Source: Mucilaginibacter sp. L294
Lineage (GTDB): Bacteria; Bacteroidota; Bacteroidia; Sphingobacteriales; Sphingobacteriaceae
Length of the DNA stretch: 64,000 nt
Direction: 5' to 3'
NCBI RefSeq assembly: GCF_001636615.1
Contig: NZ_LGEK01000002.1
Span: 1 to 64,000, forward strand
The notes under the pieces are model-generated. The model did no database searches. It was not told the origin of the DNA and saw only the letters and a list, made by a program, of their open reading frames with translations. This document shows, one piece after another, positions 1 through 64,000 of the stretch. The position numbers and the translations under genes are program-made. How positions within the stretch are numbered: the first letter of the stretch is position 1; each line of letters opens with the position of its first letter.

Positions 1-19
1 AGATGTGTATAAGAGACAG
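1..19 (+). other. Nextera transposase mosaic-end adapter (artefact)
   Basis: The first 19 bases, AGATGTGTATAAGAGACAG, are exactly the Tn5/Nextera mosaic end used in library preparation. This is not genomic sequence. It marks an untrimmed read end at a contig edge, so genome sequence starts at about base 20. Confidence 0.95.
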
Positions 20-20
20 A

Positions 21-116
21 TACCGCTTTATGCAGGAAAAAAATTATAGTTTTTACGCTAAAACTTTAAAGACCTTTTTTGTAAAAGACAACAACTTTGA
101 TTTTGTACCCGCTTAG
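21..116 (+). CDS. C-terminal fragment of an unidentified protein
   Basis: An open frame enters from the adapter junction and ends at TAG 114-116. It encodes about 31 residues rich in Phe, Lys and Asn, ending in FDFVPA. The 5' part lies beyond the contig edge. No family can be recognised from so short a tail. The frame is plausible because it stays open to the junction and is followed by a 100-bp gap before the acylphosphatase gene. It could still be a chance frame. Confidence 0.4.
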   Translation, partial: YRFMQEKNYSFYAKTLKTFFVKDNNFDFVPA

Positions 117-216
117 TGAAAGCCGTTGTTTAAGCGGTTTGGCATCCAATAAATATAAGGTGCGTGCGTTTTATAAACTATTCACCAATACATAAAAATC
201 AACCATTCAGCAATTA

Positions 217-495
217 ATGAAACATCTTGATATTACGGTAAAGGGCAAGGTACAGGGCGTATATTTCAGGGCCGGTGCAAAAGCCGTTGCCGACCAGCTT
301 GGCGTAAAGGGCTTTGTAGCAAACCAGCTCAACGGCGATGTGTTTATTGAAGCCGAAGCCGATGATCTCATGATGGAAATGTTTTTAGAGTATTGCCACG
401 AAGGCGCCGAGCACGCCGTTGTAACCGGTGTAGAAACCCATGAGGGCGAATTGAAAAACTATCGTAATTTTGAGATAGTAAAAAAGAGTTCATAA
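217..495 (+). CDS. acyP: acylphosphatase
   Basis: A small cytosolic enzyme that hydrolyses acyl-phosphate bonds (EC 3.6.1.7). At 92 residues it has the usual family length. The phosphate-binding loop GKVQGVYFR lies at residues 10-18, with the catalytic Arg at 18. The catalytic Asn is about residue 36, in FVANQLNG, which corresponds to the family pattern GxVxNxxDG. It starts with ATG and lies 19 bp before the flippase gene, so the two may be co-transcribed. The role of acylphosphatase in this genomic setting is not clear. The family call is firm. Confidence 0.93.
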   Translation: MKHLDITVKGKVQGVYFRAGAKAVADQLGVKGFVANQLNGDVFIEAEADDLMMEMFLEYCHEGAEHAVVTGVETHEGELKNYRNFEIVKKSS

Positions 496-514
496 CCATT
501 TATCCTCTCTCTGA

Positions 515-2014
515 TTGTCAACTGCTAAAAAATTTGCCGGGCAAACCGCTATTTATGGTTTAAGTACCATGGTTTCAAGGCTAATTGCCTTTATTCTTAC
601 CCCGTTCTATTCCCGTGCACTGCCTGTAGCTGGTAATGGGATACTTACCGCTATGTATGTATACGCATCGGCTATAAATGCGGTACTATCTTTCGGTATG
701 GAGACCACCTTTTTCAGGTATCTGAATAAGCACGAAAATAACAAGCAGCAGGTTTACAATAACGCTTTTGGTGCTGTAATTGCGCTTTGCTTAGTATTCC
801 TTGCTTTCTCCCTGCTGTTTTTAGACAGTATCATTAAAGGATTACTGGCGGGGGCGACGCAGGATTATGCTGATTATTCTTTTTATGTAAAGTGTTTCCT
901 GTTTATATTGGTTACGGATGCCTTTTGCGTAATACCGTTTGCTAAAGTTCGCGCCGATGGGAGGCCATTGCGGTATGGAATGATCAAGTTCCTTAATATA
1001 TTGCTGGTGCTTGTTTTAAACCTGTTTTTCCTGTTTGCTATACCTTATATTATTAAGCATCAAATATTAAATTACCAATGGTTTGCAAGCTGGTACCGGC
1101 CAAAATGGGTTGGTTATGTGTTTTTATCAAATAGCATTGCAAGCATTGCCACCATCTTTTTATTACTACCAGAGATATCAAAACTTAGGTTGAAATTTAA
1201 TGGTGTGATGTTTAAAGAGATGTTCATTTACAGCTGGCCTATACTTATAGCTAACATTTCATTCATCATCAATGAAACTATTGATAAGGCCATGTTAAAG
1301 CAAATGCTGCCTGCTAATATTAGCGATCACGAGGTTGGTATATATGGCATGTGTGGTAAAATTGCCATCTTCCTGAGCATTTTTGTACAAGCATTTCGGT
1401 TAGGGGCCGAGCCATTCTTCTTCAGCCATGCAAAAAATAAAAACGCCGGCGAAACCTATGCCCGCATCATGAATTATTTTGTGATCATGGTTGCCATCAT
1501 ATGCGTTGCCGTAGTGGCTAACATAAATATTTTAGGCTATATTATAGTAGGGAAGGATACCCCGGGTAATGCCTATTGGTCGGGTATTGGTGTTGTACCA
1601 TTACTTTTATTTGGATATTTAAGCCTGGGTATTTATATGAACCTTTCTATATGGTATAAACTGTCCGATCAAACTAAATATGGGTTATATATATCAGGCA
1701 TAGGCGCAATTTTAACTATCGCGTTAAACTGGGTGTTCATCCCCAAATACAGTTACATGGCATCCGCCTGGATCTCATTAGCGGCCTATGCCACTATGAT
1801 GACACTATCATACCTGTGGGGGCAAAAAAACTATCCTATACCTTACAATATTAAAAAGAACCTTACTTATATAATTATCTCAGCAGTACTCGTTTACTTA
1901 TCATTCAGCGTATTTAAGCGTAATATATTTATTGGCAACGGCTTGCTTATTTTGTTTGGGTTAGGAGCATTATACAATGAGCGCAAAGAACTAAAAGCTA
2001 TCTTTAACAGATAA
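515..2014 (+). CDS. polysaccharide biosynthesis / oligosaccharide flippase (MOP superfamily)
   Basis: A multispanning inner-membrane protein of 499 residues with about 12-14 hydrophobic segments. It begins with an amphipathic N-terminus (AKKFAGQTAIYGLSTMVSRL) typical of Wzx/MurJ-like members of the MOP exporter superfamily. Such proteins flip lipid-linked sugars across the inner membrane; the substrate cannot be told from sequence. The start is TTG at 515, and no better in-frame ATG keeps the conserved N-terminus. The TPR gene follows 22 bp after the stop codon, suggesting one transcript. Confidence 0.85.
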   Translation: MSTAKKFAGQTAIYGLSTMVSRLIAFILTPFYSRALPVAGNGILTAMYVYASAINAVLSFGMETTFFRYLNKHENNKQQVYNNAFGAVIALCLVFLAFSLLFLDSIIKGLLAGATQDYADYSFYVKCFLFILVTDAFCVIPFAKVRADGRPLRYGMIKFLNILLVLVLNLFFLFAIPYIIKHQILNYQWFASWYRPKWVGYVFLSNSIASIATIFLLLPEISKLRLKFNGVMFKEMFIYSWPILIANISFIINETIDKAMLKQMLPANISDHEVGIYGMCGKIAIFLSIFVQAFRLGAEPFFFSHAKNKNAGETYARIMNYFVIMVAIICVAVVANINILGYIIVGKDTPGNAYWSGIGVVPLLLFGYLSLGIYMNLSIWYKLSDQTKYGLYISGIGAILTIALNWVFIPKYSYMASAWISLAAYATMMTLSYLWGQKNYPIPYNIKKNLTYIIISAVLVYLSFSVFKRNIFIGNGLLILFGLGALYNERKELKAIFNR

Positions 2015-2036
2015 AACATACGGGCATAACAATTAC

Positions 2037-3773
2037 ATGAAATTAGCTGCAGCCATTCTATTACTAACAGGGGTATCATTTACCTGCCTGGCGCAAAACA
2101 AGCCGGACAAGGTTAAGACTGCCATAGTAATTGCTGCAAAACCCATGACGGCTGCCGATAGCGGCACGGTAAAGCAACTCTTCTTTTCGGCCCTGCGCGA
2201 AAAAATAGTGGATAACACCAAGCTGGCTGCCGAGCTTTTTAACCGCATACTGCAGATAGATCCTACCAATGATGCCACCATGTTTGAGCTGGCTAACCTG
2301 GAAAAAGCGCAAAATAATTACCCGGTGGTGCAAAACCTGCTGGAACGCGCGGTAACCGTAAACCCCAATAACCAGTGGTACTGGATAGCGCTTGCCGGCA
2401 GCTATGAAAAAAGCAACGATCTGGATAAACTGGAGAATGTTTTTAACCAGCTTATTCGCCTTGACCCAAGCAAGCCCGATTATTATTACGATAAAGCCAA
2501 CGCCCTGTTCATCCAAAAAAGGTATGATGAGGCTTTGGCCATGTATAATAAGGTAGAGGAACTTGCCGGCCCAAGCGAAGACCTGCTGGTTAATCGCCAA
2601 AAAATTTATATTAGGCAAGGCAATGTTAAAAAGGCCATTTCCGCGCTTGACGAATTGGTAGCATCCAACCCAACACAGGTAAAATATTACCTGATGCAGG
2701 CCGAGATATATAATTCTAATAACTTAAATGATAAGGCGCTTGTAGTATTGCAAAAGGCAAAAGCGATTGACCCCAAAAACGGGTTGATACATTTAGCCCT
2801 CTCAGATATTTACCGCGAAAAGAATAACATTGAGGCAAGTTATGACGAATTGGAAGCAGCCTTTGCCATTCCCGATCTGGATATCGACCAAAAGATCAGG
2901 ATCATTTTAGGGTACGCGCCCAAATTCCCTGATGCAAATGCTAAAGCCAGCGCGCTTGAACTGAGCCGTATTTTAACCGCTACCCACCCAACCAATAGTA
3001 AAGCCTTTGCCATTTATGGCGATATGCTGCTGCAAAGCGAAAAAATAAGCGAAGCCAAAACGGCCTATAAAAAAGCCATCAGTTTAGACAATCAAGCCTA
3101 TAATGTGCAGGAGCAACTGGTACGGATAGACCTTGGCGAGAACGACATTGATGCCGCTATAAAGGATGGTGAGAACGCACTGTCATTTTTCCCTAACCAG
3201 GCGTGGATGAATTATATGGTGGGTATGGCATGGCAGCAAAAACGCGATTACACCAAAGCGATCTCGTACCTGCGTACCGCGGCTGCGTTAGAAACACAGG
3301 ATAAAGACCTGCTCTCGCAAAGCTTTTCGGCCCTTGGCGATTGTTACCATTCGCTCGGCGATAATAAAAGCTCGGATAGTGCTTACGAAAAAGCTATTGC
3401 CATAAACCCCGATAACGCCTTTACGTTGAACAATTATGCCTACTATTTGTCGTTAAGGAATGAACGGTTAGAAAACGCGGCGAAAATGTCAAAGCATAGT
3501 AACGATTTGCAGCCCAACACCGCATCGTTCGAAGATACATACGCCTGGATATTGTTTAAGCAGAAAAATTATCCCGAAGCTAAACTTTGGATAGAAAAGT
3601 CGCTCTTACATGATAAAGGGAGCAGCGCTGTAAAAACAGAACATTATGGCGATATCCTATTTTTTTTAGGAGATACCAACGGCGCCCTGCAAAACTGGAC
3701 AAAAGCAAAAACGCAGGGGGGGAAATCGCCGGTTTTAGAACGAAAGATAAATGAAAAGAAATATTCTGAATAA
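2037..3773 (+). CDS. tetratricopeptide repeat protein, exported
   Basis: 578 residues. The N-terminus (residues 1-19, MKLAAAILLLTGVSFTCLA) is a signal peptide. The rest is a run of TPR helices from about residue 55 to 560, with recurring patterns such as LFNRILQIDPTNDATMFELA and AYEKAIAINPDNAF. TPR arrays scaffold protein complexes; this one probably sits in the periplasm or at the outer membrane. Its 3' end overlaps the DUF4292 lipoprotein gene by 23 bp, indicating translational coupling. TPR followed by DUF4292 and an M23-like protein is a recurrent Bacteroidota order. Specific function unknown. Confidence 0.85.
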   Translation: MKLAAAILLLTGVSFTCLAQNKPDKVKTAIVIAAKPMTAADSGTVKQLFFSALREKIVDNTKLAAELFNRILQIDPTNDATMFELANLEKAQNNYPVVQNLLERAVTVNPNNQWYWIALAGSYEKSNDLDKLENVFNQLIRLDPSKPDYYYDKANALFIQKRYDEALAMYNKVEELAGPSEDLLVNRQKIYIRQGNVKKAISALDELVASNPTQVKYYLMQAEIYNSNNLNDKALVVLQKAKAIDPKNGLIHLALSDIYREKNNIEASYDELEAAFAIPDLDIDQKIRIILGYAPKFPDANAKASALELSRILTATHPTNSKAFAIYGDMLLQSEKISEAKTAYKKAISLDNQAYNVQEQLVRIDLGENDIDAAIKDGENALSFFPNQAWMNYMVGMAWQQKRDYTKAISYLRTAAALETQDKDLLSQSFSALGDCYHSLGDNKSSDSAYEKAIAINPDNAFTLNNYAYYLSLRNERLENAAKMSKHSNDLQPNTASFEDTYAWILFKQKNYPEAKLWIEKSLLHDKGSSAVKTEHYGDILFFLGDTNGALQNWTKAKTQGGKSPVLERKINEKKYSE

Positions 3774-4551
3774 AATAGCCGTTGTTTTTTGCCTTTTGGC
3801 CCTGGTTGCCTGTAAGTCGAAAAAGCTGGTTGTTGTAAATCGCCCAACTACCGCGGTAGATTCTGCCGCTATTAATAAGGAGAACAGTATCCGTGCAAGG
3901 CTGGCCGCTATCCAGTCAAAACAGGTTACCTTTAACACATTCTCTGGTAAGGCCAAAACCAAGCTGGATATAAATGGCAATAGCAATGATGTTACATTGA
4001 ACATCCGCGTAGCGCGCGACCAAAAGATCTGGATCTCGGTAACCGCCATTATAGGTATTGAGGTTGCCCGTGCACAAATTACGCCCGATAGTATTATTGT
4101 GGTGAACCGCCTGCAAAGCGTTTATCTCAAGAAACCATTTAGCTATGTGTACACCTATGCAAGCAGGCAAATTACCTTTAAAACATTACAGGCATTACTG
4201 GTTGGCAATGCCATCCCCGAAGTGCTGAACAGCCATCCCGATTTTGCCGCCGATGGGAATAACACGGTACTTAGCGGTACCTTGCAGGACCTGGTGTATA
4301 AACTTTTATTAGGCCCTGATATGAAGGTTACGCAAACCAACCTGTCTAACCAGTTTGGGGGTAAATCATTACAGGTAGCCAATAATGTTTTTATACAGGC
4401 CGATAATCGGGTTATCCCCTCGCAGATAGATATTTCATCAACCGCGGGCGATAAAAAGATCCAGTTAAACCTGCGTTATACACAGGCCGAGTTTGATAAG
4501 CAACTCGATTATCCTTTTAGTATCCCAAAAAGTTACGAACCTGCTAATTAA
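3751..4551 (+). CDS. DUF4292 family lipoprotein
   Basis: 266 residues. A lipoprotein signal ends at Cys21 (LALVAC), so the mature protein is lipid-anchored, probably to the outer membrane. The body resembles DUF4292, a Bacteroidota family whose fold is thought to be LolA/LolB-like: FNTFSGKAKTKLDINGNSNDVTLNIRVARDQKIWISV looks like the first beta strands. It overlaps the TPR gene by 23 bp and precedes the EnvC-like gene by 16 bp. A part in lipoprotein or lipid handling at the envelope is an inference from the fold, not shown here. Confidence 0.8.
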   Translation: MKRNILNKIAVVFCLLALVACKSKKLVVVNRPTTAVDSAAINKENSIRARLAAIQSKQVTFNTFSGKAKTKLDINGNSNDVTLNIRVARDQKIWISVTAIIGIEVARAQITPDSIIVVNRLQSVYLKKPFSYVYTYASRQITFKTLQALLVGNAIPEVLNSHPDFAADGNNTVLSGTLQDLVYKLLLGPDMKVTQTNLSNQFGGKSLQVANNVFIQADNRVIPSQIDISSTAGDKKIQLNLRYTQAEFDKQLDYPFSIPKSYEPAN

Positions 4552-4555
4552 ATTA

Positions 4556-4563
4556 TATTTTTG
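4556..4563 (+). promoter_or_regulatory. TAnnTTTG -7 promoter element for the EnvC-like gene
   Basis: TATTTTTG matches the Bacteroidota sigma-A -7 consensus TAnnTTTG. It ends only 4 bases before the ATG at 4568, so a transcript from it would have almost no leader. Confidence 0.55.
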
Positions 4564-4567
4564 GTGA

Positions 4568-5860
4568 ATGAAATTTTTTAGAGCCGCATTATTTCTTGTT
4601 TTTGTATTTGCAGCTACCGGTGTTTTTGCACAAAGCAGTGCCGAGCTAAAACGCAGGCGCGATAAATTAACAGACGAACTGGAGCAGCTAAACCGCGAAT
4701 ACCAGGAAACAGCCAGCAATAAAAAAGTATCGCTAAAACAACTCAATATACTTAAAGCGCAAATAAACCTGCGCGAAGAAAAGATAACCAACATCAATTC
4801 GGAAGTAAGAAACTTAGATAATCAAATCTCTGAGAGCAATAATACCGTACGTAGTTTACAAAGCCAGTTAGACCAGCTTAAAAAAGAATATGCCGGTATG
4901 GTGCTTTTTGCCTACCGTAACCAAAGTGCCTATAATAAACTGATGTTTATTTTTGCATCAAAAGACTTTAATCAAGCATACAGGCGTTTAAAGTATTTAC
5001 AGCAATTTGGCACTTACCGCGAGCGGCAGGCAGGCTACATACAGGGCACGCAAAAGGATCTGCATGTTAAAATAGTTGAGCTGGATAAGAATAAGAAAGA
5101 GAAAAGCAACCTGCTGCAAAGCCAGGAAAAAGAGAAAGAGGAGTTAGGTAAAGCTAAAAATAACCAGGTAAAAGTAATTACCGACCTGTCTAAACACCAG
5201 GGCGAGTTAAAACAGCAGCAAAAAGATGTACGTAAAAGGATAGCAGCAGCTAACCGCGAGATACAAAATACAATAAGGCGTGAAATTGAAGAGTTAAGGC
5301 GCAAGGCCGAAGCCGAAGAGAAGGAAAGGGCAAGGATAGCCGCCGCGAAAGCGAAGGCCGAAAACCGTGAGGTGGTTGCCCCAACCAAAAAAGCGATAAC
5401 CAAAAATTCCACAACGAGCGAGATATTGAACTCGACGCCTGAGGCGGCTAAACTGTCTAACGACTTTTTAGGCAACCGGGGGCGTTTACCATGGCCGGTT
5501 GCAAATGGCCAGCTAATTCATGGGTTTGGTAGCTACAAAGAGGATGGTATAAGCATTGATAACACCGGGTACGAGATAAGGACCAATAACGGGGCGCCTG
5601 TAAGGGCTGTATTTGATGGGACAGTGAAAACCATTGTTGACTTAGGGGGCAGTTATTTGGTGATCATCATACATGGGGAGTACTTTACATCATACCAGAA
5701 TTTAAGAACAGTTAATGTTACTAAAGGGCAAAAAGTAAGTACTAAGCAAACCATTGGTACAGCAGCGCTCGATCAGTTATCTGGCGATGCAACCGTCATA
5801 TTCTCTATCAACAAAGGCAGGGATTCGGTTGATCCCAAATTATGGCTTGCCCCAAATTGA
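4568..5860 (+). CDS. EnvC-like murein hydrolase activator (degenerate LytM/M23)
   Basis: 430 residues with a signal peptide at 1-21. A long coiled coil follows at about 22-275 (ELKRRRDKLTDELEQLNREY onward), and a C-terminal LytM/M23 domain at about 310-430. This is the EnvC/NlpD layout, in which the coiled coil docks to the division machinery and the LytM domain activates amidases. The zinc-ligand motifs of active M23 peptidases (HxxxD and HxH) are not seen: the matching stretches read GISIDNTGY and TVIFSINKG. It is therefore probably an activator and not a peptidase. It may be expressed from its own near-leaderless promoter. Confidence 0.85.
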   Translation: MKFFRAALFLVFVFAATGVFAQSSAELKRRRDKLTDELEQLNREYQETASNKKVSLKQLNILKAQINLREEKITNINSEVRNLDNQISESNNTVRSLQSQLDQLKKEYAGMVLFAYRNQSAYNKLMFIFASKDFNQAYRRLKYLQQFGTYRERQAGYIQGTQKDLHVKIVELDKNKKEKSNLLQSQEKEKEELGKAKNNQVKVITDLSKHQGELKQQQKDVRKRIAAANREIQNTIRREIEELRRKAEAEEKERARIAAAKAKAENREVVAPTKKAITKNSTTSEILNSTPEAAKLSNDFLGNRGRLPWPVANGQLIHGFGSYKEDGISIDNTGYEIRTNNGAPVRAVFDGTVKTIVDLGGSYLVIIIHGEYFTSYQNLRTVNVTKGQKVSTKQTIGTAALDQLSGDATVIFSINKGRDSVDPKLWLAPN

Positions 5861-5886
5861 TTTTAAACCTTATAGTACTAATTGTT

Positions 5887-5894
5887 TATATTTG
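5887..5894 (+). promoter_or_regulatory. TAnnTTTG promoter element for the tatA pair
   Basis: TATATTTG matches TAnnTTTG exactly, 19 bases before the ATG at 5914. It probably drives both TatA-type genes up to the hairpin at 6679. Confidence 0.6.
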
Positions 5895-5913
5895 TAACCT
5901 TAATTTATAACAG

Positions 5914-6396
5914 ATGTTTAGTTCAGTGCTTTTATTTTTAAACATAGGCAGCGGCGAGATGGTTTTGATCGTGTTTGTTGCATTAATGCTTTTTGGTGGC
6001 AATAAGCTACCCGAGCTTGCGCGCGGGTTGGGGAAAGGTATTCGCGATTTTAAGGATGCATCAGAAGATGTTAAACGCGAAATAAATAACCAGATAAACA
6101 ATTACGAAGAAAAGAAACCTGAAAAAAAGGCGGAAGTTGAGGAGGAAACTCCAACTACTACCGAACCGGAACATACCTATGAACCGGTAGAAGGAACTAT
6201 CCCTGCGTATACGGGTTATGTTGCCGGTACTGATGCTGTTGAAGAGCCGGAAACTGCTAAAGCTGCTGAAGATGCTACTTATGAGCATGATGCCGAAGTA
6301 AATCATCCTGAAACAGAAAAAGCACACAGCACTATCAATTTAACCAAGCCCGAAGAAGCGCCGGTTAAAAAAACTACTGAAGAAGAATATAAATAA
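5914..6396 (+). CDS. TatA/TatB-type twin-arginine translocase subunit with acidic tail
   Basis: 160 residues. An N-terminal membrane helix (about 10-28, GEMVLIVFVALMLFGGNKLP) leads into the conserved FGGNKLPELARGLGKGIRDFK amphipathic helix of TatA/TatB. The tail from about residue 60 is long, Glu/Pro/Thr-rich and probably disordered. TatA oligomers form the conduit for folded proteins carrying twin-arginine signals. The long tail recalls TatB, but Bacteroidota usually have only TatA-type proteins plus TatC. A second, short TatA follows 38 bp downstream. A likely substrate, a Tat-signal ferritin-like protein, is encoded at 55189-55887. Confidence 0.85.
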   Translation: MFSSVLLFLNIGSGEMVLIVFVALMLFGGNKLPELARGLGKGIRDFKDASEDVKREINNQINNYEEKKPEKKAEVEEETPTTTEPEHTYEPVEGTIPAYTGYVAGTDAVEEPETAKAAEDATYEHDAEVNHPETEKAHSTINLTKPEEAPVKKTTEEEYK

Positions 6397-6434
6397 CAAC
6401 AAAAATATTTAACATAACATAAAACTTAAAAATC

Positions 6435-6629
6435 ATGGGTGGATTAGGCGCACCAGAAATCATTCTGATCATCGTTGCAATATTAATTATGTTCGGCGGT
6501 AAAAAAATTCCTGAACTAATGAAAGGATTAGGCAGGGGCGTTAAAGAATTTAAAGACGCGCAGAACGGGGAGACCAATACTGTAAATAATACGACTCCTC
6601 CTACTACAGAAGATAAAACTAAGGTTTAA
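6435..6629 (+). CDS. tatA: twin-arginine translocase subunit TatA
   Basis: 64 residues, the usual TatA length. One membrane helix (about 7-20, [16 protein letters not shown]) is followed by the [23 protein letters not shown] amphipathic helix and a short polar tail. It is part of the Sec-independent export pore in the inner membrane. It lies downstream of a longer paralogue, probably on the same transcript, and is followed by a hairpin terminator. No tatC is present in the window. Confidence 0.92.
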
Positions 6630-6678
6630 TTTTCTGCTATTTTATTGGGACAGCTAAACTTTGGCTGTTTAAACTTAT

Positions 6679-6726
6679 AACTTATCTGTTGAAATTTTTA
6701 TGCTTCAACGGATAAGTTTTTTATTT
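6679..6726 (+). terminator. Rho-independent terminator after tatA
   Basis: A 15-bp stem (6679-6693 with 6704-6718, one G-U pair) with a 10-base loop is followed by TTTTTTATTTT. It separates the tat pair from gatA. Confidence 0.8.
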
Positions 6727-6733
6727 TAGGCCC

Positions 6734-8158
6734 ATGGCTAAAAACTATACCTCTTATATAGAAATTAAGAGCGGGTTGACAAGTGGGGAGATCACAGCTG
6801 AAGGCCTGGTAAAAGGTTACCTTCAGCAGATAAAGGCAAACGCACATTTAAACGTTTTTAACGAGGTTTTTGAAGCGGAGGCGCTTGCTTCTGCAAAACA
6901 AGTTGATGCACGTATAAGCAACGGTACTGCAGGTAAGCTTGCCGGGATGGTTATCGCTATTAAAGATAACATCTGTTATAAAGGGCACAAGGTTTCCGCC
7001 TCATCAAAAATTTTAGAAGATTTTACTTCCATATATTCATCAACCGTTGTTGAGCGCCTGCTGGCACAAGATGCCATTATTATTGGCCGATGTAATTGCG
7101 ATGAATTTGCTATGGGTGCCGCTAACGAAAATTCGTTTTTTGGCCCGGTAAAGAATTATGCCGACGAAACTCGTGTTTCCGGTGGTTCATCGGGAGGCTC
7201 GGCAGTGGCAGTGCAAGCAGGCATGTGCCATGCAGCTATTGGTACAGATACGGGTGGCTCTGTCAGGCAGCCGGCATCATTTTGCGGTGTTATAGGCTTA
7301 AAACCAACTTATGGGCGTATCTCGCGCCATGGTGTAATCAGCTACGCTTCATCATTTGATCAGGTTGGGCCATTAACAAAATCAGTATCAGACGCGGCTT
7401 TACTGCTGGAAGTTTTAGCCGGGACCGACGAATATGACAGTACCCTATCGCAACACGCCGTTCCCGCATCTGCTGATCTCAAAAAAGAAACAGGCAAAAA
7501 AAATATTGCTTACCTGCAGGAAGCCTTATCAAGCCCGGGTGTTGATGCTGATGTAAAAGCTACTCTCACAAACTACATAGAAAAACTAAGGGCTGATGGC
7601 CACACGGTGAAACCAATATCCTTTGAGTATCTGGAATACCTGGTGCCAACTTATTATATATTGGCCATGGCCGAGGCTTCATCAAACCTTGCCCGGTACG
7701 ATGGTGTGCATTACGGCTACCGCAGCCCTAACGCTACCGACCTGCAATCAACCTATAAACTAAGCCGCTCAGAAGGGTTTGGCAAAGAGGTTAAGCGCCG
7801 TATTATGCTGGGCACATTTGTACTAAGCGCGGGGTATTACGATGCTTATTATGCCAAAGCCCAAAAAGTACGCAGGCTTATCCAGAATAAAACCAACGAA
7901 ATTTTAAAGGATTTTGATTTTATACTGACGCCAACCGCGCCCGAGCCCGCTTTTGCACTTGGTGTAAAAGAAAAAGACCCTGTAGTTACCTATCTACATG
8001 ATATATTTACCGTACAGGCATCCCTGGCCGGTATGCCCGCCATTTCACTTCCGGCAGGCAATAACAGTAAAGGTTTGCCGTTAGGGTTACAATTATTAAC
8101 TAAAAGTTTCGACGAGCAAGCGCTGCTAAATTTTTCTGAATATTTCATGCAGCTATAA
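6734..8158 (+). CDS. gatA: Asp-tRNA(Asn)/Glu-tRNA(Gln) amidotransferase subunit A
   Basis: 474 residues of the amidase-signature family, close to GatA length. The Ser-cisSer-Lys triad is visible: Lys in AIKDNI near residue 80, Ser in SGGSSGGS near 155, and Ser in DTGGSVRQPA near 178. GatA releases ammonia from glutamine for transamidation of mischarged Asp-tRNA(Asn) or Glu-tRNA(Gln), working with GatB and GatC, neither of which is in this window. A stand-alone gatA is normal in this phylum. Another amidase is possible but less likely, given the GatA-like C-terminus (FILTPTAPEPAFALG, DIFTVQASLAGMPAISLP). Confidence 0.9.
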   Translation: MAKNYTSYIEIKSGLTSGEITAEGLVKGYLQQIKANAHLNVFNEVFEAEALASAKQVDARISNGTAGKLAGMVIAIKDNICYKGHKVSASSKILEDFTSIYSSTVVERLLAQDAIIIGRCNCDEFAMGAANENSFFGPVKNYADETRVSGGSSGGSAVAVQAGMCHAAIGTDTGGSVRQPASFCGVIGLKPTYGRISRHGVISYASSFDQVGPLTKSVSDAALLLEVLAGTDEYDSTLSQHAVPASADLKKETGKKNIAYLQEALSSPGVDADVKATLTNYIEKLRADGHTVKPISFEYLEYLVPTYYILAMAEASSNLARYDGVHYGYRSPNATDLQSTYKLSRSEGFGKEVKRRIMLGTFVLSAGYYDAYYAKAQKVRRLIQNKTNEILKDFDFILTPTAPEPAFALGVKEKDPVVTYLHDIFTVQASLAGMPAISLPAGNNSKGLPLGLQLLTKSFDEQALLNFSEYFMQL

Positions 8159-8216
8159 TTATTTAATACATTAGTAAATAATTGTCAGAAAACTTTTCTT
8201 GAGTTTACCCTAAAGT

Positions 8217-9464
8217 ATGAAGAGACTATTTCCTTTTATTATTTGTGCCTTATTTATACAAATAGTTAAAGCAGATACAAAAGCCGTATTTAATATTACA
8301 TCGGCAGCCATAATTCAGCAGGATACCAACGTGCTTTTGCCTGTTATACAGGCACCGGTATCTATTTACCAGAACAACATTTTTAAACGACGGCTGGATT
8401 CCATTCAGCAGGAAGTGCCGTTGGATTATAACGGCTACGTGCAGGCTTATATAGACAACTATATGCGCCGCCGCGATGAGATGGGCCGCATGCTGGGCTT
8501 ATCAAGATATTATTTCCCCATTTACGAGAAAGCTTTTCATGATGCCGGGGTCCCGGATGAGATCAAATATCTGTCGATTGTTGAATCGGCGCTTAACCCC
8601 AATGCAATATCAAGAGTAGGGGCAGCAGGGCCGTGGCAGTTCATGTCAGAAACCGCCAAGATCTACGGCCTTAGCATGACCGATTATGTTGACGACCGCC
8701 GCGATCCTATACAAGCAAGCGCAGCCGCAGCCGCATATTTGAAAGATGCCTACCTGCAGTTTGGCGATTGGCTGCTGGCCATTGCATCATATAATTGCGG
8801 TAAAAGCAATGTATTGCATGCACTTGAGCAAACCGGCACACACGATTACTGGTCCATCCGTGAATTGCTGCCTGCCGAAACGCGTGGGTACGTGCCTGCA
8901 TTTATCGCTATAAATTATGTGATGAAGTATCATAAATACCATTACATAGTGCCGCAAACGGGCAACCTGGCCATTGTTACCGATACTATTATGGTAAACA
9001 AGTTTGTATCGCTTACCCGCGTAGCACAGGCATTGGGCATGCCGCTGAAGGATATTTGTGTATTAAACCCATCGTACAGGCAGCAACTGGTAAATGGTAC
9101 TGTTGCTGTTCCGCGCCGCATAGTTATTCCCAAAATTGATAAAGAGCGGGATAATGTTTTGCGTAACGCCATAACCGATTTAAACGCTCCTATACCGGTG
9201 CTTAGGCCGATACAATATGTAGCTATTGCGCCGCCACCGCCGCCAATACCTGTTAACCAGCCGGCAGTAGTGCAACAGGCTTTTGTTGCGGGTAGGGTTA
9301 TTACCCCCACCATTCATACTACCAAAAAAGGCGAAACGCTTGCCAGTATTGCTACCATGTATGGGGTAAAGGTGGAACAGTTGATGCAATGGAACAGGGC
9401 TTTAGGTAATAATACAACACTGCCGCTAATGCCGGGTTTAGCCGTTAATATAGGCAGGGGATAA
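8217..9464 (+). CDS. MltD-like lytic transglycosylase with LysM
   Basis: 415 residues with a signal peptide (about 1-19). An SLT domain at about 105-220 carries the catalytic Glu123 in SIVESALNPNA and the typical GAAGPWQFM and ASYNCG motifs. A degenerate LysM-like segment lies at about 258-300. A Pro-rich linker (APPPPPIPVNQP) leads to a clear C-terminal LysM (about 362-412, TKKGETLASIATMYGVKVEQLMQWN). It cleaves the MurNAc-GlcNAc bond of peptidoglycan to give 1,6-anhydro ends. No lipobox is seen, so it is probably periplasmic. A strong terminator follows. Confidence 0.9.
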   Translation: MKRLFPFIICALFIQIVKADTKAVFNITSAAIIQQDTNVLLPVIQAPVSIYQNNIFKRRLDSIQQEVPLDYNGYVQAYIDNYMRRRDEMGRMLGLSRYYFPIYEKAFHDAGVPDEIKYLSIVESALNPNAISRVGAAGPWQFMSETAKIYGLSMTDYVDDRRDPIQASAAAAAYLKDAYLQFGDWLLAIASYNCGKSNVLHALEQTGTHDYWSIRELLPAETRGYVPAFIAINYVMKYHKYHYIVPQTGNLAIVTDTIMVNKFVSLTRVAQALGMPLKDICVLNPSYRQQLVNGTVAVPRRIVIPKIDKERDNVLRNAITDLNAPIPVLRPIQYVAIAPPPPPIPVNQPAVVQQAFVAGRVITPTIHTTKKGETLASIATMYGVKVEQLMQWNRALGNNTTLPLMPGLAVNIGRG

Positions 9465-9476
9465 AGATTTTTTTGT

Positions 9477-9518
9477 AAAGCCCGGTTTTGAATGTATTTC
9501 GAAGCCGGGCTTTTTTTA
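9477..9518 (+). terminator. Rho-independent terminator after the lytic transglycosylase
   Basis: The 9-bp stem AAAGCCCGG (9477-9485) pairs with 9505-9513 and is followed by a T run. It isolates the transglycosylase gene from maeB. Confidence 0.85.
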
Positions 9519-9543
9519 TTAGCCAGTTCAGGAAAACTAATTG

Positions 9544-9551
9544 TAATTTTG
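9544..9551 (+). promoter_or_regulatory. TAnnTTTG promoter element for maeB-ruvA-sprA
   Basis: TAATTTTG matches the consensus and lies 24 bases before the ATG at 9576. It falls inside an N-terminal extension that would start at 9492, so it argues that translation begins at 9576. Confidence 0.65.
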
Positions 9552-9575
9552 AGCGCTGAATTATTGAGAGAGATC

Positions 9576-11876
9576 ATGAATAAACCCAATCGTAAACAGG
9601 ACGCCTTAAACTATCACTCAAAAGGCCGCCCCGGTAAAATACAGGTAGTGCCAACAAAACCTACCAATTCTCAACGCGACTTAACTTTAGCTTATTCGCC
9701 AGGGGTTGCCGAGCCATGCCTGCGCATTGCCGAAAATGTTGAAGATGTATATAAATACACCGCAAAGGGTAACCTGGTGGCAGTTATCAGTAATGGTACA
9801 GCGGTGCTTGGCCTGGGCAATATTGGCCCCGAAGCAAGTAAGCCGGTTATGGAAGGTAAGGGCCTGCTGTTTAAGATCTACGCAGATATTGATGTGTTCG
9901 ATCTGGAGATAAACGCCAAAACGGTTGATGAATTTGTAAACATAGTAAAGGCGCTTGAGCCAACATTCGGGGGTATTAACCTCGAAGATATATCTGCCCC
10001 AACCTGCTTTGAGATAGAGCGCAGGCTAAAGGCCGAGATGAAGATCCCGGTGATGCACGATGACCAGCACGGTACAGCCATCATATCTGGCGCGGCATTG
10101 ATGAATGCTTGCGAGATACAAGGTAAAAAATTGGATAAGATAAAATTGGTAGTGAACGGCGCCGGTGCGGCTGCGGTTTCATGTACCAAAATGTACCTGT
10201 CGCTTGGGGTTAAAAAAGAGAACCTGGTAATGTTTGACATTAACGGATTATTGACCCCTGAGCGTACCGATCTGGACGAAATGCGCCTGCAATTTGCCAC
10301 CAGCCGTAAGGATATTACCAGCCTTGCCGATGCTATGAAAAATGCCGACGTATTTGTTGGCCTTTCGGCAGGTAACGTGGTTACACCGGCCATGCTGGTG
10401 AGTATGGCTAAAAACCCTATCGTATTTGCCATGGCCAACCCCGAGCCGGAAATAAATTACGACTTGGCCACAGCCGCGCGTAAAGATATCATTATGGCTA
10501 CAGGCCGGTCAGATTTCCCTAACCAGGTGAACAACGTATTGGGTTTCCCATACATTTTCCGTGGGGCGCTTGATGTAAGAGCTACCGCTATAAACGAGGA
10601 AATGAAAATTGCCGCGGTAAAGGCCATAGCCGAAATGGCTAAAAAGCCGGTGCCCGAGGCAGTTAACTTAGCATATAATATTACCAACCTTAAGTTTGGC
10701 CGCGATTATATTATCCCCAAACCGATGGATCAGCGCCTGATCACCGAAGTATCTTCGGCAGTCGCAAAAGCGGCTATCGATTCGGGTGTGGCGCGTAAAA
10801 CCATCACAGACTGGGATGCTTATAACGAAGAATTACTATCGCGCCTGGGTAACAACAATAAGTTGCTGCGCGATATTACCAACAAGGCCAAGCAAAACCC
10901 AAAACGTGTGGTGTTTGCCGAGGCTGATACCTATAAAATATTACGCGCCGCCCAAATTGTAAAAGACGAGGGTATTGCCACACCGATATTATTGGGTAAT
11001 GCCGAGAAGATCAGGGCAATAATGCGCGAGAACGAACTTGACCTTGGAGATGTACAGATCATCGACCCAAGGATTGAAACTGAACGTACGCTTGAATTTG
11101 CGCAGTTTTTGTTCAATAAACGCCAGCGTAAGGGGGTTACCTTGTTCGAAGCCAAAAAGATGATGGTTGACCGCAACTATTACGGCGCCTGCATGATCCA
11201 TTTTGGCGAAGCAGATGCTTTAATATCGGGCTTAACCAAAGATTATGCAACCACCATTAAGCCCGCCCTGCAAATAATAGGTACCGAAGCCGGTGTAAAC
11301 CGTGTGGCTGGTATGTACCTGATGATCACCGAAAAGGGCCCTGTGTTTTTTGGTGATACCACCGTAAATGTAAACCCATCGGCACAGGAACTGGTAGATA
11401 TTACCGTATTGATGGATCGTTCTATAAAACAGTTGAACATCCAGCCGCGCATAGCAGTATTATCCTACTCTAACTTTGGTTCTAACGCTGGCGATATCCC
11501 TGAAAAAACCAGGGAAACCGTACGCATCCTGCACGAAAAATACCCGGATATGGTTGTGGATGGCGAAATGCAGGCCAACTTTGCCTTAAACACGGCGTTG
11601 TTAGCCGATAATTTCCCGTTCTCTACCTTAAATGGCAAGCCGGCAAATACATTAATATTCCCGGGTTTAGCATCTGGTAACATCGCCTACAAACTTTTAC
11701 AGGAAGTTGGTGGTGCCGAAGCTGTTGGCCCTATTTTGCTGGGGATGAAAAAACCGGTGCACGTATTACAATTAGGCAGTTCGGTACGCGAGATAGTGAA
11801 CATGGTTACCATAGCAGTAATTGATGCACAGGTAAAATGTGCGGAAGCAAAACCATCAAAAAACGCAAAAAAATAA
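9576..11876 (+). CDS. maeB: NADP-dependent malic enzyme (MaeB type, PTA-like C-terminus)
   Basis: 766 residues from the ATG at 9576. Oxidatively decarboxylates malate to pyruvate. Domains: malic N-terminal (about 1-160, with the conserved Tyr in [11 protein letters not shown]), NAD(P)-binding (about 160-400, [17 protein letters not shown]), and a phosphotransacetylase-like C-terminal domain (about 430-760) as in MaeB, which serves acetyl-CoA control and oligomerisation. An upstream in-frame ATG at 9492 overlaps the preceding terminator and the promoter, so it was rejected as the start. ruvA begins 7 bp after the stop, giving a maeB-ruvA-sprA operon. Confidence 0.93.
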
Positions 11877-11882
11877 GCAGCG

Positions 11883-12467
11883 ATGTACGATTATATTGAG
11901 GGTAAACTTGCCTTTAAAGGCGCGGCGCATGTAGTGATAGATGCCGGCGGCATTGGTTATCATATCAATATATCCTTAAACACCTACTCGCAACTACCCC
12001 AGGGCGAGCGCTGTAAACTATTTGTTTGGCTGCATGTAAAAGAAGATGCACACACCCTTTACGGTTTTGCAACCGAGGGCGAGCGCAGGCTTTTTATGCA
12101 TCTGATATCCATATCAGGCATTGGGCCAAACACCGGCCGCATGATGTTATCCTCTATCACCCCTGCCGAGATCCAGGCAGCCATTGTGCAGGGTAATGTA
12201 GCAGCCATCCAGCGTATAAAAGGCATCGGCCCAAAATCGGCCCAGCGTGTAATTTTAGAGTTGCAAGATAAGCTTAAAAAAGAAGGCCCTGACACACTTA
12301 CGGTAATGCCAGGGTTAAAAACGGCAAAAGATGAAGCTCTTTCTGCCCTTGTAATGCTTGGATTTGTTCGTAACGTTGCAGAGAAAGTATTAGAGCAGGA
12401 AATGGCGAAAAATACCGAGGTTTTAACTGTAGAACAATTGATTAAATCTGCATTAAAAAGCTTATAA
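11883..12467 (+). CDS. ruvA: Holliday junction branch migration protein RuvA
   Basis: 194 residues, full length. An N-terminal OB fold (about 1-63, MYDYIEGKLAFKGAAHVVIDAGGIGYHINI), tandem helix-hairpin-helix motifs (HLISISGIGPNTGRMML and IQRIKGIGPKSAQRVILEL), and a C-terminal UBA-like domain (about 145-194) that regulates RuvB. RuvA binds four-way junctions and recruits the RuvB motor. It sits 7 bp after maeB and 23 bp before sprA. The ruvA-sprA neighbourhood is conserved in Bacteroidota. Confidence 0.96.
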   Translation: MYDYIEGKLAFKGAAHVVIDAGGIGYHINISLNTYSQLPQGERCKLFVWLHVKEDAHTLYGFATEGERRLFMHLISISGIGPNTGRMMLSSITPAEIQAAIVQGNVAAIQRIKGIGPKSAQRVILELQDKLKKEGPDTLTVMPGLKTAKDEALSALVMLGFVRNVAEKVLEQEMAKNTEVLTVEQLIKSALKSL

Positions 12468-12490
12468 TTACGTTGCAATAAATAACACGC

Positions 12491-15400
12491 TTGACTAAAA
12501 ATTTTACTACCAGGCTTTTTGTAGTTATACTATTTGTATCTGCTTTAAGTGGGGTGGGGAAATTATATGCGCAGCAAGTGCCTGTTCAGCAGCCAACCCA
12601 GCAGGGGCAGCAATTCCCTGCGCAACAACAACCGCAGCCACTAAACCAGCAACGGGCAGGGCAACCGCAGCAAACAACCAATCAGCAACAGCAAACCCAG
12701 TTTCAGCAATCCGGCCAGCGCCCGGCTACAACAAAACCGCAGCAACCTGCACCGGCCGCAGCAAAGGCGGATACCGGGATAAAACTTGGCCCTATCAGTT
12801 TAGCCGAACCGCAAAGTAAAAGGCAGCGCGATGGCATTTTCTTTGCCGACCCTCCGGGCCTGGTACGCACCGTAGAATACGATGCTGCCTCCAATAAATA
12901 TATTTTATATGAACGGGTGGGGAACCTGCTTTACCGCGCGCCGCAATACTTAACTTTTGGCGAATATTTGCTGCTGATGCAAAGAGGCGTTAAGCGCGAA
13001 TACTTTAAACAACTGGCAGATAACTACGCTTATGAATCGCAGCAGCCGGGCTTTATTCCGCAGATAAAAATACGAAGCAAAACATTTGAGCAGATCTTTG
13101 GCAGTTCTAATATCAATATCCGCCCGCAGGGCTCGGCAGAGGTAATATTGGCCGGTCAGGTTAATAAAAACGAGAACCCGCTGTTTAATACCCGCCAGCG
13201 TAACCAGTTCAACTTTAATTTCGACCAGCGGATACAATTAAATGTTACCGGCGAAATTGGCGATAAGTTAAAGATCACTACCAATTATAATACCGAGGCG
13301 CAGTTTCAGTTTGAGAACCAGATAAAGCTTGATTACACCGGCCACCCTGACGAGATCATCCAGAAGATAGAAGCGGGTACGGTTAGTATGCCGTTAAACA
13401 CCACCCTGATATCGGGCAGCCAGGCCTTGTTTGGTGTTAAAACCAAGCTGAAGTTTGGTAAGCTGGATGTTACCAGTATTTTTTCGCAACAGCGGTCGCA
13501 GGCAAAAAATATCACCATAAAAAATGGCGCGCAGGAGCAAAGTATTAATATAACGGCCGCCGATTATGAGGCTAACAAACACTTCTTTTTATCGCAGTAC
13601 TTCCGCAATAATTATAACAGGGCACTGGCTAATATCCCCATTATCAGCTCAAACGTAAACATTACAAAAATTGAGGTCTGGACAACCAATCGTACTAACG
13701 TTACTACCGACTCGCGCGATATACTGGCATTTATTGACCTTGGTGAAAATAAACCGTTCAATACATCGGTTATAACAGGTGGTACCAGTGGTTACCCCGC
13801 GGGTTTTAAAGGCCCGGGCTTTCCGCAGCAGTCAAACAACCTGTTAAATGTATTGCCCGCCACAGCGCGTAATACCAATTCAAACGATGTAGCCAACCTT
13901 TTCAGAAGCACGGGCGCTACAGATAACTATGCCAAGCTAACGTACGCCCGTAAATTAACCGATAAGGAGTTTACCCTGCATCCGCAATTAGGTTATATAT
14001 CGCTAAACTACCCTATGAATAATGATGAGGTTTTGGCGGTTGCCTATCAGTACACGGTAAATGGTGTGCAATACCAGGTGGGGGAGTTCTCAAGCGATAG
14101 GGCGGTTGACCCTAACACCCCAACGGTTTTATTTACCAAGCTGTTAAAGAACGAGCTGCTTAAAACCAACCTGCCTACCTGGGATTTGATGATGAAAAAC
14201 ATCTACTCGTTAGGTGCATATCAAATAAGCTCAACAAATTTTAAGTTGAACATCTCCCGCCTGGATGATAAATCGGGCATCGAGAAAACCATAATGGACG
14301 AGGGGAAGAACACCACAAGTAAACGCTGGATGCAGCTTACCGGTGTAGATAACCTGGACCAGCAGAACGATAAACGCCCGGATGGGTATTTCGACTTTTT
14401 GGAAGGCATCACCATCGATTCGCAAAATGGGCGCATTATGTTCCCCGTGCTTGAACCCTTTGGCAGCGACCTTGCCAGGCAATTTCTTCCATCCGAGAAC
14501 GATCTGGTGGCCCGGTATGTTTACCAGCCGCTTTATGACTCAACCAAAACCATCGCGCAGCAATTTTTCCCTAAGCTTAACAGGTACCTTATTAAAGGTA
14601 CGTACACCTCGCAAAGCGGGTCGGAGTACCAGCTGAATGCGGTCAATATCCCGCAAGGATCTGTAGTGGTTACTGCCGGTTCGGTAAAACTACAGGAAGG
14701 GAACGATTACACCATCGATTACAGTGCCGGCCGAATCCGGATCCTGAACCAGGCGCTGCTGGCATCGGGCCAGGCCATTAATGTTAAATTAGAGAATAAC
14801 GAGCTTTTTGGCGTGCAGCAAAAATCGCTGTTCGGTACCAGGCTCGATTATCATTTAAACGATAAATGGGCATTAGGCGCAACCATGATGCACCTAACGG
14901 AGCAGCCCATCACCCAAAATGAAATTGCCGGCGAGGAATCTATCTCAAATACCATATGGGGTTTTGATGCCAACTACAGTTCGCAATCGCGGTTTTTAAC
15001 CCGTTTGGTTGATAAGCTGCCATTTATACATACCAAAGCACCATCAACCATCAACTTTAGCGGTGAGTTTGCCCAGTTGCTTCCGGGTAGCCCCGGCGCA
15101 TTGAATTTTGCCGGCTCAAAAAACGGTACTTCCTACCTGGACGATTTTGAGAACAGCCGTTCTGTGATCGACATAAAAAGCGCTATCAACTGGCAAATAT
15201 CCGGCACACCGCAAATGTTTACCGAATCGGCCAATTTTGATGATCTGAGCTATGGCTTTAACCGCGCCCGCCTGGCTTTTTACAATATAGATCCGATTTT
15301 TTATACCAACTCGGGCACCGCTAATGTATCCCGTAACGAACTTTCTAACCATTACGTAAGGCAGGTTATTGAGCAGGAGGTATTCCCTTACAAACAATCA

Positions 15401-18400
15401 ACCACCGGCCAGCCTTTAAGTTTATCAACCCTAAACCTTGCTTACTACCCAACCGTGCGCGGGCCTTATAATTTTGCCACTACCGGGCTTAATAATGATG
15501 GTACGTTGCAAAACCCTAAAAACCGTTGGGGGGGAATATTCCGAAAGCTGGAAACAAACGATTTTGAATCGTTAAATGTAGGTTATATTGAGTTTTGGGT
15601 GTTAGATCCGTTTATTTATAAACCAAACTCAGCAGGTGGCGATCTGTATTTTAACCTCGGTAGCGTATCTGAAGATATTTTGAAAGATGGCAGGAAGAGC
15701 CTGGAGAATAGTTTACCCGTTGATGGCACGACTGCTGCAAATGTTGACGAAACAAACTGGGGCAGGGTATCAAAATTACAGCCAGTTATTAATGCTTTTG
15801 ATAACAACCCCGAATCGCGTAAGCTGCAGGATGTTGGTTTGGACGGATTGAACGATGATGGCGAAAAAGTAAAATTTGCACCTATTGTACAGCAAATACA
15901 GGGACAGCTAAACCCGCAGGCCGCCTCAGCATTTGCCGCCGATCCTTCATCTGATGATTACCGTTATTACCAGGGAAGAGACCTTGACCAGGCCGGTGCC
16001 GGTATCTTAGAACGCTACAGCCGCTATAACGGTACAGAGGGCAACTCCAAAACCGCCGAGCAATCGCAGGCGGAGTTGGGTATTCAAACATCGGCAGCAA
16101 CATCATTGCCCGATGGTGAGGATATTAACCGCGATAATAACATGAGCCAAACGGATGAGTATTTTCAATACAAGGTATCCATCAGGCCGCAGGATATGGT
16201 TATCGGGCAAAACTATATCAACGATAAAATAACCACTGCCGTTAAATTGCCAAACGGTACCACCCAGGCGGTTACCTGGTACCAGTTCAGGATCCCGATA
16301 ACCGACTACGAAAGCAAGGTGGGTAACATACAGGATTTTAAGGCCATCAGGTTTATGCGGATGTTTATGACCAATTTTGCCGATACCTCTGTACTGCGCT
16401 TTGCTACCCTGCAACTGGCCCGCAGCGAATGGCGTACCTTTAATATTGAGAATAACCCGCTTAACGTAATTGCCGACCCTGCCATAACCAACCCGGTAAT
16501 AGATGGATCGACCCTGGATGTGCAGGCTGTTAATATTGAGGAGAACGGTAACCGCACACCGATACCTTATGTGGTGCCGCCGGGTATTAACCGCCAGCGT
16601 AATTACAACAACCTGCAAACAGATACCAAACTTAATGAGCAATCACTATCATTAAATGTAACCAACCTGCGCGACGGGTACTCCAGGGCTGCTTTCCGCA
16701 CCTTCTTTAACGACCTGCGTGCGTACAAGCGCATCCAGATGTTCATACACGCGGAAGGCGACCAGCTAAAAGATAAAGACCTGAATGGTTTTATACGCCT
16801 GGGTGTTGATTATCAGGATAACTATTACGAGTATGAGGTGCCTTTGGCTATAACCCAGCCCGGCACCCGCGACCCCGGTTCTATATGGCCGGCCAGTAAT
16901 GAGCTTAACCTGGAACTTTCCCTTTTGGTAGATGCCAAGCTTGCGCGTAACAATGCTAAGTTAAACAATGCTCCATGGCCATACACCATTCCATTTGTTT
17001 ATACCGATGGGCTTAATAAAGTAACTATTAAGGGGCAGCCAGACCTGAGCCGCCTGCGCACCATTATGCTGGGGGTGCGTAACCCGCTAAAAGGTACCGG
17101 TGCCGCTAATGATGATGGCTTAAATAAAACGGGTACAGTTTGGTTTGATGAATTACGCTTAACCGACTTTGACCAGCGTGGCGGTTGGGCCGCTACTGCC
17201 AGAGTGGATGCCGCCCTGGCCGATTTTGCCAACATAACCGTTGCCGGTAGTAAAAGCACTGTTGGTTTTGGTACGCTGGATTCAAGGGTGGGCGACCGTA
17301 ACCGCAGCGATAACCAATCTGTTGACGCATCGGCCAGTGTGGAGCTGGGCAAGTTCTTCCCTGACAAAAGCGGGATCAGGATACCGGCCTACGTAAACAT
17401 ATCAACCCAAATAAGTACGCCGCAGTATGACCCCGGTTCGCCTGATGTGGAGCTGAAGAGATCGCTTGCGGCAGCGCCGGATAGCAAAACCCGAGACGAT
17501 ATAAAAAATGCTGCCGAGGATTATACCACGCGAAAAAGCATCAACTTTACCAACGTACATAAAGAGCGCACCGATCAATCAGCCCCGGTGCATATGTGGG
17601 ATATTGAAAACTTTGCGGCCACATACGGTTATACCGAATACCGGCACCATGATTTTATTGTAGAGAATGATTTTTCTAAAACGTATAAGGTTGCGCTAAG
17701 CTATAATTATAACAAGGAGCCAAAATATTACGCCCCTTTTGCCAAGATCATTAAAAGTAACCTGCTTGCCCTGGCGCGCGATTTTAACTTCAGCATCCTG
17801 CCGTCAAGGTTGAATTTTAGTATCAATTTTGATCGTTTTTACTCCGAGAACACCTTGCGTGATAACGACCCGAACAACTCTATCCCCATACCCACATCGT
17901 TCAACAAAAACTTTAACATAACACGCGTTTACGGGATAGGCTGGAATCTGTCGAAAGCATTAACACTGGATATAGATGCGACTAACCTATCTGTTGTGGA
18001 TGAGCCTGCCGGGCGTATAAACGGCTTAAAACGCGATACCCTTTGGGAAAACCTTTGGAAACTGGGCCGTACCACAAACTATAACCACACTATTAACCTT
18101 AACTATACCGCACCGGTAAACAAAATACCGGGGCTTGACTGGACCGCCCTTACCGTGCGTTACAGCACCAACTTTAACTGGCAAACCCAACCCGAGTTTG
18201 CTATTAACGACCCTACTTATGATGTAGGTAACAGCATCCAGAACGCACGCACTATACAGCTTAATCCTAACCTTAACTTCGCAAGCTTTTATAATAAATT
18301 CAGCGCACTGCGAAAGGGCAAAAACGAAAAAACCGGCGCTGCTAAATTCTTTTTGGGGATACTTACAGGTATAAAAAGTATTAGCGGTACATATACCCGT

Positions 18401-19699
18401 ACCGAGGGAACTTTTTTGCCGGGCTATTTGCCTGAATCAAACTTTTTTGGGCAGGACCTTACCTACGATGCACCGGGCCTGGGCTTCCTGTTGGGTAGCC
18501 AGGCCGATCTGCGCCAAAAGGCCGTAAATAATGGCTGGATCACAAAAGATACTCTGCAAAACCAGTTATATATAAAAACATTTAATGAGGATATACACCT
18601 GCGCAGTATTATTGAGCCAATAGCCGATTTAAGGATAGAACTGATTGCTTTTAAGACACAAGACCGGAACTATCAGAGTAATTTTAAATACCTGGAAAGC
18701 ACTAATAGTATAGAGAACCTTAGCCCGGTAACAACAGGTACTTACAGTATTTCCTATCTGTCGTTAGCTACCGCGTTCTCAAAATCCGGAGGGATAAACA
18801 ACACATCGGCTACTTATCAAAAGTTTTTATCCAATCGTTCTGTCATCTCCCAAAGGTTGGGGCCAACAAACCCTAACTCGGGTGGTACAGCCGGTGGCTT
18901 TGCCGATGGGTACGGGCCAAACGCGCAAAACGTACTGGTGCCGGCTTTCCTGGCAGCGTATGCGGGCAAGGATGCCGGCTCGGTAAACACCAGCCAGTTC
19001 CCTAAAATACCGATACCAAACTGGCAAATATCATACGGCGGCTTGGGCAGGTTGCCGTTTTTCACAGACCTGTTCGATTCGTTCGATCTGAAGCATGGCT
19101 ACCGTTCATCATATAGCGTAAGCAGTTTTACTACGCTGCTGCAATATCAGGAAGCCAATGGTGCGGTAACTTCAAGAGATGCCAATGGCGATTTCCTGCC
19201 TTTCTACCAGTTTTCGCAGGTGTCTATATTTGAGCAGTTTGTGCCATTGGTGGGTGCCGATGTACGTTTTAAGAATAGCATGACGGCCAATTTTGAATAC
19301 CGTAAAACCCGCTCATTAAACCTGAGCTTGCTAAATAGCCAACTTGCGCAGCAGGAAGAGAATATATTGGTTTTTGGTTTTGGCTATCGCCCTAAAAATT
19401 TCAGGATGCCGTGGGGATTATTCGGTACCGGTAACCGTACCGATAACGATATTAACTTTAAGCTTGACGTAGCCGTACGCGATAACAAAACACTTATTTA
19501 CCGTGCCGATGTGCCTGCCGCCGAAGTATCATCAGGTGCCAAAAATATCACCCTGCGTCCGTCGATAGATTATGTGATAAACCAGCGTTTTAACCTAAAC
19601 CTGTTTTACGATAGTAACATCACCAAGCCGTACACCTCGCAATCGTTTAATACGTCGTTTACCAATTTTGGTATTAACTTGAAGTTGCTGTTGCAGTAA
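12491..19699 (+). CDS. sprA: SprA/Sov, type IX secretion outer-membrane translocon
   Basis: 2402 residues, one of the longest beta-barrel proteins known in this family. A signal peptide (about 1-27, ending KLYAQQ) leads into a Gln/Pro-rich low-complexity segment (about 28-95). The SprA N-terminal region follows, with beta-rich repeats to the C-terminus (IGDKLKITTNYNTEAQF, FAGSKNGTSYLDDFENSRSVIDI) and terminal outer-membrane strands (FNLNLFYDSNITKPYTSQ). SprA forms the 36-strand channel that carries T9SS cargo, including gliding adhesins and secreted enzymes, over the outer membrane. The start is TTG at 12491. No other por/gld genes and no evident cargo with a sorting domain were seen in the window. 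Confidence 0.96.
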   Translation: MTKNFTTRLFVVILFVSALSGVGKLYAQQVPVQQPTQQGQQFPAQQQPQPLNQQRAGQPQQTTNQQQQTQFQQSGQRPATTKPQQPAPAAAKADTGIKLGPISLAEPQSKRQRDGIFFADPPGLVRTVEYDAASNKYILYERVGNLLYRAPQYLTFGEYLLLMQRGVKREYFKQLADNYAYESQQPGFIPQIKIRSKTFEQIFGSSNINIRPQGSAEVILAGQVNKNENPLFNTRQRNQFNFNFDQRIQLNVTGEIGDKLKITTNYNTEAQFQFENQIKLDYTGHPDEIIQKIEAGTVSMPLNTTLISGSQALFGVKTKLKFGKLDVTSIFSQQRSQAKNITIKNGAQEQSINITAADYEANKHFFLSQYFRNNYNRALANIPIISSNVNITKIEVWTTNRTNVTTDSRDILAFIDLGENKPFNTSVITGGTSGYPAGFKGPGFPQQSNNLLNVLPATARNTNSNDVANLFRSTGATDNYAKLTYARKLTDKEFTLHPQLGYISLNYPMNNDEVLAVAYQYTVNGVQYQVGEFSSDRAVDPNTPTVLFTKLLKNELLKTNLPTWDLMMKNIYSLGAYQISSTNFKLNISRLDDKSGIEKTIMDEGKNTTSKRWMQLTGVDNLDQQNDKRPDGYFDFLEGITIDSQNGRIMFPVLEPFGSDLARQFLPSENDLVARYVYQPLYDSTKTIAQQFFPKLNRYLIKGTYTSQSGSEYQLNAVNIPQGSVVVTAGSVKLQEGNDYTIDYSAGRIRILNQALLASGQAINVKLENNELFGVQQKSLFGTRLDYHLNDKWALGATMMHLTEQPITQNEIAGEESISNTIWGFDANYSSQSRFLTRLVDKLPFIHTKAPSTINFSGEFAQLLPGSPGALNFAGSKNGTSYLDDFENSRSVIDIKSAINWQISGTPQMFTESANFDDLSYGFNRARLAFYNIDPIFYTNSGTANVSRNELSNHYVRQVIEQEVFPYKQSTTGQPLSLSTLNLAYYPTVRGPYNFATTGLNNDGTLQNPKNRWGGIFRKLETNDFESLNVGYIEFWVLDPFIYKPNSAGGDLYFNLGSVSEDILKDGRKSLENSLPVDGTTAANVDETNWGRVSKLQPVINAFDNNPESRKLQDVGLDGLNDDGEKVKFAPIVQQIQGQLNPQAASAFAADPSSDDYRYYQGRDLDQAGAGILERYSRYNGTEGNSKTAEQSQAELGIQTSAATSLPDGEDINRDNNMSQTDEYFQYKVSIRPQDMVIGQNYINDKITTAVKLPNGTTQAVTWYQFRIPITDYESKVGNIQDFKAIRFMRMFMTNFADTSVLRFATLQLARSEWRTFNIENNPLNVIADPAITNPVIDGSTLDVQAVNIEENGNRTPIPYVVPPGINRQRNYNNLQTDTKLNEQSLSLNVTNLRDGYSRAAFRTFFNDLRAYKRIQMFIHAEGDQLKDKDLNGFIRLGVDYQDNYYEYEVPLAITQPGTRDPGSIWPASNELNLELSLLVDAKLARNNAKLNNAPWPYTIPFVYTDGLNKVTIKGQPDLSRLRTIMLGVRNPLKGTGAANDDGLNKTGTVWFDELRLTDFDQRGGWAATARVDAALADFANITVAGSKSTVGFGTLDSRVGDRNRSDNQSVDASASVELGKFFPDKSGIRIPAYVNISTQISTPQYDPGSPDVELKRSLAAAPDSKTRDDIKNAAEDYTTRKSINFTNVHKERTDQSAPVHMWDIENFAATYGYTEYRHHDFIVENDFSKTYKVALSYNYNKEPKYYAPFAKIIKSNLLALARDFNFSILPSRLNFSINFDRFYSENTLRDNDPNNSIPIPTSFNKNFNITRVYGIGWNLSKALTLDIDATNLSVVDEPAGRINGLKRDTLWENLWKLGRTTNYNHTINLNYTAPVNKIPGLDWTALTVRYSTNFNWQTQPEFAINDPTYDVGNSIQNARTIQLNPNLNFASFYNKFSALRKGKNEKTGAAKFFLGILTGIKSISGTYTRTEGTFLPGYLPESNFFGQDLTYDAPGLGFLLGSQADLRQKAVNNGWITKDTLQNQLYIKTFNEDIHLRSIIEPIADLRIELIAFKTQDRNYQSNFKYLESTNSIENLSPVTTGTYSISYLSLATAFSKSGGINNTSATYQKFLSNRSVISQRLGPTNPNSGGTAGGFADGYGPNAQNVLVPAFLAAYAGKDAGSVNTSQFPKIPIPNWQISYGGLGRLPFFTDLFDSFDLKHGYRSSYSVSSFTTLLQYQEANGAVTSRDANGDFLPFYQFSQVSIFEQFVPLVGADVRFKNSMTANFEYRKTRSLNLSLLNSQLAQQEENILVFGFGYRPKNFRMPWGLFGTGNRTDNDINFKLDVAVRDNKTLIYRADVPAAEVSSGAKNITLRPSIDYVINQRFNLNLFYDSNITKPYTSQSFNTSFTNFGINLKLLLQ

Positions 19700-19704
19700 A
19701 TAAT

Positions 19705-19755
19705 CTTGCGCTCGTCTGTGACGAGTGCTTAACATGGGTTAGCGATTATATCGCT
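19705..19755 (+). repeat. left end of the RAYT element: 28-bp repeat plus hairpin
   Basis: A 28-bp sequence (19705-19732, starting CTTGCGCTCGTC) with an internal imperfect palindrome is followed by the hairpin AGCGAT-TAT-ATCGCT (19741-19755). Read on the other strand, the hairpin is led by GTAG, as in classical REP sequences. The 28-bp part is the exact reverse complement of 20355-20382. Confidence 0.85.
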
Positions 19756-19776
19756 ACAATTATTATTTTTATAACC

Positions 19777-20358
19777 ATGTCACATCAGTATAGGGTCAGG
19801 GATCTCGAAGAAGTTTACTTTGTAACTTTTACAATAGTTGATTGGATAGACGTTTTTACAAGGCCTGCTTATAAGGAATTAATAATTGATTCGCTCAAGT
19901 ATTGCCAGCAAAATAAAGGACTTGAGTTATACGCCTATTGCTTAATGACGAATCATTTGCATTTATTAGTGTCGGCAAAGCTTCCGGCGAAACTTTCTGA
20001 TATTATTCGTGATTTTAAAAAACATACTAATAAGCAGATCATGAAACTAATGGAAACAGAGAATGAAAGCCGAAAGGACTGGATGATTTACAGGTTTCAG
20101 TATCATGCAAAGTATAATAATAGGATACAGGATTATAAAGTATGGCAAGATGGTTATCACGGAATAGCTTGTGATAAGCCGAATATCTTGCTTCAAAAGT
20201 TGGATTATATTCATGATAACCCCGTTAAAGCGGGGGTTGTTGCTTTGCCTGAATATTATTTATACAGTTCCGCGGCTAATTATGCAGGTGAAAAGGGCCT
20301 GCTTGATGTGTTGTTGTTGGATACAGGGTTTTACGTTGCAAACGTAAAACCCTATTAA
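19777..20358 (+). CDS. REP-associated tyrosine transposase (IS200/Y1 family, RAYT)
   Basis: 193 residues of the Y1 HUH transposase family. The HUH motif is H60-L-H62 in MTNHLHLLV. The C-terminal half carries the RAYT-like patterns VWQDGYHGI, LDYIHDNPVKAGVV and EYYLYSSAANY; the catalytic Tyr is probably in or near GYHGI, but this is not certain. Such enzymes nick and join single-stranded DNA at REP hairpins. The gene lies between perfect 28-bp inverted repeats, and the right repeat overlaps its stop codon. The last 9 codons form a 12-bp-stem hairpin (20326-20352) that is reused in a non-autonomous copy at 38.3 kb. Confidence 0.92.
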   Translation: MSHQYRVRDLEEVYFVTFTIVDWIDVFTRPAYKELIIDSLKYCQQNKGLELYAYCLMTNHLHLLVSAKLPAKLSDIIRDFKKHTNKQIMKLMETENESRKDWMIYRFQYHAKYNNRIQDYKVWQDGYHGIACDKPNILLQKLDYIHDNPVKAGVVALPEYYLYSSAANYAGEKGLLDVLLLDTGFYVANVKPY

Positions 20359-20382
20359 GCACTCGTCACAGACGAGCGCAAG
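20326..20382 (+). repeat. right end of the RAYT element: coding hairpin plus inverted 28-bp repeat
   Basis: A perfect 12-bp stem with GCA loop (20326-20337 with 20341-20352) lies inside the transposase 3' end. The 28-bp inverted repeat follows at 20355-20382 and contains the TAA stop (20356-20358). Confidence 0.85.
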
Positions 20383-20399
20383 GAATAAGCATGGTTACA

Positions 20400-20449
20400 T
20401 TGCGCTCGTTTACAACGAGCGCTTAATCTGGTTCAGCGATTGTATCGCT
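20400..20449 (+). repeat. additional REP copy beyond the RAYT right end
   Basis: The 9-bp palindrome GCGCTCGTT-TAC-AACGAGCGC (20402-20422) and the hairpin AGCGAT-TGT-ATCGCT (20435-20449) repeat the layout of the left end in the same orientation. It ends 4 bp before the stop codon of the convergent AsmA-like gene. Confidence 0.8.
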
Positions 20450-20453
20450 ACTA

Positions 20454-22262
20454 TTAACCCTTCTTCCCTTCCTTTTTCTTCTCCACTGCTTCTTTAAATT
20501 TCTTATTCTCTTTTTCTTTTTCCTTTACGGCTTTCTTAACAATCTTCTCCTGCTCTTTTTTGTCGTCGGTATCGGTTTGCTGGCTAAGTTTCTTTTCCTG
20601 GGCAGGGCCAACGCCCGCACAGTTTTTGATGCCGTTTAGCAGTACATGCCAAACCGTTTTAAAGAATGGGAAGTTGGCCGGGCGGATGTAAACCTCATTA
20701 GCAAGACGAGGTTTATTATTGCCATCGTCAGGGTTGTCGTGTTTTAAAATTACGGTATTGGCCAAGGCGCTGATGAGTGTTTTCTTAGTATAATCGGGGC
20801 GAAGTACATCAACCTTGAGGCCGTGATATAAAAAAGATACGGTGCCTTTTGAAAGCTTTTGCGTGCTGTGTACATCAAAATCAAAGCTATTTAATCGGCC
20901 CTCGGTTATCTTAACCATTGATAGCGGCATCAGTACAGGGTTAACGTCGCTCAGGTTCATGGGGGCAAGGTGGCCTTTGTAGGCATAGTTATAAGTAGCA
21001 TCGTTAAGGTTAAAAACAAAATGCAGATCGAGCTTTGCCTTACCCATAAAATAACTGGTAAGGTTGGCGGTGGCGATATTGTTCTTTTTTAACTTATCCG
21101 CACGGTTAGTGAGGTTAAGGAACCGCCCGGTGATATTGTCAAACTTTAAATGCCCGAATTTTTTTGATGTTTTGTTAAGCTGCGAGTACACAAAGTTCAT
21201 ATGCTTGAGATCGAGCGTGTCAATGTTCAACGTTATTTTAGCGGCGTGGCGAATGGCCCAATGCGGGAAGGTGACCAGCCTGTCGGTAGTTTGTAAAGGG
21301 CCGTTGTAATTACTAAAAACCTCGTAGTTGCCCTTATCTATCACCAGTTTTTTAATGTCGATACTTTGCGATTTTTGGTAAGTGATGTAATCAAAGTTTT
21401 TTAGCTGTACCGAATCAAGATGGAGGGTAAAACGGTCTTTTTTACTTTTCTGGAAAAACAAGGCATGATCTATCGGCTTAAGATCAAGCCCGGTAATGCT
21501 GAGATTTTTTGTCTGGGTTGAAAGCTTTACCGATTTAACTTTGAAGGTGTATAAACCATCGGCCGATTTGCTGCTGTAGTTCTTTAATTCGGTAGTAACA
21601 TCCTTACAATATAAAAAGCGCGTGGTATCCGTTTGGGAAGCAGAATCTATCAGCAAGTCGGTAGCCTTAACATCCATTTCTTTCAGTTCGGATACTGCGA
21701 GTTTAGGTCCGGTATAGTTTTTCTGTTTATAGTTTATGTTGGTAAAAAGTATTTCGCCTATGTGTACCAGTTTAAAGCTTTTTGCTATTTTTTGATATAA
21801 AGAGCGCTTGTCCTTTTTAGCGGTATCAGTATCCTTATCGGTGTACTTGCTTATTTGTATTTCGGGTTCATTCAACGCAATGCGGCCAACGTTTAGTTTC
21901 TTTTTAAAATAAAGCTCAAAAGGGTGAGCGTTTGATACCACCAGGCGTTTTACATGTAACTCATATAAGCTGCCCGGTGCATCGCCGCGCTTTTTCATTT
22001 GGTTGTAAACAGCGGTGTCGGGCTTAAAGATAATATCGTACAATACGGCTTTACCTTGCAGCACGTTCAGGTCAATGTCACTGTAGTTGATGGTGTATAA
22101 GCTGTCGGTGCCTTTTAATACGGCTTCTTTAAGTTTGGCCGAAAGTTTTGGGGCTAAAAAGCTATTAATAAATAATACGGACACTATGGTAAGCAGTACT
22201 AAAGCACCAATTACTATCAGCAGTATTTTTTGCCAGCGGTGTTTAAAAAATGTAGTTGCCAT
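20454..22262 (-). CDS. AsmA-like membrane-anchored protein
   Basis: 602 residues from the ATG at 22262. A signal-anchor helix (about 12-35, ILLIVIGALVLLTIVSVLFI) precedes a long beta-rich periplasmic region with AsmA/DUF748-type statements such as INYSDIDLNVLQGKAVLYDI near residue 55. A very basic/acidic Lys-Glu tail occupies the last 50 residues. AsmA-like proteins bridge the envelope and affect lipid or outer-membrane assembly; that role is an inference here. A further in-frame ATG at 22412 was rejected because it overlaps the miaB start and its promoter and would place 50 unconserved residues before the anchor. Its 3' end abuts a REP hairpin. Confidence 0.65.
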   Translation of the reverse strand: MATTFFKHRWQKILLIVIGALVLLTIVSVLFINSFLAPKLSAKLKEAVLKGTDSLYTINYSDIDLNVLQGKAVLYDIIFKPDTAVYNQMKKRGDAPGSLYELHVKRLVVSNAHPFELYFKKKLNVGRIALNEPEIQISKYTDKDTDTAKKDKRSLYQKIAKSFKLVHIGEILFTNINYKQKNYTGPKLAVSELKEMDVKATDLLIDSASQTDTTRFLYCKDVTTELKNYSSKSADGLYTFKVKSVKLSTQTKNLSITGLDLKPIDHALFFQKSKKDRFTLHLDSVQLKNFDYITYQKSQSIDIKKLVIDKGNYEVFSNYNGPLQTTDRLVTFPHWAIRHAAKITLNIDTLDLKHMNFVYSQLNKTSKKFGHLKFDNITGRFLNLTNRADKLKKNNIATANLTSYFMGKAKLDLHFVFNLNDATYNYAYKGHLAPMNLSDVNPVLMPLSMVKITEGRLNSFDFDVHSTQKLSKGTVSFLYHGLKVDVLRPDYTKKTLISALANTVILKHDNPDDGNNKPRLANEVYIRPANFPFFKTVWHVLLNGIKNCAGVGPAQEKKLSQQTDTDDKKEQEKIVKKAVKEKEKENKKFKEAVEKKKEGKKG

Positions 22263-22381
22263 GCTTTGCTCGCTTGTTTTATGTTTTAGCGACCTTGATG
22301 GCGGCTTGTTGTATATATAACAACAGAAAACGAAAATTGTTAAACGCTGACAAACTGTCACCTCATTATATAAAAATTGTG

Positions 22382-22389
22382 TATTTTTG
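22382..22389 (+). promoter_or_regulatory. TAnnTTTG promoter element for miaB
   Basis: TATTTTTG matches the consensus, 16 bases before the miaB ATG at 22406. Confidence 0.6.
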
Positions 22390-22405
22390 CGGTTCAATTT
22401 TTTAG

Positions 22406-23860
22406 ATGACAATGGATTTGCTTATACCGGATAAAGTGCATGATGAGACCAGGCAGGGCGAGGCTTTAATTTTAGAGCCTGTTGGTAAACAAAATGGCCG
22501 TAAGCTTTATATAGAAAGCTATGGCTGTGCCATGAACTTCTCTGACAGTGAGATAGTAGCTTCGATATTGGCCGAAAAGGGTTTTGAAACAACTTCAGAT
22601 TTTAACAATGCCGATGTTATTTTCATCAACACCTGCTCGATACGTGAAAACGCAGAGGTGCGCGTGCGTAACCGTCTGAAAGAATTTGCAGGCGCTAAAT
22701 TCAGAAACCCCGGTATGGTGGTTGGCGTGTTGGGCTGCATGGCCGAGCGCTTAAAAGCCAAATTTTTAGAAGAAGAAAAACTGGTTGACGTTGTTGTAGG
22801 CCCTGATGCTTACCGCGACCTGCCAAACTTAATAGAGCAGGTTGATGGTGGCCAGCGTGCGGTTAACGTACTATTGAGCCGCGAGGAAACCTATGCAGAT
22901 ATCAGCCCGGTGCGTTTAAACAGCAATGGCATTAATGCCTTTGTATCTATTATGCGTGGCTGCGATAACATGTGTTCGTTTTGCGTGGTGCCGTTTACCC
23001 GTGGCCGCGAGCGCAGTCGTGATGCACACTCGGTTGTGGCCGAATGTAAAGACCTGTTTGATAAAGGCTACCGCGAGGTAACTTTGTTAGGGCAAAATGT
23101 GGATTCATACAAATGGAGCGGTCAGTTAGCTGAGGGCGCTGAGCCGTTAGCCGTTGGCGATGAAATTACTGTGGTAAACTTTGCCAACCTTTTAGAGATG
23201 GTAGCATTGGTTAGTCCGGATTTGCGTGTACGTTTCTCAACATCGCACCCAAAAGATATTACAGACGAGGTATTACATACCATTGCCCAATACGAGAATA
23301 TTTGCAACTACATACACCTGCCGGTACAAAGCGGTAACAGCCGGATACTTGATATCATGAACCGCACTTACGACCGCGATTGGTACATTAACCGTATTGA
23401 TGCCATCCGCAGGATAATACCCGGCTGTGCTATCTCAACAGATGTGATCACCGGGTTTTGTACCGAAACAGACGAGGAGCATAACGATACTGTAAGCATG
23501 ATGGATTATGTAAAATATGATTTTGCCTACATGTTTAAATACAGCGAAAGGCCCGGCACTTTAGCCGCCAAACGCTACGCGGATGATATCCCTGAAGAAA
23601 TAAAACAAAAGCGCCTGGCACAAATTGTAGCCAAGCAGCAGGAATATTCGTTTTACCGCATGCAGGCACGTATAGGTAAGGTAGAAAAAGTACTGATAGA
23701 AGGCTTCTCCAAAAAATCTGACAAGGACTATTGCGGCCGCAGCGATCAAAACGCGATGGTAATATTCCCGGTAAGTGAAAATTATAAACCAGGCCAGTAC
23801 GTAAACGTGTTGGTAGAAAGAACGACATCGGCAACGCTGATCGGAACTATTGTAGAATAG
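22406..23860 (+). CDS. miaB: tRNA-2-methylthio-N6-dimethylallyladenosine synthase
   Basis: 484 residues. A radical-SAM methylthiotransferase that adds a methylthio group to i6A37 in tRNAs reading U-starting codons. The N-terminal MTTase domain has its Cys ligands in [11 protein letters not shown] (Cys41), NTCSIREN and [11 protein letters not shown]. The radical-SAM cluster is Cys186-x3-Cys190-x2-Cys193 ([19 protein letters not shown]). A C-terminal TRAM domain covers about 415-484. It binds two 4Fe-4S clusters. It is transcribed divergently from the AsmA-like gene and followed by the sigma-54 regulator gene after 80 bp. Confidence 0.96.
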
Positions 23861-23940
23861 GGGCAGGATTTAATTGAGCGCAGTTTGGTGAGATTAAAAC
23901 CACTCACCTAACTAACTCAATCAACCACTCACTAACAAAT

Positions 23941-25188
23941 ATGGATATTCAAGAAATCAAACAACGCTTTGGAATCATCGGCAACTCGCCGTTGTTGAAC
24001 AGGGCTATAAATATTGCAAACCAGGTTGCACCTACTGATATCTCGGTATTAATTACCGGCGAGAGTGGTAGCGGTAAGGAGGTTTTTTCGCACATCATCC
24101 ACCAGATGAGCCCGCGCAAGCATGGGCCGTTTATAGCGGTTAACTGCGGTGCCATACCCGAGGGGACAATCGATTCGGAACTTTTCGGGCACGAAAAAGG
24201 CGCCTATACTGGTGCCATAGGCGAACGTAAAGGTTATTTTGAAACCGTTAATGGCGGTACAATATTCCTTGACGAAATTGCCGAAATGCCTTTAGGTACA
24301 CAGGCGCGCTTGCTGCGTGTGTTAGAATCCGGCCAGTACATCAGGGTGGGTTCATCAAAGGTCGAGAAAACCAACGTGCGTGTAATAGCGGCAACCAATG
24401 TGGATGTTTACGATGCGGTAAAAGCCGGTAAATTTCGTGAGGACCTTTACTATCGTTTAAACACCGTGCCGTTAAAAATTCCGCCATTGCGCGAAAGGAA
24501 GGAAGATATATTCCTGCTGTTCCGGAAATTCACGTCAGATTTTACCGATAAATACCGTACCCCGCCCATTCAACTGGATGATGAAGCGCAACAGGTGCTT
24601 ATCAATTATTCGTGGCCGGGTAACGTTAGGCAATTAAAGAACATGGCTGAGCAACTGGCCGTTTTAGAGCGCGACAGGGTGATAACCGCCGCAACTTTGC
24701 TTACTTACATTCCACACGAAACCGGCAGAAGCAACCTGCCTATGCGGTTAGACAATCAGCCTAAAGAAGATTTCTCTGAAAGGGATATCCTGTACAAGGT
24801 ACTGTTTGATATGAAACGCGATATGGTGGAGCTGAAAAAGCTGGTGGCCGAAATTATTGAGCATGGCGGCGTGAGTAAAAATTTTCAGCATAACTCGCCG
24901 GCGCTTACGCAGTTATACCGCGATATTGAACTGCCATCGGTTAATAATCACGAAACACAATTTACCTTGCAGCAGCCCGTTAACAATAGCGTTGGCAACA
25001 ATAATACAGATTACAACATAACACACGAAGCCGAAGAGGTGGAGGAATCGTTATCGTTGATAGAAAAAGAGTCTGACCTGATACGCAAGGCGTTAAAAAA
25101 GCATAAAGGCAAACGTAAGCTGGCTGCTAATGAACTGGGGATATCAGAAAGAACTTTATATCGTAAAATAAAAGAATTAGATTTATAG
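23941..25188 (+). CDS. sigma-54-dependent transcriptional activator (no receiver domain)
   Basis: 415 residues. The AAA+ domain fills about 10-240, with Walker A GESGSGKE at 40-47 and the sigma-54 contact loop GAYTGA at 87-92. A Walker B-like GGTIFLDEIAE follows, and a Fis-type HTH lies at about 375-415 (KLAANELGISERTLYRKIKEL). There is no N-terminal sensory or receiver domain, so activity is presumably set by partner proteins, ligands or expression level. It is followed at once by lptE (7 bp). Place and neighbours suggest an envelope-related regulon, which is inference only. Confidence 0.9.
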   Translation: MDIQEIKQRFGIIGNSPLLNRAINIANQVAPTDISVLITGESGSGKEVFSHIIHQMSPRKHGPFIAVNCGAIPEGTIDSELFGHEKGAYTGAIGERKGYFETVNGGTIFLDEIAEMPLGTQARLLRVLESGQYIRVGSSKVEKTNVRVIAATNVDVYDAVKAGKFREDLYYRLNTVPLKIPPLRERKEDIFLLFRKFTSDFTDKYRTPPIQLDDEAQQVLINYSWPGNVRQLKNMAEQLAVLERDRVITAATLLTYIPHETGRSNLPMRLDNQPKEDFSERDILYKVLFDMKRDMVELKKLVAEIIEHGGVSKNFQHNSPALTQLYRDIELPSVNNHETQFTLQQPVNNSVGNNNTDYNITHEAEEVEESLSLIEKESDLIRKALKKHKGKRKLAANELGISERTLYRKIKELDL

Positions 25189-25195
25189 GGAACAA

Positions 25196-25723
25196 ATGAG
25201 GAAGAGGCTATTTTTAAGTTTATTGGTATTGGGCACGGTAGTTATGTTATTTAACTCATGCGCCTACAAGTTGTCGCTTAACGGCGCTTCTATCCCGGCC
25301 GACCTGAAGACCATCGATATTCAATTTTTTGAGAATAACGCGCAACTGGTGGTGCCTACCTTAAGCCAAACCTTTACAGAGGCGTTAAAAAGCAGGATAC
25401 GTTCACAAACAAGTATCAGCATTGTAAGGGGCGAGGCTAACGCTACCATGAGCGGTGCTATAACAGGCTACAGCATTGCACCGGTTTCTATACAGGCAAC
25501 CAATAGTAACGTTGCGCCAATTGCCGGAGCAAGCCGTTTAACCATAACAGTTAGTGTAAAATATGTTTATGATGCCGATAAAAAGCTTAGTTTTGAGGAA
25601 TCGTTCACTAAATATGCGGAATTTAAAGGTGATAGCGCATCGCAGGAACAAACTTTGATACCGGAAATTGTTAAACAATTAACCGACGATATTTTTAACA
25701 GGGCTTTTGCCAATTGGAATTGA
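25196..25723 (+). CDS. lptE: LptE family LPS-assembly lipoprotein (Bacteroidota type)
   Basis: 175 residues. A lipoprotein signal ends at Cys22 (LFNSC). The body (YKLSLNGASIPADLKTIDIQFFENNAQLVVPTLSQTFTEAL) fits the LptE/RlpB family, in which LptE plugs the LptD barrel to place lipopolysaccharide in the outer leaflet. Length is normal. It lies between the sigma-54 regulator and an acidic unknown protein, all in one direction with short gaps. Confidence 0.88.
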   Translation: MRKRLFLSLLVLGTVVMLFNSCAYKLSLNGASIPADLKTIDIQFFENNAQLVVPTLSQTFTEALKSRIRSQTSISIVRGEANATMSGAITGYSIAPVSIQATNSNVAPIAGASRLTITVSVKYVYDADKKLSFEESFTKYAEFKGDSASQEQTLIPEIVKQLTDDIFNRAFANWN

Positions 25724-25744
25724 TAAGATATTTTTTAAACCAGC

Positions 25745-27319
25745 GTGGATCAATACGTAGATAACAGGCAGAAAGAGATTTTATGGAGCATATTGGCCAA
25801 CCCGGCTGATAATGGCGCATCATATGCACAAAGCCTGGAGCGCCTGGTACATGAAAACCCGCAAAGCGGCATTTTGCAGGTGTTGTATGCACGTGCCGGC
25901 GATAAACAACAATTAAACAAAGCAGCGGTTTATTTTAACCCGCGCACCTTATATAAGCTGGTCAATTACCCCGGAGACCTGGCAACAGTTGACGGGGCCG
26001 GCATTAACTACTCATTGGGGAATGTTACCGAACCTTCAGCTTATTCTAAAATAGATACTACTGCCGATACTGTTATTGTTGATGAGGAAGCAGAAGTGCA
26101 GGCCATTGATACGGTACAGGATGAAGCCATCCTTACAGAAGACAATAACACCGATGAGGCTGTTGCCGAACCTACAGAAGAAATTGCGGCCAATAATAGT
26201 TCAGAGCCTTCGGTAACCGAACCTGAGGAAGTTATAACCGAAGAAATAGCTGATGAGCCTGTTTCAGTTCAAGGCCCACAGGTAGAACAAGAACCAGCAT
26301 TAACGCCGGAAATTGAAAATGAACAGCAGCCCGTTGCAGATACTCCTGAACAAAACATAACGGAGGAAACCTACCAGCGTAATTCAAGGTTCCCTAAAAG
26401 GGAAGTGCCGGATAATACGATACCAGAACCTGAATACCCGGCGCAGCAGCAGGATATTGAGGATGATGTGTATGACGAAATTGTAAGTATAGACGATATT
26501 GGCTTTGAGGCAATAGCTAATGAAGATGCTGCCGCGCCTTTAACAGAAGCCCGCTTTAGCGACCCGACAGTAGAAACAGGCCCCGAGGAAGAAGAAGCAT
26601 CGGCTGTGCTTTTCCATCAGCCGGAAGGAGTTGTGGAACCGGCAACAGATCATACAAAAACAATAGAACAGGAAGACCGCCTGATATTAGGTGGCATAGT
26701 AAATGCCGATTACCTGTCGTTTGATAAAAAGCTGGACGAACTGCGTAATACCGCGCCTGCCGAAACGGCAAAGCCCCAACCCGAAACACAGGAAGTATCG
26801 CGTTACGATGATGATAAAATGCCATACTCTTTTATGTGGTGGCTTAACAAAACCCGTAAGGAGCACGCGGAAAATTTACAGCCTTACGCAACAGTGTTGA
26901 GCCCTGCAGAAAAAACAGGCGAAACTACCAGGCGGCCAAAAGCTGCCGACGAACTGCAACATCAGTACTACGAGAATATATTCAGCCTTACTTCAGTAAG
27001 TGGGGTCGACCGGGAAACCGACCCGGCAGAGGTAGCATTTGACCCAAACAAAAAAGAGGATATTATTATAGAACGCTTTATTCATACCGAGCCGCAGATA
27101 AAACCACTTTCGGCAGATAAATTGGATAATGAGAATAAGGCGAAAAAAAGCTCGGAAGACCAGGACTATTTTGTGACCGAAACACTGGCCCGCATTTATA
27201 CCGACCAGATGCTATATCATAAGGCGATAGCTACTTATAAAAAATTGCTATTGAAATATCCGGAAAAAAAGCTTTACTTTGCAGCCCAGATTGAACAGTT
27301 AGAAAAGAAAACCAATTGA
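25745..27319 (+). CDS. acidic low-complexity protein with C-terminal TPR-like helices, unknown
   Basis: 524 residues starting at GTG 25745. A short structured N-terminus (about 1-95, with a helical repeat-like segment) is followed by a long Glu/Asp/Pro/Thr-rich region (about 105-340) that is probably disordered. A conserved-looking block MPYSFMWWLNKTRKEHAENLQPYA lies at about 359-382. A C-terminal helix pair (about 475-520, ETLARIYTDQMLYHKAIATYKKLLLKYP) resembles one TPR. There is no signal peptide or membrane segment, so it is probably cytoplasmic. It sits between lptE and secG, 12 bp before secG. No function can be named. Confidence 0.7.
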   Translation: MDQYVDNRQKEILWSILANPADNGASYAQSLERLVHENPQSGILQVLYARAGDKQQLNKAAVYFNPRTLYKLVNYPGDLATVDGAGINYSLGNVTEPSAYSKIDTTADTVIVDEEAEVQAIDTVQDEAILTEDNNTDEAVAEPTEEIAANNSSEPSVTEPEEVITEEIADEPVSVQGPQVEQEPALTPEIENEQQPVADTPEQNITEETYQRNSRFPKREVPDNTIPEPEYPAQQQDIEDDVYDEIVSIDDIGFEAIANEDAAAPLTEARFSDPTVETGPEEEEASAVLFHQPEGVVEPATDHTKTIEQEDRLILGGIVNADYLSFDKKLDELRNTAPAETAKPQPETQEVSRYDDDKMPYSFMWWLNKTRKEHAENLQPYATVLSPAEKTGETTRRPKAADELQHQYYENIFSLTSVSGVDRETDPAEVAFDPNKKEDIIIERFIHTEPQIKPLSADKLDNENKAKKSSEDQDYFVTETLARIYTDQMLYHKAIATYKKLLLKYPEKKLYFAAQIEQLEKKTN

Positions 27320-27331
27320 TATAATAAAGAA

Positions 27332-27691
27332 ATGTATTTAGTATTGATCGTCATCACGATAATTTTATGTGTCCTTTTAGGGCTTATCGTATTAATCCAA
27401 AACCCAAAAGGTGGCGGTTTAGCTTCAAATTTTTCAGGTTCGTCTCAATTAATGGGCGTACAAAAAACCGGCGACTTTTTAGAAAAAGGTACCTGGGTGC
27501 TGGCTATCAGCATTATGGTATTATCGCTTATCATCAATGTATCTGTTAAAGGCGGCGCGCAAAAAAGCGAAGACCCGCAACAGATGGAGTTAATTAGAAA
27601 AGCATCTAAACCATCTGCGGCACCTGCAACAGCGCCGTTAAACGTGCCTGCAACTACACCTGCACCGACGCAGACTACTCCTAAAAAGTAA
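27332..27691 (+). CDS. secG: preprotein translocase subunit SecG
   Basis: 119 residues. Two membrane helices (about 2-22 and 52-72) flank the conserved loop LIQNPKGGGLASNFSGSSQLMGVQ, followed by a Pro/Ala/Thr-rich tail. SecG assists SecYE and SecA in protein export at the inner membrane. It is the last gene of the run from the sigma-54 regulator; a strong terminator follows. Confidence 0.94.
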   Translation: MYLVLIVITIILCVLLGLIVLIQNPKGGGLASNFSGSSQLMGVQKTGDFLEKGTWVLAISIMVLSLIINVSVKGGAQKSEDPQQMELIRKASKPSAAPATAPLNVPATTPAPTQTTPKK

Positions 27692-27711
27692 TAAGCATAT
27701 AAGCATATACA

Positions 27712-27744
27712 AAAGGCTTTGGACTATCCTCCAAAGCCTTTTTT
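27712..27744 (+). terminator. Rho-independent terminator after secG
   Basis: A 12-bp perfect stem (27712-27723 with 27730-27741), 6-base loop, followed by T residues. Confidence 0.9.
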
Positions 27745-27838
27745 GCTGAAATTGGGTTAACTGCCATGATGGCACCTGGCCCGAAAATAAAAACCAATAG
27801 GTTGTAACCTTACCCCTAAAAGGTGACAATTGAACAGT

Positions 27839-27880
27839 AATTATGCCAATAAGGAAATATATTACCTGCTTGGCATAATT
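27839..27880 (+). promoter_or_regulatory. 11-bp inverted repeat upstream of groES
   Basis: AATTATGCCAA (27839-27849) and its perfect complement TTGGCATAATT (27870-27880) are separated by 20 bases, 55 bp before groES. No CIRCE element and no TAnnTTTG promoter are seen in this gap, so this may be the operator of another heat-shock control system or a leader stem. Function is inferred from position only. Confidence 0.45.
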
Positions 27881-27934
27881 GATGTGAAAACCATATACGA
27901 AAACTTAAAATTTTAAAATTCAAATAGTATTACT

Positions 27935-28228
27935 ATGTCATTAAACATTAAACCCCTTGCGGATAGAGTGGTTGTTGAAGCCGCTGCTGCAGAAACCAAA
28001 ACCGCTTCTGGTATTTACATTCCTGAAACTGCACAGGAGAAACCACAAAAAGGAACTATAGTGGCTGTAGGCCCGGGCAAGTATGCTGATGTATCAGGCA
28101 CACTTATACCAATGACCACCAAAATTGGTGATGCTATTTTGTACGGAAAATATGCAGGTACCGAAATTAACATCGACGGTAAAGAATACCTGATCATGCG
28201 CGAATCTGACATTTACGCAGTATTATAA
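27935..28228 (+). CDS. groES: co-chaperonin GroES
   Basis: 97 residues, normal length. GroES family features: N-terminal strand NIKPLADRVVVE, mobile loop about residues 17-33 (AAAETKTASGIYIPETA), and the GKYAGTEINIDGKEYLIMRESDIYAVL C-terminus. It forms the heptameric lid of GroEL. It starts the groES-groEL operon with a 39-bp gap. It has its own control region after the secG terminator. Confidence 0.97.
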   Translation: MSLNIKPLADRVVVEAAAAETKTASGIYIPETAQEKPQKGTIVAVGPGKYADVSGTLIPMTTKIGDAILYGKYAGTEINIDGKEYLIMRESDIYAVL

Positions 28229-28267
28229 TTTAGAAAATCATTAACTCAAAAATTCAAAGTATATATA

Positions 28268-29902
28268 ATGGCAAAACAAGTTAAATATAATGTTGAAGCA
28301 CGTGACGCTTTAAAGCGTGGTGTTGATATTTTAGCTAATGCGGTTAAAGTTACATTAGGCCCTAAAGGCCGTCACGTAATTATCGATAAAAAGTTTGGTT
28401 CACCAGCTGTTACTAAAGATGGTGTTACTGTAGCTAAAGAAATTGAACTGAAAGACCCTATTGAAAATATGGGTGCACAAATGGTTAAAGAAGTTGCATC
28501 AAAAACTGCTGATATTGCAGGTGATGGTACTACTACTGCTACCGTTTTAGCGCAAGCAATTGTTACTGCAGGTATTAAAAACGTTGCAGCCGGTGCAAAC
28601 CCAATGGATCTTAAACGCGGTATTGATAAAGCGGTTGCCGAAGTTGTAAAAAACTTAAAAGCGCAATCACAAACCGTAGGCGAAGACAACAACAAAATCA
28701 AGCAGGTAGCTTCTATATCTGCTAATAACGATGAAGTTATTGGTTCGTTAATAGCTGAAGCTATGGCTAAAGTTGGTACATCAGGTGTTATCACTGTTGA
28801 AGAAGCAAAAGGTACCGAAACTGAAGTTAAAACGGTTGAAGGTATGCAGTTTGACCGTGGTTACCTTTCTCCATACTTTGTAACCAATTCAGACAAAATG
28901 GAAGTGGAATTAGAAAACCCTTACATCTTGATCTATGATAAAAAGATCTCTTCAATGAAGGAATTACTTCCTATCCTGGAGAAACAAGTACAAACAGGCA
29001 AACCACTTTTAATTATTGCTGAAGACCTTGATGGCGAAGCATTGGCTACTTTGGTAGTTAACAAAATTCGTGGTTCACTGAAAGTTGCTGCTGTTAAAGC
29101 ACCAGGCTTTGGCGATCGCCGTAAAGCGATGTTAGAGGATATCGCTGTATTAACAGGTGGTACCGTAATATCTGAAGAGCGTGGTTACAAATTAGAAAGC
29201 GCTGACCTTTCAATGTTAGGCCAGGCAGAAAAGATCACCATCGATAAAGACAACACTACACTGGTTAACGGTGCTGGTGATGCTGAATTGATCAAAGGCC
29301 GTGTTGGCGAGATCCGCGCGCAGATCGAAACTACCACTTCTGATTACGATAAAGAAAAATTACAGGAGCGTTTAGCCAAATTATCTGGCGGTGTTGCTGT
29401 ATTGTACATAGGTGCTGCATCTGAAGTAGAGATGAAAGAGAAAAAAGACCGTGTTGACGATGCTTTACATGCAACCCGCGCGGCTGTTGAAGAAGGTATT
29501 GTTGCTGGTGGTGGCGTTGCCTTCATCCGTGCGGTAGCTGCTTTGGCTGATCTGAAAGGTGCTAACGAAGATGAGAACACTGGTATCCAGATCATCCGTC
29601 GTGCTATTGAAGAGCCATTACGTCAGATCTGCGATAACGCAGGCATCGAAGGTTCTATCGTAGTACAAAAGGTAAAAGAAGGTACTGCCGATTTTGGTTA
29701 CAACGCACGTACCGATAAATACGAAAACTTAATTGGCGCAGGTGTTATCGACCCTACTAAAGTAGGCCGTGTAGCATTAGAGAACGCAGCTTCTATCGCG
29801 GCTATGTTGTTAACCACCGAGTGTGTGTTGGCAGACGAGCCTGATGATGACAAAGGTGGCATGCCACCAATGGGCGGCGGCGGCATGGGCGGCATGATGT
29901 AA
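28268..29902 (+). CDS. groEL: chaperonin GroEL
   Basis: 544 residues, full length. It carries the ATP-binding [10 protein letters not shown] motif (about 86-95) and the equatorial, intermediate and apical domains in normal order. The flexible Gly-Met tail ([12 protein letters not shown]) is present. It folds client proteins in an ATP-driven double ring with GroES. It shows the strongly translated codon pattern expected of a chaperonin, and a terminator follows. Confidence 0.98.
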
Positions 29903-29934
29903 TCATTCCGGCCACAAGCCAGGTACATAATAAC

Positions 29935-29969
29935 AAACCCCTTGTCTGTTTTATCAGACAAGGGGTTTT
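29935..29969 (+). terminator. Rho-independent terminator after groEL
   Basis: A 14-bp stem (29935-29948 with 29955-29968), 6-base loop, then TTTTG. Confidence 0.88.
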
Positions 29970-30114
29970 GTTTTATACACTCATTTTGTATAGGTTAGGC
30001 GTTTTTATACCCGCCGGCTAATTGGTTTTTACCCCAAAATGCTGTGTTGTGTTATTTTTATGTAACATAATAGCTATTTGCCCGCTTAGGCATGGCATTT
30101 GAATAATAGCCGGT

Positions 30115-30213
30115 ATGAAACAAATAGTAAATAAAAGGAAGCATATACACAGCCGCATTGTAGAATGGGTGCTGTTTAAAGGCCCCGAGCTGTTTGTTAC
30201 GCTCTACAGTTAA
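30115..30213 (+). CDS. possible small basic protein (32 aa)
   Basis: A short ATG-initiated frame in the gap between groEL and the MscS gene. It encodes MKQIVNKRKHIHSRIVEWVL followed by FKGPELFVTLYS. The N-terminus is basic and the C-terminus hydrophobic. No family is recognised, and chance cannot be excluded at this length. It is listed because it is a clean frame in an otherwise unexplained gap, ending 12 bp before the MscS promoter. Confidence 0.25.
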   Translation: MKQIVNKRKHIHSRIVEWVLFKGPELFVTLYS

Positions 30214-30224
30214 AAAAAAATTCC

Positions 30225-30232
30225 TAATTTTG
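30225..30232 (+). promoter_or_regulatory. TAnnTTTG promoter element for the MscS gene
   Basis: TAATTTTG is a consensus match 10 bases before the ATG at 30243, predicting a leader of only a few bases. Confidence 0.6.
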
Positions 30233-30242
30233 GCTTCTATCT

Positions 30243-31031
30243 ATGAAGCTTGAAGAATTCTATCAGCAATTTCACGTTTGGTTGATCCACAGGGGGCCTA
30301 CTTATGCCCAGGGGTTGATCTTATTTTTTGGAGGGCTTTGGCTTATCCGGTTTTTAAGGTCGCGCCTTAAAATACGCATGAGCCAGCGCAAGGTACATTC
30401 CTCATTACAGCCTTTCTTTTTAAGTTTAACCATTACCAGCTTATATGTATTGCTCGTTATTACGGTAATGAATATTATTGGTTTCCAGTTAACCATATTC
30501 ACCACCATAATAGGGGCATTTAGCGTTGCAGCAGGTTTAGCCCTGTCGGGTACATTCCAAAACTTTGCAGGTGGTGTGCTGATATTGTTATTAAAACCTT
30601 TTGAGATTGACGACAGTATTGTTGCCCAGGGGCAGGATGGCAAGGTAACCTCTATCCAGATATTTTATACCGTTTTACTTACTGCCGATAATAAAACGGT
30701 TATTATCCCTAACGGTAAACTGTTTAATGAGGTAATTGTGAATGTTACCCGCGAGGGCAAGCGCCGGCTTGATTTTGAGATAAAGATAGCTTACGCTAAT
30801 GATCTGGATAAGGTGAAGGCCATCATCAACAAAGCAATAGCAAATACGGATTATCTTTTACCAACGCCCGCTGCAAGGGTTGGTGTTGTTTCTATGGAGG
30901 TTGACTCGGTTAGGATCACTATTAATGTTTGGGTAGATCCGGGTAATTTTTTAACCGCTAAAATAGATCTGCAGGAAAAAATATTTAAAGAATTTAGTGC
31001 CAACGGTGTTAACTTCCCCAAAGCCGGTTAA
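30243..31031 (+). CDS. small-conductance mechanosensitive channel, MscS family
   Basis: 262 residues, close to E. coli MscS. Three membrane helices span about 18-40, 55-80 and 85-115. The pore helix is Gly/Ala-rich (GAFSVAAGLALSGTFQNFAGGVLILLLKPFEIDD), the hallmark of MscS. The cytoplasmic beta domain follows (ADNKTVIIPNGKLFNEVIVNVTREGKRRLDFEI). The channel releases solutes on hypo-osmotic shock. It is a monocistronic gene with its own promoter, followed by a repeat-rich gap. Confidence 0.93.
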   Translation: MKLEEFYQQFHVWLIHRGPTYAQGLILFFGGLWLIRFLRSRLKIRMSQRKVHSSLQPFFLSLTITSLYVLLVITVMNIIGFQLTIFTTIIGAFSVAAGLALSGTFQNFAGGVLILLLKPFEIDDSIVAQGQDGKVTSIQIFYTVLLTADNKTVIIPNGKLFNEVIVNVTREGKRRLDFEIKIAYANDLDKVKAIINKAIANTDYLLPTPAARVGVVSMEVDSVRITINVWVDPGNFLTAKIDLQEKIFKEFSANGVNFPKAG

Positions 31032-31045
31032 CCGATAACCCACCC

Positions 31046-31100
31046 TGTCATTTCGAACGAGTTGGAGTGGGAAAGTGGGCCAGCACGAGGAGGAATCTTA
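31046..31100 (+). repeat. dispersed Bacteroidota repeat (CATTTCGAACGA...GAGGAATCT type)
   Basis: This stretch begins TGTCATTTCGAACGAG and ends CGAGGAGGAATCTTAT. It follows the pattern of a short intergenic repeat that I recognise as common in Bacteroidota genomes. Only one copy is in this window, so repetition is taken from general knowledge. Confidence 0.5.
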
Positions 31101-31136
31101 TCCGCCCTGCATTCTGCTATACTTCATCATTTCCCC

Positions 31137-31220
31137 GCCGTTGTTGGTGTTGTCACCAACAACCTTTAGGCAGGTAGTAAACAAGCATGGCGGCTTGTTG
31201 GTGACAACACCAACAGCGGC
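31137..31220 (+). repeat. REPIN-like pair of inverted hairpins (GTTGGTG family)
   Basis: Two 26-bp arms (31137-31162 and 31195-31220) are reverse complements with one mismatch, 32 bases apart. Each arm is itself a hairpin: TTGTTGGTG-TTGT-CACCAACAA on the left and TGTTGGTG-ACAA-CACCAACA on the right. It is unrelated in sequence to the RAYT repeats at 19.7 kb. Confidence 0.7.
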
Positions 31221-31252
31221 ATAACCCCGGTCGATATTTTTTATCTGTCCTC

Positions 31253-31324
31253 GCAGGGTCTTCTGAAAGAGACCCTGCGCCCGTATGCAAGACACCGCAG
31301 GCCCCTCTGTGTGCGACCCTGCGG
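31253..31324 (+). repeat. two adjacent hairpins with GCAGGGTC cores
   Basis: Hairpin 1 is GCAGGGTCT (31253-31261) paired with 31270-31278. Hairpin 2 is CCGCAGG (31295-31301) paired with 31318-31324. Both share the CGCAGGGTC core, so they are probably copies of one dispersed repeat. They lie between the convergent MscS and DUF58 genes. They could stop transcription from either side, but no T-run follows. Confidence 0.55.
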
Positions 31325-31368
31325 CGACAAAATCTTGTCTCTTGATGTTAATAGTCCTATTTCTTCCG

Positions 31369-32715
31369 TTATATCTTCTGTTTAGCCTTCAGCTCCAAAT
31401 ACCTGTTAATGGTGTTGATAGTAAGATTTTGCGGCGCGCTTAGTATAGATTGGATGCCATGTTTGGCCAGCTCTTTAACAATAAGCTTTTTATCATAGGC
31501 GAATTTTTCTGCAATGGTTTTAATGTAGATGCCTTCTACATCACCGGCGGGCTGCTCGCTTAGATGTCTCAGTTCGGTATTTTCAAAAAACACAACCAGC
31601 AATAAATGGAACTTGGTTATCCGTTTTAAAAACGGCAGCTGCCGTTGCAGGGCGTTCATGCTTTCGTAATTAGTGAAAAATACTACAAGGCTGCGTTGCT
31701 TTATCACATTACGTATGGTGCTGTACAGCGCCTCCATATTGGTTTCCAGGTAGCGCGTTTTCTCTTTATACAATACCTCCAGTATCTTGTTCATTTGCGT
31801 TGGCCGGCGGTCGGCGGGGATAACGGCGCCAATCTTTTCGGCCACAGTGATCAGCCCGGCCTTATCCTCCTTAAGCAGGGCGATGTTTGATAGTACCAGG
31901 CTTGCGTTAATGGCATAATCCAGCAGGCTTAACCCATCAAAAGGCATCTTCATGGCGCGCGATTTATCAATAACACAGTACACCTGCTGCGATTTTTCGT
32001 CGGTGTAAAAGTTGGTCATTAAGTTGCCCTGGCGGGCGGTTGCCTTCCAGTTGATGGTGCGGTAATCATCACCGGGTACGTAGGCCTTTACCTGTTCAAA
32101 TTCCATGCTGTGGCCAAGTCGCCTAATTTTCTTGATGCCAATCTCGTTCAGCCGGTTTGATATGGCCATCAGCTCGTATTTACGCATCTGCAGGAACGAT
32201 GGGTACACGGGCAATGTCTCGGACTGGTCAAAGTTAAAACGGCGGCTAATAAGCCTTAATGGCGAACGCGCGAACACCCTGATCATCCCAAACTCGTACT
32301 CGCCGCGTTTGGTAGGGCGCAGCAGGTAGCTGATAAGTTTATGCTCTCCGGGTTTCAGGATGGTTTTGAACCATACATCCCGTTTTTGAAACTGAAAGGG
32401 GATCTCGTCAATTATCCCTGCAGATATGGTGAACGGATAGTTGCTCTCTATGTATACGCCCAGTTCATTATCGTCGCTGTTGCTCAAACGCTCGGGAGCA
32501 TGCCTTTTGGCAAATATGGTTTTTGAAGGCCGGTATAACATCAGCAGGTCTGCAAGCGTAAGCAGTACAATGGCCCAAAATGCCAGGTCGGGCACTATGC
32601 CCAGCCATGGGAAAAAGAACGACAGCAGAAAAAGCACGGCGCAGCCACCCAGCCCGGCAAATAACCTGCCGGTTAAAAATAAATTGGTATAAAATAGGCC
32701 GAAGAATTTTTTCAC
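31369..32715 (-). CDS. DUF58 domain protein (vWA-like)
   Basis: 448 residues. Two N-terminal membrane helices (about 13-33 and 36-56) are followed by a beta domain. The DUF58 signature EFEQVKAYVPGDDYRTINWKA lies at about 205-225, then a vWA-like domain with a MIDAS-like start (VIDKSRAM). DUF58 proteins regularly pair with MoxR ATPases; the pair is thought to act in assembly or activation of other proteins. It is the last gene of the six-gene operon and begins 6 bp after moxR. Confidence 0.9.
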   Translation of the reverse strand: MKKFFGLFYTNLFLTGRLFAGLGGCAVLFLLSFFFPWLGIVPDLAFWAIVLLTLADLLMLYRPSKTIFAKRHAPERLSNSDDNELGVYIESNYPFTISAGIIDEIPFQFQKRDVWFKTILKPGEHKLISYLLRPTKRGEYEFGMIRVFARSPLRLISRRFNFDQSETLPVYPSFLQMRKYELMAISNRLNEIGIKKIRRLGHSMEFEQVKAYVPGDDYRTINWKATARQGNLMTNFYTDEKSQQVYCVIDKSRAMKMPFDGLSLLDYAINASLVLSNIALLKEDKAGLITVAEKIGAVIPADRRPTQMNKILEVLYKEKTRYLETNMEALYSTIRNVIKQRSLVVFFTNYESMNALQRQLPFLKRITKFHLLLVVFFENTELRHLSEQPAGDVEGIYIKTIAEKFAYDKKLIVKELAKHGIQSILSAPQNLTINTINRYLELKAKQKI

Positions 32716-32721
32716 CTGTGT

Positions 32722-33699
32722 TTATCGTGGTACTTCAATTTTTTGGATGATCTGGCTGATCACTTCATCGGGCGTTACACCTTCCATCTCTTTATCGGGC
32801 GTAAGCATAATACGGTGCCTTAACACCGGTTTAGCTACACTGATAATATCATCAGGGGTAACAAAATCGCGGCCTTTAATGGCTGCCATTGCCTTGGCAG
32901 CGTTAACAATAGCCAATGATGCCCGGGGCGAACCACCCAAAAACAACGATTTATTACTGCGGCTTTCATGAATGATCTGCGCGGTAAAGGCCAGTATTTT
33001 TGGCTCTACATAAAGTTCCCTAACCTGTTTGCGCAGGGCTATAATATCGGCACCGGCCAAAACAGCATTAATATGGCTAAGTTGCTCGGTAGTTTTTTGC
33101 TGATGCTGTTGGGTAACAATAGCTATCTCTTCTTCCAGCGATGGGTATTTGATCTCTATTTTAAACAGGAAGCGGTCAAGCTGTGCTTCGGGCAGGCGAT
33201 AGGTGCCTTCCTGCTCAACCGGGTTTTGGGTGGCCAGTACAATAAAAGGCTCGTCCATTTTATAGGTTTGTCCGTCAATGGTTACCTGGCGCTCTTCCAT
33301 CACCTCAAACAAAGCCGACTGTGTTTTGGCAGGCGCGCGGTTTATCTCATCTATCAGGATAATGTTACCAAAAATGGGCCCCTGCTTAAACTCGAACGCC
33401 GTGCTTTTGGGGTTGAACACCGAGGTGCCCAACACGTCCGACGGCATCAGATCGGGCGTAAACTGGATGCGCGAGTATTTGGCATCAATTGCTTTGGCAA
33501 CAAGCTTGGCGGTTAGCGTTTTGGCAACACCCGGTACGCCTTCTATCAGGATATGCCCGTCGGCCAGTATGCCGGCAATCACCAGTTCAATAACATCCTG
33601 CTGGCCCACAATGATCTGGGCAAGGGTTGTTTTTATTTTATCGACAGCCGCGCTTAGTTTGCTGAGGTCTGTTCTTTGTTCAAAATTCTCATTTTCCAT
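32722..33699 (-). CDS. MoxR-family AAA+ ATPase
   Basis: 325 residues. Walker A GVPGVAKT at 54-61, Walker B IILIDE at 113-118, sensor 1 in VLATQNPVEQEGTYRLPEAQLDRF, and an arginine-finger/sensor 2 region near GGSPRASLAI. MoxR ATPases act as chaperones for vWA-domain proteins and metal-centre insertion; here the partner is the DUF58 product next to it. It overlaps the DUF4350 gene by 11 bp. The substrate of this module is unknown. Confidence 0.95.
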   Translation of the reverse strand: MENENFEQRTDLSKLSAAVDKIKTTLAQIIVGQQDVIELVIAGILADGHILIEGVPGVAKTLTAKLVAKAIDAKYSRIQFTPDLMPSDVLGTSVFNPKSTAFEFKQGPIFGNIILIDEINRAPAKTQSALFEVMEERQVTIDGQTYKMDEPFIVLATQNPVEQEGTYRLPEAQLDRFLFKIEIKYPSLEEEIAIVTQQHQQKTTEQLSHINAVLAGADIIALRKQVRELYVEPKILAFTAQIIHESRSNKSLFLGGSPRASLAIVNAAKAMAAIKGRDFVTPDDIISVAKPVLRHRIMLTPDKEMEGVTPDEVISQIIQKIEVPR

Positions 33700-34873
33700 A
33701 TGACCCGGATTGGATATAAAATTTTTCTATTAATTGGTTCAATACAATAAGTTCATGATCGGTAATGTGCGATTGGTGGCTCATGTAGTTGATATGGCTC
33801 ACCAGATCTCTCGCCAGCGATTCTTCTACCCCCGTTTTATTGGTAAGGTTTACAACAAACTCACTGTTATAATTACCGGTTTTTAAGCCGAATATGTTAC
33901 GCAGGTGCTCGCCAAAGTACACTATTTTTTTTGCCGCTATGTTGCTGTTGTCGCGCTGCTCGTAGTATACCTTGCCTACAACGCTCACAAACTCAACCGT
34001 CGAATTTTTTAAAGGTTCTATCACCGGGATAATGCGCTGCCTGCGTTTTATCTCGTAAAGAACGAAAAGCAGCAGGCTGGCGAGGCTAAGATAATAAGCC
34101 CATTGCAGGCCGGGGTTACTAAAGAAAACCCGCATAGGCGATTGGTCGGCGCTTACGTCGTGGTTTTGGTACAAGTCCCAATAAATATTTTCGGTTACCG
34201 GCAGGTAGGAAAGCACTTTAGCCGGGTATTCACCACCGCCGGGCTTAAGCAGGCTATAATTGGTTAATATCTGCGGGTTTGCAAATAAAAACAGGTTGCC
34301 CTTGCCAAATTTAAAGCGCAGGTAGTTGCTTTTGCCATATTGGTTTTGGCTGATGGAAGTTGCCCTGGCCGTATCAAATTTGTTAAAATATTGCGAACTG
34401 ATATTGTTATCAAATTTATAATCTGCCGGTTTTTTTAGTTGCAGGTTGAGGAAGTTCAGGGTAGGATTCTTCTTATCATATTCAACGCCGGTTTCTAACT
34501 TTAACGAGTCGCTGATGTAGCCATCAAAGCTAAAGGCCGAAATAAATACCGAGTTGCCGGCACTTATATACTTAACCATTTCTTTAAAGTCAATTTTACT
34601 GAACGTTGCGTTTTGGGCTATCACGATGTAATTACCACCAGGCAAATTACTATTGTTAAACACATCATAAGGCGACTTACTGATGTGCCTTACCTTAGCC
34701 CCCGGGAAAATATCTTTCAGCCTGTTATAAAACACATAAGTGCCATAAGGGATCTTGTCGGCGTATGACAGCGTTGTGGTCCAGTTTACGGGGTTGGGCC
34801 TGTTAAATTGCGCTACCAGGTAAATAAGCAGCAGGGCCGTGCCAACAGAAATGTAGATCTTAAAATCTTTCAT
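33689..34873 (-). CDS. DUF4350 domain membrane protein
   Basis: 394 residues. An N-terminal membrane helix (about 6-23) precedes a DUF4350-type extracytoplasmic domain (about 45-120: PYGTYVFYNRLKDIFPGAKV ... NYIVIAQNATFSKIDFKEMVKYISAGNSVFISAF). A second helix (about 258-275, AYYLSLASLLLFVLYEI) and a cytoplasmic C-terminal domain follow. DUF4350 resembles the GATase-like fold of ABC-associated proteins and is found with MoxR/DUF58/DUF4129. It overlaps its neighbours on both sides by 4 and 11 bp. Confidence 0.82.
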   Translation of the reverse strand: MKDFKIYISVGTALLLIYLVAQFNRPNPVNWTTTLSYADKIPYGTYVFYNRLKDIFPGAKVRHISKSPYDVFNNSNLPGGNYIVIAQNATFSKIDFKEMVKYISAGNSVFISAFSFDGYISDSLKLETGVEYDKKNPTLNFLNLQLKKPADYKFDNNISSQYFNKFDTARATSISQNQYGKSNYLRFKFGKGNLFLFANPQILTNYSLLKPGGGEYPAKVLSYLPVTENIYWDLYQNHDVSADQSPMRVFFSNPGLQWAYYLSLASLLLFVLYEIKRRQRIIPVIEPLKNSTVEFVSVVGKVYYEQRDNSNIAAKKIVYFGEHLRNIFGLKTGNYNSEFVVNLTNKTGVEESLARDLVSHINYMSHQSHITDHELIVLNQLIEKFYIQSGSYGK

Positions 34874-35622
34874 GCTGTACCCCCTTTAAAATTGTTAAAC
34901 AGCAGGCTTATGGTTTTAAACACATCGCCGTTTATGGCAAAATCGCCATACCAAACATATTCAAACTGGTTGGTAAGCCTTTTAAAAGCTTCGCGCTGGC
35001 TGTTGTCGGTAAGCTCGTTGATGTAGGTGGTATTGGTTTTGTTAAGTTGCCAGTCTATAAGCCCTTTATCGCTTAATTGCTTCAGGCTTTTCAGGTACAG
35101 CATCCTTACGGCCAGCCTGTAATTGTTTACGGCAACGGCCTTTTCTATCTCGGTATCAAAATCAATTTCGTGTATATTCTCTTCCGATTCGGCATAGGCC
35201 AGTTTAGCTACTTTTGGGTTACGCCTAAAGGTGTTCAGTACGTTTATCCCGGCAAGCTTTAACACCAAAAAGATTATAGCGGCAACACCCAGGGCAATAA
35301 AAAAGTATTTTAAAAACACAAAGAAGTTGCTGGTTACCCTTTTATCCTTAAAATCGAACAAACTCCAGAACCATCTCCAAAAGCGTGTCCATAAGGATGG
35401 ACCGCCGTCATAATTTTCGCGGTAAACAAACTCGGGGAGTTTTTTATAGGCGGTAAGAGCGGTAGTATCAAACTGCCTTGGTGTAATTGTGGCGGTATCA
35501 GTAACCAAAACTGCTTTTGGTTTAACTGCTATTTTTACAACCGGTTTAGGCACAGGCACTTTGCCCGCATACCCATGGATGCAAAAAAGCATAAAAATAA
35601 ACAGGCAAACGGTACGCAGCAT
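34870..35622 (-). CDS. DUF4129 domain protein
   Basis: 250 residues. A signal peptide (about 1-20) is followed by a periplasmic segment, a membrane helix (about 100-122, YFFIALGVAAIIFLVLKLAG), and a C-terminal DUF4129 domain (about 155-245). The DUF4129 block reads RLAVRMLYLKSLKQLSDKGLIDW ... KTNTTYINEL ... FEYVWYGDF. DUF4129 is elsewhere fused to transglutaminase-like membrane proteins. It abuts the upstream membrane-protein gene with no gap and overlaps DUF4350 by 4 bp. Confidence 0.85.
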   Translation of the reverse strand: MLRTVCLFIFMLFCIHGYAGKVPVPKPVVKIAVKPKAVLVTDTATITPRQFDTTALTAYKKLPEFVYRENYDGGPSLWTRFWRWFWSLFDFKDKRVTSNFFVFLKYFFIALGVAAIIFLVLKLAGINVLNTFRRNPKVAKLAYAESEENIHEIDFDTEIEKAVAVNNYRLAVRMLYLKSLKQLSDKGLIDWQLNKTNTTYINELTDNSQREAFKRLTNQFEYVWYGDFAINGDVFKTISLLFNNFKGGTA

Positions 35623-36513
35623 TTAGTACTCCTCGGTAGGTAAATTGGTTTGTTCGCCAGGAGTGCCAAACTTGTTTATACGATCGAGCAAACTGGTGCC
35701 TTCTTTATGTTCGGCAAGGTTAAAATAACAAAGGCTGATGCCTATAGTTGGTATAATAAGTAAAACCTGTGTAAATGCCTGTAGTATAACCGCCAGTAAA
35801 ATACCACCCATGGAAAGCTGCGGTATTTTTTGCGGCCTTAACAAAATGCTTGCCATGTTAACCGCAGATGCAGGGATGGTAATTACGGCCATCATTACAT
35901 AGGTAATAATCCATATAACCAAAACAGCCCCGGCCGTTGCCCACCAGTTTTGCTTTATTAACTGAAAACTGCGGTTAAAGGCATAGCCAAAAGTAGCGTT
36001 CTCCATAACCATTATGGGGAATACTAAACCCAGGATAGGGAACAGATATATGCCCGGTATTAAACATAAGCCAAACCCGGCGCCTATTAGCAGGCCTACT
36101 ACAAAAGTGCCCCCTAATACCCGCAGGTAATAGTATTTAAAATATCCCCATACCTCATCTGTTGTTGGGGCTACGTTGCCTTTTTGTTTATAAAGGGCCA
36201 TATAACTTAAAACGGTAACACTGATAGCACACATCGTTAGGAATGAAAAAACCATAGTAGCGACGTAGCTTACCCAAAAATCGGGCATGGTTGAGCCAAA
36301 CGTTTGCGGCCCGCCTGCGCTTGCTTCGTTATAAACGTGCATTATTTTATACTGCTGTAAAAAGGTTACAGCTGCCAATGCTATCACAAAAAATCCGCAG
36401 AAGATAAAAAAGCTCTTAAGCAGGTCTTTAAAATTCTGGCGTATAAACTGGGAGGTGTCGCTAATAATTTCGCCGAAATCCCGCAGTTTGGCTAATTCAA
36501 TTTTTGGTTCCAT
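35623..36513 (-). CDS. multispanning membrane protein of the MoxR/DUF58 cluster
   Basis: 296 residues from the ATG at 36513. A soluble helical N-terminus (about 1-35) precedes six or so membrane helices (for example SFFIFCGFFVIALAAVTFL, VLGGTFVVGLLIGAGFGLCLIPGIYLF, ATAGAVLVIWIITYVMMAVI). It resembles proteins annotated as having a glycerophosphodiesterase-type membrane domain, but has no catalytic part. The further upstream ATG at 36582 would extend deep into the SpoIIM gene and was rejected. It overlaps SpoIIM by 17 bp. Confidence 0.7.
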   Translation of the reverse strand: MEPKIELAKLRDFGEIISDTSQFIRQNFKDLLKSFFIFCGFFVIALAAVTFLQQYKIMHVYNEASAGGPQTFGSTMPDFWVSYVATMVFSFLTMCAISVTVLSYMALYKQKGNVAPTTDEVWGYFKYYYLRVLGGTFVVGLLIGAGFGLCLIPGIYLFPILGLVFPIMVMENATFGYAFNRSFQLIKQNWWATAGAVLVIWIITYVMMAVITIPASAVNMASILLRPQKIPQLSMGGILLAVILQAFTQVLLIIPTIGISLCYFNLAEHKEGTSLLDRINKFGTPGEQTNLPTEEY

Positions 36514-37456
36514 ATAAGGTTTTTTTATAAATTCTGTTTGGGTAAATAACAACGTACCATACCAGGAATATAAGCGAGCCAATTAAAATAGCGCTGCTTA
36601 ACCACACGGGCATTTCGGTATGGCGGGTTACAAAGCTTTCAAAAAACGCGGCAATAATAAATATGGGTACCAGCCCCACGGCTATCTTCATGCCATCGGC
36701 AGCGCCTTTTTTTAGCGATACCATGCGTGTAAATGTTTTTGGGAATAAAAGGCTGTTGCCCAGTACAAGGCCCGCGGCGCCTGCTATTACAATGGCCGAG
36801 ATCTCCAGCGTGCCGTGGATCCAGATCACCAGTACCGATTTCATGCCCAGTCCCTTGCTGAAAAAGTAATACTGGAACGAACCCAGCATTAAGCCATTAC
36901 GCAACAAAAAATACACCGAGCCAACCGAAAATATAATACCGGCAGCAAATGTTACCAGCGATACGTAAATGTTATTAGCGGCAATACCAAAAAACATCAG
37001 CACCTCGCCCTGGCTTTTATACACGCCAAAAGGGTCGCCTTTGGCAATATTGGCGTTAGTTTGGTCAATGTAGGCGTCGCCCATGATGAGCCGTACAAAA
37101 TTATCGTCGTATTTGGCCGATAGGGCCCCCATCAAGCAAAACACAATAAAAAAGATAAAAGAGTACATGATCTGTTTTTGGTAGGTTTTGAATAATATTG
37201 GTAATTCAAACTGCCAGAAAGAGATAAAGCGGTTACCTTTTTCGCTTTTGTTTTTGTAGATGGATTGATGGAATTTTGATGCCAGCCCGTTTAAGTAAGC
37301 GGTTGTTTTTGATTTAGGGTAGAAAGTTTTGGCATACGCCAGATCATCGGTTATTTGAATAAAATTATCCGCAATTTCATCCGTGTCGTTCGTGGCAGAC
37401 TGCTCAAAATATTCCCATTTTTTGGCATTCTGTTTTACAAATAAGGGCTCGCGCAT
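36497..37456 (-). CDS. SpoIIM-like (DUF95) membrane protein
   Basis: 319 residues. A soluble N-terminal part (about 1-95) is followed by five to six membrane helices with the SpoIIM/DUF95 pattern (FFGIAANNIYVSLVTFAAGIIFSVGSVYFLLRNGLMLGSF ... WIHGTLEISAIVIAGAAGLVLGNSLLFP). In endospore formers SpoIIM belongs to an engulfment peptidoglycan complex. This organism does not sporulate, so the family must have another role, possibly in cell-wall work. It is the first gene of the operon and is transcribed divergently from the RDD gene. Confidence 0.9.
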   Translation of the reverse strand: MREPLFVKQNAKKWEYFEQSATNDTDEIADNFIQITDDLAYAKTFYPKSKTTAYLNGLASKFHQSIYKNKSEKGNRFISFWQFELPILFKTYQKQIMYSFIFFIVFCLMGALSAKYDDNFVRLIMGDAYIDQTNANIAKGDPFGVYKSQGEVLMFFGIAANNIYVSLVTFAAGIIFSVGSVYFLLRNGLMLGSFQYYFFSKGLGMKSVLVIWIHGTLEISAIVIAGAAGLVLGNSLLFPKTFTRMVSLKKGAADGMKIAVGLVPIFIIAAFFESFVTRHTEMPVWLSSAILIGSLIFLVWYVVIYPNRIYKKTLYGTKN

Positions 37457-37539
37457 TAATTATTAGTGCTATAAAGTTTGATGCCGTTAAAATAAATACA
37501 AATTTTTATAATTCAGCTAAAAGGTATTAATTCAGCATA

Positions 37540-37547
37540 TATATTTG
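37540..37547 (+). promoter_or_regulatory. TAnnTTTG promoter element for the RDD gene
   Basis: TATATTTG is a consensus match 5 bases before the ATG at 37553, predicting a near-leaderless mRNA. Confidence 0.6.
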
Positions 37548-37552
37548 TTAAC

Positions 37553-38284
37553 ATGCAAACTATACGGATAACCACCTCCCAAAACATTGATATTGATTAT
37601 GAACTGGCGGGTTTAGGCGAGCGTATTGTTGCCAGCCTTATTGATTTTGGCATTTTTATACTGGTAGCCATACTCTGTGCAATTGCAGGGATATCCTTAC
37701 GTGCCGAAGATGTATTTGGTGTGGTATTTATATTTATTTACGCCGCGCTGTATGTGTTTTATGACCTTGCCTGCGAGGTTTTCATGAACGGGCAATCGGT
37801 AGGGAAAAAGGTAATGAAGATAAAGGTGATGAGTTTAGATGGCTCGCAGCCGCGCCTTGGCCAGTATTTATTGCGGTGGCTTTTCCGGATCATTGATTTT
37901 GGGGTTAGTGGCGGTGCTGTGGCCCTGGTTGTTGCCGCCATAAGCGATAAGGTACAACGCATAGGCGATTTGGTTGCAGGCACTATATTGATCAAAACAG
38001 AGATGCGCACAAAAATTGAGCATGTTGCTTTTCGCCCGGCGTTTAGCGATTACGAACCGGTATTTGCCAACGTTGCCGAATTAAATGAGCAGGATATAGA
38101 ACTGATAAACGAGGTGATAAACAGCTATATTAAAACCGGTAATAACGTGCTTGTATATAATATGGCACTGCGTACCAAAGAACGCCTGGGCATAATGCTG
38201 CCCGATAATATGAACGATATGCGTTTTCTGCAAACGGTGCTTAAGGATTATGCCTTTAAAACCACGCAAACCGAGGAACTGTAA
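37553..38284 (+). CDS. RDD family membrane protein
   Basis: 243 residues. The RDD domain (about 15-150) has the signature Arg/Asp residues in ELAGLGERIVASLIDFGIFIL, three to four membrane helices, and GQSVGKKVMKIKV plus LLRWLFRIID. The C-terminal 90 residues are soluble. RDD proteins are small membrane proteins, some proposed to be transporters. It is divergent from the SpoIIM-MoxR-DUF58 operon with a 96-bp gap and is a usual member of that neighbourhood. Confidence 0.88.
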   Translation: MQTIRITTSQNIDIDYELAGLGERIVASLIDFGIFILVAILCAIAGISLRAEDVFGVVFIFIYAALYVFYDLACEVFMNGQSVGKKVMKIKVMSLDGSQPRLGQYLLRWLFRIIDFGVSGGAVALVVAAISDKVQRIGDLVAGTILIKTEMRTKIEHVAFRPAFSDYEPVFANVAELNEQDIELINEVINSYIKTGNNVLVYNMALRTKERLGIMLPDNMNDMRFLQTVLKDYAFKTTQTEEL

Positions 38285-38293
38285 TATTACAGA

Positions 38294-38399
38294 CTTGCGC
38301 TGATTTGTAATCAGTGCTTAATAAGTTGGGCGATTGTATCGCCACTATAGCGTTGCAAACGCCGGACCATATTAAGCACTCGTCATAGACGAGCGCAAG
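38294..38399 (+). mobile_element. 106-bp non-autonomous derivative of the RAYT element (REPIN/MITE)
   Basis: The left 28 bp (38294-38321) match the RAYT left end except in the inner stem, followed by the hairpin GGCGAT-TGT-ATCGCC (38329-38343). A short hairpin GCGTT-GCA-AACGC (38350-38362) matches the core of the coding hairpin at the transposase 3' end. The right 28 bp (38372-38399) are nearly identical to 20355-20382. Both ends of the 19.7-kb element are therefore present with the coding part removed. It lies between convergent RDD and DUF2752 genes. Confidence 0.85.
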
Positions 38400-38408
38400 A
38401 TGAAGAAA

Positions 38409-38702
38409 TTACAGGTGCGCCATTTTTAAAGTATAACTAACCGCTATAATTAGCGCTACAACAATAAACATTGTTTTTTTAACCAGGCTTTTGCGGGTAT
38501 CCAGCTTAAATATACTATCGGCAAGCCACCATGCCGCCATTATAAGCAGGGGTATGGCGGGCGGGTAGAGTAAAAAACTTTGGTGTACATCGCCTTTTAA
38601 CAAAGCCAGTAATGAGCGCTGAAAGCCACAGCCGGGGCAATCTATGCCGGTTATGTATTTAAATGGGCAGGGGAGTAGATGAGCTTTTAACCAGCTATTC
38701 AT
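38409..38702 (-). CDS. DUF2752 domain protein
   Basis: 97 residues with two or three membrane helices. The signature CPFKYITGIDCPGCGFQRS (about 12-30) matches DUF2752, which has a CP-x(n)-CPGCG-xxR pattern. The Cys cluster may bind metal or form a disulphide; function unknown. It is a single gene on the minus strand, divergent from sdaA. Confidence 0.88.
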   Translation of the reverse strand: MNSWLKAHLLPCPFKYITGIDCPGCGFQRSLLALLKGDVHQSFLLYPPAIPLLIMAAWWLADSIFKLDTRKSLVKKTMFIVVALIIAVSYTLKMAHL

Positions 38703-38784
38703 TCGGTTAAGGTAATTAAACCATGGTTAATTATTAAAATAATTACCTCAAAAAATCTCCAATACTATCTGTAATTTTATCCCG

Positions 38785-40215
38785 ATGCAACAACGCGAAC
38801 AGATTTCTGTATTTGATATGTTTAAGATAGGCATAGGCCCGTCAAGCTCGCATACGCTTGGCCCATGGCGTGCCGCGCAACAATTTGTTGAATTGCTTAA
38901 ACAGAAAGATGCATTGCCGCTTGTTGTACAAGTAAAAATATTGCTTTATGGCTCGCTGGCTAAAACAGGCAAGGGCCACGGTACCGATATTGCCATACTG
39001 CTTGGCCTGAGCGGAGACGACCCGGTAACCTTTGAAGTTGATAGGATAGACAGCAAAATTGCCGAGATAACCAAAAGCCACAAACTGATATTAGGCGGCG
39101 AAAAAGAGATCAGCTTTTTTACTGATGACGACCTGCTTTTCCTGTTTGCCGAAAGCTTGCCCTATCACCCTAACGCGGTTACGTTCCAGGCATTTTTAAG
39201 TAATGAAACGGCCGTATCGGCCACGTTCTATTCAATAGGTGGTGGTTTTGTGGTGAAAGAAGGCGCGCAAACCCAGCAAAAAAACGAGGTTGACCTGCCA
39301 TTTCCTATTGATACCGCAGGCGACCTGCTGCACTGGTGCATCAAAACCGGCCTCAAGGTATCTGAAGTGGTAATGGAGAATGAGCTTGCCTGGCGCAGCG
39401 AACAGGAAACCCGGAACGACGTACTCAATATTTTTAAAGTGATGCGCGAGTGTATGTACCGCGGCTGCCATACCGCAGGCAACCTCCCCGGCGGCCTGAA
39501 TGTTGCCCGCCGCGCATCAGCATTAAATAAGCGGCTTTTAAAAGGCCAAACCTATACCAACTATACCGAATGGGTGCAGGCCATGCGCCAAACCGGCAAT
39601 GGTTTCCAGAATATTTTAGACTGGGTGAGCTGTTTCGCGCTGGCCGTGAACGAGGAGAACGCCTCTTTTGGTCGTGTGGTTACCGCACCAACCAATGGCG
39701 CTGCCGGTGTTATACCCGCGGTGCTGCAATATTATATATCCTTTTGCGATGGGCTCGACGACCAGAAGATAACCCAGTTTTTGTTCACCGCATCCGAGGT
39801 GGGCAGTATCTTTAAAAAGGGCGCTACTATATCTGCCGCGATGGGCGGTTGCCAGGCCGAGATCGGCGTATCATCTGCCATGGCAGCAGCAGCCCTTACC
39901 GAGTGTTTGGGCGGCAGCCAGCGCCAGGTATTAATGGCCGCCGAGATTGCCATGGAACACCACCTTGGCCTCACCTGCGACCCTATTGGCGGCCTGGTGC
40001 AGGTTCCCTGCATTGAGCGTAACACCATGGGTGCTATCAAAGCCATCACCGCAAGCCAGCTGGCCCTGCAAAGCAACCCCGATAAAGCCAAAGTAAGCCT
40101 TGATGCCGTAGTACGCACCATGTGGCAAACCGCCCAGGATATGAACTCCAAATACAAGGAAACATCTGATGGTGGGCTGGCAATAAATATCCCGATCAGT
40201 TTGCCGGAGTGTTAG
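38785..40215 (+). CDS. sdaA: L-serine ammonia-lyase (iron-sulfur type)
   Basis: 476 residues. Converts L-serine to pyruvate and ammonia. An N-terminal beta domain (about 1-155; [24 protein letters not shown]) and a C-terminal catalytic alpha domain (about 180-470) are fused, as in single-chain bacterial enzymes. The 4Fe-4S ligand cysteines are in [17 protein letters not shown] and VPCIERN. It is preceded by TAATTTTA, one base off the promoter consensus. An SMI1/KNR4-type gene starts 9 bp downstream. Confidence 0.95.
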
Positions 40216-40224
40216 ACGCTGACA

Positions 40225-40707
40225 ATGGAAATACACTATTTACAAAAGTTACAAGAAAACGCAGTTATTCGCAATAAGGAAACAGGAAGTACTTCAAAAA
40301 TTAAAGGTATAACTGAGGCTGAAATTGAGAACCTTGAGAATCGTTATAATTCAGGAGATAAATTCCCATTAGTTTTAAAGGAGTTGTTGTATCTGGGCGG
40401 GGAAGATTGCTATTTCTTGGATTATAATTTGTACAATGACCAAGCCGAAATGCAAGATAGTTCAAGGGAGTATCTGCAGGATCGCAATATTATAATCAAC
40501 CGTCCATTTTTTGTTATTGATGTTTATAATAGATCAGATCAATTTCTTTTTGTTTATACCGATGAAAATGAAGCAAACCCATTAGTTTATGAGGTTTTTT
40601 ATCACGGGTATGACCCCGGAGTATTTGTCAGATATATAGGCGTTAAGTTAATGGAATTTGTCAATGGTAGCGTTGACATCGTATTAAATGGTAAAAATCC
40701 GTTTTAA
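40225..40707 (+). CDS. SMI1/KNR4 (SUKH-like) family protein
   Basis: 160 residues, no signal peptide. The fold pattern is SMI1/KNR4-like: an early alpha/beta part with GITEAEIENLENRYNSG ... FPLVLKELLYLGG, then strands ending VFVRYIGVKLMEFVNG. SUKH proteins are often immunity proteins against contact-dependent or polymorphic toxins, but many are stand-alone. No toxin gene is adjacent; it follows sdaA by 9 bp and could simply be read through from it. The AT content is higher than in sdaA, which hints at separate origin. Confidence 0.65.
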   Translation: MEIHYLQKLQENAVIRNKETGSTSKIKGITEAEIENLENRYNSGDKFPLVLKELLYLGGEDCYFLDYNLYNDQAEMQDSSREYLQDRNIIINRPFFVIDVYNRSDQFLFVYTDENEANPLVYEVFYHGYDPGVFVRYIGVKLMEFVNGSVDIVLNGKNPF

Positions 40708-40763
40708 TGCTATATCGCAACAGGGCGGATGCCTCCACCCCATGCAAGGCACGTATGGTCCCT

Positions 40764-40884
40764 CGCAGCCGCTCGGCTCCAGCCGAGTGACGACTACTTA
40801 GGCGGCATCTTGCCGCCGTAAATTTGACTTATGTGGCCGGAGGCCTTATAATAATAGTCACCCGGCCGGAGCCGGGCGACTGCG
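40764..40884 (+). repeat. REPIN-like inverted hairpin pair (CGGCTCC family)
   Basis: Two imperfect inverted arms at 40764-40796 (core GCTCGGCTCCAGCCGAG) and 40855-40884 (core CCCGGCCGGAGCCGGG) enclose the hairpins GGCGGCA-TCT-TGCCGCC (40801-40817) and GGCC-GGA-GGCC (40835-40845). This is a third repeat family with the paired-inverted layout. It lies downstream of the SMI1/KNR4 gene. Confidence 0.65.
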
Positions 40885-40923
40885 AAGAAGCAACCCTAAG
40901 CTATAAGCGCGGCGAAAAATGCT

Positions 40924-41300
40924 TGTTCCATTTGCGAAAAAAACGAGACAAAATGGAACAGGCATTAAAATCATAAAAATCTATAAATCAGATATTTAAT
41001 GCTTAAGCGTTCACTTTCGTTTACGGTTATTTTATACACTGAAAAGGACGTTTTAAAGTCGAAAAAAAGCGAATGAAAGTCGAAAAAAGTCGTTTTTTGA
41101 CGCCGATTGCTATACCTCGTTTTTGTTCCATTTTACAAAAAGTGGAACAAAAATCAAAAAATGATAACGCTCTGCAAATAAGCTGTTTAAATTAAAAATG
41201 GTGAAGTAAAACTTTAGATAGACGCAGAAAATTAAAACATTAATGAATTGACTATCAATATGTTCCATTTGTTCCACTTGTTCCATTTTAAAGTGGAACA
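40924..41300 (+). repeat. AT-rich gene-free stretch with repeated TGTTCCA/TGGAACA motifs
   Basis: There is no credible gene between 40708 and 41323. GTTCCA or its complement TGGAAC occurs eight times: an inverted pair (40924-40933 with 40951-40960), a second pair (about 41119-41150), and a tandem 9-bp array TGTTCCATT/TGTTCCACT/TGTTCCATT (41261-41287) closed by an inverted copy (41293-41300). AAAGTCGAAAAAA-type runs lie between them. It looks like a binding-site cluster or remnant; function unknown. Confidence 0.55.
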
Positions 41301-41323
41301 AAACAAGATTTATCAGGTAGCTA

Positions 41324-42046
41324 TTAATACTTCACCTGGGCATCTATAACCGGCAGTAACTGGTTTACCCACATGCTGTACATGTTGCCTGAGGGGTGCA
41401 GCCCATCAGTGGCTATAAGGCCGGGGTCATAACTTGCGCGGCGCGATGCCGGGGTAATATCTACATAAGTTACACCAAGCTTTTCCGTTTCCTGTTTATT
41501 AATGGCGTTAAACTGGTCTATCTGCGCACCTACCACCAGCGCATCGTACCCACCATTTTTAGCGAAGGGGGTTACGCCCCAATCGGGTATAGAGAGCACA
41601 AACACATGCTGCTTGTTGTTGCCGGCGTAGCTTATGGCGGTGTTTAACAACTCGATAAATTCGGTGCGGTAATCGTCCTTACTGTATCCCCTGAACTGGT
41701 TATTTACGCCTATTAGCAGGGTTACAATATTATATTGGTGGCTTTTTAAATCGCGGGCAACGATGGCTTTCTTAAGGTCGCCGGTGGTCCATCCGGTAAC
41801 GGCAATAATATCGGGCTTTTCTACAAAATGGTTGGTAGAGTTAAGTCTAAGCGCCAATTGATACGGGAATGATTGCGCCTGTGGCACGGCCTCTCCAATA
41901 GTGTACGAGTCGCCCAGGGCCAGGTAAGTTAATGAATCGGGGATGTGCATATTGTTATAAGTGGTTTTGATTACCTGCTGCGGCTCGGACGCTTTTGTGC
42001 ATGCAGCCAGTGTACCAATCAAAAATAGTATCGCAAATGTCCTCAT
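41324..42046 (-). CDS. SGNH/GDSL hydrolase lipoprotein
   Basis: 240 residues. A lipoprotein signal ends at Cys16 (TLAAC). The GDSL block YLALGDSYTIGE gives catalytic Ser47; block III is LIGVNNQF (Asn), and the Asp-His pair is in ATDGLHPSGN near the C-terminus. Such enzymes deacylate esters, often on polysaccharides or lipids; the substrate is unknown. It overlaps lipB by 4 bp, so the two are translationally coupled in a PPTase-lipB-hydrolase operon. Confidence 0.9.
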   Translation of the reverse strand: MRTFAILFLIGTLAACTKASEPQQVIKTTYNNMHIPDSLTYLALGDSYTIGEAVPQAQSFPYQLALRLNSTNHFVEKPDIIAVTGWTTGDLKKAIVARDLKSHQYNIVTLLIGVNNQFRGYSKDDYRTEFIELLNTAISYAGNNKQHVFVLSIPDWGVTPFAKNGGYDALVVGAQIDQFNAINKQETEKLGVTYVDITPASRRASYDPGLIATDGLHPSGNMYSMWVNQLLPVIDAQVKY

Positions 42047-42777
42047 GCTATCATCTCCATACCAAAAAGTACGGAAATATGATGCTTAAGGATTTCTTTA
42101 ACTTCGTTTATATCAACTTTGCGGCCCAGTTCCAGCTCTATAGAGGTTACTGCCTTATCGTCTATTCCGCAGGGTACAATATTTTTAAAGTAATCCAGAT
42201 CGGTATTTACGTTGAAGGCCAGCCCGTGCATGGTAACCCAGCGGCTGCAGCGTACACCCAAGGCGCAGATCTTGCGGGCGCGTTCGTTATCGGCATCAAA
42301 CCAAACGCCGGTATAGCCGGGGTAACGGCCGGCAGTTAAACCGTAATCGGCAAGGGTGAGTATAACGGCTTCTTCCAGCGTGCGCAGGTATAAGTGTATG
42401 TCGGTAAAAAAATTATCAAGGTCTAATATCGGGTAGCTCACTATCTGCCCGGGGCCATGGTAAGTAATATCACCGCCTCGGTTTATGGGGTAGTAAACAG
42501 CATTCTTCTCTTTCAGGCCCTGTTCGTCCAGTAACAAATGTTCGGCTTTGCCGCTTTTACCAAGGGTGTAAACATGCGGGTGTTCGCAAAAAACAAGGTA
42601 ATTGGGTGTGGCAATTTCCTCTTCGGGTTCGGCGTCACCGGCAGCAACGGCCAGCGAGCGGTTACGGATCTCGGTTTTTAGTTTAACAGTTTCAGCAAAC
42701 AGGGTTTCCTGGCGGTCCCAGGCCACCTGGTAATCCGTTAGTCCCCAATCCTGAAATATTACCTTTTTATTCTTCAT
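42043..42777 (-). CDS. lipB: lipoyl(octanoyl) transferase
   Basis: 244 residues. Transfers octanoyl from octanoyl-ACP to lipoyl domains, the first step of lipoic acid synthesis. Motifs: RGGDITYHGPGQIVSYPILDL (about 100-120), catalytic Lys169 in ARKICALGVR, and acyl-accepting Cys203 in IVPCGI. Bacteroidota members carry a short N-terminal extension, as here. It lies 3 bp after a phosphopantetheinyl transferase gene, which makes sense because its donor is holo-ACP. Confidence 0.95.
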   Translation of the reverse strand: MKNKKVIFQDWGLTDYQVAWDRQETLFAETVKLKTEIRNRSLAVAAGDAEPEEEIATPNYLVFCEHPHVYTLGKSGKAEHLLLDEQGLKEKNAVYYPINRGGDITYHGPGQIVSYPILDLDNFFTDIHLYLRTLEEAVILTLADYGLTAGRYPGYTGVWFDADNERARKICALGVRCSRWVTMHGLAFNVNTDLDYFKNIVPCGIDDKAVTSIELELGRKVDINEVKEILKHHISVLFGMEMIA

Positions 42778-42779
42778 TA

Positions 42780-43418
42780 TTATCCCTTCACGTATCCTAT
42801 CATGTAATCTTCGTACTGTAAGTAACCTACCTCGTAATCAATATTTACCTCGCCTTTGTGCAGTTTGGCCTCCAGTACATCATGGTGCTGAAAGGTAAAC
42901 GGGTGCAGTGTTATATTATCGGCAAAGCTAACTTCTTTTTGGCCGTAGCATTTATAAACAGCCTCTTTGGCGCACCAGCAAACATACAGGTGCTCAATTC
43001 TGCGTTTCTCGTCAATAAAAGCCAATTCTTCGGGCCGCAAAAATTTAGATGCGATACGCTCAACCTTTTCTTTCACTTGCTCAATATCAATACCAACAGG
43101 GCTTGTTTTACTGATCATTACAGCAGCATAATCAAACGAGTGGCTAAGCGATATATGGTAGGGCAGGCTCACCAGGTAAGGTTTACCGTGGGCATCAACC
43201 TTGGCGTCGATATAATCATCGGTACCCAGCATTTTGCGCAATAATACACGCGTACCCAGCCAGTGCAAATAGCGCTTGCTTTTGCTCAGTTTTTTGGTGT
43301 AGGCTTTTTCGGTTTCGTCAAGCTGAAGCTGTTTGTACAGTTCGTCGGCGGTTTCTTCAATCCTCCACAGTGCAAACTCTGTATCATCATCAATCTGTTG
43401 TCGGTACGCTATTGCCAT
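42780..43418 (-). CDS. 4'-phosphopantetheinyl transferase superfamily protein
   Basis: 212 residues from the ATG at 43418. Attaches phosphopantetheine from CoA to a Ser of carrier proteins. The Sfp/AcpT-type motifs are VGIDIEQVKEKVERIASKFL (Mg-binding Asp/Glu) and LYVCWCAKEAVYK (WxxKEA). The extension to 43448 was rejected because conserved sequence starts at MAIAYRQ. It heads the operon with lipB and a GDSL hydrolase. The target may be the fatty-acid ACP; this is inferred from the lipB link. Confidence 0.9.
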   Translation of the reverse strand: MAIAYRQQIDDDTEFALWRIEETADELYKQLQLDETEKAYTKKLSKSKRYLHWLGTRVLLRKMLGTDDYIDAKVDAHGKPYLVSLPYHISLSHSFDYAAVMISKTSPVGIDIEQVKEKVERIASKFLRPEELAFIDEKRRIEHLYVCWCAKEAVYKCYGQKEVSFADNITLHPFTFQHHDVLEAKLHKGEVNIDYEVGYLQYEDYMIGYVKG

Positions 43419-43560
43419 GAGATGTAAAATTGCAAAAAAGGTAGCCAATATGTATCAGCTAAATATAATAATTAACCAATTTTTTTTGACGACTGTAACT
43501 AATGGATACAAACGTACGTCATACCCATACTAAATGTTTTATTGTTGTAATTAGCACAAA

Positions 43561-43674
43561 ATGAAGAAGATATATATAGCCGCCGCGGTTTTAATAGCCG
43601 TCGCCATAACCGAAGGCTGCATGAAATTGCACCAGGCAGATAAACCTACAGCAAAAACCGTAAAGAATATTTAA
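43561..43674 (+). CDS. possible small lipoprotein (37 aa)
   Basis: An ATG frame encodes MKKIYIAAAVLIAVAITEGC followed by 17 polar residues. The start has the form of a lipoprotein signal peptide with a lipobox-like ITEGC and Cys20, leaving a mature peptide of only 18 residues. The frame is short and no family is recognised, but a signal of this quality by chance is uncommon. It lies alone between the PPTase and dcd genes. Confidence 0.45.
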   Translation: MKKIYIAAAVLIAVAITEGCMKLHQADKPTAKTVKNI

Positions 43675-43817
43675 TACAGGTAGGATAGGTGTGTGTGAAT
43701 ATCGCCTATGGGGTGGTATAATTTAGCCGCATTGTACAAATAGTACATGCGGCTTTGTTGTTTTATTGCTATTGAAAGTTAGGCCAAATAATCATAATTT
43801 AGGGCAGCAATTTACTT

Positions 43818-44354
43818 ATGATTTTATCAGACAAGCGCATCCTCGAAGAGATTGAAAAAGGGACTATTATCATTGAGCCGTTTAAGCCCGAATGCCTGGG
43901 TACAAATTCGTACGATGTACATTTGGGCAAGCACCTGGCTACGTATAAGGATAGGGTTTTGGATGCCAAACTGCATAACGAGATCATCGGGTTTGAGATC
44001 CCGAAAGAAGGTTTTGTATTGCAACCGGGTACCTTATACCTGGGTGTAACAGTAGAGTATACAGAAACGCATAAGCATGTACCTTTTTTGGAAGGGAAAT
44101 CGAGCACGGGCCGCTTAGGTATTGATATACATGCCACCGCCGGCAAAGGCGATGTAGGCTTTTGCAACACCTGGACGCTGGAGATATCATGCGCGCAGCC
44201 GGTTAAGATCTACGCAGGCATGCCTATTGGCCAGTTGATCTATTTTGTTGTGGAGGGTGATATAGAGACTATGTATAACACCAAAAGCAACGCTAAATAC
44301 AATAACCCTACAACACGCCCCGTGGAGAGCATGATGTGGAAGAATAAGTTTTAA
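43818..44354 (+). CDS. dcd: dCTP deaminase
   Basis: 178 residues. Deaminates dCTP to dUTP in the pyrimidine deoxynucleotide route. It has the trimeric dUTPase-like fold with the core motif FLEGKSSTGRLGIDIHATAGKGDVGF (about 93-118) and the N-terminal MILSDKRILEEIEKG typical of Dcd. Length is slightly below the E. coli enzyme. It has its own short upstream region; downstream genes run in the same direction but are unrelated. Confidence 0.94.
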   Translation: MILSDKRILEEIEKGTIIIEPFKPECLGTNSYDVHLGKHLATYKDRVLDAKLHNEIIGFEIPKEGFVLQPGTLYLGVTVEYTETHKHVPFLEGKSSTGRLGIDIHATAGKGDVGFCNTWTLEISCAQPVKIYAGMPIGQLIYFVVEGDIETMYNTKSNAKYNNPTTRPVESMMWKNKF

Positions 44355-44416
44355 TGCCGCGGGTTTAGCACAATTACCCCGCAGCATTGTTGTAATTTCA
44401 TCTATCTCTGTAAGTT

Positions 44417-47113
44417 ATGGCATACAAACGTTTTATAGCGGGGCTGTTATTAGCCATTGGGGTTATTGGGATATACAGTTTCAATGCCGATGATATTATT
44501 ACCCGCTTACAGCGCCAGCTGGATAAATGGAGTGATAGCCACCCGATAGAAAAGGTACACCTTCATCTTGATAAACCATACTATACCGCCGGTGACGATA
44601 TCTGGTTTAAAGCCTATGTAATTACCGGCCCGATGCACCGCCTGCAGCCTGATAGCGGTATTTTAAACGTAGAGCTGATAGACGCGCAGGATTCTATCAA
44701 ACAAAGCTTAAAACTCCAGCTACATAATGGCCTTGCCTACGGCGATTTTGCCTTGCCCGATACCTTGCACGAAGGTAACTATCGTATTAGAGCATACACC
44801 CAGTACATGCTTAATGCAGGCAGCGATTATATTTTTGACAGGGTCATCAGCATTGGCAACGTTATCACCAACAAGGTTTTTACAAAAACAACATTTAATA
44901 CCACCACTCAAAATGGGCGCAACGCTGTAACAGCCGATATTAATTATACCGATGCCAACGGCATAGTATACGCCGGCAATGCGGTAAGCTATTCGGTTAT
45001 GCTGAATAATAAGGTGCTGGCAAAAGGTAAAGGCGTTACCGATGCAAACGGCAACATGCATATTAGCCTGCCCGCCGATAACGCCGATTTACTAAAACAA
45101 GGCCGGATAGTTACCGGGATAAGTGGGGCAGGTGATGGCACTGTGCATAAAAATATCCCTATACGTACCATGGCAGGCTATGCCGATGTACAGTTTTTTG
45201 CAGAGGGTGGTAACATGGTAAATGGCGTTCCTGCCAAAATAGCTTATAAGGCTATAGGTACCGATGGCCTGGGCATAACTATTAAAGGCACGGTAACTAA
45301 TAACAAAGGCGAAGAAACGGCGCAGATCAACCCTTCGCATTTAGGGATGGGGGTGTTCATCTTTACGCCACAAAGCGGCGACAGTTATAAGGCAAATATT
45401 GTTTACCCCGATGGTACAAAAGCATCGGTAGCGCTACCAAAAGCTACGGATAACGGTTACGTGCTAAAAGTTATTGAACAGGGGGCAAACGACCTGCGGA
45501 TAGCTATAGCCGCGGCAAAGGGTACAACAAGTCCGTTTGTGTTGGTTGGGCAAAGCGCGGGTAAAGTTTACTATTCTGCCAGGAGCACAGCGGGGGGCGA
45601 TGCTTTTTCTACCATCGTGCCCAAAAGTAAGTTCCCTTCGGGGATTGTGCAGTTTACCATGTTCTCTGAATCTGGCGAACCACTGAACGAGCGCCTGGTG
45701 TTTATTCAAAATCCCGCAGATAAATTAAATCTGTCGGTAACTGCAGGCAATCAAAACTATCAGCCACGGCAAAAGGTAAACCTAAATATTGATGCGAAAG
45801 ATAACGATGGTAAACCTGTAGTGGGCAGCTTTTCCATATCGGTAACCGATGAAACCAAAGTACCCGTTGATGAGGATACAGAGAATAATATTTTTGCCAG
45901 CCTGTTGCTTACGTCAGATCTGAAAGGGTATATAGAGCAGCCATCCTATTATTTTAATAGTAATAATGAGAAAACACGTGCCGATCTGGACGTACTGATG
46001 CTTACGCAAGGTTACCATAGGTTTGAATGGAAGCGTGTTTTGAATGATACCCCTTCACCCAACCAATACGCAGTACAAAAAACTTTTACTATATCCGGTA
46101 GGGTAACCACCCCGTCGGGCGCGCCGGTAGCAAACGGCAAAGTTGAACTGATAAACTTTGGCGATGGCGTGCTTCAGGTTGATACCCTTACTGACCAAAA
46201 CGGCCGTTTCGCATTTACTGATATTATATATGCCGATAGTTTGAAGTTTTTGATCCAGGCGCGTAACGCAAAAAACAAAAGAGATGTAGTGATAAAGATG
46301 GATACAGTGCCGTTACCCTCTGCTGCTAATTATAAAAACTACGCGGACTATAATGTAAGCACGGGCAATAGTATTTCTGTTTACGCGCAAAACAGCAAGT
46401 TGTTATATTTTGAACAAATTAAGGCAGGCCTGGGTAACCACATAATAAGCCTTAAAGAGGTGTTGATAAGGGAGAAGCGCATCGCACTAAAACATTCAGC
46501 AAATTTGAATGGCCCGGGTAATGCCGACCAGGTTTTGCTGAGTAAAGACCTGGTGAATTATGGCTGTGTGCGCCTTGCCGACTGCCTGCAAGGGCGCTTG
46601 CTTGGTGTATTGTTCAATAACGGTGTGCCGGTTACAACCCGTGGCGGTGGCCGCATGCTTATTGTTATTGACGGCATGAACTCTGATGCCATGTATATGA
46701 ATACGTTAACTGTAAATGATATACAATCGATAGAAGTATTACGCAACATTAGTACAGCAGGCATATACGGCGGCCGCGGAGGCAATGGAGTATTGGTAAT
46801 TACCACCAAACGCGGCGATGAGCCAACCTATTATCCGCAACAGTTTAGCAAGGGTATAATTCCATATCAGCCAAAAGGCGTTTATAAATCGCGCGCATTT
46901 TATTCGCCAAAATATGATGCTAAAACCAACCGGAAAATTGCCGATCTGCGTACCACCGTATACTGGAAGCCCGATGTTGTAACCCCGGGCGGTAAAGCTA
47001 TGGTTGAATATTTTAATGCGGGCAGCGCAGGCACTTACCGCGTGATAGTTGAAGGGGTTGACAGTGAAGGGAATATTGGCCGGCAGGTATTTAGGTATAA
47101 AGTACTAAATTAA
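44417..47113 (+). CDS. MG2-like / barrel-less TonB-plug protein, copy 1
   Basis: 898 residues. A signal peptide or anchor (about 1-24) is followed by a macroglobulin-like MG2 domain (about 35-140, LDKPYYTAGDDIWFKAYVITG) and further beta domains (to about 560). A carboxypeptidase-regulatory-like domain lies at about 555-625 (TFTISGRVTTPSGAPVANGKVELI). A TonB plug-like domain covers about 705-800 (RLLGVLFNNGVPV ... MLIVIDGM ... IQSIEVLRN ... IYGGRGGNGVLVITTKRG), then an Ig-like C-terminus (VDSEGNIGRQVFRYKV). There is no room for a 22-strand barrel after the plug. A related gene follows 22 bp downstream. Function unknown. Confidence 0.8.
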   Translation: MAYKRFIAGLLLAIGVIGIYSFNADDIITRLQRQLDKWSDSHPIEKVHLHLDKPYYTAGDDIWFKAYVITGPMHRLQPDSGILNVELIDAQDSIKQSLKLQLHNGLAYGDFALPDTLHEGNYRIRAYTQYMLNAGSDYIFDRVISIGNVITNKVFTKTTFNTTTQNGRNAVTADINYTDANGIVYAGNAVSYSVMLNNKVLAKGKGVTDANGNMHISLPADNADLLKQGRIVTGISGAGDGTVHKNIPIRTMAGYADVQFFAEGGNMVNGVPAKIAYKAIGTDGLGITIKGTVTNNKGEETAQINPSHLGMGVFIFTPQSGDSYKANIVYPDGTKASVALPKATDNGYVLKVIEQGANDLRIAIAAAKGTTSPFVLVGQSAGKVYYSARSTAGGDAFSTIVPKSKFPSGIVQFTMFSESGEPLNERLVFIQNPADKLNLSVTAGNQNYQPRQKVNLNIDAKDNDGKPVVGSFSISVTDETKVPVDEDTENNIFASLLLTSDLKGYIEQPSYYFNSNNEKTRADLDVLMLTQGYHRFEWKRVLNDTPSPNQYAVQKTFTISGRVTTPSGAPVANGKVELINFGDGVLQVDTLTDQNGRFAFTDIIYADSLKFLIQARNAKNKRDVVIKMDTVPLPSAANYKNYADYNVSTGNSISVYAQNSKLLYFEQIKAGLGNHIISLKEVLIREKRIALKHSANLNGPGNADQVLLSKDLVNYGCVRLADCLQGRLLGVLFNNGVPVTTRGGGRMLIVIDGMNSDAMYMNTLTVNDIQSIEVLRNISTAGIYGGRGGNGVLVITTKRGDEPTYYPQQFSKGIIPYQPKGVYKSRAFYSPKYDAKTNRKIADLRTTVYWKPDVVTPGGKAMVEYFNAGSAGTYRVIVEGVDSEGNIGRQVFRYKVLN

Positions 47114-47135
47114 TAGTCTATCTAAACTGCATTAT

Positions 47136-49829
47136 ATGGCCTTTAAACGTATCGTATTTGCATTACTCTTAACTGCTGGCGCTATTGTTTTTTACAGTTT
47201 TAATACCAATGATGATATTTTAGCCAAATTAAGTGCACAACTTGATAAATGGAGCGATAGCCATCCGATAGAAAAAGTACACGTTCATCTTGATAAACCA
47301 TACTATACCGCCGGCGATGATATCTGGTTTAAAGCCTATGTGATTACCGGCCCGCTGCACCGTCTGCAGCCCGATAGCGGTATTTTAAATGTAGAGCTTA
47401 TAGATGCGCAGGATTCCATCAAACAAAGCTTAAAACTACAGCTTCATTATGGCCTTGCTTACGGTGATTTTGCGCTGCCCGATACTTTGCACGAGGGAAA
47501 CTATCGTATCAGAGCATATACCCAATATATGCTTAATGCGGGCAGCGATTATATTTTTGAAAAGGCCATTAGTATAGGTAACGTTATCACCAACAAAGTT
47601 TTTACAAAAACAACATTTAATGCTTCCACTCAAAACGGGCACAGCACTGTAACAGCAGATATTAACTACACCAATGCCAGCGGTACGCCTTATAGTGATA
47701 AGACGATGAGCTATACGGTTATGCTGAATAATAAGGCATTGGCCAAAGGCAAAGGCGTTACCGATGCAAATGGTAATATACGCATTATCTTGCCGCCAGA
47801 TAATGAAGCCTTGCTGAGACAAGGGCGCATAATTACCGGCCTGGCAGGCCTGCCGGATGGCATTGTGTATAAAAGTATCCCTATACGCACTATGGCTGGC
47901 TATTCCGATGTTCAGTTTTTTCCTGAAGGGGGTAATATGGTGAACGGGCTGCCCGCCAAGGTTGCTTTTAAGGCTATAGGTGCTGATGGGCTGGGGGTAG
48001 ATATTAAAGGCGTCGTAACCGGTGGGAATGGTGAGGCCGTTGCACAGCTCAATACATCGCATTTAGGTATGGGCACGTTTATCTTTACTCCACGCAGTGG
48101 CGATGCTTATGTAGCAAATATTAGCTATCCGGATGGGACAAAGAAAACAATATCAATACCAAAGGCAACTGATAATGGCTATGTACTGAGTGTTATTGAA
48201 TCGGGCGCAGATTATCTGCGTATTGGTATATCTGCAAAAGGTACAACAAGCCAGTTTATTTTAACCGGCCAAAGTGGCGGTAAGGTGTATTATTCGGCTA
48301 AAAGCCCGGCGGGGAATGATGCATTTTCGGTTATTATACCCAAAAGCAAATTCCCTTCAGGGATAGCGCAATTTACGCTGTTCTCAGAATCGGGCGAACC
48401 ATTGAACGAACGCCTGGTATTCATCCAAAATCCTGTAGATAAATTAAACCTGGCAGTAACTACCGAGAAGCAAAGCTATTCGGCACGGCAAAAGGTAAAG
48501 CTTAATATCGCTGCTAATACTAACGAAGGTAAACCCGCCATTGGTAGTTTATCAGTATCGGTTACTGACGAAAGCAGGGTGCCCGTTGATGAAAATGCGG
48601 AGAATAATATTTTTGCCAGCCTGCTGCTTACGTCAGATCTGAAAGGATATATAGAACAGGCATCTTATTATTTTAACGATAACAATGAGAAAACCCGTGC
48701 TGATCTTGATGCGCTGATGCTGACACAGGGTTATCTTAGATTTGAGTGGAAAAAAGTATTGAATGATGTTGCCTTACCTAACCGTTACCCTTCAGAAAAA
48801 ACATTCACTATTTCTGGCAAAGTAACTACGCCATCGGGCGTGCCGGTAACTAAAGGAAAGGTTGAACTGGTATATTTTGGTAAAGGCATATTTAATATAG
48901 ACACCCTTACCGACCAAAATGGCCGCTTTGCTTTTACTGATATGATTTATGCGGATAGCCTTAAGTTTTTAATTAGGGTGCGAGATGCAAAAAACAAAAG
49001 TAATGTGATCATAAAAATGGATACGGTGCCATCTTCCCCGGTATTAAATTACAACGCCGCTGCAGCTGTCTTAATGAATAATACTAATGCTGTTTCCGTA
49101 TATGCACAAAAAAGCAAACAACTATATTTTGAGCAAATAAAAGCCGGGCAGGGGAACCGTGCTATACAACTGAAAGAGGTTTTAATAAAAGATAAACGTA
49201 TAGAAGCCTTAAAGCATTCTGATAATTTGCATGGCCCGGGCGTTGCCGACCAGGTTTTATTTGCTAAAGATATCGTTGATCAAAGTTGCCCCACTCTTGC
49301 TCAATGTTTGGGCGGGCGTTTATGGGGTGTGCAGTTTAATAAAAAAGGCGAACCGTGTTCAACCCGTGGCGGTGTTATGATGATTGTGATTGACGGGTTT
49401 CCCGCCGAAGCTGGAGGCATAGACGTAAACATAGGTAATATACAATCGATAGAAGTATTGCGTAGTGGAAGCAAAGCGGCTATTTATGGCGGCCGCGCCA
49501 GCAACGGGGTGTTGCTTATTACAACCAAGCGTGGCGATGAAAGGGTTGACCAACCTCAACAGGTTAGCAAGGGTATAGTAACATACAGGCCAAAAGGGAT
49601 ATATAAATCACGAACATTTTACTCGCCTAAGTACGATGCAACCACAATTCAAAAGATTGCCGATCTGCGTACCACCGTATATTGGAACCCCGACGTTGTA
49701 ACTCCCGGCGGTAAAGGCACAGTTGAATATTTTAATGCAGGTAGCACCGGCACTTATCGCGTAGTAGTTGAAGGGGTTGACAGTGAAGGGAATATTGGCC
49801 GGCAGGTGTTTAGGTATAAAGTGGAGTAA
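47136..49829 (+). CDS. MG2-like / barrel-less TonB-plug protein, copy 2
   Basis: 897 residues, the tandem paralogue of the preceding gene with the same domain order. The first ~150 codons are nearly the same at protein level, while the middle and plug segments have diverged more (LWGVQFNKKGEPCSTRGG, MIVIDGFPAEAGGIDVN, IQSIEVLRSGSKAAIYGGRASNGVLLITTKRG). Copy 2 lacks the Gly-Gly run of copy 1 in the plug. The pair is an old duplication kept in one operon. A 14-bp stem hairpin overlaps the stop codon at 49823-49860. Confidence 0.8.
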   Translation: MAFKRIVFALLLTAGAIVFYSFNTNDDILAKLSAQLDKWSDSHPIEKVHVHLDKPYYTAGDDIWFKAYVITGPLHRLQPDSGILNVELIDAQDSIKQSLKLQLHYGLAYGDFALPDTLHEGNYRIRAYTQYMLNAGSDYIFEKAISIGNVITNKVFTKTTFNASTQNGHSTVTADINYTNASGTPYSDKTMSYTVMLNNKALAKGKGVTDANGNIRIILPPDNEALLRQGRIITGLAGLPDGIVYKSIPIRTMAGYSDVQFFPEGGNMVNGLPAKVAFKAIGADGLGVDIKGVVTGGNGEAVAQLNTSHLGMGTFIFTPRSGDAYVANISYPDGTKKTISIPKATDNGYVLSVIESGADYLRIGISAKGTTSQFILTGQSGGKVYYSAKSPAGNDAFSVIIPKSKFPSGIAQFTLFSESGEPLNERLVFIQNPVDKLNLAVTTEKQSYSARQKVKLNIAANTNEGKPAIGSLSVSVTDESRVPVDENAENNIFASLLLTSDLKGYIEQASYYFNDNNEKTRADLDALMLTQGYLRFEWKKVLNDVALPNRYPSEKTFTISGKVTTPSGVPVTKGKVELVYFGKGIFNIDTLTDQNGRFAFTDMIYADSLKFLIRVRDAKNKSNVIIKMDTVPSSPVLNYNAAAAVLMNNTNAVSVYAQKSKQLYFEQIKAGQGNRAIQLKEVLIKDKRIEALKHSDNLHGPGVADQVLFAKDIVDQSCPTLAQCLGGRLWGVQFNKKGEPCSTRGGVMMIVIDGFPAEAGGIDVNIGNIQSIEVLRSGSKAAIYGGRASNGVLLITTKRGDERVDQPQQVSKGIVTYRPKGIYKSRTFYSPKYDATTIQKIADLRTTVYWNPDVVTPGGKGTVEYFNAGSTGTYRVVVEGVDSEGNIGRQVFRYKVE

Positions 49830-49860
49830 AGGAAGGAGGTAAACCCCCTTCCTTTACTCC
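49823..49860 (+). terminator. intergenic hairpin between convergent genes
   Basis: A perfect 14-bp stem (49823-49836 with 49847-49860) with a 10-base loop overlaps the TAA of the plug protein and ends 5 bp before the stop of the convergent gene. There is no T run on the plus strand, so it may be a processing or stabilising stem, or a weak bidirectional terminator. Confidence 0.55.
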
Positions 49861-49865
49861 TTATG

Positions 49866-50738
49866 TTATTTACCCAGTTGAAATTTCTCCCAAAAATCAA
49901 TCGATTTAAATATTTCGCTTCTATCTGTGCCGCCGTTATTACCGCCACGGCCCATACCGCCACCGCCACGGCCTCCTCTTCCACCGCCACCCATACCACC
50001 ACGGCCTCCAGCGCCGCCCATGCCACCTCTTCCTCCTCCACCCATGCCGCCACGGCCTCCGCCGCCTTGGGTATCGCCGCTTTGGGCACTATGATCGGGC
50101 TTTTGCAGGCCATTTATTTTAAAGTTGAATGCCCACTCGTTTTTTGTAATATTATCGGCATGGAAAAACTTTAAAGGGATAGCTGCTTCATAAACCAGGT
50201 TACCATCGGCATCATAATCAATAGCCGCTTTAATACCATAGGTGTTTGATGTGGTGATCATTTCGTTCTCAATATCCTTAAAGCCGGTCATTTTTATGCT
50301 TCTCAGGGTGGTTATGCGCTCGCGTGTAAGCTCTTCGCGTTCCTCTTTGGTTATCTCGCCGCCATCATCCTTAAAGCCTGTAAAAGCAGGCGCAGGTGTG
50401 CCGGGGTAACGCAGCGGGAATGTCATGCTAAAGGTTTCTTTCTTTTTGCCATGGGTATCAATACTAATGGTGATGCCGGCGTTTAATACGCGTGCCTGTT
50501 CCAGCCTGTCGCTAATACGAATGGCCGCATACAGGTTCTCTTTGTCATTTGCCAAAGTGTATTTAATGTTTTTCTCATCGTTATGGTAGCGCAGGCTATC
50601 GCCCCAGTCGGTAAGGTTACCATCAATAACAAGGTTTGCAGGCGGTAGTAACAGGTTTTGATTTTGTTTGGATTGGGCATTAACAGTGGCCGATAGGGCC
50701 AGGGTTATGGCGGAGAGCAGCAGTATGCTACGTTTCAT
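49866..50738 (-). CDS. exported CBM9/DOMON-like protein with an RGG-type tail
   Basis: 290 residues. A signal peptide (about 1-22, ending NAQS) precedes a CBM9-like beta-sandwich start (LVIDGNLTDWGDSLRYHNDEKNIKYTLANDKENLYAAIRI, about 36-76) and further strands (MTFPLRYPG; YEAAIPLKFF). From about residue 220 to 275 the chain is Gly/Arg/Met-rich, with repeated GGRGGMGG. Similar CBM9-type proteins are common in Bacteroidota. A Gly/Arg tail in an exported protein is unusual. Whether it binds sugars or nucleic acids is not known. Confidence 0.7.
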   Translation of the reverse strand: MKRSILLLSAITLALSATVNAQSKQNQNLLLPPANLVIDGNLTDWGDSLRYHNDEKNIKYTLANDKENLYAAIRISDRLEQARVLNAGITISIDTHGKKKETFSMTFPLRYPGTPAPAFTGFKDDGGEITKEEREELTRERITTLRSIKMTGFKDIENEMITTSNTYGIKAAIDYDADGNLVYEAAIPLKFFHADNITKNEWAFNFKINGLQKPDHSAQSGDTQGGGGRGGMGGGGRGGMGGAGGRGGMGGGGRGGRGGGGMGRGGNNGGTDRSEIFKSIDFWEKFQLGK

Positions 50739-50827
50739 TTTTGTGATTTTATTAAGGGTAAGTGTATTGCGTGTAATTTTTATAGGATGATAAACACCAT
50801 TTTAACATATTTATTGCTGTTTTTAAG

Positions 50828-50835
50828 TAAATTTG
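50828..50835 (+). promoter_or_regulatory. TAnnTTTG promoter element for clpS
   Basis: TAAATTTG is a consensus match 9 bases before the ATG at 50845. It overlaps the alternative TTG at 50833 and so excludes that start. Confidence 0.6.
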
Positions 50836-50844
50836 CTGATACAT

Positions 50845-51126
50845 ATGCCAACAGAAGTACAGGAAGAAACACTCACACTTGAAGAAATACTGGCCGGGCT
50901 TAAAGAGATGCACCGCCTTATTTTATGGAACGATGACCATAATACCTTTGAGCATGTTATCCATTGCATGATAAAGTACCTGGATTATACTGAAGCCCAG
51001 GCCGAAAAGATCGCCTGGAAGGTGCATAACGAGGGCAAGTGCCCGGTGTTGGAGGGTTCTTTTACCGAAATGGAAGTTTACCGGAAAATATTACAGCAGG
51101 AAGGCCTAACCGTTAGTGTTGAGTAA
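50845..51126 (+). CDS. clpS: ATP-dependent Clp protease adaptor ClpS
   Basis: 93 residues from the ATG at 50845. ClpS delivers N-end-rule substrates to ClpAP-type proteases. The core LILWNDDHNTFEHVIHCMIKYLDYTEAQAEKIAWKVHNEGKCPVLEGSF matches the ClpS fold with the NDD hydrophobic pocket entrance and the H66-type His (VHNEGK). A TTG at 50833 would extend the frame by four codons but lies inside the -7 promoter. The small glycine-rich membrane protein gene follows 8 bp downstream. Confidence 0.94.
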   Translation: MPTEVQEETLTLEEILAGLKEMHRLILWNDDHNTFEHVIHCMIKYLDYTEAQAEKIAWKVHNEGKCPVLEGSFTEMEVYRKILQQEGLTVSVE

Positions 51127-51134
51127 CACCTCTC

Positions 51135-51323
51135 ATGAAAAATCAAAAAAACTTAACCATATTTTTAGCACTGGGTATTGCAATTGGCGTAGCCACACAC
51201 AATATTGCCATAGGTTTAGCTATTGGTATTGCCATTGGTGTTGCGCTTGACGCACGAGCTGCAAAAAAGAACCTGGAAAACCAGGACGAAAACAACAGTC
51301 AAGATTTTAACAAACCGGAGTAA
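51135..51323 (+). CDS. small membrane protein with Gly-zipper helices
   Basis: 62 residues. A hydrophobic region (about 8-40) consists of two GxxxG-like runs (FLALGIAIGVATHN and IAIGLAIGIAIGVALDAR), which favour tight helix packing. The C-terminal 20 residues are Asp/Asn/Glu/Lys-rich. Function unknown. Co-transcription with clpS is likely (8-bp gap), and a strong bidirectional terminator follows. Confidence 0.7.
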   Translation: MKNQKNLTIFLALGIAIGVATHNIAIGLAIGIAIGVALDARAAKKNLENQDENNSQDFNKPE

Positions 51324-51342
51324 GCCCGGTTATAAGGTATAA

Positions 51343-51379
51343 AAAAGCCCTCCCAACTATTGTTGGGAGGGCTTTTTTT
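51343..51379 (+). terminator. bidirectional Rho-independent terminator
   Basis: A 13-bp perfect stem (51345-51357 with 51362-51374), 4-base loop, with A residues before and T residues after. It can serve the clpS unit on the plus strand and the convergent oxygenase gene on the minus strand. Confidence 0.9.
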
Positions 51380-51384
51380 GTGAT

Positions 51385-52347
51385 CTATTTTTTTAAACCT
51401 ATCTCGCGTAAGCGTTCATCCAGATATTCACCGGCGGTAATATCTGTATAAAGCTTAGGGTGTTGCTCATCAATGGTTGATGGCAGGCTGGTAAGGTCCA
51501 TAGTTGTTTTTGGGTGTAAAAAGAAGGGTACCGAAAAACGTGAATTTTTCATCTGCTCGCGCGGCGGGTTAACTACCCTGTGCGTGGTAGATTTTAGCTT
51601 GTTATTTGTTAAACGCTGTAGCATATCGCCTACGTTAACTACCAGGTCTTCGCCAAAGGCTGTAACCGGGAACCAGGTATTATCGCGGGTAAGCAGTTCC
51701 AATCCGTCAGCACTCGCCCCTATCAGCAGGGTTATCAGGTTAATATCTTCATGTGCGCCGGCGCGTACAGCATCATCCGGTAATGCATCCGGATTTTCTA
51801 TAGGGAAGTAGTGAAGGGTGCGCAGTATTGAATTGCCGTTATGTACCTTATCGTCAAAATAATTCTCGGGTAAGTTTAAGTAAACGGCTATAGCACGTAA
51901 TAAATGTGTGCCTGCGGCCTCCAGTTTTTTATACACCTCTAGTGTAGTAGTGTTAAACTCGGGTTGTTCTTCAACTATAATGTTATCCGGGTAGGTTTCT
52001 TTTATCGGGTCGCCATCGGTTACGGTTTGGCCTATCTGCCAAAACTCTTTCAGGTCGGGTACTTTAAAACCTTTGGCAGTTTCTTTATTTTTACCGGTAT
52101 AGCCACGCTGGCCTGCCAGCCCAGGTATCTCATATTTATCCTTTACTTCCTCAGGCAAAGCAAAAAGCGCTTTTACCTGGCTGTAAAGCTTATCCATCAG
52201 GTCTTTACTAAGGCCATGATTGGTTATGGTTACAAAACCTGTTTCGTTAAAAGCGTTGCCAATGCTGTCTGAAAAAGCTTTACGCTCTTCGGCCGTGCCA
52301 TTTATATAAGTATTAAGATCAAGGCGAGGAATGTTTACTGTACTCAT
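51385..52347 (-). CDS. 2-oxoglutarate/Fe(II)-dependent oxygenase (isopenicillin N synthase family)
   Basis: 320 residues from the ATG at 52347. The N-terminal DIOX_N region (about 1-110, IGNAFNETGFVTITNHGL) and the C-terminal 2OG-Fe(II) domain are complete. Iron ligands are His199, Asp201 (AHEDIN) and His256 (STTHRV); the R-x-S co-substrate motif is NSRFSVPFF (Arg270). The substrate is unknown; despite the family name, antibiotic synthesis is not implied. The extension to 52368 was rejected because it overlaps the promoter at 52366-52373. Confidence 0.9.
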   Translation of the reverse strand: MSTVNIPRLDLNTYINGTAEERKAFSDSIGNAFNETGFVTITNHGLSKDLMDKLYSQVKALFALPEEVKDKYEIPGLAGQRGYTGKNKETAKGFKVPDLKEFWQIGQTVTDGDPIKETYPDNIIVEEQPEFNTTTLEVYKKLEAAGTHLLRAIAVYLNLPENYFDDKVHNGNSILRTLHYFPIENPDALPDDAVRAGAHEDINLITLLIGASADGLELLTRDNTWFPVTAFGEDLVVNVGDMLQRLTNNKLKSTTHRVVNPPREQMKNSRFSVPFFLHPKTTMDLTSLPSTIDEQHPKLYTDITAGEYLDERLREIGLKK

Positions 52348-52365
52348 AGTTTGAATATTAAAAGC

Positions 52366-52373
52366 CAAAATTA
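52366..52373 (-). promoter_or_regulatory. TAnnTTTG promoter element for the oxygenase gene
   Basis: TAATTTTG on the minus strand, 18 bases before the ATG at 52347. Confidence 0.6.
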
Positions 52374-52530
52374 TCTAAAATTTGTTGAGATACTTGGTTG
52401 TATCAATAAATATATGTTATACTGTAATTGTTTTATGACAATGGGTATAAAACAATTACAACGTTAAACGTTTGTGAGTAAAGGGAGTCCATATATTATA
52501 CAAACAACCAAACCAATTATACTAAGCAAT

Positions 52531-54246
52531 ATGAAAGATTTGAAAAAAATATGGGGAATAGCTTTGGTGGCTTTTCTGCTGATTGTATCGGCACCTCATA
52601 AAACAATGGCCCAGGAGGGCGAATATATATCCGACCAGGAGTTTTACGACGAACTGCAACCCTACGGTACCTGGGTCGAAGACCCGCAATACGGCAACGT
52701 ATGGGTGCCCGATGTAGAGGAAGATTTTAGGCCTTACGCCACACGCGGCTATTGGGCTATGACAACCTATGGCAACACCTGGGTGTCTGATTACCCATGG
52801 GGGTGGGCAACTTTTCACTATGGCCGCTGGCACTTTGATAATTACTACGGCTGGGAATGGGTGCCCGGAAATGAGTGGGCCCCTGCCTGGGTTAGCTGGA
52901 GAAACGGTGGAGGCTATTATGGCTGGGCACCAATGGAGCCGGGTGTAAGTGTAGATATGTCATTCGGTGATAACTACAGCGTGCCCGATACTTATTGGGT
53001 ATTTGCACCTTATGCTTATATAAATTACACTAATGTTTATAATTATTATGTGCCGCGTACCAGGGTAAGGACCATCATTCGTAACACTACCTGGATAAGA
53101 AACAGGTATACCTATAATAACCGAAGTTATATAACCGGCCCGCGCCGTGATGAGATACAGCGTTATACCAAACGCCCGGTGCGTGTTTATAATATAAATA
53201 ATGTAAACAGGCCATCGCGCATTACGGTAAATAAAAACAACATTAATATATACAGGCCGGCAGTTAGGCAAAATACCAATGCCCGCCCTGCAAGGGTTGT
53301 AGATGGGGCAGCATACAAACAGCAAAACCCTACACAGCGTATTGGTAGCAGGGACCGCCAAAAAGGCACCACATATAATGCTGCTAATGCGGCCAGGCTT
53401 GCAGCCGCTGCCAGGACTGCTACCCCTGATACAAAAGTGGTTCGGGTAAATAATAATAATAATGCAAGGCCTGCTACTAACCCTGCAAATACAAACCGCC
53501 CGTCCAGGCCCAATGTAACAACCGGAGGAAACAAACCTGCAAATACACCCAGGCCGGTAGCTACAGGCGATGAAAGGCAGCAGCAACGTACTATTGATAA
53601 GCAGCAAATTGCCACGCAACAACAACAAGCGCGCGAACAACAAAGGCAGGTTAGAGAGCAACAGAAAGGTACTCAACAACAAACCGAGCAGCAAAAGCAA
53701 CAGCTTGAGCAACAACGCCAGCAAGTGCGCCAACAGCAAACCGAGCAACAAAAGCAAGCGCGTGAGCAGCAAGTACGCCAGCAACAAAGCGAACAGCAAA
53801 AGCAGGCAAAGGAGCAGCAACGCGGAAACAGGCCCGCTACTACCGATAATACAAAACAGCTTGAGCAACAGCGCCAGCAGCAACAACAGCAGGCGCGAGA
53901 ACAACAACAGCAACAGGTACGCCAGCAACAGGAACAAGCTCGCCAGCAGCAACAGCAACAGGCACGCCAGCAACAGGAACAAGCTCGCCAGCAGCAACAG
54001 CAACAGGCACGCCAGCAACAGGAACAAGCTCGCCAGCAGCAACAACAGCAGGCACGCGAACAGCAACAACAACAGCAGCGTCAACAACAAGAGCAAGCGC
54101 GTCAGCAACAACAGCAACAACGCCAGCAGCAGCAACAACAACAGCAGCAGGTACGTCAGCAACAGCAGCAAGCACGCGAACAGCAACGCCAGCCACAACA
54201 AGCACAGCCTGCGGCAACTCCATCACGCCGCCCGGCCAGGGAGTAA
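52531..54246 (+). CDS. DUF6600-type exported protein with long Q-rich tail
   Basis: 571 residues from the ATG at 52531. A signal peptide (about 1-28, ending TMAQ) precedes a Trp/Tyr/Gly-rich domain (about 29-155: YGTWVEDPQYGNVWVPDV ... WGWATFHYGRWHFDNYYGWEWVPGNEWAPAWVSW), the pattern of DUF6600. An Arg/Asn/Tyr region follows (about 155-330). The tail (about 345-560) is dominated by Gln with Arg/Glu/Ala, including three 45-bp repeats at 53911-54045. The GTG at 52474 would put 19 residues before the signal peptide and was rejected. Function unknown; probably an envelope protein. Confidence 0.8.
   Translation: MKDLKKIWGIALVAFLLIVSAPHKTMAQEGEYISDQEFYDELQPYGTWVEDPQYGNVWVPDVEEDFRPYATRGYWAMTTYGNTWVSDYPWGWATFHYGRWHFDNYYGWEWVPGNEWAPAWVSWRNGGGYYGWAPMEPGVSVDMSFGDNYSVPDTYWVFAPYAYINYTNVYNYYVPRTRVRTIIRNTTWIRNRYTYNNRSYITGPRRDEIQRYTKRPVRVYNINNVNRPSRITVNKNNINIYRPAVRQNTNARPARVVDGAAYKQQNPTQRIGSRDRQKGTTYNAANAARLAAAARTATPDTKVVRVNNNNNARPATNPANTNRPSRPNVTTGGNKPANTPRPVATGDERQQQRTIDKQQIATQQQQAREQQRQVREQQKGTQQQTEQQKQQLEQQRQQVRQQQTEQQKQAREQQVRQQQSEQQKQAKEQQRGNRPATTDNTKQLEQQRQQQQQQAREQQQQQVRQQQEQARQQQQQQARQQQEQARQQQQQQARQQQEQARQQQQQQAREQQQQQQRQQQEQARQQQQQQRQQQQQQQQQVRQQQQQAREQQRQPQQAQPAATPSRRPARE
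53911..54045 (+). repeat. 45-bp tandem repeat within the Q-rich coding tail
   Basis: Three nearly identical 45-bp units (53911-53955, 53956-54000, 54001-54045) encode copies of a 15-residue Gln-rich block containing ARQQQEQARQQQ. The array is in frame, so changes in copy number would alter tail length without a frameshift. Confidence 0.85.
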
Positions 54247-54262
54247 AGTGGATTTATTAAGC

Positions 54263-54304
54263 AAAAAAAGAACGACCAGCATTACGCCGGTCGTTCTTTT
54301 TTAT
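54263..54304 (+). terminator. bidirectional Rho-independent terminator
   Basis: An A-run plus stem GAACGACC (54270-54277) pairs with 54289-54296 and is followed by a T run. It separates the convergent DUF6600 and ferritin-like genes. Confidence 0.85.
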
Positions 54305-54324
54305 AGTTTTATTTTTATTATTAC

Positions 54325-55176
54325 TTAATTGCTCACAATAAATGATCCAACTAACAAAGCGGTAACATCCTCTTTAGATAATGGTTCATCAAATGATGCA
54401 GTGGCTACCCCCACACTTACTTTAAGTGCCGATACCAGGTTTACACCACCTTGTGTTACATTTTCTTCGCCTTTGTAGTTATTATTGGCAGCAGCTACGC
54501 CGGTATCATTACCTAAAGAGGCTGTGCTAACAATGTACGGCTTTATATTTGCATCGTGCCCTAAATCATGGCGTAGTTTACGTATGGCAGATGCGTGGCG
54601 CGCCTCAACCGCGTGTATGGATAATGCAGCGGTTAATATATCTTGATTACCTATTAAGTTTGGCGCCTGGCCTTTATAAGCACGCACACCGGTATCTTCA
54701 AATACCTGCGCTACTGCTAAAAAGGTTGCATAACTTGAAAAAACAGTAGGGAACGGACCGTTACCTTTGTTATTGCCACCGGTAAAATCAAAGGTGGCAG
54801 GGCCAACAGGAGTACCCCCCGATGCGGTAATAGCCCCCTGAAGGAACTTAACGTGTGCATTCTCATCCCTGGTTACAAAGCCTATGTAAGCGGAATCGGC
54901 TGATGGTATTAACCCTGAAGTAGTAGCACCTTTATTATAGAAACCTGCTTCCAGATGCTCTAATGTTAAAGCAAAGTTCAAAACATCAACAACAGTTGAT
55001 GTTGCCTGGCCGTAGGCTTTTTTAAATAAGGTACCTAATGCAAATGGCATGGCAGCAACCGCTACTTTTGAACCAAAGCTTGTTATATTTTTAATGGCGG
55101 CACGGCGGGGGTTTAACCTTTCGTGTATTTCCGGATCAACTTTTTCTATTTCGCTTATTATGTTAAATAAATTCAT
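54325..55176 (-). CDS. ferritin-like domain protein (Ferritin_2/DUF4439 type)
   Basis: 283 residues. The N-terminus has NPRRAAIKNITSFGSKVAVAAMPFALG (about 22-48), a weak twin-arginine-like export signal. The ferritin-like four-helix bundle spans about 60-205 with diiron-type residues: Glu in LEHLEAGFY, the ENAH motif in VTRDENAHVKFL, and EARH in HAVEARHAS. Proteins of this type are exported in Bacteroidota; roles in oxidative stress or desiccation have been suggested, not proven. It lies 12 bp downstream of a related gene. Confidence 0.85.
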   Translation of the reverse strand: MNLFNIISEIEKVDPEIHERLNPRRAAIKNITSFGSKVAVAAMPFALGTLFKKAYGQATSTVVDVLNFALTLEHLEAGFYNKGATTSGLIPSADSAYIGFVTRDENAHVKFLQGAITASGGTPVGPATFDFTGGNNKGNGPFPTVFSSYATFLAVAQVFEDTGVRAYKGQAPNLIGNQDILTAALSIHAVEARHASAIRKLRHDLGHDANIKPYIVSTASLGNDTGVAAANNNYKGEENVTQGGVNLVSALKVSVGVATASFDEPLSKEDVTALLVGSFIVSN

Positions 55177-55188
55177 GGCGATGTTTAA

Positions 55189-55887
55189 TTATGGTTTATA
55201 ATTATAATTAACTGCACTAACCTTAGTTTTAAGGTAAGTATTGGCTTGAGCAAGCACTTCGGCAATTGAAGCCGATTTGTTTAAGCCGTCACTGTTCACT
55301 TGGTCTGCCGGAACAAAAGTTCCCGGAGATATTAAGTTAGAGATCAAAGCAGCGTGCCTCGCCTCAACAGATACAATTTTACCTGCAATGGTTAAGTACC
55401 CGGCATCTTTAATTAAATAACCGGCACCATCATAAGCCTGTACGCCTAAATCTTCAAACGCTTTAGCGGCGCCCAACACTTTGTCACGGCTGCTAAAATC
55501 AATTTTGCTGAAGTCGGGAGTTAAAGCGGCAATTGCTTTACTTCCTAAAGCGGCCTTAAAAAAATCGCGGTGTACAACCTCGTGGTCGCGAATGTCTGTT
55601 AAATAAGAGGTTTCAATAGCACTTATTCCACTGTAAGGGGTAGCTATTACCTGCAGATAAAAAGCGGCCTCCAACTGCTCCAGCGCGTAAGCATAGTTCA
55701 GTATACCAGGGTCGCCCGAGCCAATATCTGCACCGCCTCCTGGGGTTACAATAACGCGGTCATTTTTTGAACATGAAGCCGCAGCGCCCATTACTGCTAC
55801 AGCTGCCGCGCTTGCACCGGCATAACGCAAGAACGACCTTCTGGCCATATTTGCCCCGTCGGTGATAGGGTTAATTTCTGTTTTCAT
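55189..55887 (-). CDS. Tat-exported ferritin-like lipoprotein
   Basis: 232 residues. A clear twin-arginine signal, ARRSFLRYAG with Arg16-Arg17, is followed by an Ala-rich h-region and a lipobox-like AAASC with Cys39. This suggests export of a folded, metal-loaded protein by Tat and then lipidation. The ferritin-like bundle has the motifs LEQLEAAFY, HEVVH (EVVH) and EARH in VSVEARHAAL, matching the paralogue downstream. Tat use fits cytoplasmic loading of a diiron centre. TatA proteins are encoded at 5.9-6.6 kb. Confidence 0.88.
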   Translation of the reverse strand: MKTEINPITDGANMARRSFLRYAGASAAAVAVMGAAASCSKNDRVIVTPGGGADIGSGDPGILNYAYALEQLEAAFYLQVIATPYSGISAIETSYLTDIRDHEVVHRDFFKAALGSKAIAALTPDFSKIDFSSRDKVLGAAKAFEDLGVQAYDGAGYLIKDAGYLTIAGKIVSVEARHAALISNLISPGTFVPADQVNSDGLNKSASIAEVLAQANTYLKTKVSAVNYNYKP

Positions 55888-56298
55888 AGTTAGTTGGTTT
55901 TAATAGATAAATTGTATACATCTAATACAAGCACTTACGCACAAAAGTTTAACTCAGATTTTAAAAATTATCTTTTATAGCAAATTGGAGTGAGGAAGTT
56001 TGGGGCGTAAAAAAGTCCGAAAAACTCTCGCAGTATTCCGGCCCTACATCTACCTATGAAAAACTCCCTTTGAGAAGGGTTGTTAACTTATATACAAATG
56101 CAATGCCTGTTTAAAAAATCAACGTTTTGAGCTTAAAATGCATATTTATACAATGGCCATTTTTTTTAATGTAGAAATAGCTTCTCACACTGTAGAAAAA
56201 AAATTCCCTCGGTAAAGCGCCATTACAGAAACATCATACTTATTGGTTTAACTACATAATTTTTAGAAACTTATTATAAATAACGATGTTACAGTATT
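55888..56298 (+). other. gene-free stretch
   Basis: 411 bp between the divergent ferritin-like gene and a small unknown gene. The sequence is AT-rich with no credible frame, no TAnnTTTG match on the minus strand near 55887, and no recognised RNA. It presumably holds both promoters. Confidence 0.5.
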
Positions 56299-56610
56299 AT
56301 GGATTACAATGTGTATTTATTGGCTACCGACCCTAATAACCCCTGCAGGGATGTGATACACTCCAGGGATACTGATTTAAAGATCAGGGTTTTTTGTTTA
56401 AGCGAGGACCGGTTTACCCCAAGCGACAGCGAGATACAACTATACGGATACGCCCATGATAAGTTGTATGCATTTGAAACCATTAATATTACTGCAGATG
56501 ATGCCCTTGATGTGGTAGGGGCAATACAGTGGTATGCCGATTATATAGAGTTCCCGGAGATGGAAATTTTACCCGAGGACCCGCGTGGAAGCCAAAATAT
56601 AGCCATGTAA
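56299..56610 (+). CDS. uncharacterised small acidic protein
   Basis: 103 residues, no signal peptide or membrane segment. It begins MDYNVYLLATDPNNPCRDVI and ends in an acidic stretch (WYADYIEFPEMEILPEDPRG). A mix of short strands and helices is likely. No family is recognised. The coding pattern is good and the gene stands alone before tRNA-Val, so it is probably real and cytosolic. Confidence 0.6.
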   Translation: MDYNVYLLATDPNNPCRDVIHSRDTDLKIRVFCLSEDRFTPSDSEIQLYGYAHDKLYAFETINITADDALDVVGAIQWYADYIEFPEMEILPEDPRGSQNIAM

Positions 56611-56685
56611 ATAAATACATGTAGCTGTATATCTATTAATTATAAATAATTTTAAATATTTTTTTGACGTATTGGCTGCATTTTC

Positions 56686-56693
56686 TATATTTG
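56686..56693 (+). promoter_or_regulatory. TAnnTTTG promoter element for tRNA-Val
   Basis: TATATTTG is a consensus match with a TTGAC-like -33 element at about 56664, spaced about 17-18 bases. It lies 15 bases before the tRNA 5' end, giving a short leader. Confidence 0.7.
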
Positions 56694-56708
56694 CAATCCC
56701 AAAACGAA

Positions 56709-56783
56709 GGGAGTTTAGCTCAGCTGGTTCAGAGCATCTGCCTTACAAGCAGAGGGTCACTGGTTCGAACCCAGTAACTCCCA
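56709..56783 (+). tRNA. tRNA-Val (anticodon TAC)
   Basis: 75 bases forming a full cloverleaf: acceptor GGGAGTT pairs with AACTCCC, D stem GCTC/GAGC, anticodon stem TCTGC/GCAGA with loop CTTACAA giving anticodon TAC, and T arm CTGGTTCGAACCCAG. The discriminator is A and the 3' CCA is not encoded. It reads GUA and related Val codons. Confidence 0.97.
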
Positions 56784-56784
56784 C

Positions 56785-56814
56785 AAAGCCTTACAGAAAT
56801 GTAAGGCTTTTTTG
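56785..56814 (+). terminator. Rho-independent terminator after tRNA-Val
   Basis: An 11-bp stem AAAGCCTTACA (56785-56795) with GAAA tetraloop pairs with 56800-56810 and is followed by TTT. Confidence 0.88.
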
Positions 56815-56893
56815 TTTACTACTTGTCTTTAATAGTTAAATCCAATTCTTTGTAATAAGTAACAATTTTTGGCTTTTTTTATACCAGCCGATA

Positions 56894-57346
56894 TTATTTG
56901 CAAGGTGTTGGTTTACAGTTATTGTAAATAAGGTCTAAAACCTGTTGAAATTGAAAAATTTGCTCGTCACTGATATTTTTAAGGGCTGTTCTTCGGTTGT
57001 TTTCAATTATTAATTGCATATCTTCCAGTATTTCCATAGCGCTTTTGGTTAATTTTAATTGAAACCTTCTGCGATCTGTAGCGTGTATGGTTCGGGTTAA
57101 ATATTGTTTCTCTACCAGTAGTTCTATGATCCGTGTAACAGAAGCATAATCTTTAAATATAGTTTGTGCAATTTGATGTTGTGTTTGTTCGGGATGCGCA
57201 TGGAGGGTTTTCAAGAGCAGCCACTGGTCAATAGTAATGTTGAACCCGTTTTTAACCAGTTGTTGTTGCGCAAATTGCCGGTAACTTTTAATAGACCTTT
57301 CGAGCGAATAAAATAATATATCTTCCAAACTCTCTTTATCTTTCAT
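56894..57346 (-). CDS. MarR-family transcriptional regulator
   Basis: 150 residues. A winged-helix protein with helices at about 30-95 (ITIDQWLLLKTLHAHPEQTQHQIAQTIFKDYASVTRIIELLVEKQYLTR) and the wing with the family DxRR motif (HATDRRRFQLKLT, about 90-102). It is probably a dimeric repressor. It lies 62 bp downstream of the serine hydrolase gene on the same strand, so it is likely co-transcribed with it. A 34-bp palindrome over the shared promoter is its probable operator. Confidence 0.9.
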   Translation of the reverse strand: MKDKESLEDILFYSLERSIKSYRQFAQQQLVKNGFNITIDQWLLLKTLHAHPEQTQHQIAQTIFKDYASVTRIIELLVEKQYLTRTIHATDRRRFQLKLTKSAMEILEDMQLIIENNRRTALKNISDEQIFQFQQVLDLIYNNCKPTPCK

Positions 57347-57408
57347 AATATGATACTGATTTAAATTGTTCCGGGTTCTAATAAAAAAGAACGCAAATAT
57401 TAAGACAG

Positions 57409-58545
57409 TTATCGGGTAGTATTATAGTAAATTAAATTGATGAGCTTTTTGAATGCGTCACGTGAGTCAAGCAAGCTATTCATCATAAATATCATTCCTT
57501 TTTTAGTTTTAGGGCTAAACGCAATAAAGCTCATCACTCCCGAATCGCCACCATTGTGATTGTATATTAACTCCCCTTTCTCCGTGCCACTTAAAAACCA
57601 TATATAATAGCCTAAATTGGTTTCGGTAGGGGTTAATAGCTGCACGGCACTTTGTTTAAAAACCTGCTTATTATTAAACTTTCCATCCTGTGTCCACGTA
57701 ATTAAAAAATTAGCAAGTTGCGAGGCCGTTGTATGTAATGTGCCCGCAGGGTAATCAGGATAACCACCAAAACCTAATTTTACAAATCGCTTTAAAGAGT
57801 CGCTATGGTCATATGGCATAGCTAAATTGTTAGTATCCAAGTCTTTAATATACCAGGCAGAAGTACTCATTTCCAGCGGAGTGAAAATGTTTTGCTTGCA
57901 GTATTTATCAAATGGCATACCTGATATACGCTCTACCAAATAACCAGCTAACGCTATACCTATGTTGCTGTAATGGAAAGCACTATCTGGCTTCTCATTA
58001 AAAAAATTCTTCTTTGCATCATGATTTTTACCACCAGCTGTTAAGTATTCCTTTAAAAAAGGCCCGAGTGCCAGGGTTGGATCCCCCTTGTTTACCAGCC
58101 AAAATTGACCAAGATAATCAACATTATCCCGGATGGACGAGCGGTGCCGCAGCAATTGCCCAAAGGTAATTGCTACACCTGGGTAATCGGGATTAGCGAC
58201 CTTAAATGGCAGGTATTTGTTGATATCATCATCCATTTTAAACTTGCCCGCACCATAAAGTTGCATTAAGGCAGCCGCAGTAACCGTTTTTGAGCTGGAT
58301 GCAATTGCGAATAAAGTTTGCGGGGTTACCGGTTTTTTCTGTTCTATATTTTGATAGCCATAATAACCGGCCCAAGTGATTTTACCGCTATCAATGACCG
58401 CCGCAGACAAACCAACAACATGATTTTGTGTCATGAAAGTTTTTAATGCGCTATCCAGGGTAGGACTTTGACTAAAACAGAAAGAAGTGGAGAAAAGCAA
58501 CACTGTGGTAATGTACCCCGTGAGTGATTTTAAAGGTTTTTTCAT
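57409..58545 (-). CDS. serine hydrolase, beta-lactamase/esterase family (class C-like)
   Basis: 378 residues. Signal peptide about 1-25 (ending CFSQS). The class C fold motifs are S83-x-x-K86 (ASSSKT), Y192-S-N194 and HNGG near residue 330 in place of KTG. Such enzymes are peptidases or esterases that act on beta-lactam-like, peptide or ester substrates; real beta-lactam hydrolysis cannot be told from sequence. It is transcribed from a promoter inside a 34-bp palindrome, followed by its likely regulator gene. Confidence 0.88.
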   Translation of the reverse strand: MKKPLKSLTGYITTVLLFSTSFCFSQSPTLDSALKTFMTQNHVVGLSAAVIDSGKITWAGYYGYQNIEQKKPVTPQTLFAIASSSKTVTAAALMQLYGAGKFKMDDDINKYLPFKVANPDYPGVAITFGQLLRHRSSIRDNVDYLGQFWLVNKGDPTLALGPFLKEYLTAGGKNHDAKKNFFNEKPDSAFHYSNIGIALAGYLVERISGMPFDKYCKQNIFTPLEMSTSAWYIKDLDTNNLAMPYDHSDSLKRFVKLGFGGYPDYPAGTLHTTASQLANFLITWTQDGKFNNKQVFKQSAVQLLTPTETNLGYYIWFLSGTEKGELIYNHNGGDSGVMSFIAFSPKTKKGMIFMMNSLLDSRDAFKKLINLIYYNTTR

Positions 58546-58549
58546 TGGG

Positions 58550-58557
58550 CAAATATA
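58550..58557 (-). promoter_or_regulatory. TAnnTTTG promoter element within the palindrome
   Basis: TATATTTG on the minus strand ends 4 bases before the ATG of the serine hydrolase gene, so the mRNA is predicted to be leaderless or nearly so. Confidence 0.6.
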
Positions 58558-58584
58558 ATCATTGATATATCAATGATTATATTT
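58551..58584 (-). promoter_or_regulatory. 34-bp perfect palindrome, probable MarR operator
   Basis: Two 17-base halves (58551-58567 and 58568-58584) are exact reverse complements, with the centre TTGATATATCAA. It covers the -7 element of the serine hydrolase-MarR unit, so protein binding would block transcription. Assignment to the MarR protein is inferred from linkage. Confidence 0.7.
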
Positions 58585-58664
58585 TTTTGTAATATTTTTA
58601 ATAGGCATTATACTTACAGAAGCATACCATAAATTATTATTTCATTTGTATAAATCATTTTAGC

Positions 58665-58676
58665 TAAATCGATTTA
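58665..58676 (+). promoter_or_regulatory. operator site 1 (TAAATCGATTTA) before GH78
   Basis: The 12-bp perfect palindrome lies inside the 15-bp sequence GCTAAATCGATTTAT shared with two sites before susC. The central CG and symmetric form are typical of LacI-family operators. It is 36 bases before the GH78 ATG. Confidence 0.7.
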
Positions 58677-58681
58677 TAATT

Positions 58682-58707
58682 TTTATAATTGTACACTCAA
58701 TTATAAA
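58682..58707 (+). promoter_or_regulatory. 10-bp inverted repeat just before the GH78 start
   Basis: TTTATAATTG and its complement CAATTATAAA are separated by 6 bases and end 5 bases before ATG 58713. It may be a second regulator site or a leader hairpin that hides the start. Confidence 0.5.
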
Positions 58708-58712
58708 CTTCA

Positions 58713-61070
58713 ATGAAACTATTGTTTAAACTATTACTGGCATTTTACTGCCTTGGGCAAACTGTACTTACCTATGGCCAACCTGGCGATAACCAAACGT
58801 CAACAACCCAATGGAATGCGGAATGGATAGCTGCAACTGGCGATAATGGTGCAGACTATGGCGTTTTTTACTTTCGAAAAAATGTTGATTTAGTTACCAA
58901 ACCATCAAAGTTTATGGTACATGTATCGGCTGATAACCGGTATAAACTATATATCAATGGTACGCTGGTGTCTTTAGGCCCGGCGCGTGGCGATACTTAT
59001 TTCTGGAATTATGAAACGGTAGACATTGCGCCATACCTCTCTGCCGGCAAAAATACAATAGCAGCACTTGTTTGGAATGAAGCCCAATACAGCCCTGCAG
59101 CGCAGATCAGCCTACGTACGGGTTTTATTTTACAGGGTAACTCGCCTGCGGAAGAGATTATAAACACAAACAATACGTGGAAATGCATTCGTGATATTGG
59201 GCATCATCCTGTTCCGAGTTTCTTTTTTGCCGCCAGTAAAGGTGAACTGGTAGTGATGGATAAAGCCATTAAGGGCGATTGGAAAGCGATAAATTATGAC
59301 GATAGTACCTGGCCCGGCGCAGCCAAAATAATGGATGGGAAATTGAAAGGCACCGCATGGGGCATAGATTGGGCATTAGTATCATCTACGTTACCGGCCA
59401 GAGAAATGACCTACCAGCGCATTGTTAAGTTGCGTGGTGCAACAGGGGTGAACGTTCCGGCGGCATTCCCCGGCAAGCCTGCGCCGGTAATTGTTCCTGC
59501 ACATACCCTGGCTACTTTATTGCTCGATCAAACTTTTGAAACAAATGCCTACGTAACGTTAAATTTTAGCGGCGGTAAAGATGCAGGGATCTCACTCGGC
59601 TACGCCGAATCACTTTACCAAAAAGGTAGTAAAGGTGTTATTAAAGGTAACCGGAATGATGTAGAAGGAAAGGAATTTGTAGGGAGAATTGACAGCGTGA
59701 TAGCGGATGGCAGTAAGGGGCAATCGTTCACAACATTAAACTTTCGCACTTATCGTTACATAAAGGTTACCGTACAAACCAAAGATGAGCCGCTCACTAT
59801 CGATGATCTTTACGGAACTTTTACCGGCTACCCTTTTAAACGTACTGCCGTATTAAACACAGATAATACCGAAATAAAACAAATGCTGGATATTGGCTGG
59901 CGCACAGCAAGGCTTAACGCCTGGGAAACCTATATGGATTGCCCGTATTACGAGCAGCTGCAATACATAGGCGATACGCGTATACAGGCCATGGTATCCT
60001 ATTACAATACCCCTGATGACCTGCTTGCGCGTAATGCCCTTACCCAGATAGACCATTCCCGTTTAGCAGAGGGGATCACCAAGAGTTGTTATCCAACCAA
60101 AGGTACACAGATCATATCCCCATTTTCTTTATGGTACATAGGTATGCTGCATGATTATTGGATGTACCGTAACGATGCCGGTTTTATTAAAGAAAAGCTG
60201 GTGGGGGCAAGGGGCGTGCTTGATTTTTTCAGCAAATACCAACAGGCCGATGGATCGTTAAAAGATACCCCATATTGGACATTTGTTGACTGGGCCGGCA
60301 ATTTGTGGGGCGAGGTTAAAGGTAAAGACGGTAGCGCCGCTATATATGACTTGCAATTACTATTGGCATACCAGTGGGCGGCAGAAATGGAGCATAACGC
60401 AGGCTTGCAAGATTATACTAAGATATATACCCAGAAAGCGGAGCAGTTAAAGGCTACTATACAACGTAAGTACTGGGATGATGGCAAAAAACTATATGCC
60501 GATACAAAAGAAAAAATAGGGTTTTCACAACACGTTAATTCGCTGGCCATACTTGCTGGTATAGTGAGCGATGTTGATATGCCGGCCATAGCAAACAAGT
60601 TGCTTAACGATACAAGTTTAACGCAATGTTCGGTTTACTTTAAATACTATTTACACCAGGCGCTGGTAAAGGCAGGCCAGGGTGATAATTATATGCAATG
60701 GCTGGATATTTATCGGGAAAATATAGCGATGGGCCTTACTACCTGGGCCGAATATTCGGACGTTAACACATCCCGTTCAGATTGCCACGCCTGGGGTGCA
60801 AGCCCTAATATTGAGTTTTTCAGGACGGTTTTAGGAATTGATAGTTACGCTCCGGGTTTTAGTAAAATAAAAGTAGAACCCCACTTAGGAAAACTTACAA
60901 CCCTAAGTGGCGAAATGCCGCACCCTAACGGTAAAATTACAGTTAGCTATAAAACCGAAAGGGGCAAAATGCGGGTAAATATTAATCTGCCGCGGGCAAC
61001 TACAGGCGTGTTTGTTTGGAAATCAGTTAAATACCAGCTCGTGCCGGGCAGCAATTATTTTTTAATTTAA
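58713..61070 (+). CDS. GH78 alpha-L-rhamnosidase-like glycoside hydrolase
   Basis: 785 residues, exported (signal about 1-23, ending TYGQ). An N-terminal beta-sandwich (about 30-160, FMVHVSADNRYKLYINGTLVSLGPARGD) and a rhamnosidase-type N domain precede an (alpha/alpha)6 catalytic domain (about 375-690) with AWETYMDCPYYEQLQYIGDTR (about 404-423), the acid-residue block of the family. A C-terminal beta domain closes the chain (VEPHLGKLTTLSGEMPHPNGKI). It removes alpha-L-rhamnose from glycans or glycosides. It sits at the start of a SusC-containing glycan locus and shares its operator sequence. Confidence 0.88.
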   Translation: MKLLFKLLLAFYCLGQTVLTYGQPGDNQTSTTQWNAEWIAATGDNGADYGVFYFRKNVDLVTKPSKFMVHVSADNRYKLYINGTLVSLGPARGDTYFWNYETVDIAPYLSAGKNTIAALVWNEAQYSPAAQISLRTGFILQGNSPAEEIINTNNTWKCIRDIGHHPVPSFFFAASKGELVVMDKAIKGDWKAINYDDSTWPGAAKIMDGKLKGTAWGIDWALVSSTLPAREMTYQRIVKLRGATGVNVPAAFPGKPAPVIVPAHTLATLLLDQTFETNAYVTLNFSGGKDAGISLGYAESLYQKGSKGVIKGNRNDVEGKEFVGRIDSVIADGSKGQSFTTLNFRTYRYIKVTVQTKDEPLTIDDLYGTFTGYPFKRTAVLNTDNTEIKQMLDIGWRTARLNAWETYMDCPYYEQLQYIGDTRIQAMVSYYNTPDDLLARNALTQIDHSRLAEGITKSCYPTKGTQIISPFSLWYIGMLHDYWMYRNDAGFIKEKLVGARGVLDFFSKYQQADGSLKDTPYWTFVDWAGNLWGEVKGKDGSAAIYDLQLLLAYQWAAEMEHNAGLQDYTKIYTQKAEQLKATIQRKYWDDGKKLYADTKEKIGFSQHVNSLAILAGIVSDVDMPAIANKLLNDTSLTQCSVYFKYYLHQALVKAGQGDNYMQWLDIYRENIAMGLTTWAEYSDVNTSRSDCHAWGASPNIEFFRTVLGIDSYAPGFSKIKVEPHLGKLTTLSGEMPHPNGKITVSYKTERGKMRVNINLPRATTGVFVWKSVKYQLVPGSNYFLI

Positions 61071-61117
61071 GAATACAGTTGTTTATTATGCATTTGCATT
61101 TTTAAAGCAAAAAAACA

Positions 61118-61125
61118 TATATTTG
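61118..61125 (+). promoter_or_regulatory. TAnnTTTG promoter element for susC
   Basis: TATATTTG is a consensus match. The operator at 61127-61138 begins 2 bases downstream and so would cover the transcription start. A leader of about 90 bases is predicted. Confidence 0.6.
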
Positions 61126-61126
61126 C

Positions 61127-61138
61127 TAAATCGATTTA
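61127..61138 (+). promoter_or_regulatory. operator site 2 (TAAATCGATTTA) at the susC promoter
   Basis: Same 15-bp sequence as site 1. It lies just downstream of the -7 element, where a repressor would block initiation. Confidence 0.7.
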
Positions 61139-61188
61139 TTTTCATGCATTTATATCCTAATTAAAGAGTTGTTTTTTTAGATTTTTGC

Positions 61189-61200
61189 TAAATCGATTTA
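61189..61200 (+). promoter_or_regulatory. operator site 3 (TAAATCGATTTA) in the susC leader
   Basis: Third copy of the 15-bp sequence, 62 bp from site 2 centre to centre. That is about six helical turns, so bound dimers could face the same side. It is 18 bases before the susC ATG. Confidence 0.7.
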
Positions 61201-61218
61201 TAACCAATTTATCTTTTT

Positions 61219-64000
61219 ATGAAATTCAAGCTTTACTCCCATCCTCATGGCTTATTAAGCCGGGGGAAACATTACTGCGGCGGATTATTAATTTGCCTGG
61301 CAGTTTCAACAAACGTCATTGCGGGCGCATCTGTAAGTACCGCTAATAAAATCAGTGTGAAAAACAGCTATCAGGCTGCTGTAACAGTGAAAGGAACAGT
61401 GGTTGATGAAAAAGGGCTGCCTTTGCCCGGTGCAACCGTGCGGATAAAAGACCAAACTGGTGGTACGGTTACCGATGTTAACGGTCATTTTACTTTAGAT
61501 GTTCCTGATCTTAACTCGACACTCTTAATCACTTTTACCGGTTACGACCCTAAAGAAGTAAAGGCATCCGATACTGAAATTAAGGTACAGCTTTTACCAA
61601 ACAGCAAATCCCTTAGCGAGGTTGTGGTTGTTGGTTACGGTACATCAAAAAAAGCTAATCTGATCACTTCTATCAGTTCGGTAAAAGGCGACGCTTTGGC
61701 AGAGCGGCCAACAACCATAAATATTACCCAGGGCCTTGCCGGTAAAGCCGCAGGTGTTAACGTTATGACCAACTCCGGTAAACCGGGTGGTAATCCAGCT
61801 ATCAAGATAAGGGGTACTGGCTCTATCAATTCATCAAACAATCCCCTGTATGTAATTGATGGCGTGGTAGGAGCAGATCCAAGCGCTATCGACCCTAACA
61901 TCGTGGCATCGGTAGATATTTATAAAGATGCGGGTGCTACAGCAATTTACGGTTCAAGAGGTGCAAATGGTGTAGTTGTTATTACCACCAAAACCGGTAA
62001 AAAGAACACCTCAGATATCGCTTTCAGCAATACAATAAGCTTTGGCTCGTTGCAGCGCAAGGTACCTTTGCTTGACGCCGATGGCGCGCTTGAAATGTTT
62101 AAGCGCGAATATGAGTATGCGCCCGGCAGGCTTGCCCCACATCTTGACCCTGCAAATGACTTTGCACGGAAAGACGAATTATTTAACCCCGATGGTACGC
62201 CAAAATACCATACCGACTGGCAGGACGAGGCTACTCGACTGGCCGTATCACACCAACACTCGCTTACCTTCTCGGGCGGCAAGGACGATTTTACGATTTT
62301 GGCAAATTTCTCTTACAAAAACAATGAGGGTATATTGCTTAACACTTATGCTAAACAGCTTAATGGTTATATCAACATAGGCTGGGATGTAAAACCATGG
62401 CTTAATATCAAAGCCAGTTTAAACGCAGGGGGGTACCAGTCAAACAATGTTGATATTAATACGCTTGGCTTAAACGCCGTGCGCGAGATGTATGAATTTT
62501 TACCTTTCTTACCCGTTAAATATGCCGATGGTACCTATTCGCGCAAAGGTGATTACCCGGGTGCAGAGGATTCTGAAAACCCGGTTAAGCTGTTAAACAG
62601 TGTTAAGGACATAACCGGCAGGATGACCACGCTTGGTAATTTTGTGGGTACATTCCATCTTACAAAAAACTTAAACTTTGTAACATCATTCAGCGGTCAG
62701 TTAGGCAGCAATTACGAGAATTATTTTTCGGGGAATGATGTCTTCGGCGTATCACAACAGCAGGGCGGTGTGGCTCAGCGCACCAATATCTTAAGCTCGG
62801 TATGGAGCAATGAGGATTATTTTTCGTACGATAACACCTTTGGAAAACACCATGTAAACGCGGTTATTGGCGCCAGCTGGTATGACTATGTTACATCGAT
62901 GACCAAGGCTGGGTCCGAAAACTTTTTTGACAATACCTTTGGTTACTACAACCTGGGTGCCGGTACAGTAATAGAAACGCCGGGATCATATCAGATAGAG
63001 AACCAGTTAAACTCGTTCTACACCCGTGTTAATTATGATTTTGATGGCAAATACCTGTTCGGGGCATCTTTCAGGGCCGATGGTAGCTCAAAATTCCGCG
63101 GCGGTAACCTGTACGGTTATTTCCCGGCATTTAATGCCGGCTGGCGAGTATCTAAAGAGAAATTCTTCGAACCATTATTATCAGTTATCAGCGATTTTAA
63201 AATAAGGGGTAGCTTTGGTTTAGTAGGTAACCAGGAAGTGGGTAACTATCCAACCATATCGCTTTATAACAGTACACAATCTATTTTTAACCAGCAAAAA
63301 ACAGCAGCTGTTACATTGGGAAGCTTTGGTAACCCCGGTCTGAAATGGGAGAGGGCACAACAGCTTGACCTTGGTTTTGATATGAGCTTTTTTAATGGCC
63401 GTATAGAGCTTGGTGCAGATTATTACAACAAAGTAACTAAAGACCTGATCTATTTTGTACAGCAACCGGCTACAACCGGTTATGGCGGTGCTTATAAAAA
63501 CCTTGGTTCTATTCGTAACAGGGGGTTAGAAATAACGCTGAACACGCAAAACATTGTGGGTAGTGATTTTAAATGGAGCTCGGGTTTTAACTTTTCAATA
63601 AACCGCTCTAAAGTGCTTGATATCAACCATGATATAATCTACACATGGGGTGGTCGCATTATGGAAGGCGAGCCATTGAACGAATATTTTGGATATGTAA
63701 GGCAAGGTGTATGGACACAAGCACAGGCAGCCGAAGCCGCTAAGTTTGACCGCAAGCCGGGCGACATACGCTATGCCGATTTAAATAACAATGGTGTAAA
63801 AGATGCCGGCGACCGTACCGACCTGGGTAACGCCATGCCAAAGTGGGAGGCCAACTTTACGAACACCATCACTTATAAAAACCTGTCGCTTTATCTCGAC
63901 TTGCAGGGCATGTATGGCAATAAGCTGCTAAACCTTACCCGTTTTATTATGACTGGGCCAACCATTAACGTAAACAGCTACCAGGAGGTGCTTGGCGCGT
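61219..64000 (+). CDS. susC: SusC/RagA-type TonB-linked outer-membrane receptor (3' end missing)
   Basis: At least 927 residues; the frame stays open to the end of the window. A signal region (about 1-35) is followed by a carboxypeptidase-regulatory-like domain (about 55-125, GTVVDEKGLPLPGATVRI), the SusC/RagA motif SLSEVVVVGYGTSKKANLITS (about 131-151), and the plug (IKIRGTGSINSSNNPLYVIDGV; IYKDAGATAIYGSRGANGVVVITTK). Barrel strands follow to the cut end, with the ...LGA motif near it. SusC imports oligosaccharides with a SusD partner, expected downstream. It is controlled by two operator copies. Confidence 0.95.
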   Translation, partial: MKFKLYSHPHGLLSRGKHYCGGLLICLAVSTNVIAGASVSTANKISVKNSYQAAVTVKGTVVDEKGLPLPGATVRIKDQTGGTVTDVNGHFTLDVPDLNSTLLITFTGYDPKEVKASDTEIKVQLLPNSKSLSEVVVVGYGTSKKANLITSISSVKGDALAERPTTINITQGLAGKAAGVNVMTNSGKPGGNPAIKIRGTGSINSSNNPLYVIDGVVGADPSAIDPNIVASVDIYKDAGATAIYGSRGANGVVVITTKTGKKNTSDIAFSNTISFGSLQRKVPLLDADGALEMFKREYEYAPGRLAPHLDPANDFARKDELFNPDGTPKYHTDWQDEATRLAVSHQHSLTFSGGKDDFTILANFSYKNNEGILLNTYAKQLNGYINIGWDVKPWLNIKASLNAGGYQSNNVDINTLGLNAVREMYEFLPFLPVKYADGTYSRKGDYPGAEDSENPVKLLNSVKDITGRMTTLGNFVGTFHLTKNLNFVTSFSGQLGSNYENYFSGNDVFGVSQQQGGVAQRTNILSSVWSNEDYFSYDNTFGKHHVNAVIGASWYDYVTSMTKAGSENFFDNTFGYYNLGAGTVIETPGSYQIENQLNSFYTRVNYDFDGKYLFGASFRADGSSKFRGGNLYGYFPAFNAGWRVSKEKFFEPLLSVISDFKIRGSFGLVGNQEVGNYPTISLYNSTQSIFNQQKTAAVTLGSFGNPGLKWERAQQLDLGFDMSFFNGRIELGADYYNKVTKDLIYFVQQPATTGYGGAYKNLGSIRNRGLEITLNTQNIVGSDFKWSSGFNFSINRSKVLDINHDIIYTWGGRIMEGEPLNEYFGYVRQGVWTQAQAAEAAKFDRKPGDIRYADLNNNGVKDAGDRTDLGNAMPKWEANFTNTITYKNLSLYLDLQGMYGNKLLNLTRFIMTGPTINVNSYQEVLGA

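Follow-up and report, generated by a model that had tools for sequence, protein, structure and literature searches.

How did a 106-bp unit without a gene, lying at 38294–38399, come to carry both ends of a RAYT element found at 19.7 kb in the same DNA, and does it move? The window in which both lie is the whole stretch of 64,000 nt analysed here; it comes from contig C67, one of the 285 into which the 5.25-Mb genome is assembled. Our reading, to which we give a probability of roughly 0.88, is that the unit belongs to the RAYT at 19.7 kb as its non-autonomous miniature: one left-end (LE) and one right-end (RE) arm in inverted orientation, with the gene deleted. It is placed on the plus strand by the polarity of the RAYT gene, and its description as a transposase-less, REPIN/MITE-like element draws on end matches, an arm search and an empty site in a related genome (G049).

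The unit is an inverted pair of arms of about 50 nt with 7 bases between them, and these arms match both ends of the RAYT element. An arm opens with CTTGCGC, which is followed by an outer hairpin and GTGCTTAA; a linker of some 9 nt then leads to an inner hairpin, for which two types are distinguished, A (GCGAT..ATCGC) and T (RCGTT..AACGY). The left arm (38294–38342, plus strand; 58.4 bits with the arm covariance model R1, and supported by the fold) is of the LE type. It has a 28-nt outer repeat containing the hairpin CTGATT-TGT-AATCAG (38300–38314, +), and its inner hairpin (GCGATTGTATCGC; GCGAT-TGT-ATCGC at 38330–38342, +) is of the A type and resembles the RAYT 5′ end. The right arm (38350–38399, minus strand; 72.4 bits) is of the RE type. 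Its outer hairpin, CTCGTC-TAT-GACGAG (38379–38393, −), is supported by covariation and fold, and its inner hairpin (read inward, GCGTTTGCAACGC; GCGTT-TGC-AACGC at 38350–38362, −) is of the T type and resembles the RAYT 3′ end. The unit begins 9 bases past the stop of the frame at 37553–38284 (+) and is followed by a short convergent frame, as far as crude reading-frame calls show.

The full RAYT element, the presumed autonomous partner, occupies 19705–20382 (+). Its left end arm (19705–19754, +; 74.8 bits) has an A-type inner hairpin, its right end arm (20333–20382, −; 73.2 bits) a T-type one, and a solo arm oriented like the left end adjoins it at 20399–20448 (+; 65.6 bits). The right end overlaps the gene, whose final codons and TAA lie inside it, the stop being part of a conserved TTAA motif. 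The outer repeat, CTTGCGCTCGTCTGTGACGAGTGCTTAA, is exact at 19705 (+) and 20382 (−). The two edges of the 106-bp unit carry versions of this 28-mer, differing from it at 6 bases on the left (38294, +) and at 1 on the right (38399, −). When the window was shuffled 60 times by dinucleotides, the closest match had at least 7 mismatches and averaged 10.1. All 6 differences in the left arm make up three stem pairs (positions 9–19, 10–18 and 12–16), each changed so that pairing is kept. The sequence-only reading had taken the unit to be assembled from both ends of the RAYT element with the gene missing, and the changes in its left stem to be compensating. The 28-mer at both edges and the matching inner hairpins bear out the former, and six differences falling in exactly three pairs bear out the latter. 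Since the match is also closer than in any shuffle, that observation was correct except in speaking of a "19.7-kb element": the RAYT element sits at 19.7 kb, but its length is 678 bp.

The RAYT gene (19777–20358, +) encodes 193 aa. The protein scores 102.4 bits against the RAYT family model NF047646, for which the cut-off is 80, and Y1_Tnp is also matched. For its structure model (mean pLDDT 86.8), Foldseek ranks 4er8 first (E 4.3e-07), the structure of a RAYT in complex with a REP hairpin, followed by the ISDra2, IS200 and IS608 transposases; a sequence search of solved structures gave weak ISDra2 matches (E ~0.4). The motifs are NHLH, the HuH motif (59–62), WQ (123–124), YIHDNP (144–149) and SS (164–165), with Tyr144 placed 82 residues beyond His62. 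Group 5 of the RAYTs (group numbers of Bertels et al. 2017, by way of PMC6006769) corresponds to TnpAREP subclass 2.6 of Bacteroidetes, which is defined in that paper by NH[LIV]H, WQ, YIH[QN]NP, a larger HuH–Tyr distance (median 82) and the SS motif. The secondary structures that flank its genes are called "atypical" there: they lack GT[AG]G and recur elsewhere in the genome. All these features are shared by the RAYT at 19.7 kb, from its gene motifs, long HuH-to-Tyr spacing and SS to its GT[AG]G-less flanks and their further copies, and by its motifs it fits group 5/subclass 2.6. The D in YIHDNP stands where the motif has Q or N, and aligned relatives (near-duplicates L031–L033 excluded) show D, H, N or Q there. 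The closest named relatives of this RAYT are in Mucilaginibacter. The genome holds four RAYTs, and the other three (L008–L010; L008 on C21, L009 on C33) are bordered by distinct palindromes.

The two forms of the inner hairpin make left and right distinguishable. Among 23 close RAYT elements, the 5′ arm is A and the 3′ arm T in 14, both are T in 6, three are incomplete or untyped, and the reverse T/A arrangement never occurs. The 36 gene-less elements, counting the unit in the window and a copy on contig C232, are A/T in 27 cases and T/T in 4; an arm is untyped in 5, including the C232 copy, and none is A/A. With A/T in 27 of 36, the gene-less unit usually retains both an LE and an RE. A deletion intermediate is seen in genome G030, where a 133-bp copy adjoins the RAYT. 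Its first 66 nt match the RAYT 3′ end (86.4%), its last 59 nt match the 5′ end (94.9%), and it retains RAYT bases internal to both hairpins. This copy is visibly an internal deletion of the RAYT beside it, longer than the usual 105 bp. Together with the A/T polarity, it provides what is sought in a MITE, namely internal deletion with terminal inverted repeats kept.

The sequence-only reading had proposed that other copies be sought, and they are few in the same genome and many in some relatives, often as the inverted pair. A search of the unit's own genome with R1 gave 8 arms: the RAYT pair, the solo arm at 20399–20448, the 106-bp pair, a pair at C232:21011–21117 and one on C46. The C232 pair is a second full-length copy, 78% identical to the 106-bp unit, which brings the full copies found in this genome to two; the C46 copy is a deletion derivative of about 60 bp with one arm found. 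A simpler pattern, AGCGATTGTATCGCTAC with 3 mismatches allowed, gave 9 matches in this genome and 7 for the reversed control, and so tells nothing more than the three places already known. The unit had no match at E 1e-5 in phage and plasmid collections. Across the genus, arms at E ≤0.001 are present in 67 of 149 Mucilaginibacter genomes; since scoring took in 40 candidates from each genome, counts approaching 40 are lower bounds. A deeper search of five genomes gave 229 arms, with 87 in the richest. Among the 150 listed of these 229 arms, neighbours within 30 bp are facing (+−) in 35 pairs, −+ in 6, ++ in 3 and −− in 2, and 29 of the 37 facing pairs up to 100 bp apart span 103–109 bp. The layout is identical at the 33 loci fetched, which hold 34 of these 37 pairs. 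Such a recurrent, dispersed pair of inverted palindromes is one of the marks of a REPIN. At one locus (L158, on G065:C5), a unit of this family appears to have received a nested element: its outer hairpin is split by a different inverted-repeat sequence (AAGTGTTGGGAAG...CTTCCCAACACTT).

It was also expected that copies would be tied to the presence of the RAYT, and they are. A RAYT of 67–100% identity is found in 23 of the 149 genomes among the matches listed; the next best reach at most 54%, except for a 75% fragment in G037 that is a piece of a frameshifted RAYT gene (L139). Arms are present in all 23 genomes with a close RAYT and in 44 of the 126 others (Fisher 8.5e-10, shared ancestry ignored), and five or more arms in all 23 and in 20 of 126 (1.5e-15, shared ancestry likewise ignored). 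Each genome with a close RAYT has 5–41 arms, the high counts being lower bounds. This is the link to a cognate RAYT looked for in a REPIN, and arm populations without a close RAYT exist as well. Among the matches listed, genomes without a close RAYT include G004 with 18 arms, G009 with 40 (also on deeper scoring), G026 with at least 40 and G090 with at least 39. G065 (15 arms) and G124 (14 arms) lack the RAYT at an intergenic site that it occupies in G030 and G034: 183 and 111 bp (L262, L263) replace about 700, in flanking DNA that is 85–88% identical, by loss in the former pair or gain in the latter. In all these genomes, either the RAYT was lost after the arms spread, or the arms have other sources. 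In G037, arms persist although the RAYT is frameshifted. Arms without a close RAYT, or with a frameshifted one, mean that copies by themselves do not prove current activity.

The insertion site can be followed through the upstream gene. In G049, whose homologue of the 37553–38284 protein is 92% identical and the closest among the matches listed, the element is absent downstream of the gene, so that the comparison of insertion sites suggested earlier gives an empty site in the closest relative found. A scan for the arm pattern over the 600 bp downstream of the homologue found none in 29 (G049 included) of the 106 other genomes that have the gene. The exact junction at 38294 is uncertain because the intergenic DNA of the compared genomes has diverged. 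The RAYT element itself stands in 12 gene neighbourhoods among the 23 genomes (1.4-kb flanks, blastp 1e-12) and so seems mobile over the time of the genus. None of 27 typed elements has 3 or more matching bases abutting its ends as a target duplication, a feature looked for in DDE-type MITEs. The longest word shared between the flanks of these 27 averages 4.33, compared with 4.03 on re-pairing and a maximum of 4.70 in 200 re-pairings. The 106-bp unit is exceptional among them in having the 7-nt ATTACAG on each side, not abutting. The flanks are AT-rich, with G scarce just outside LE, C scarce just outside RE and no consensus.

The alternative that survives best, which we consider unlikely, shares its origin with our reading and takes the unit as an old, immobile deletion derivative whose copies were spread in the distant past, or through recombination among repeats, and not by the RAYT of today. 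The small number of full copies found in the unit's own genome, two at 78% identity, would fit such a history, as would arms that outlast the RAYT in G065, G124 (RAYT missing) and G037 (frameshifted). So would the divergence of the copies in G009 and G039, whose within-genome identities (80.3% and 81.8%) are hardly above the 80.5% between genomes. Against it, the unit's own genome is the only one of 30 with an arm at the site after the 37553–38284 gene, which is unoccupied in G049. Moreover, copies in some genomes are close: seven in G030 have a mean identity of 92.1% and 200-bp left flanks that align at 45%, so that the ends are common and the flanks unrelated, and three in G037 have a mean of 97.1%. 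Three copies in G116 fall between, at 85.9%. When seven G030 units were compared with G034, G065 and G124, the sites were messy rather than cleanly empty, the intergenic DNA being diverged or rearranged. In that flank search, the second flank had no listed match and the sixth and seventh matched repeats, and the results are hints of presence or absence only.

Pairing in the stems was examined by covariation. Alignment A1 combines arms of RAYT loci with both pairs of the unit's own genome, 58 arms in all (4 of 62 RAYT-locus arms were dropped for indels or a shifted cut). In it, 99.3% of cells pair, 9 of 14 pairs have changed on both sides, and the covariation score is 0.285. Shuffling lowers the score to 0.123, with none of 500 shuffles reaching the observed value, and sliding the pairing gives no more than 0.122. 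Alignment A3 has 78 dispersed arms, none of them RAYT ends; 8 of 86 were dropped, one as an exact duplicate and the others for failing a position test, and one window arm entered one base short. It is 99.2% paired, again with 9 of 14 pairs double-sided, and scores 0.284, compared with 0.114 shuffled and at most 0.099 on sliding. The check on covariation recommended by the sequence-only reading is therefore strongly positive in RAYT-locus and dispersed arms alike. As a DNA strand, the 106 nt fold at −28.8 kcal/mol (z −6.7, 0 of 200 shuffles as low) and the complement at −27 (z −5.9). Both strands fold into a four-way junction made of a terminal CTTGCG/CGCAAG stem, the two outer hairpins and a central stem from two TGCTTAATA tracts. 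Covariation in a palindrome is compatible with a folded strand or with a palindrome read by a dimer; we infer that the base flips in the stems favour folding.

Hairpins kept in this way might also serve the host as RNA, as a terminator, mRNA stabiliser or regulatory RNA, with mobility incidental. The placement of the elements lends this some colour: by crude frame calls, with 8 of 35 elements overlapping a small frame, 11 lie between convergent, 22 between co-directional and 2 between divergent genes. Insertions into promoters, if harmful, would likewise leave few elements before divergent genes, however, and a terminator-like site was not found within the unit. The three Rfam matches obtained for 37800–38900 were all below gathering scores, and the one that overlaps the unit was far below. 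The folding of both strands also counts against an RNA role, which in addition leaves the RAYT-specific stem variants and the LE/RE polarity unexplained, and we regard it as quite improbable.

Stem variants bear on which RAYT is concerned. In G031 and G047, pair 8–20 is G-C in the RAYT ends, and every one of the 20 arms sampled in these two genomes, including 16 dispersed ones, has it. Of the 16, 15 are in A3, where they make up all the rows with G-C at this pair, and none of the 63 rows from other genomes has it; ten arms sampled in G142 are of mixed types. That the units are moved by an agent other than the RAYT at 19.7 kb, such as one of the three other RAYTs, might be suggested by the presence of four RAYTs in the genome and by the plentiful arms in some genomes without a close RAYT, but it is the least probable of the alternatives, given that the other three are bordered by different palindromes, that no arm of the CTTGCGC type was found at seven RAYT loci of 46–52% identity (L043–L049) and that stem variants within genomes track the close RAYT.

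Returning to the reading of the unit as a miniature of the RAYT at 19.7 kb, the nearest known systems each share part of its features. The two hairpins of IS608 share one strand, and so do the LE and RE hairpins in non-autonomous copies of IS200/IS605 elements, whose ends are not inverted repeats. The present elements resemble the IS200/IS605 family (IS608, ISDra2) in the HuH/Y1 nuclease fold and the subterminal hairpins. They differ in that the outer repeats are inverted repeats of each other, exact over 28 nt in the RAYT element, which sets the unit apart from a non-autonomous IS200/IS605 copy.

The head of a REPIN arm is GTAG or, in another form, GTGG. No such head is present in any of the 78 aligned dispersed arms, which start with CTTG or close variants, so that the unit is better called REPIN-like than a REPIN. 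As described by Bertels and Rainey (2011, PMC3116915), REPINs are alike in their inverted palindromic ends, short spacer, lack of a gene, compensating changes and proposed movement by a RAYT in trans, and they also have alternative long-hairpin and "clover" folds. Compared with these REPINs (PMC3116915), the arms here are longer (about 50 nt) with two hairpins, left and right can be told apart, the numbers are modest and the GTAG/GTGG head is absent. With the canonical head absent, as reported for subclass 2.6, and with two hairpins per end, distinguishable ends and a G.T mismatch in the outer stem, we consider this a variant of the REPIN kind. The REPs of Nunvar et al. (2010, PMC2817692) are similar in having a RAYT gene between inverted palindromes that change with pairing kept, and copies elsewhere; they differ in their GT(A/G)G head, and the RAYTs meeting the criteria of that study were gammaproteobacterial. 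MITEs and the TIRtrons/TIRYTs of PMC3733652 share inverted terminal repeats around a Y1 transposase gene and gene-less copies, whereas the ends here are covarying hairpins and lack target duplication throughout the group. By inspection, the TIRYT consensus given there, GGGGWSAS, is not in the outer repeats. In the text of PMC6006769 that was covered, we found no description of a paired miniature unit and its architecture, of LE/RE asymmetry or of the G.T position taken up below, and we found none of a unit of the 106-bp type in those parts of the open-licence RAYT and REPIN literature that were covered.

The unit behaves like a REPIN and originates like a MITE. Its covariation, recurrence, linkage to the RAYT and stem variant in common with it, the empty site and the 133-bp deletion together make it a REPIN/MITE-like element of a group 5 RAYT. 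The earlier suggestion of a non-autonomous, RAYT-derived unit is thereby supported through copies, linkage, covariation and the empty site; movement in trans is an extrapolation from the family, as are the binding and cutting by RAYT set out here. When single-stranded, the unit may take up the four-way junction or fold each arm into hairpins of its own. As an HuH/Y1 nuclease acting on single strands, the RAYT would bind the outer hairpins of the single-stranded DNA and cut beside them, at or near the CTTG ends. It would then copy or move the folded unit into AT-rich intergenic DNA elsewhere, with no target duplication.

One position in the outer stem may have a part in this. In the 78 dispersed Mucilaginibacter arms, it is G.T in 57, G-C in 18 and A-T in 3. 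Hairpins with one interior mismatch were then counted at 57 named RAYT loci (L192–L249 without L215) of 35–58% identity, read from outside towards the gene. These loci are mostly from Bacteroidota with a few from other phyla, and they are related rather than independent and only putatively of subclass 2.6. Within 400 bp of the RAYT, there are 51 G.T hairpins in 30 loci and 11 of the mirror A.C type in 9 loci; control DNA 1.2–2.4 kb away, with 2.5 times the bases, has 4 G.T and 8 A.C. Typical G.T hairpins are GGCGC..GTGCC and CGCGC..GTGCG, with the mismatch low in the stem, G outside and T inside. In a separate hairpin, this position is a wobble G.T on one strand and A.C on the other, and in the four-way fold both bases are in Watson–Crick pairs with the opposite arm. 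IS200/IS605-type transposition is strand-specific, and the E. coli RAYT depends on mismatches in the stem and recognises just one strand (PMC8266576), which by analogy makes a role of the G.T in strand choice a fair guess. Tentatively, and with the odds somewhat against it, the G.T might be a feature of subclass 2.6 as a whole, directing the RAYT to one of the strands at either end and favouring the folded unit in an inverted pair. The two ends of an inverted element marked in this way would then be recognised on different strands, whereas in IS608 both are on one.

The unit, its two-hairpin arms, LE and RE, a deletion intermediate and co-variation with the RAYT are now described across one genus, which offers genomes with the RAYT, with a frameshifted RAYT or with no close RAYT. 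The choice of strand and site by RAYTs without a GTAG guide, and the lifespan of REPIN-like populations deprived of their transposase, become testable there.

The window has other repeats. A second transposase-less inverted-repeat element, of a different family, lies at 31136–31220; its arms match the ends of a RAYT of the same genome, C230:1963–2394, at 90% over 51 nt and 96% over 26–27 nt. At 40923–41309, a TTGTTCCATTT repeat is present in three copies inside 390 bp. Finally, 44417–49829 holds adjacent frames of 898 and 897 aa with long blocks of 73–87% DNA identity, apparently a tandem duplication.
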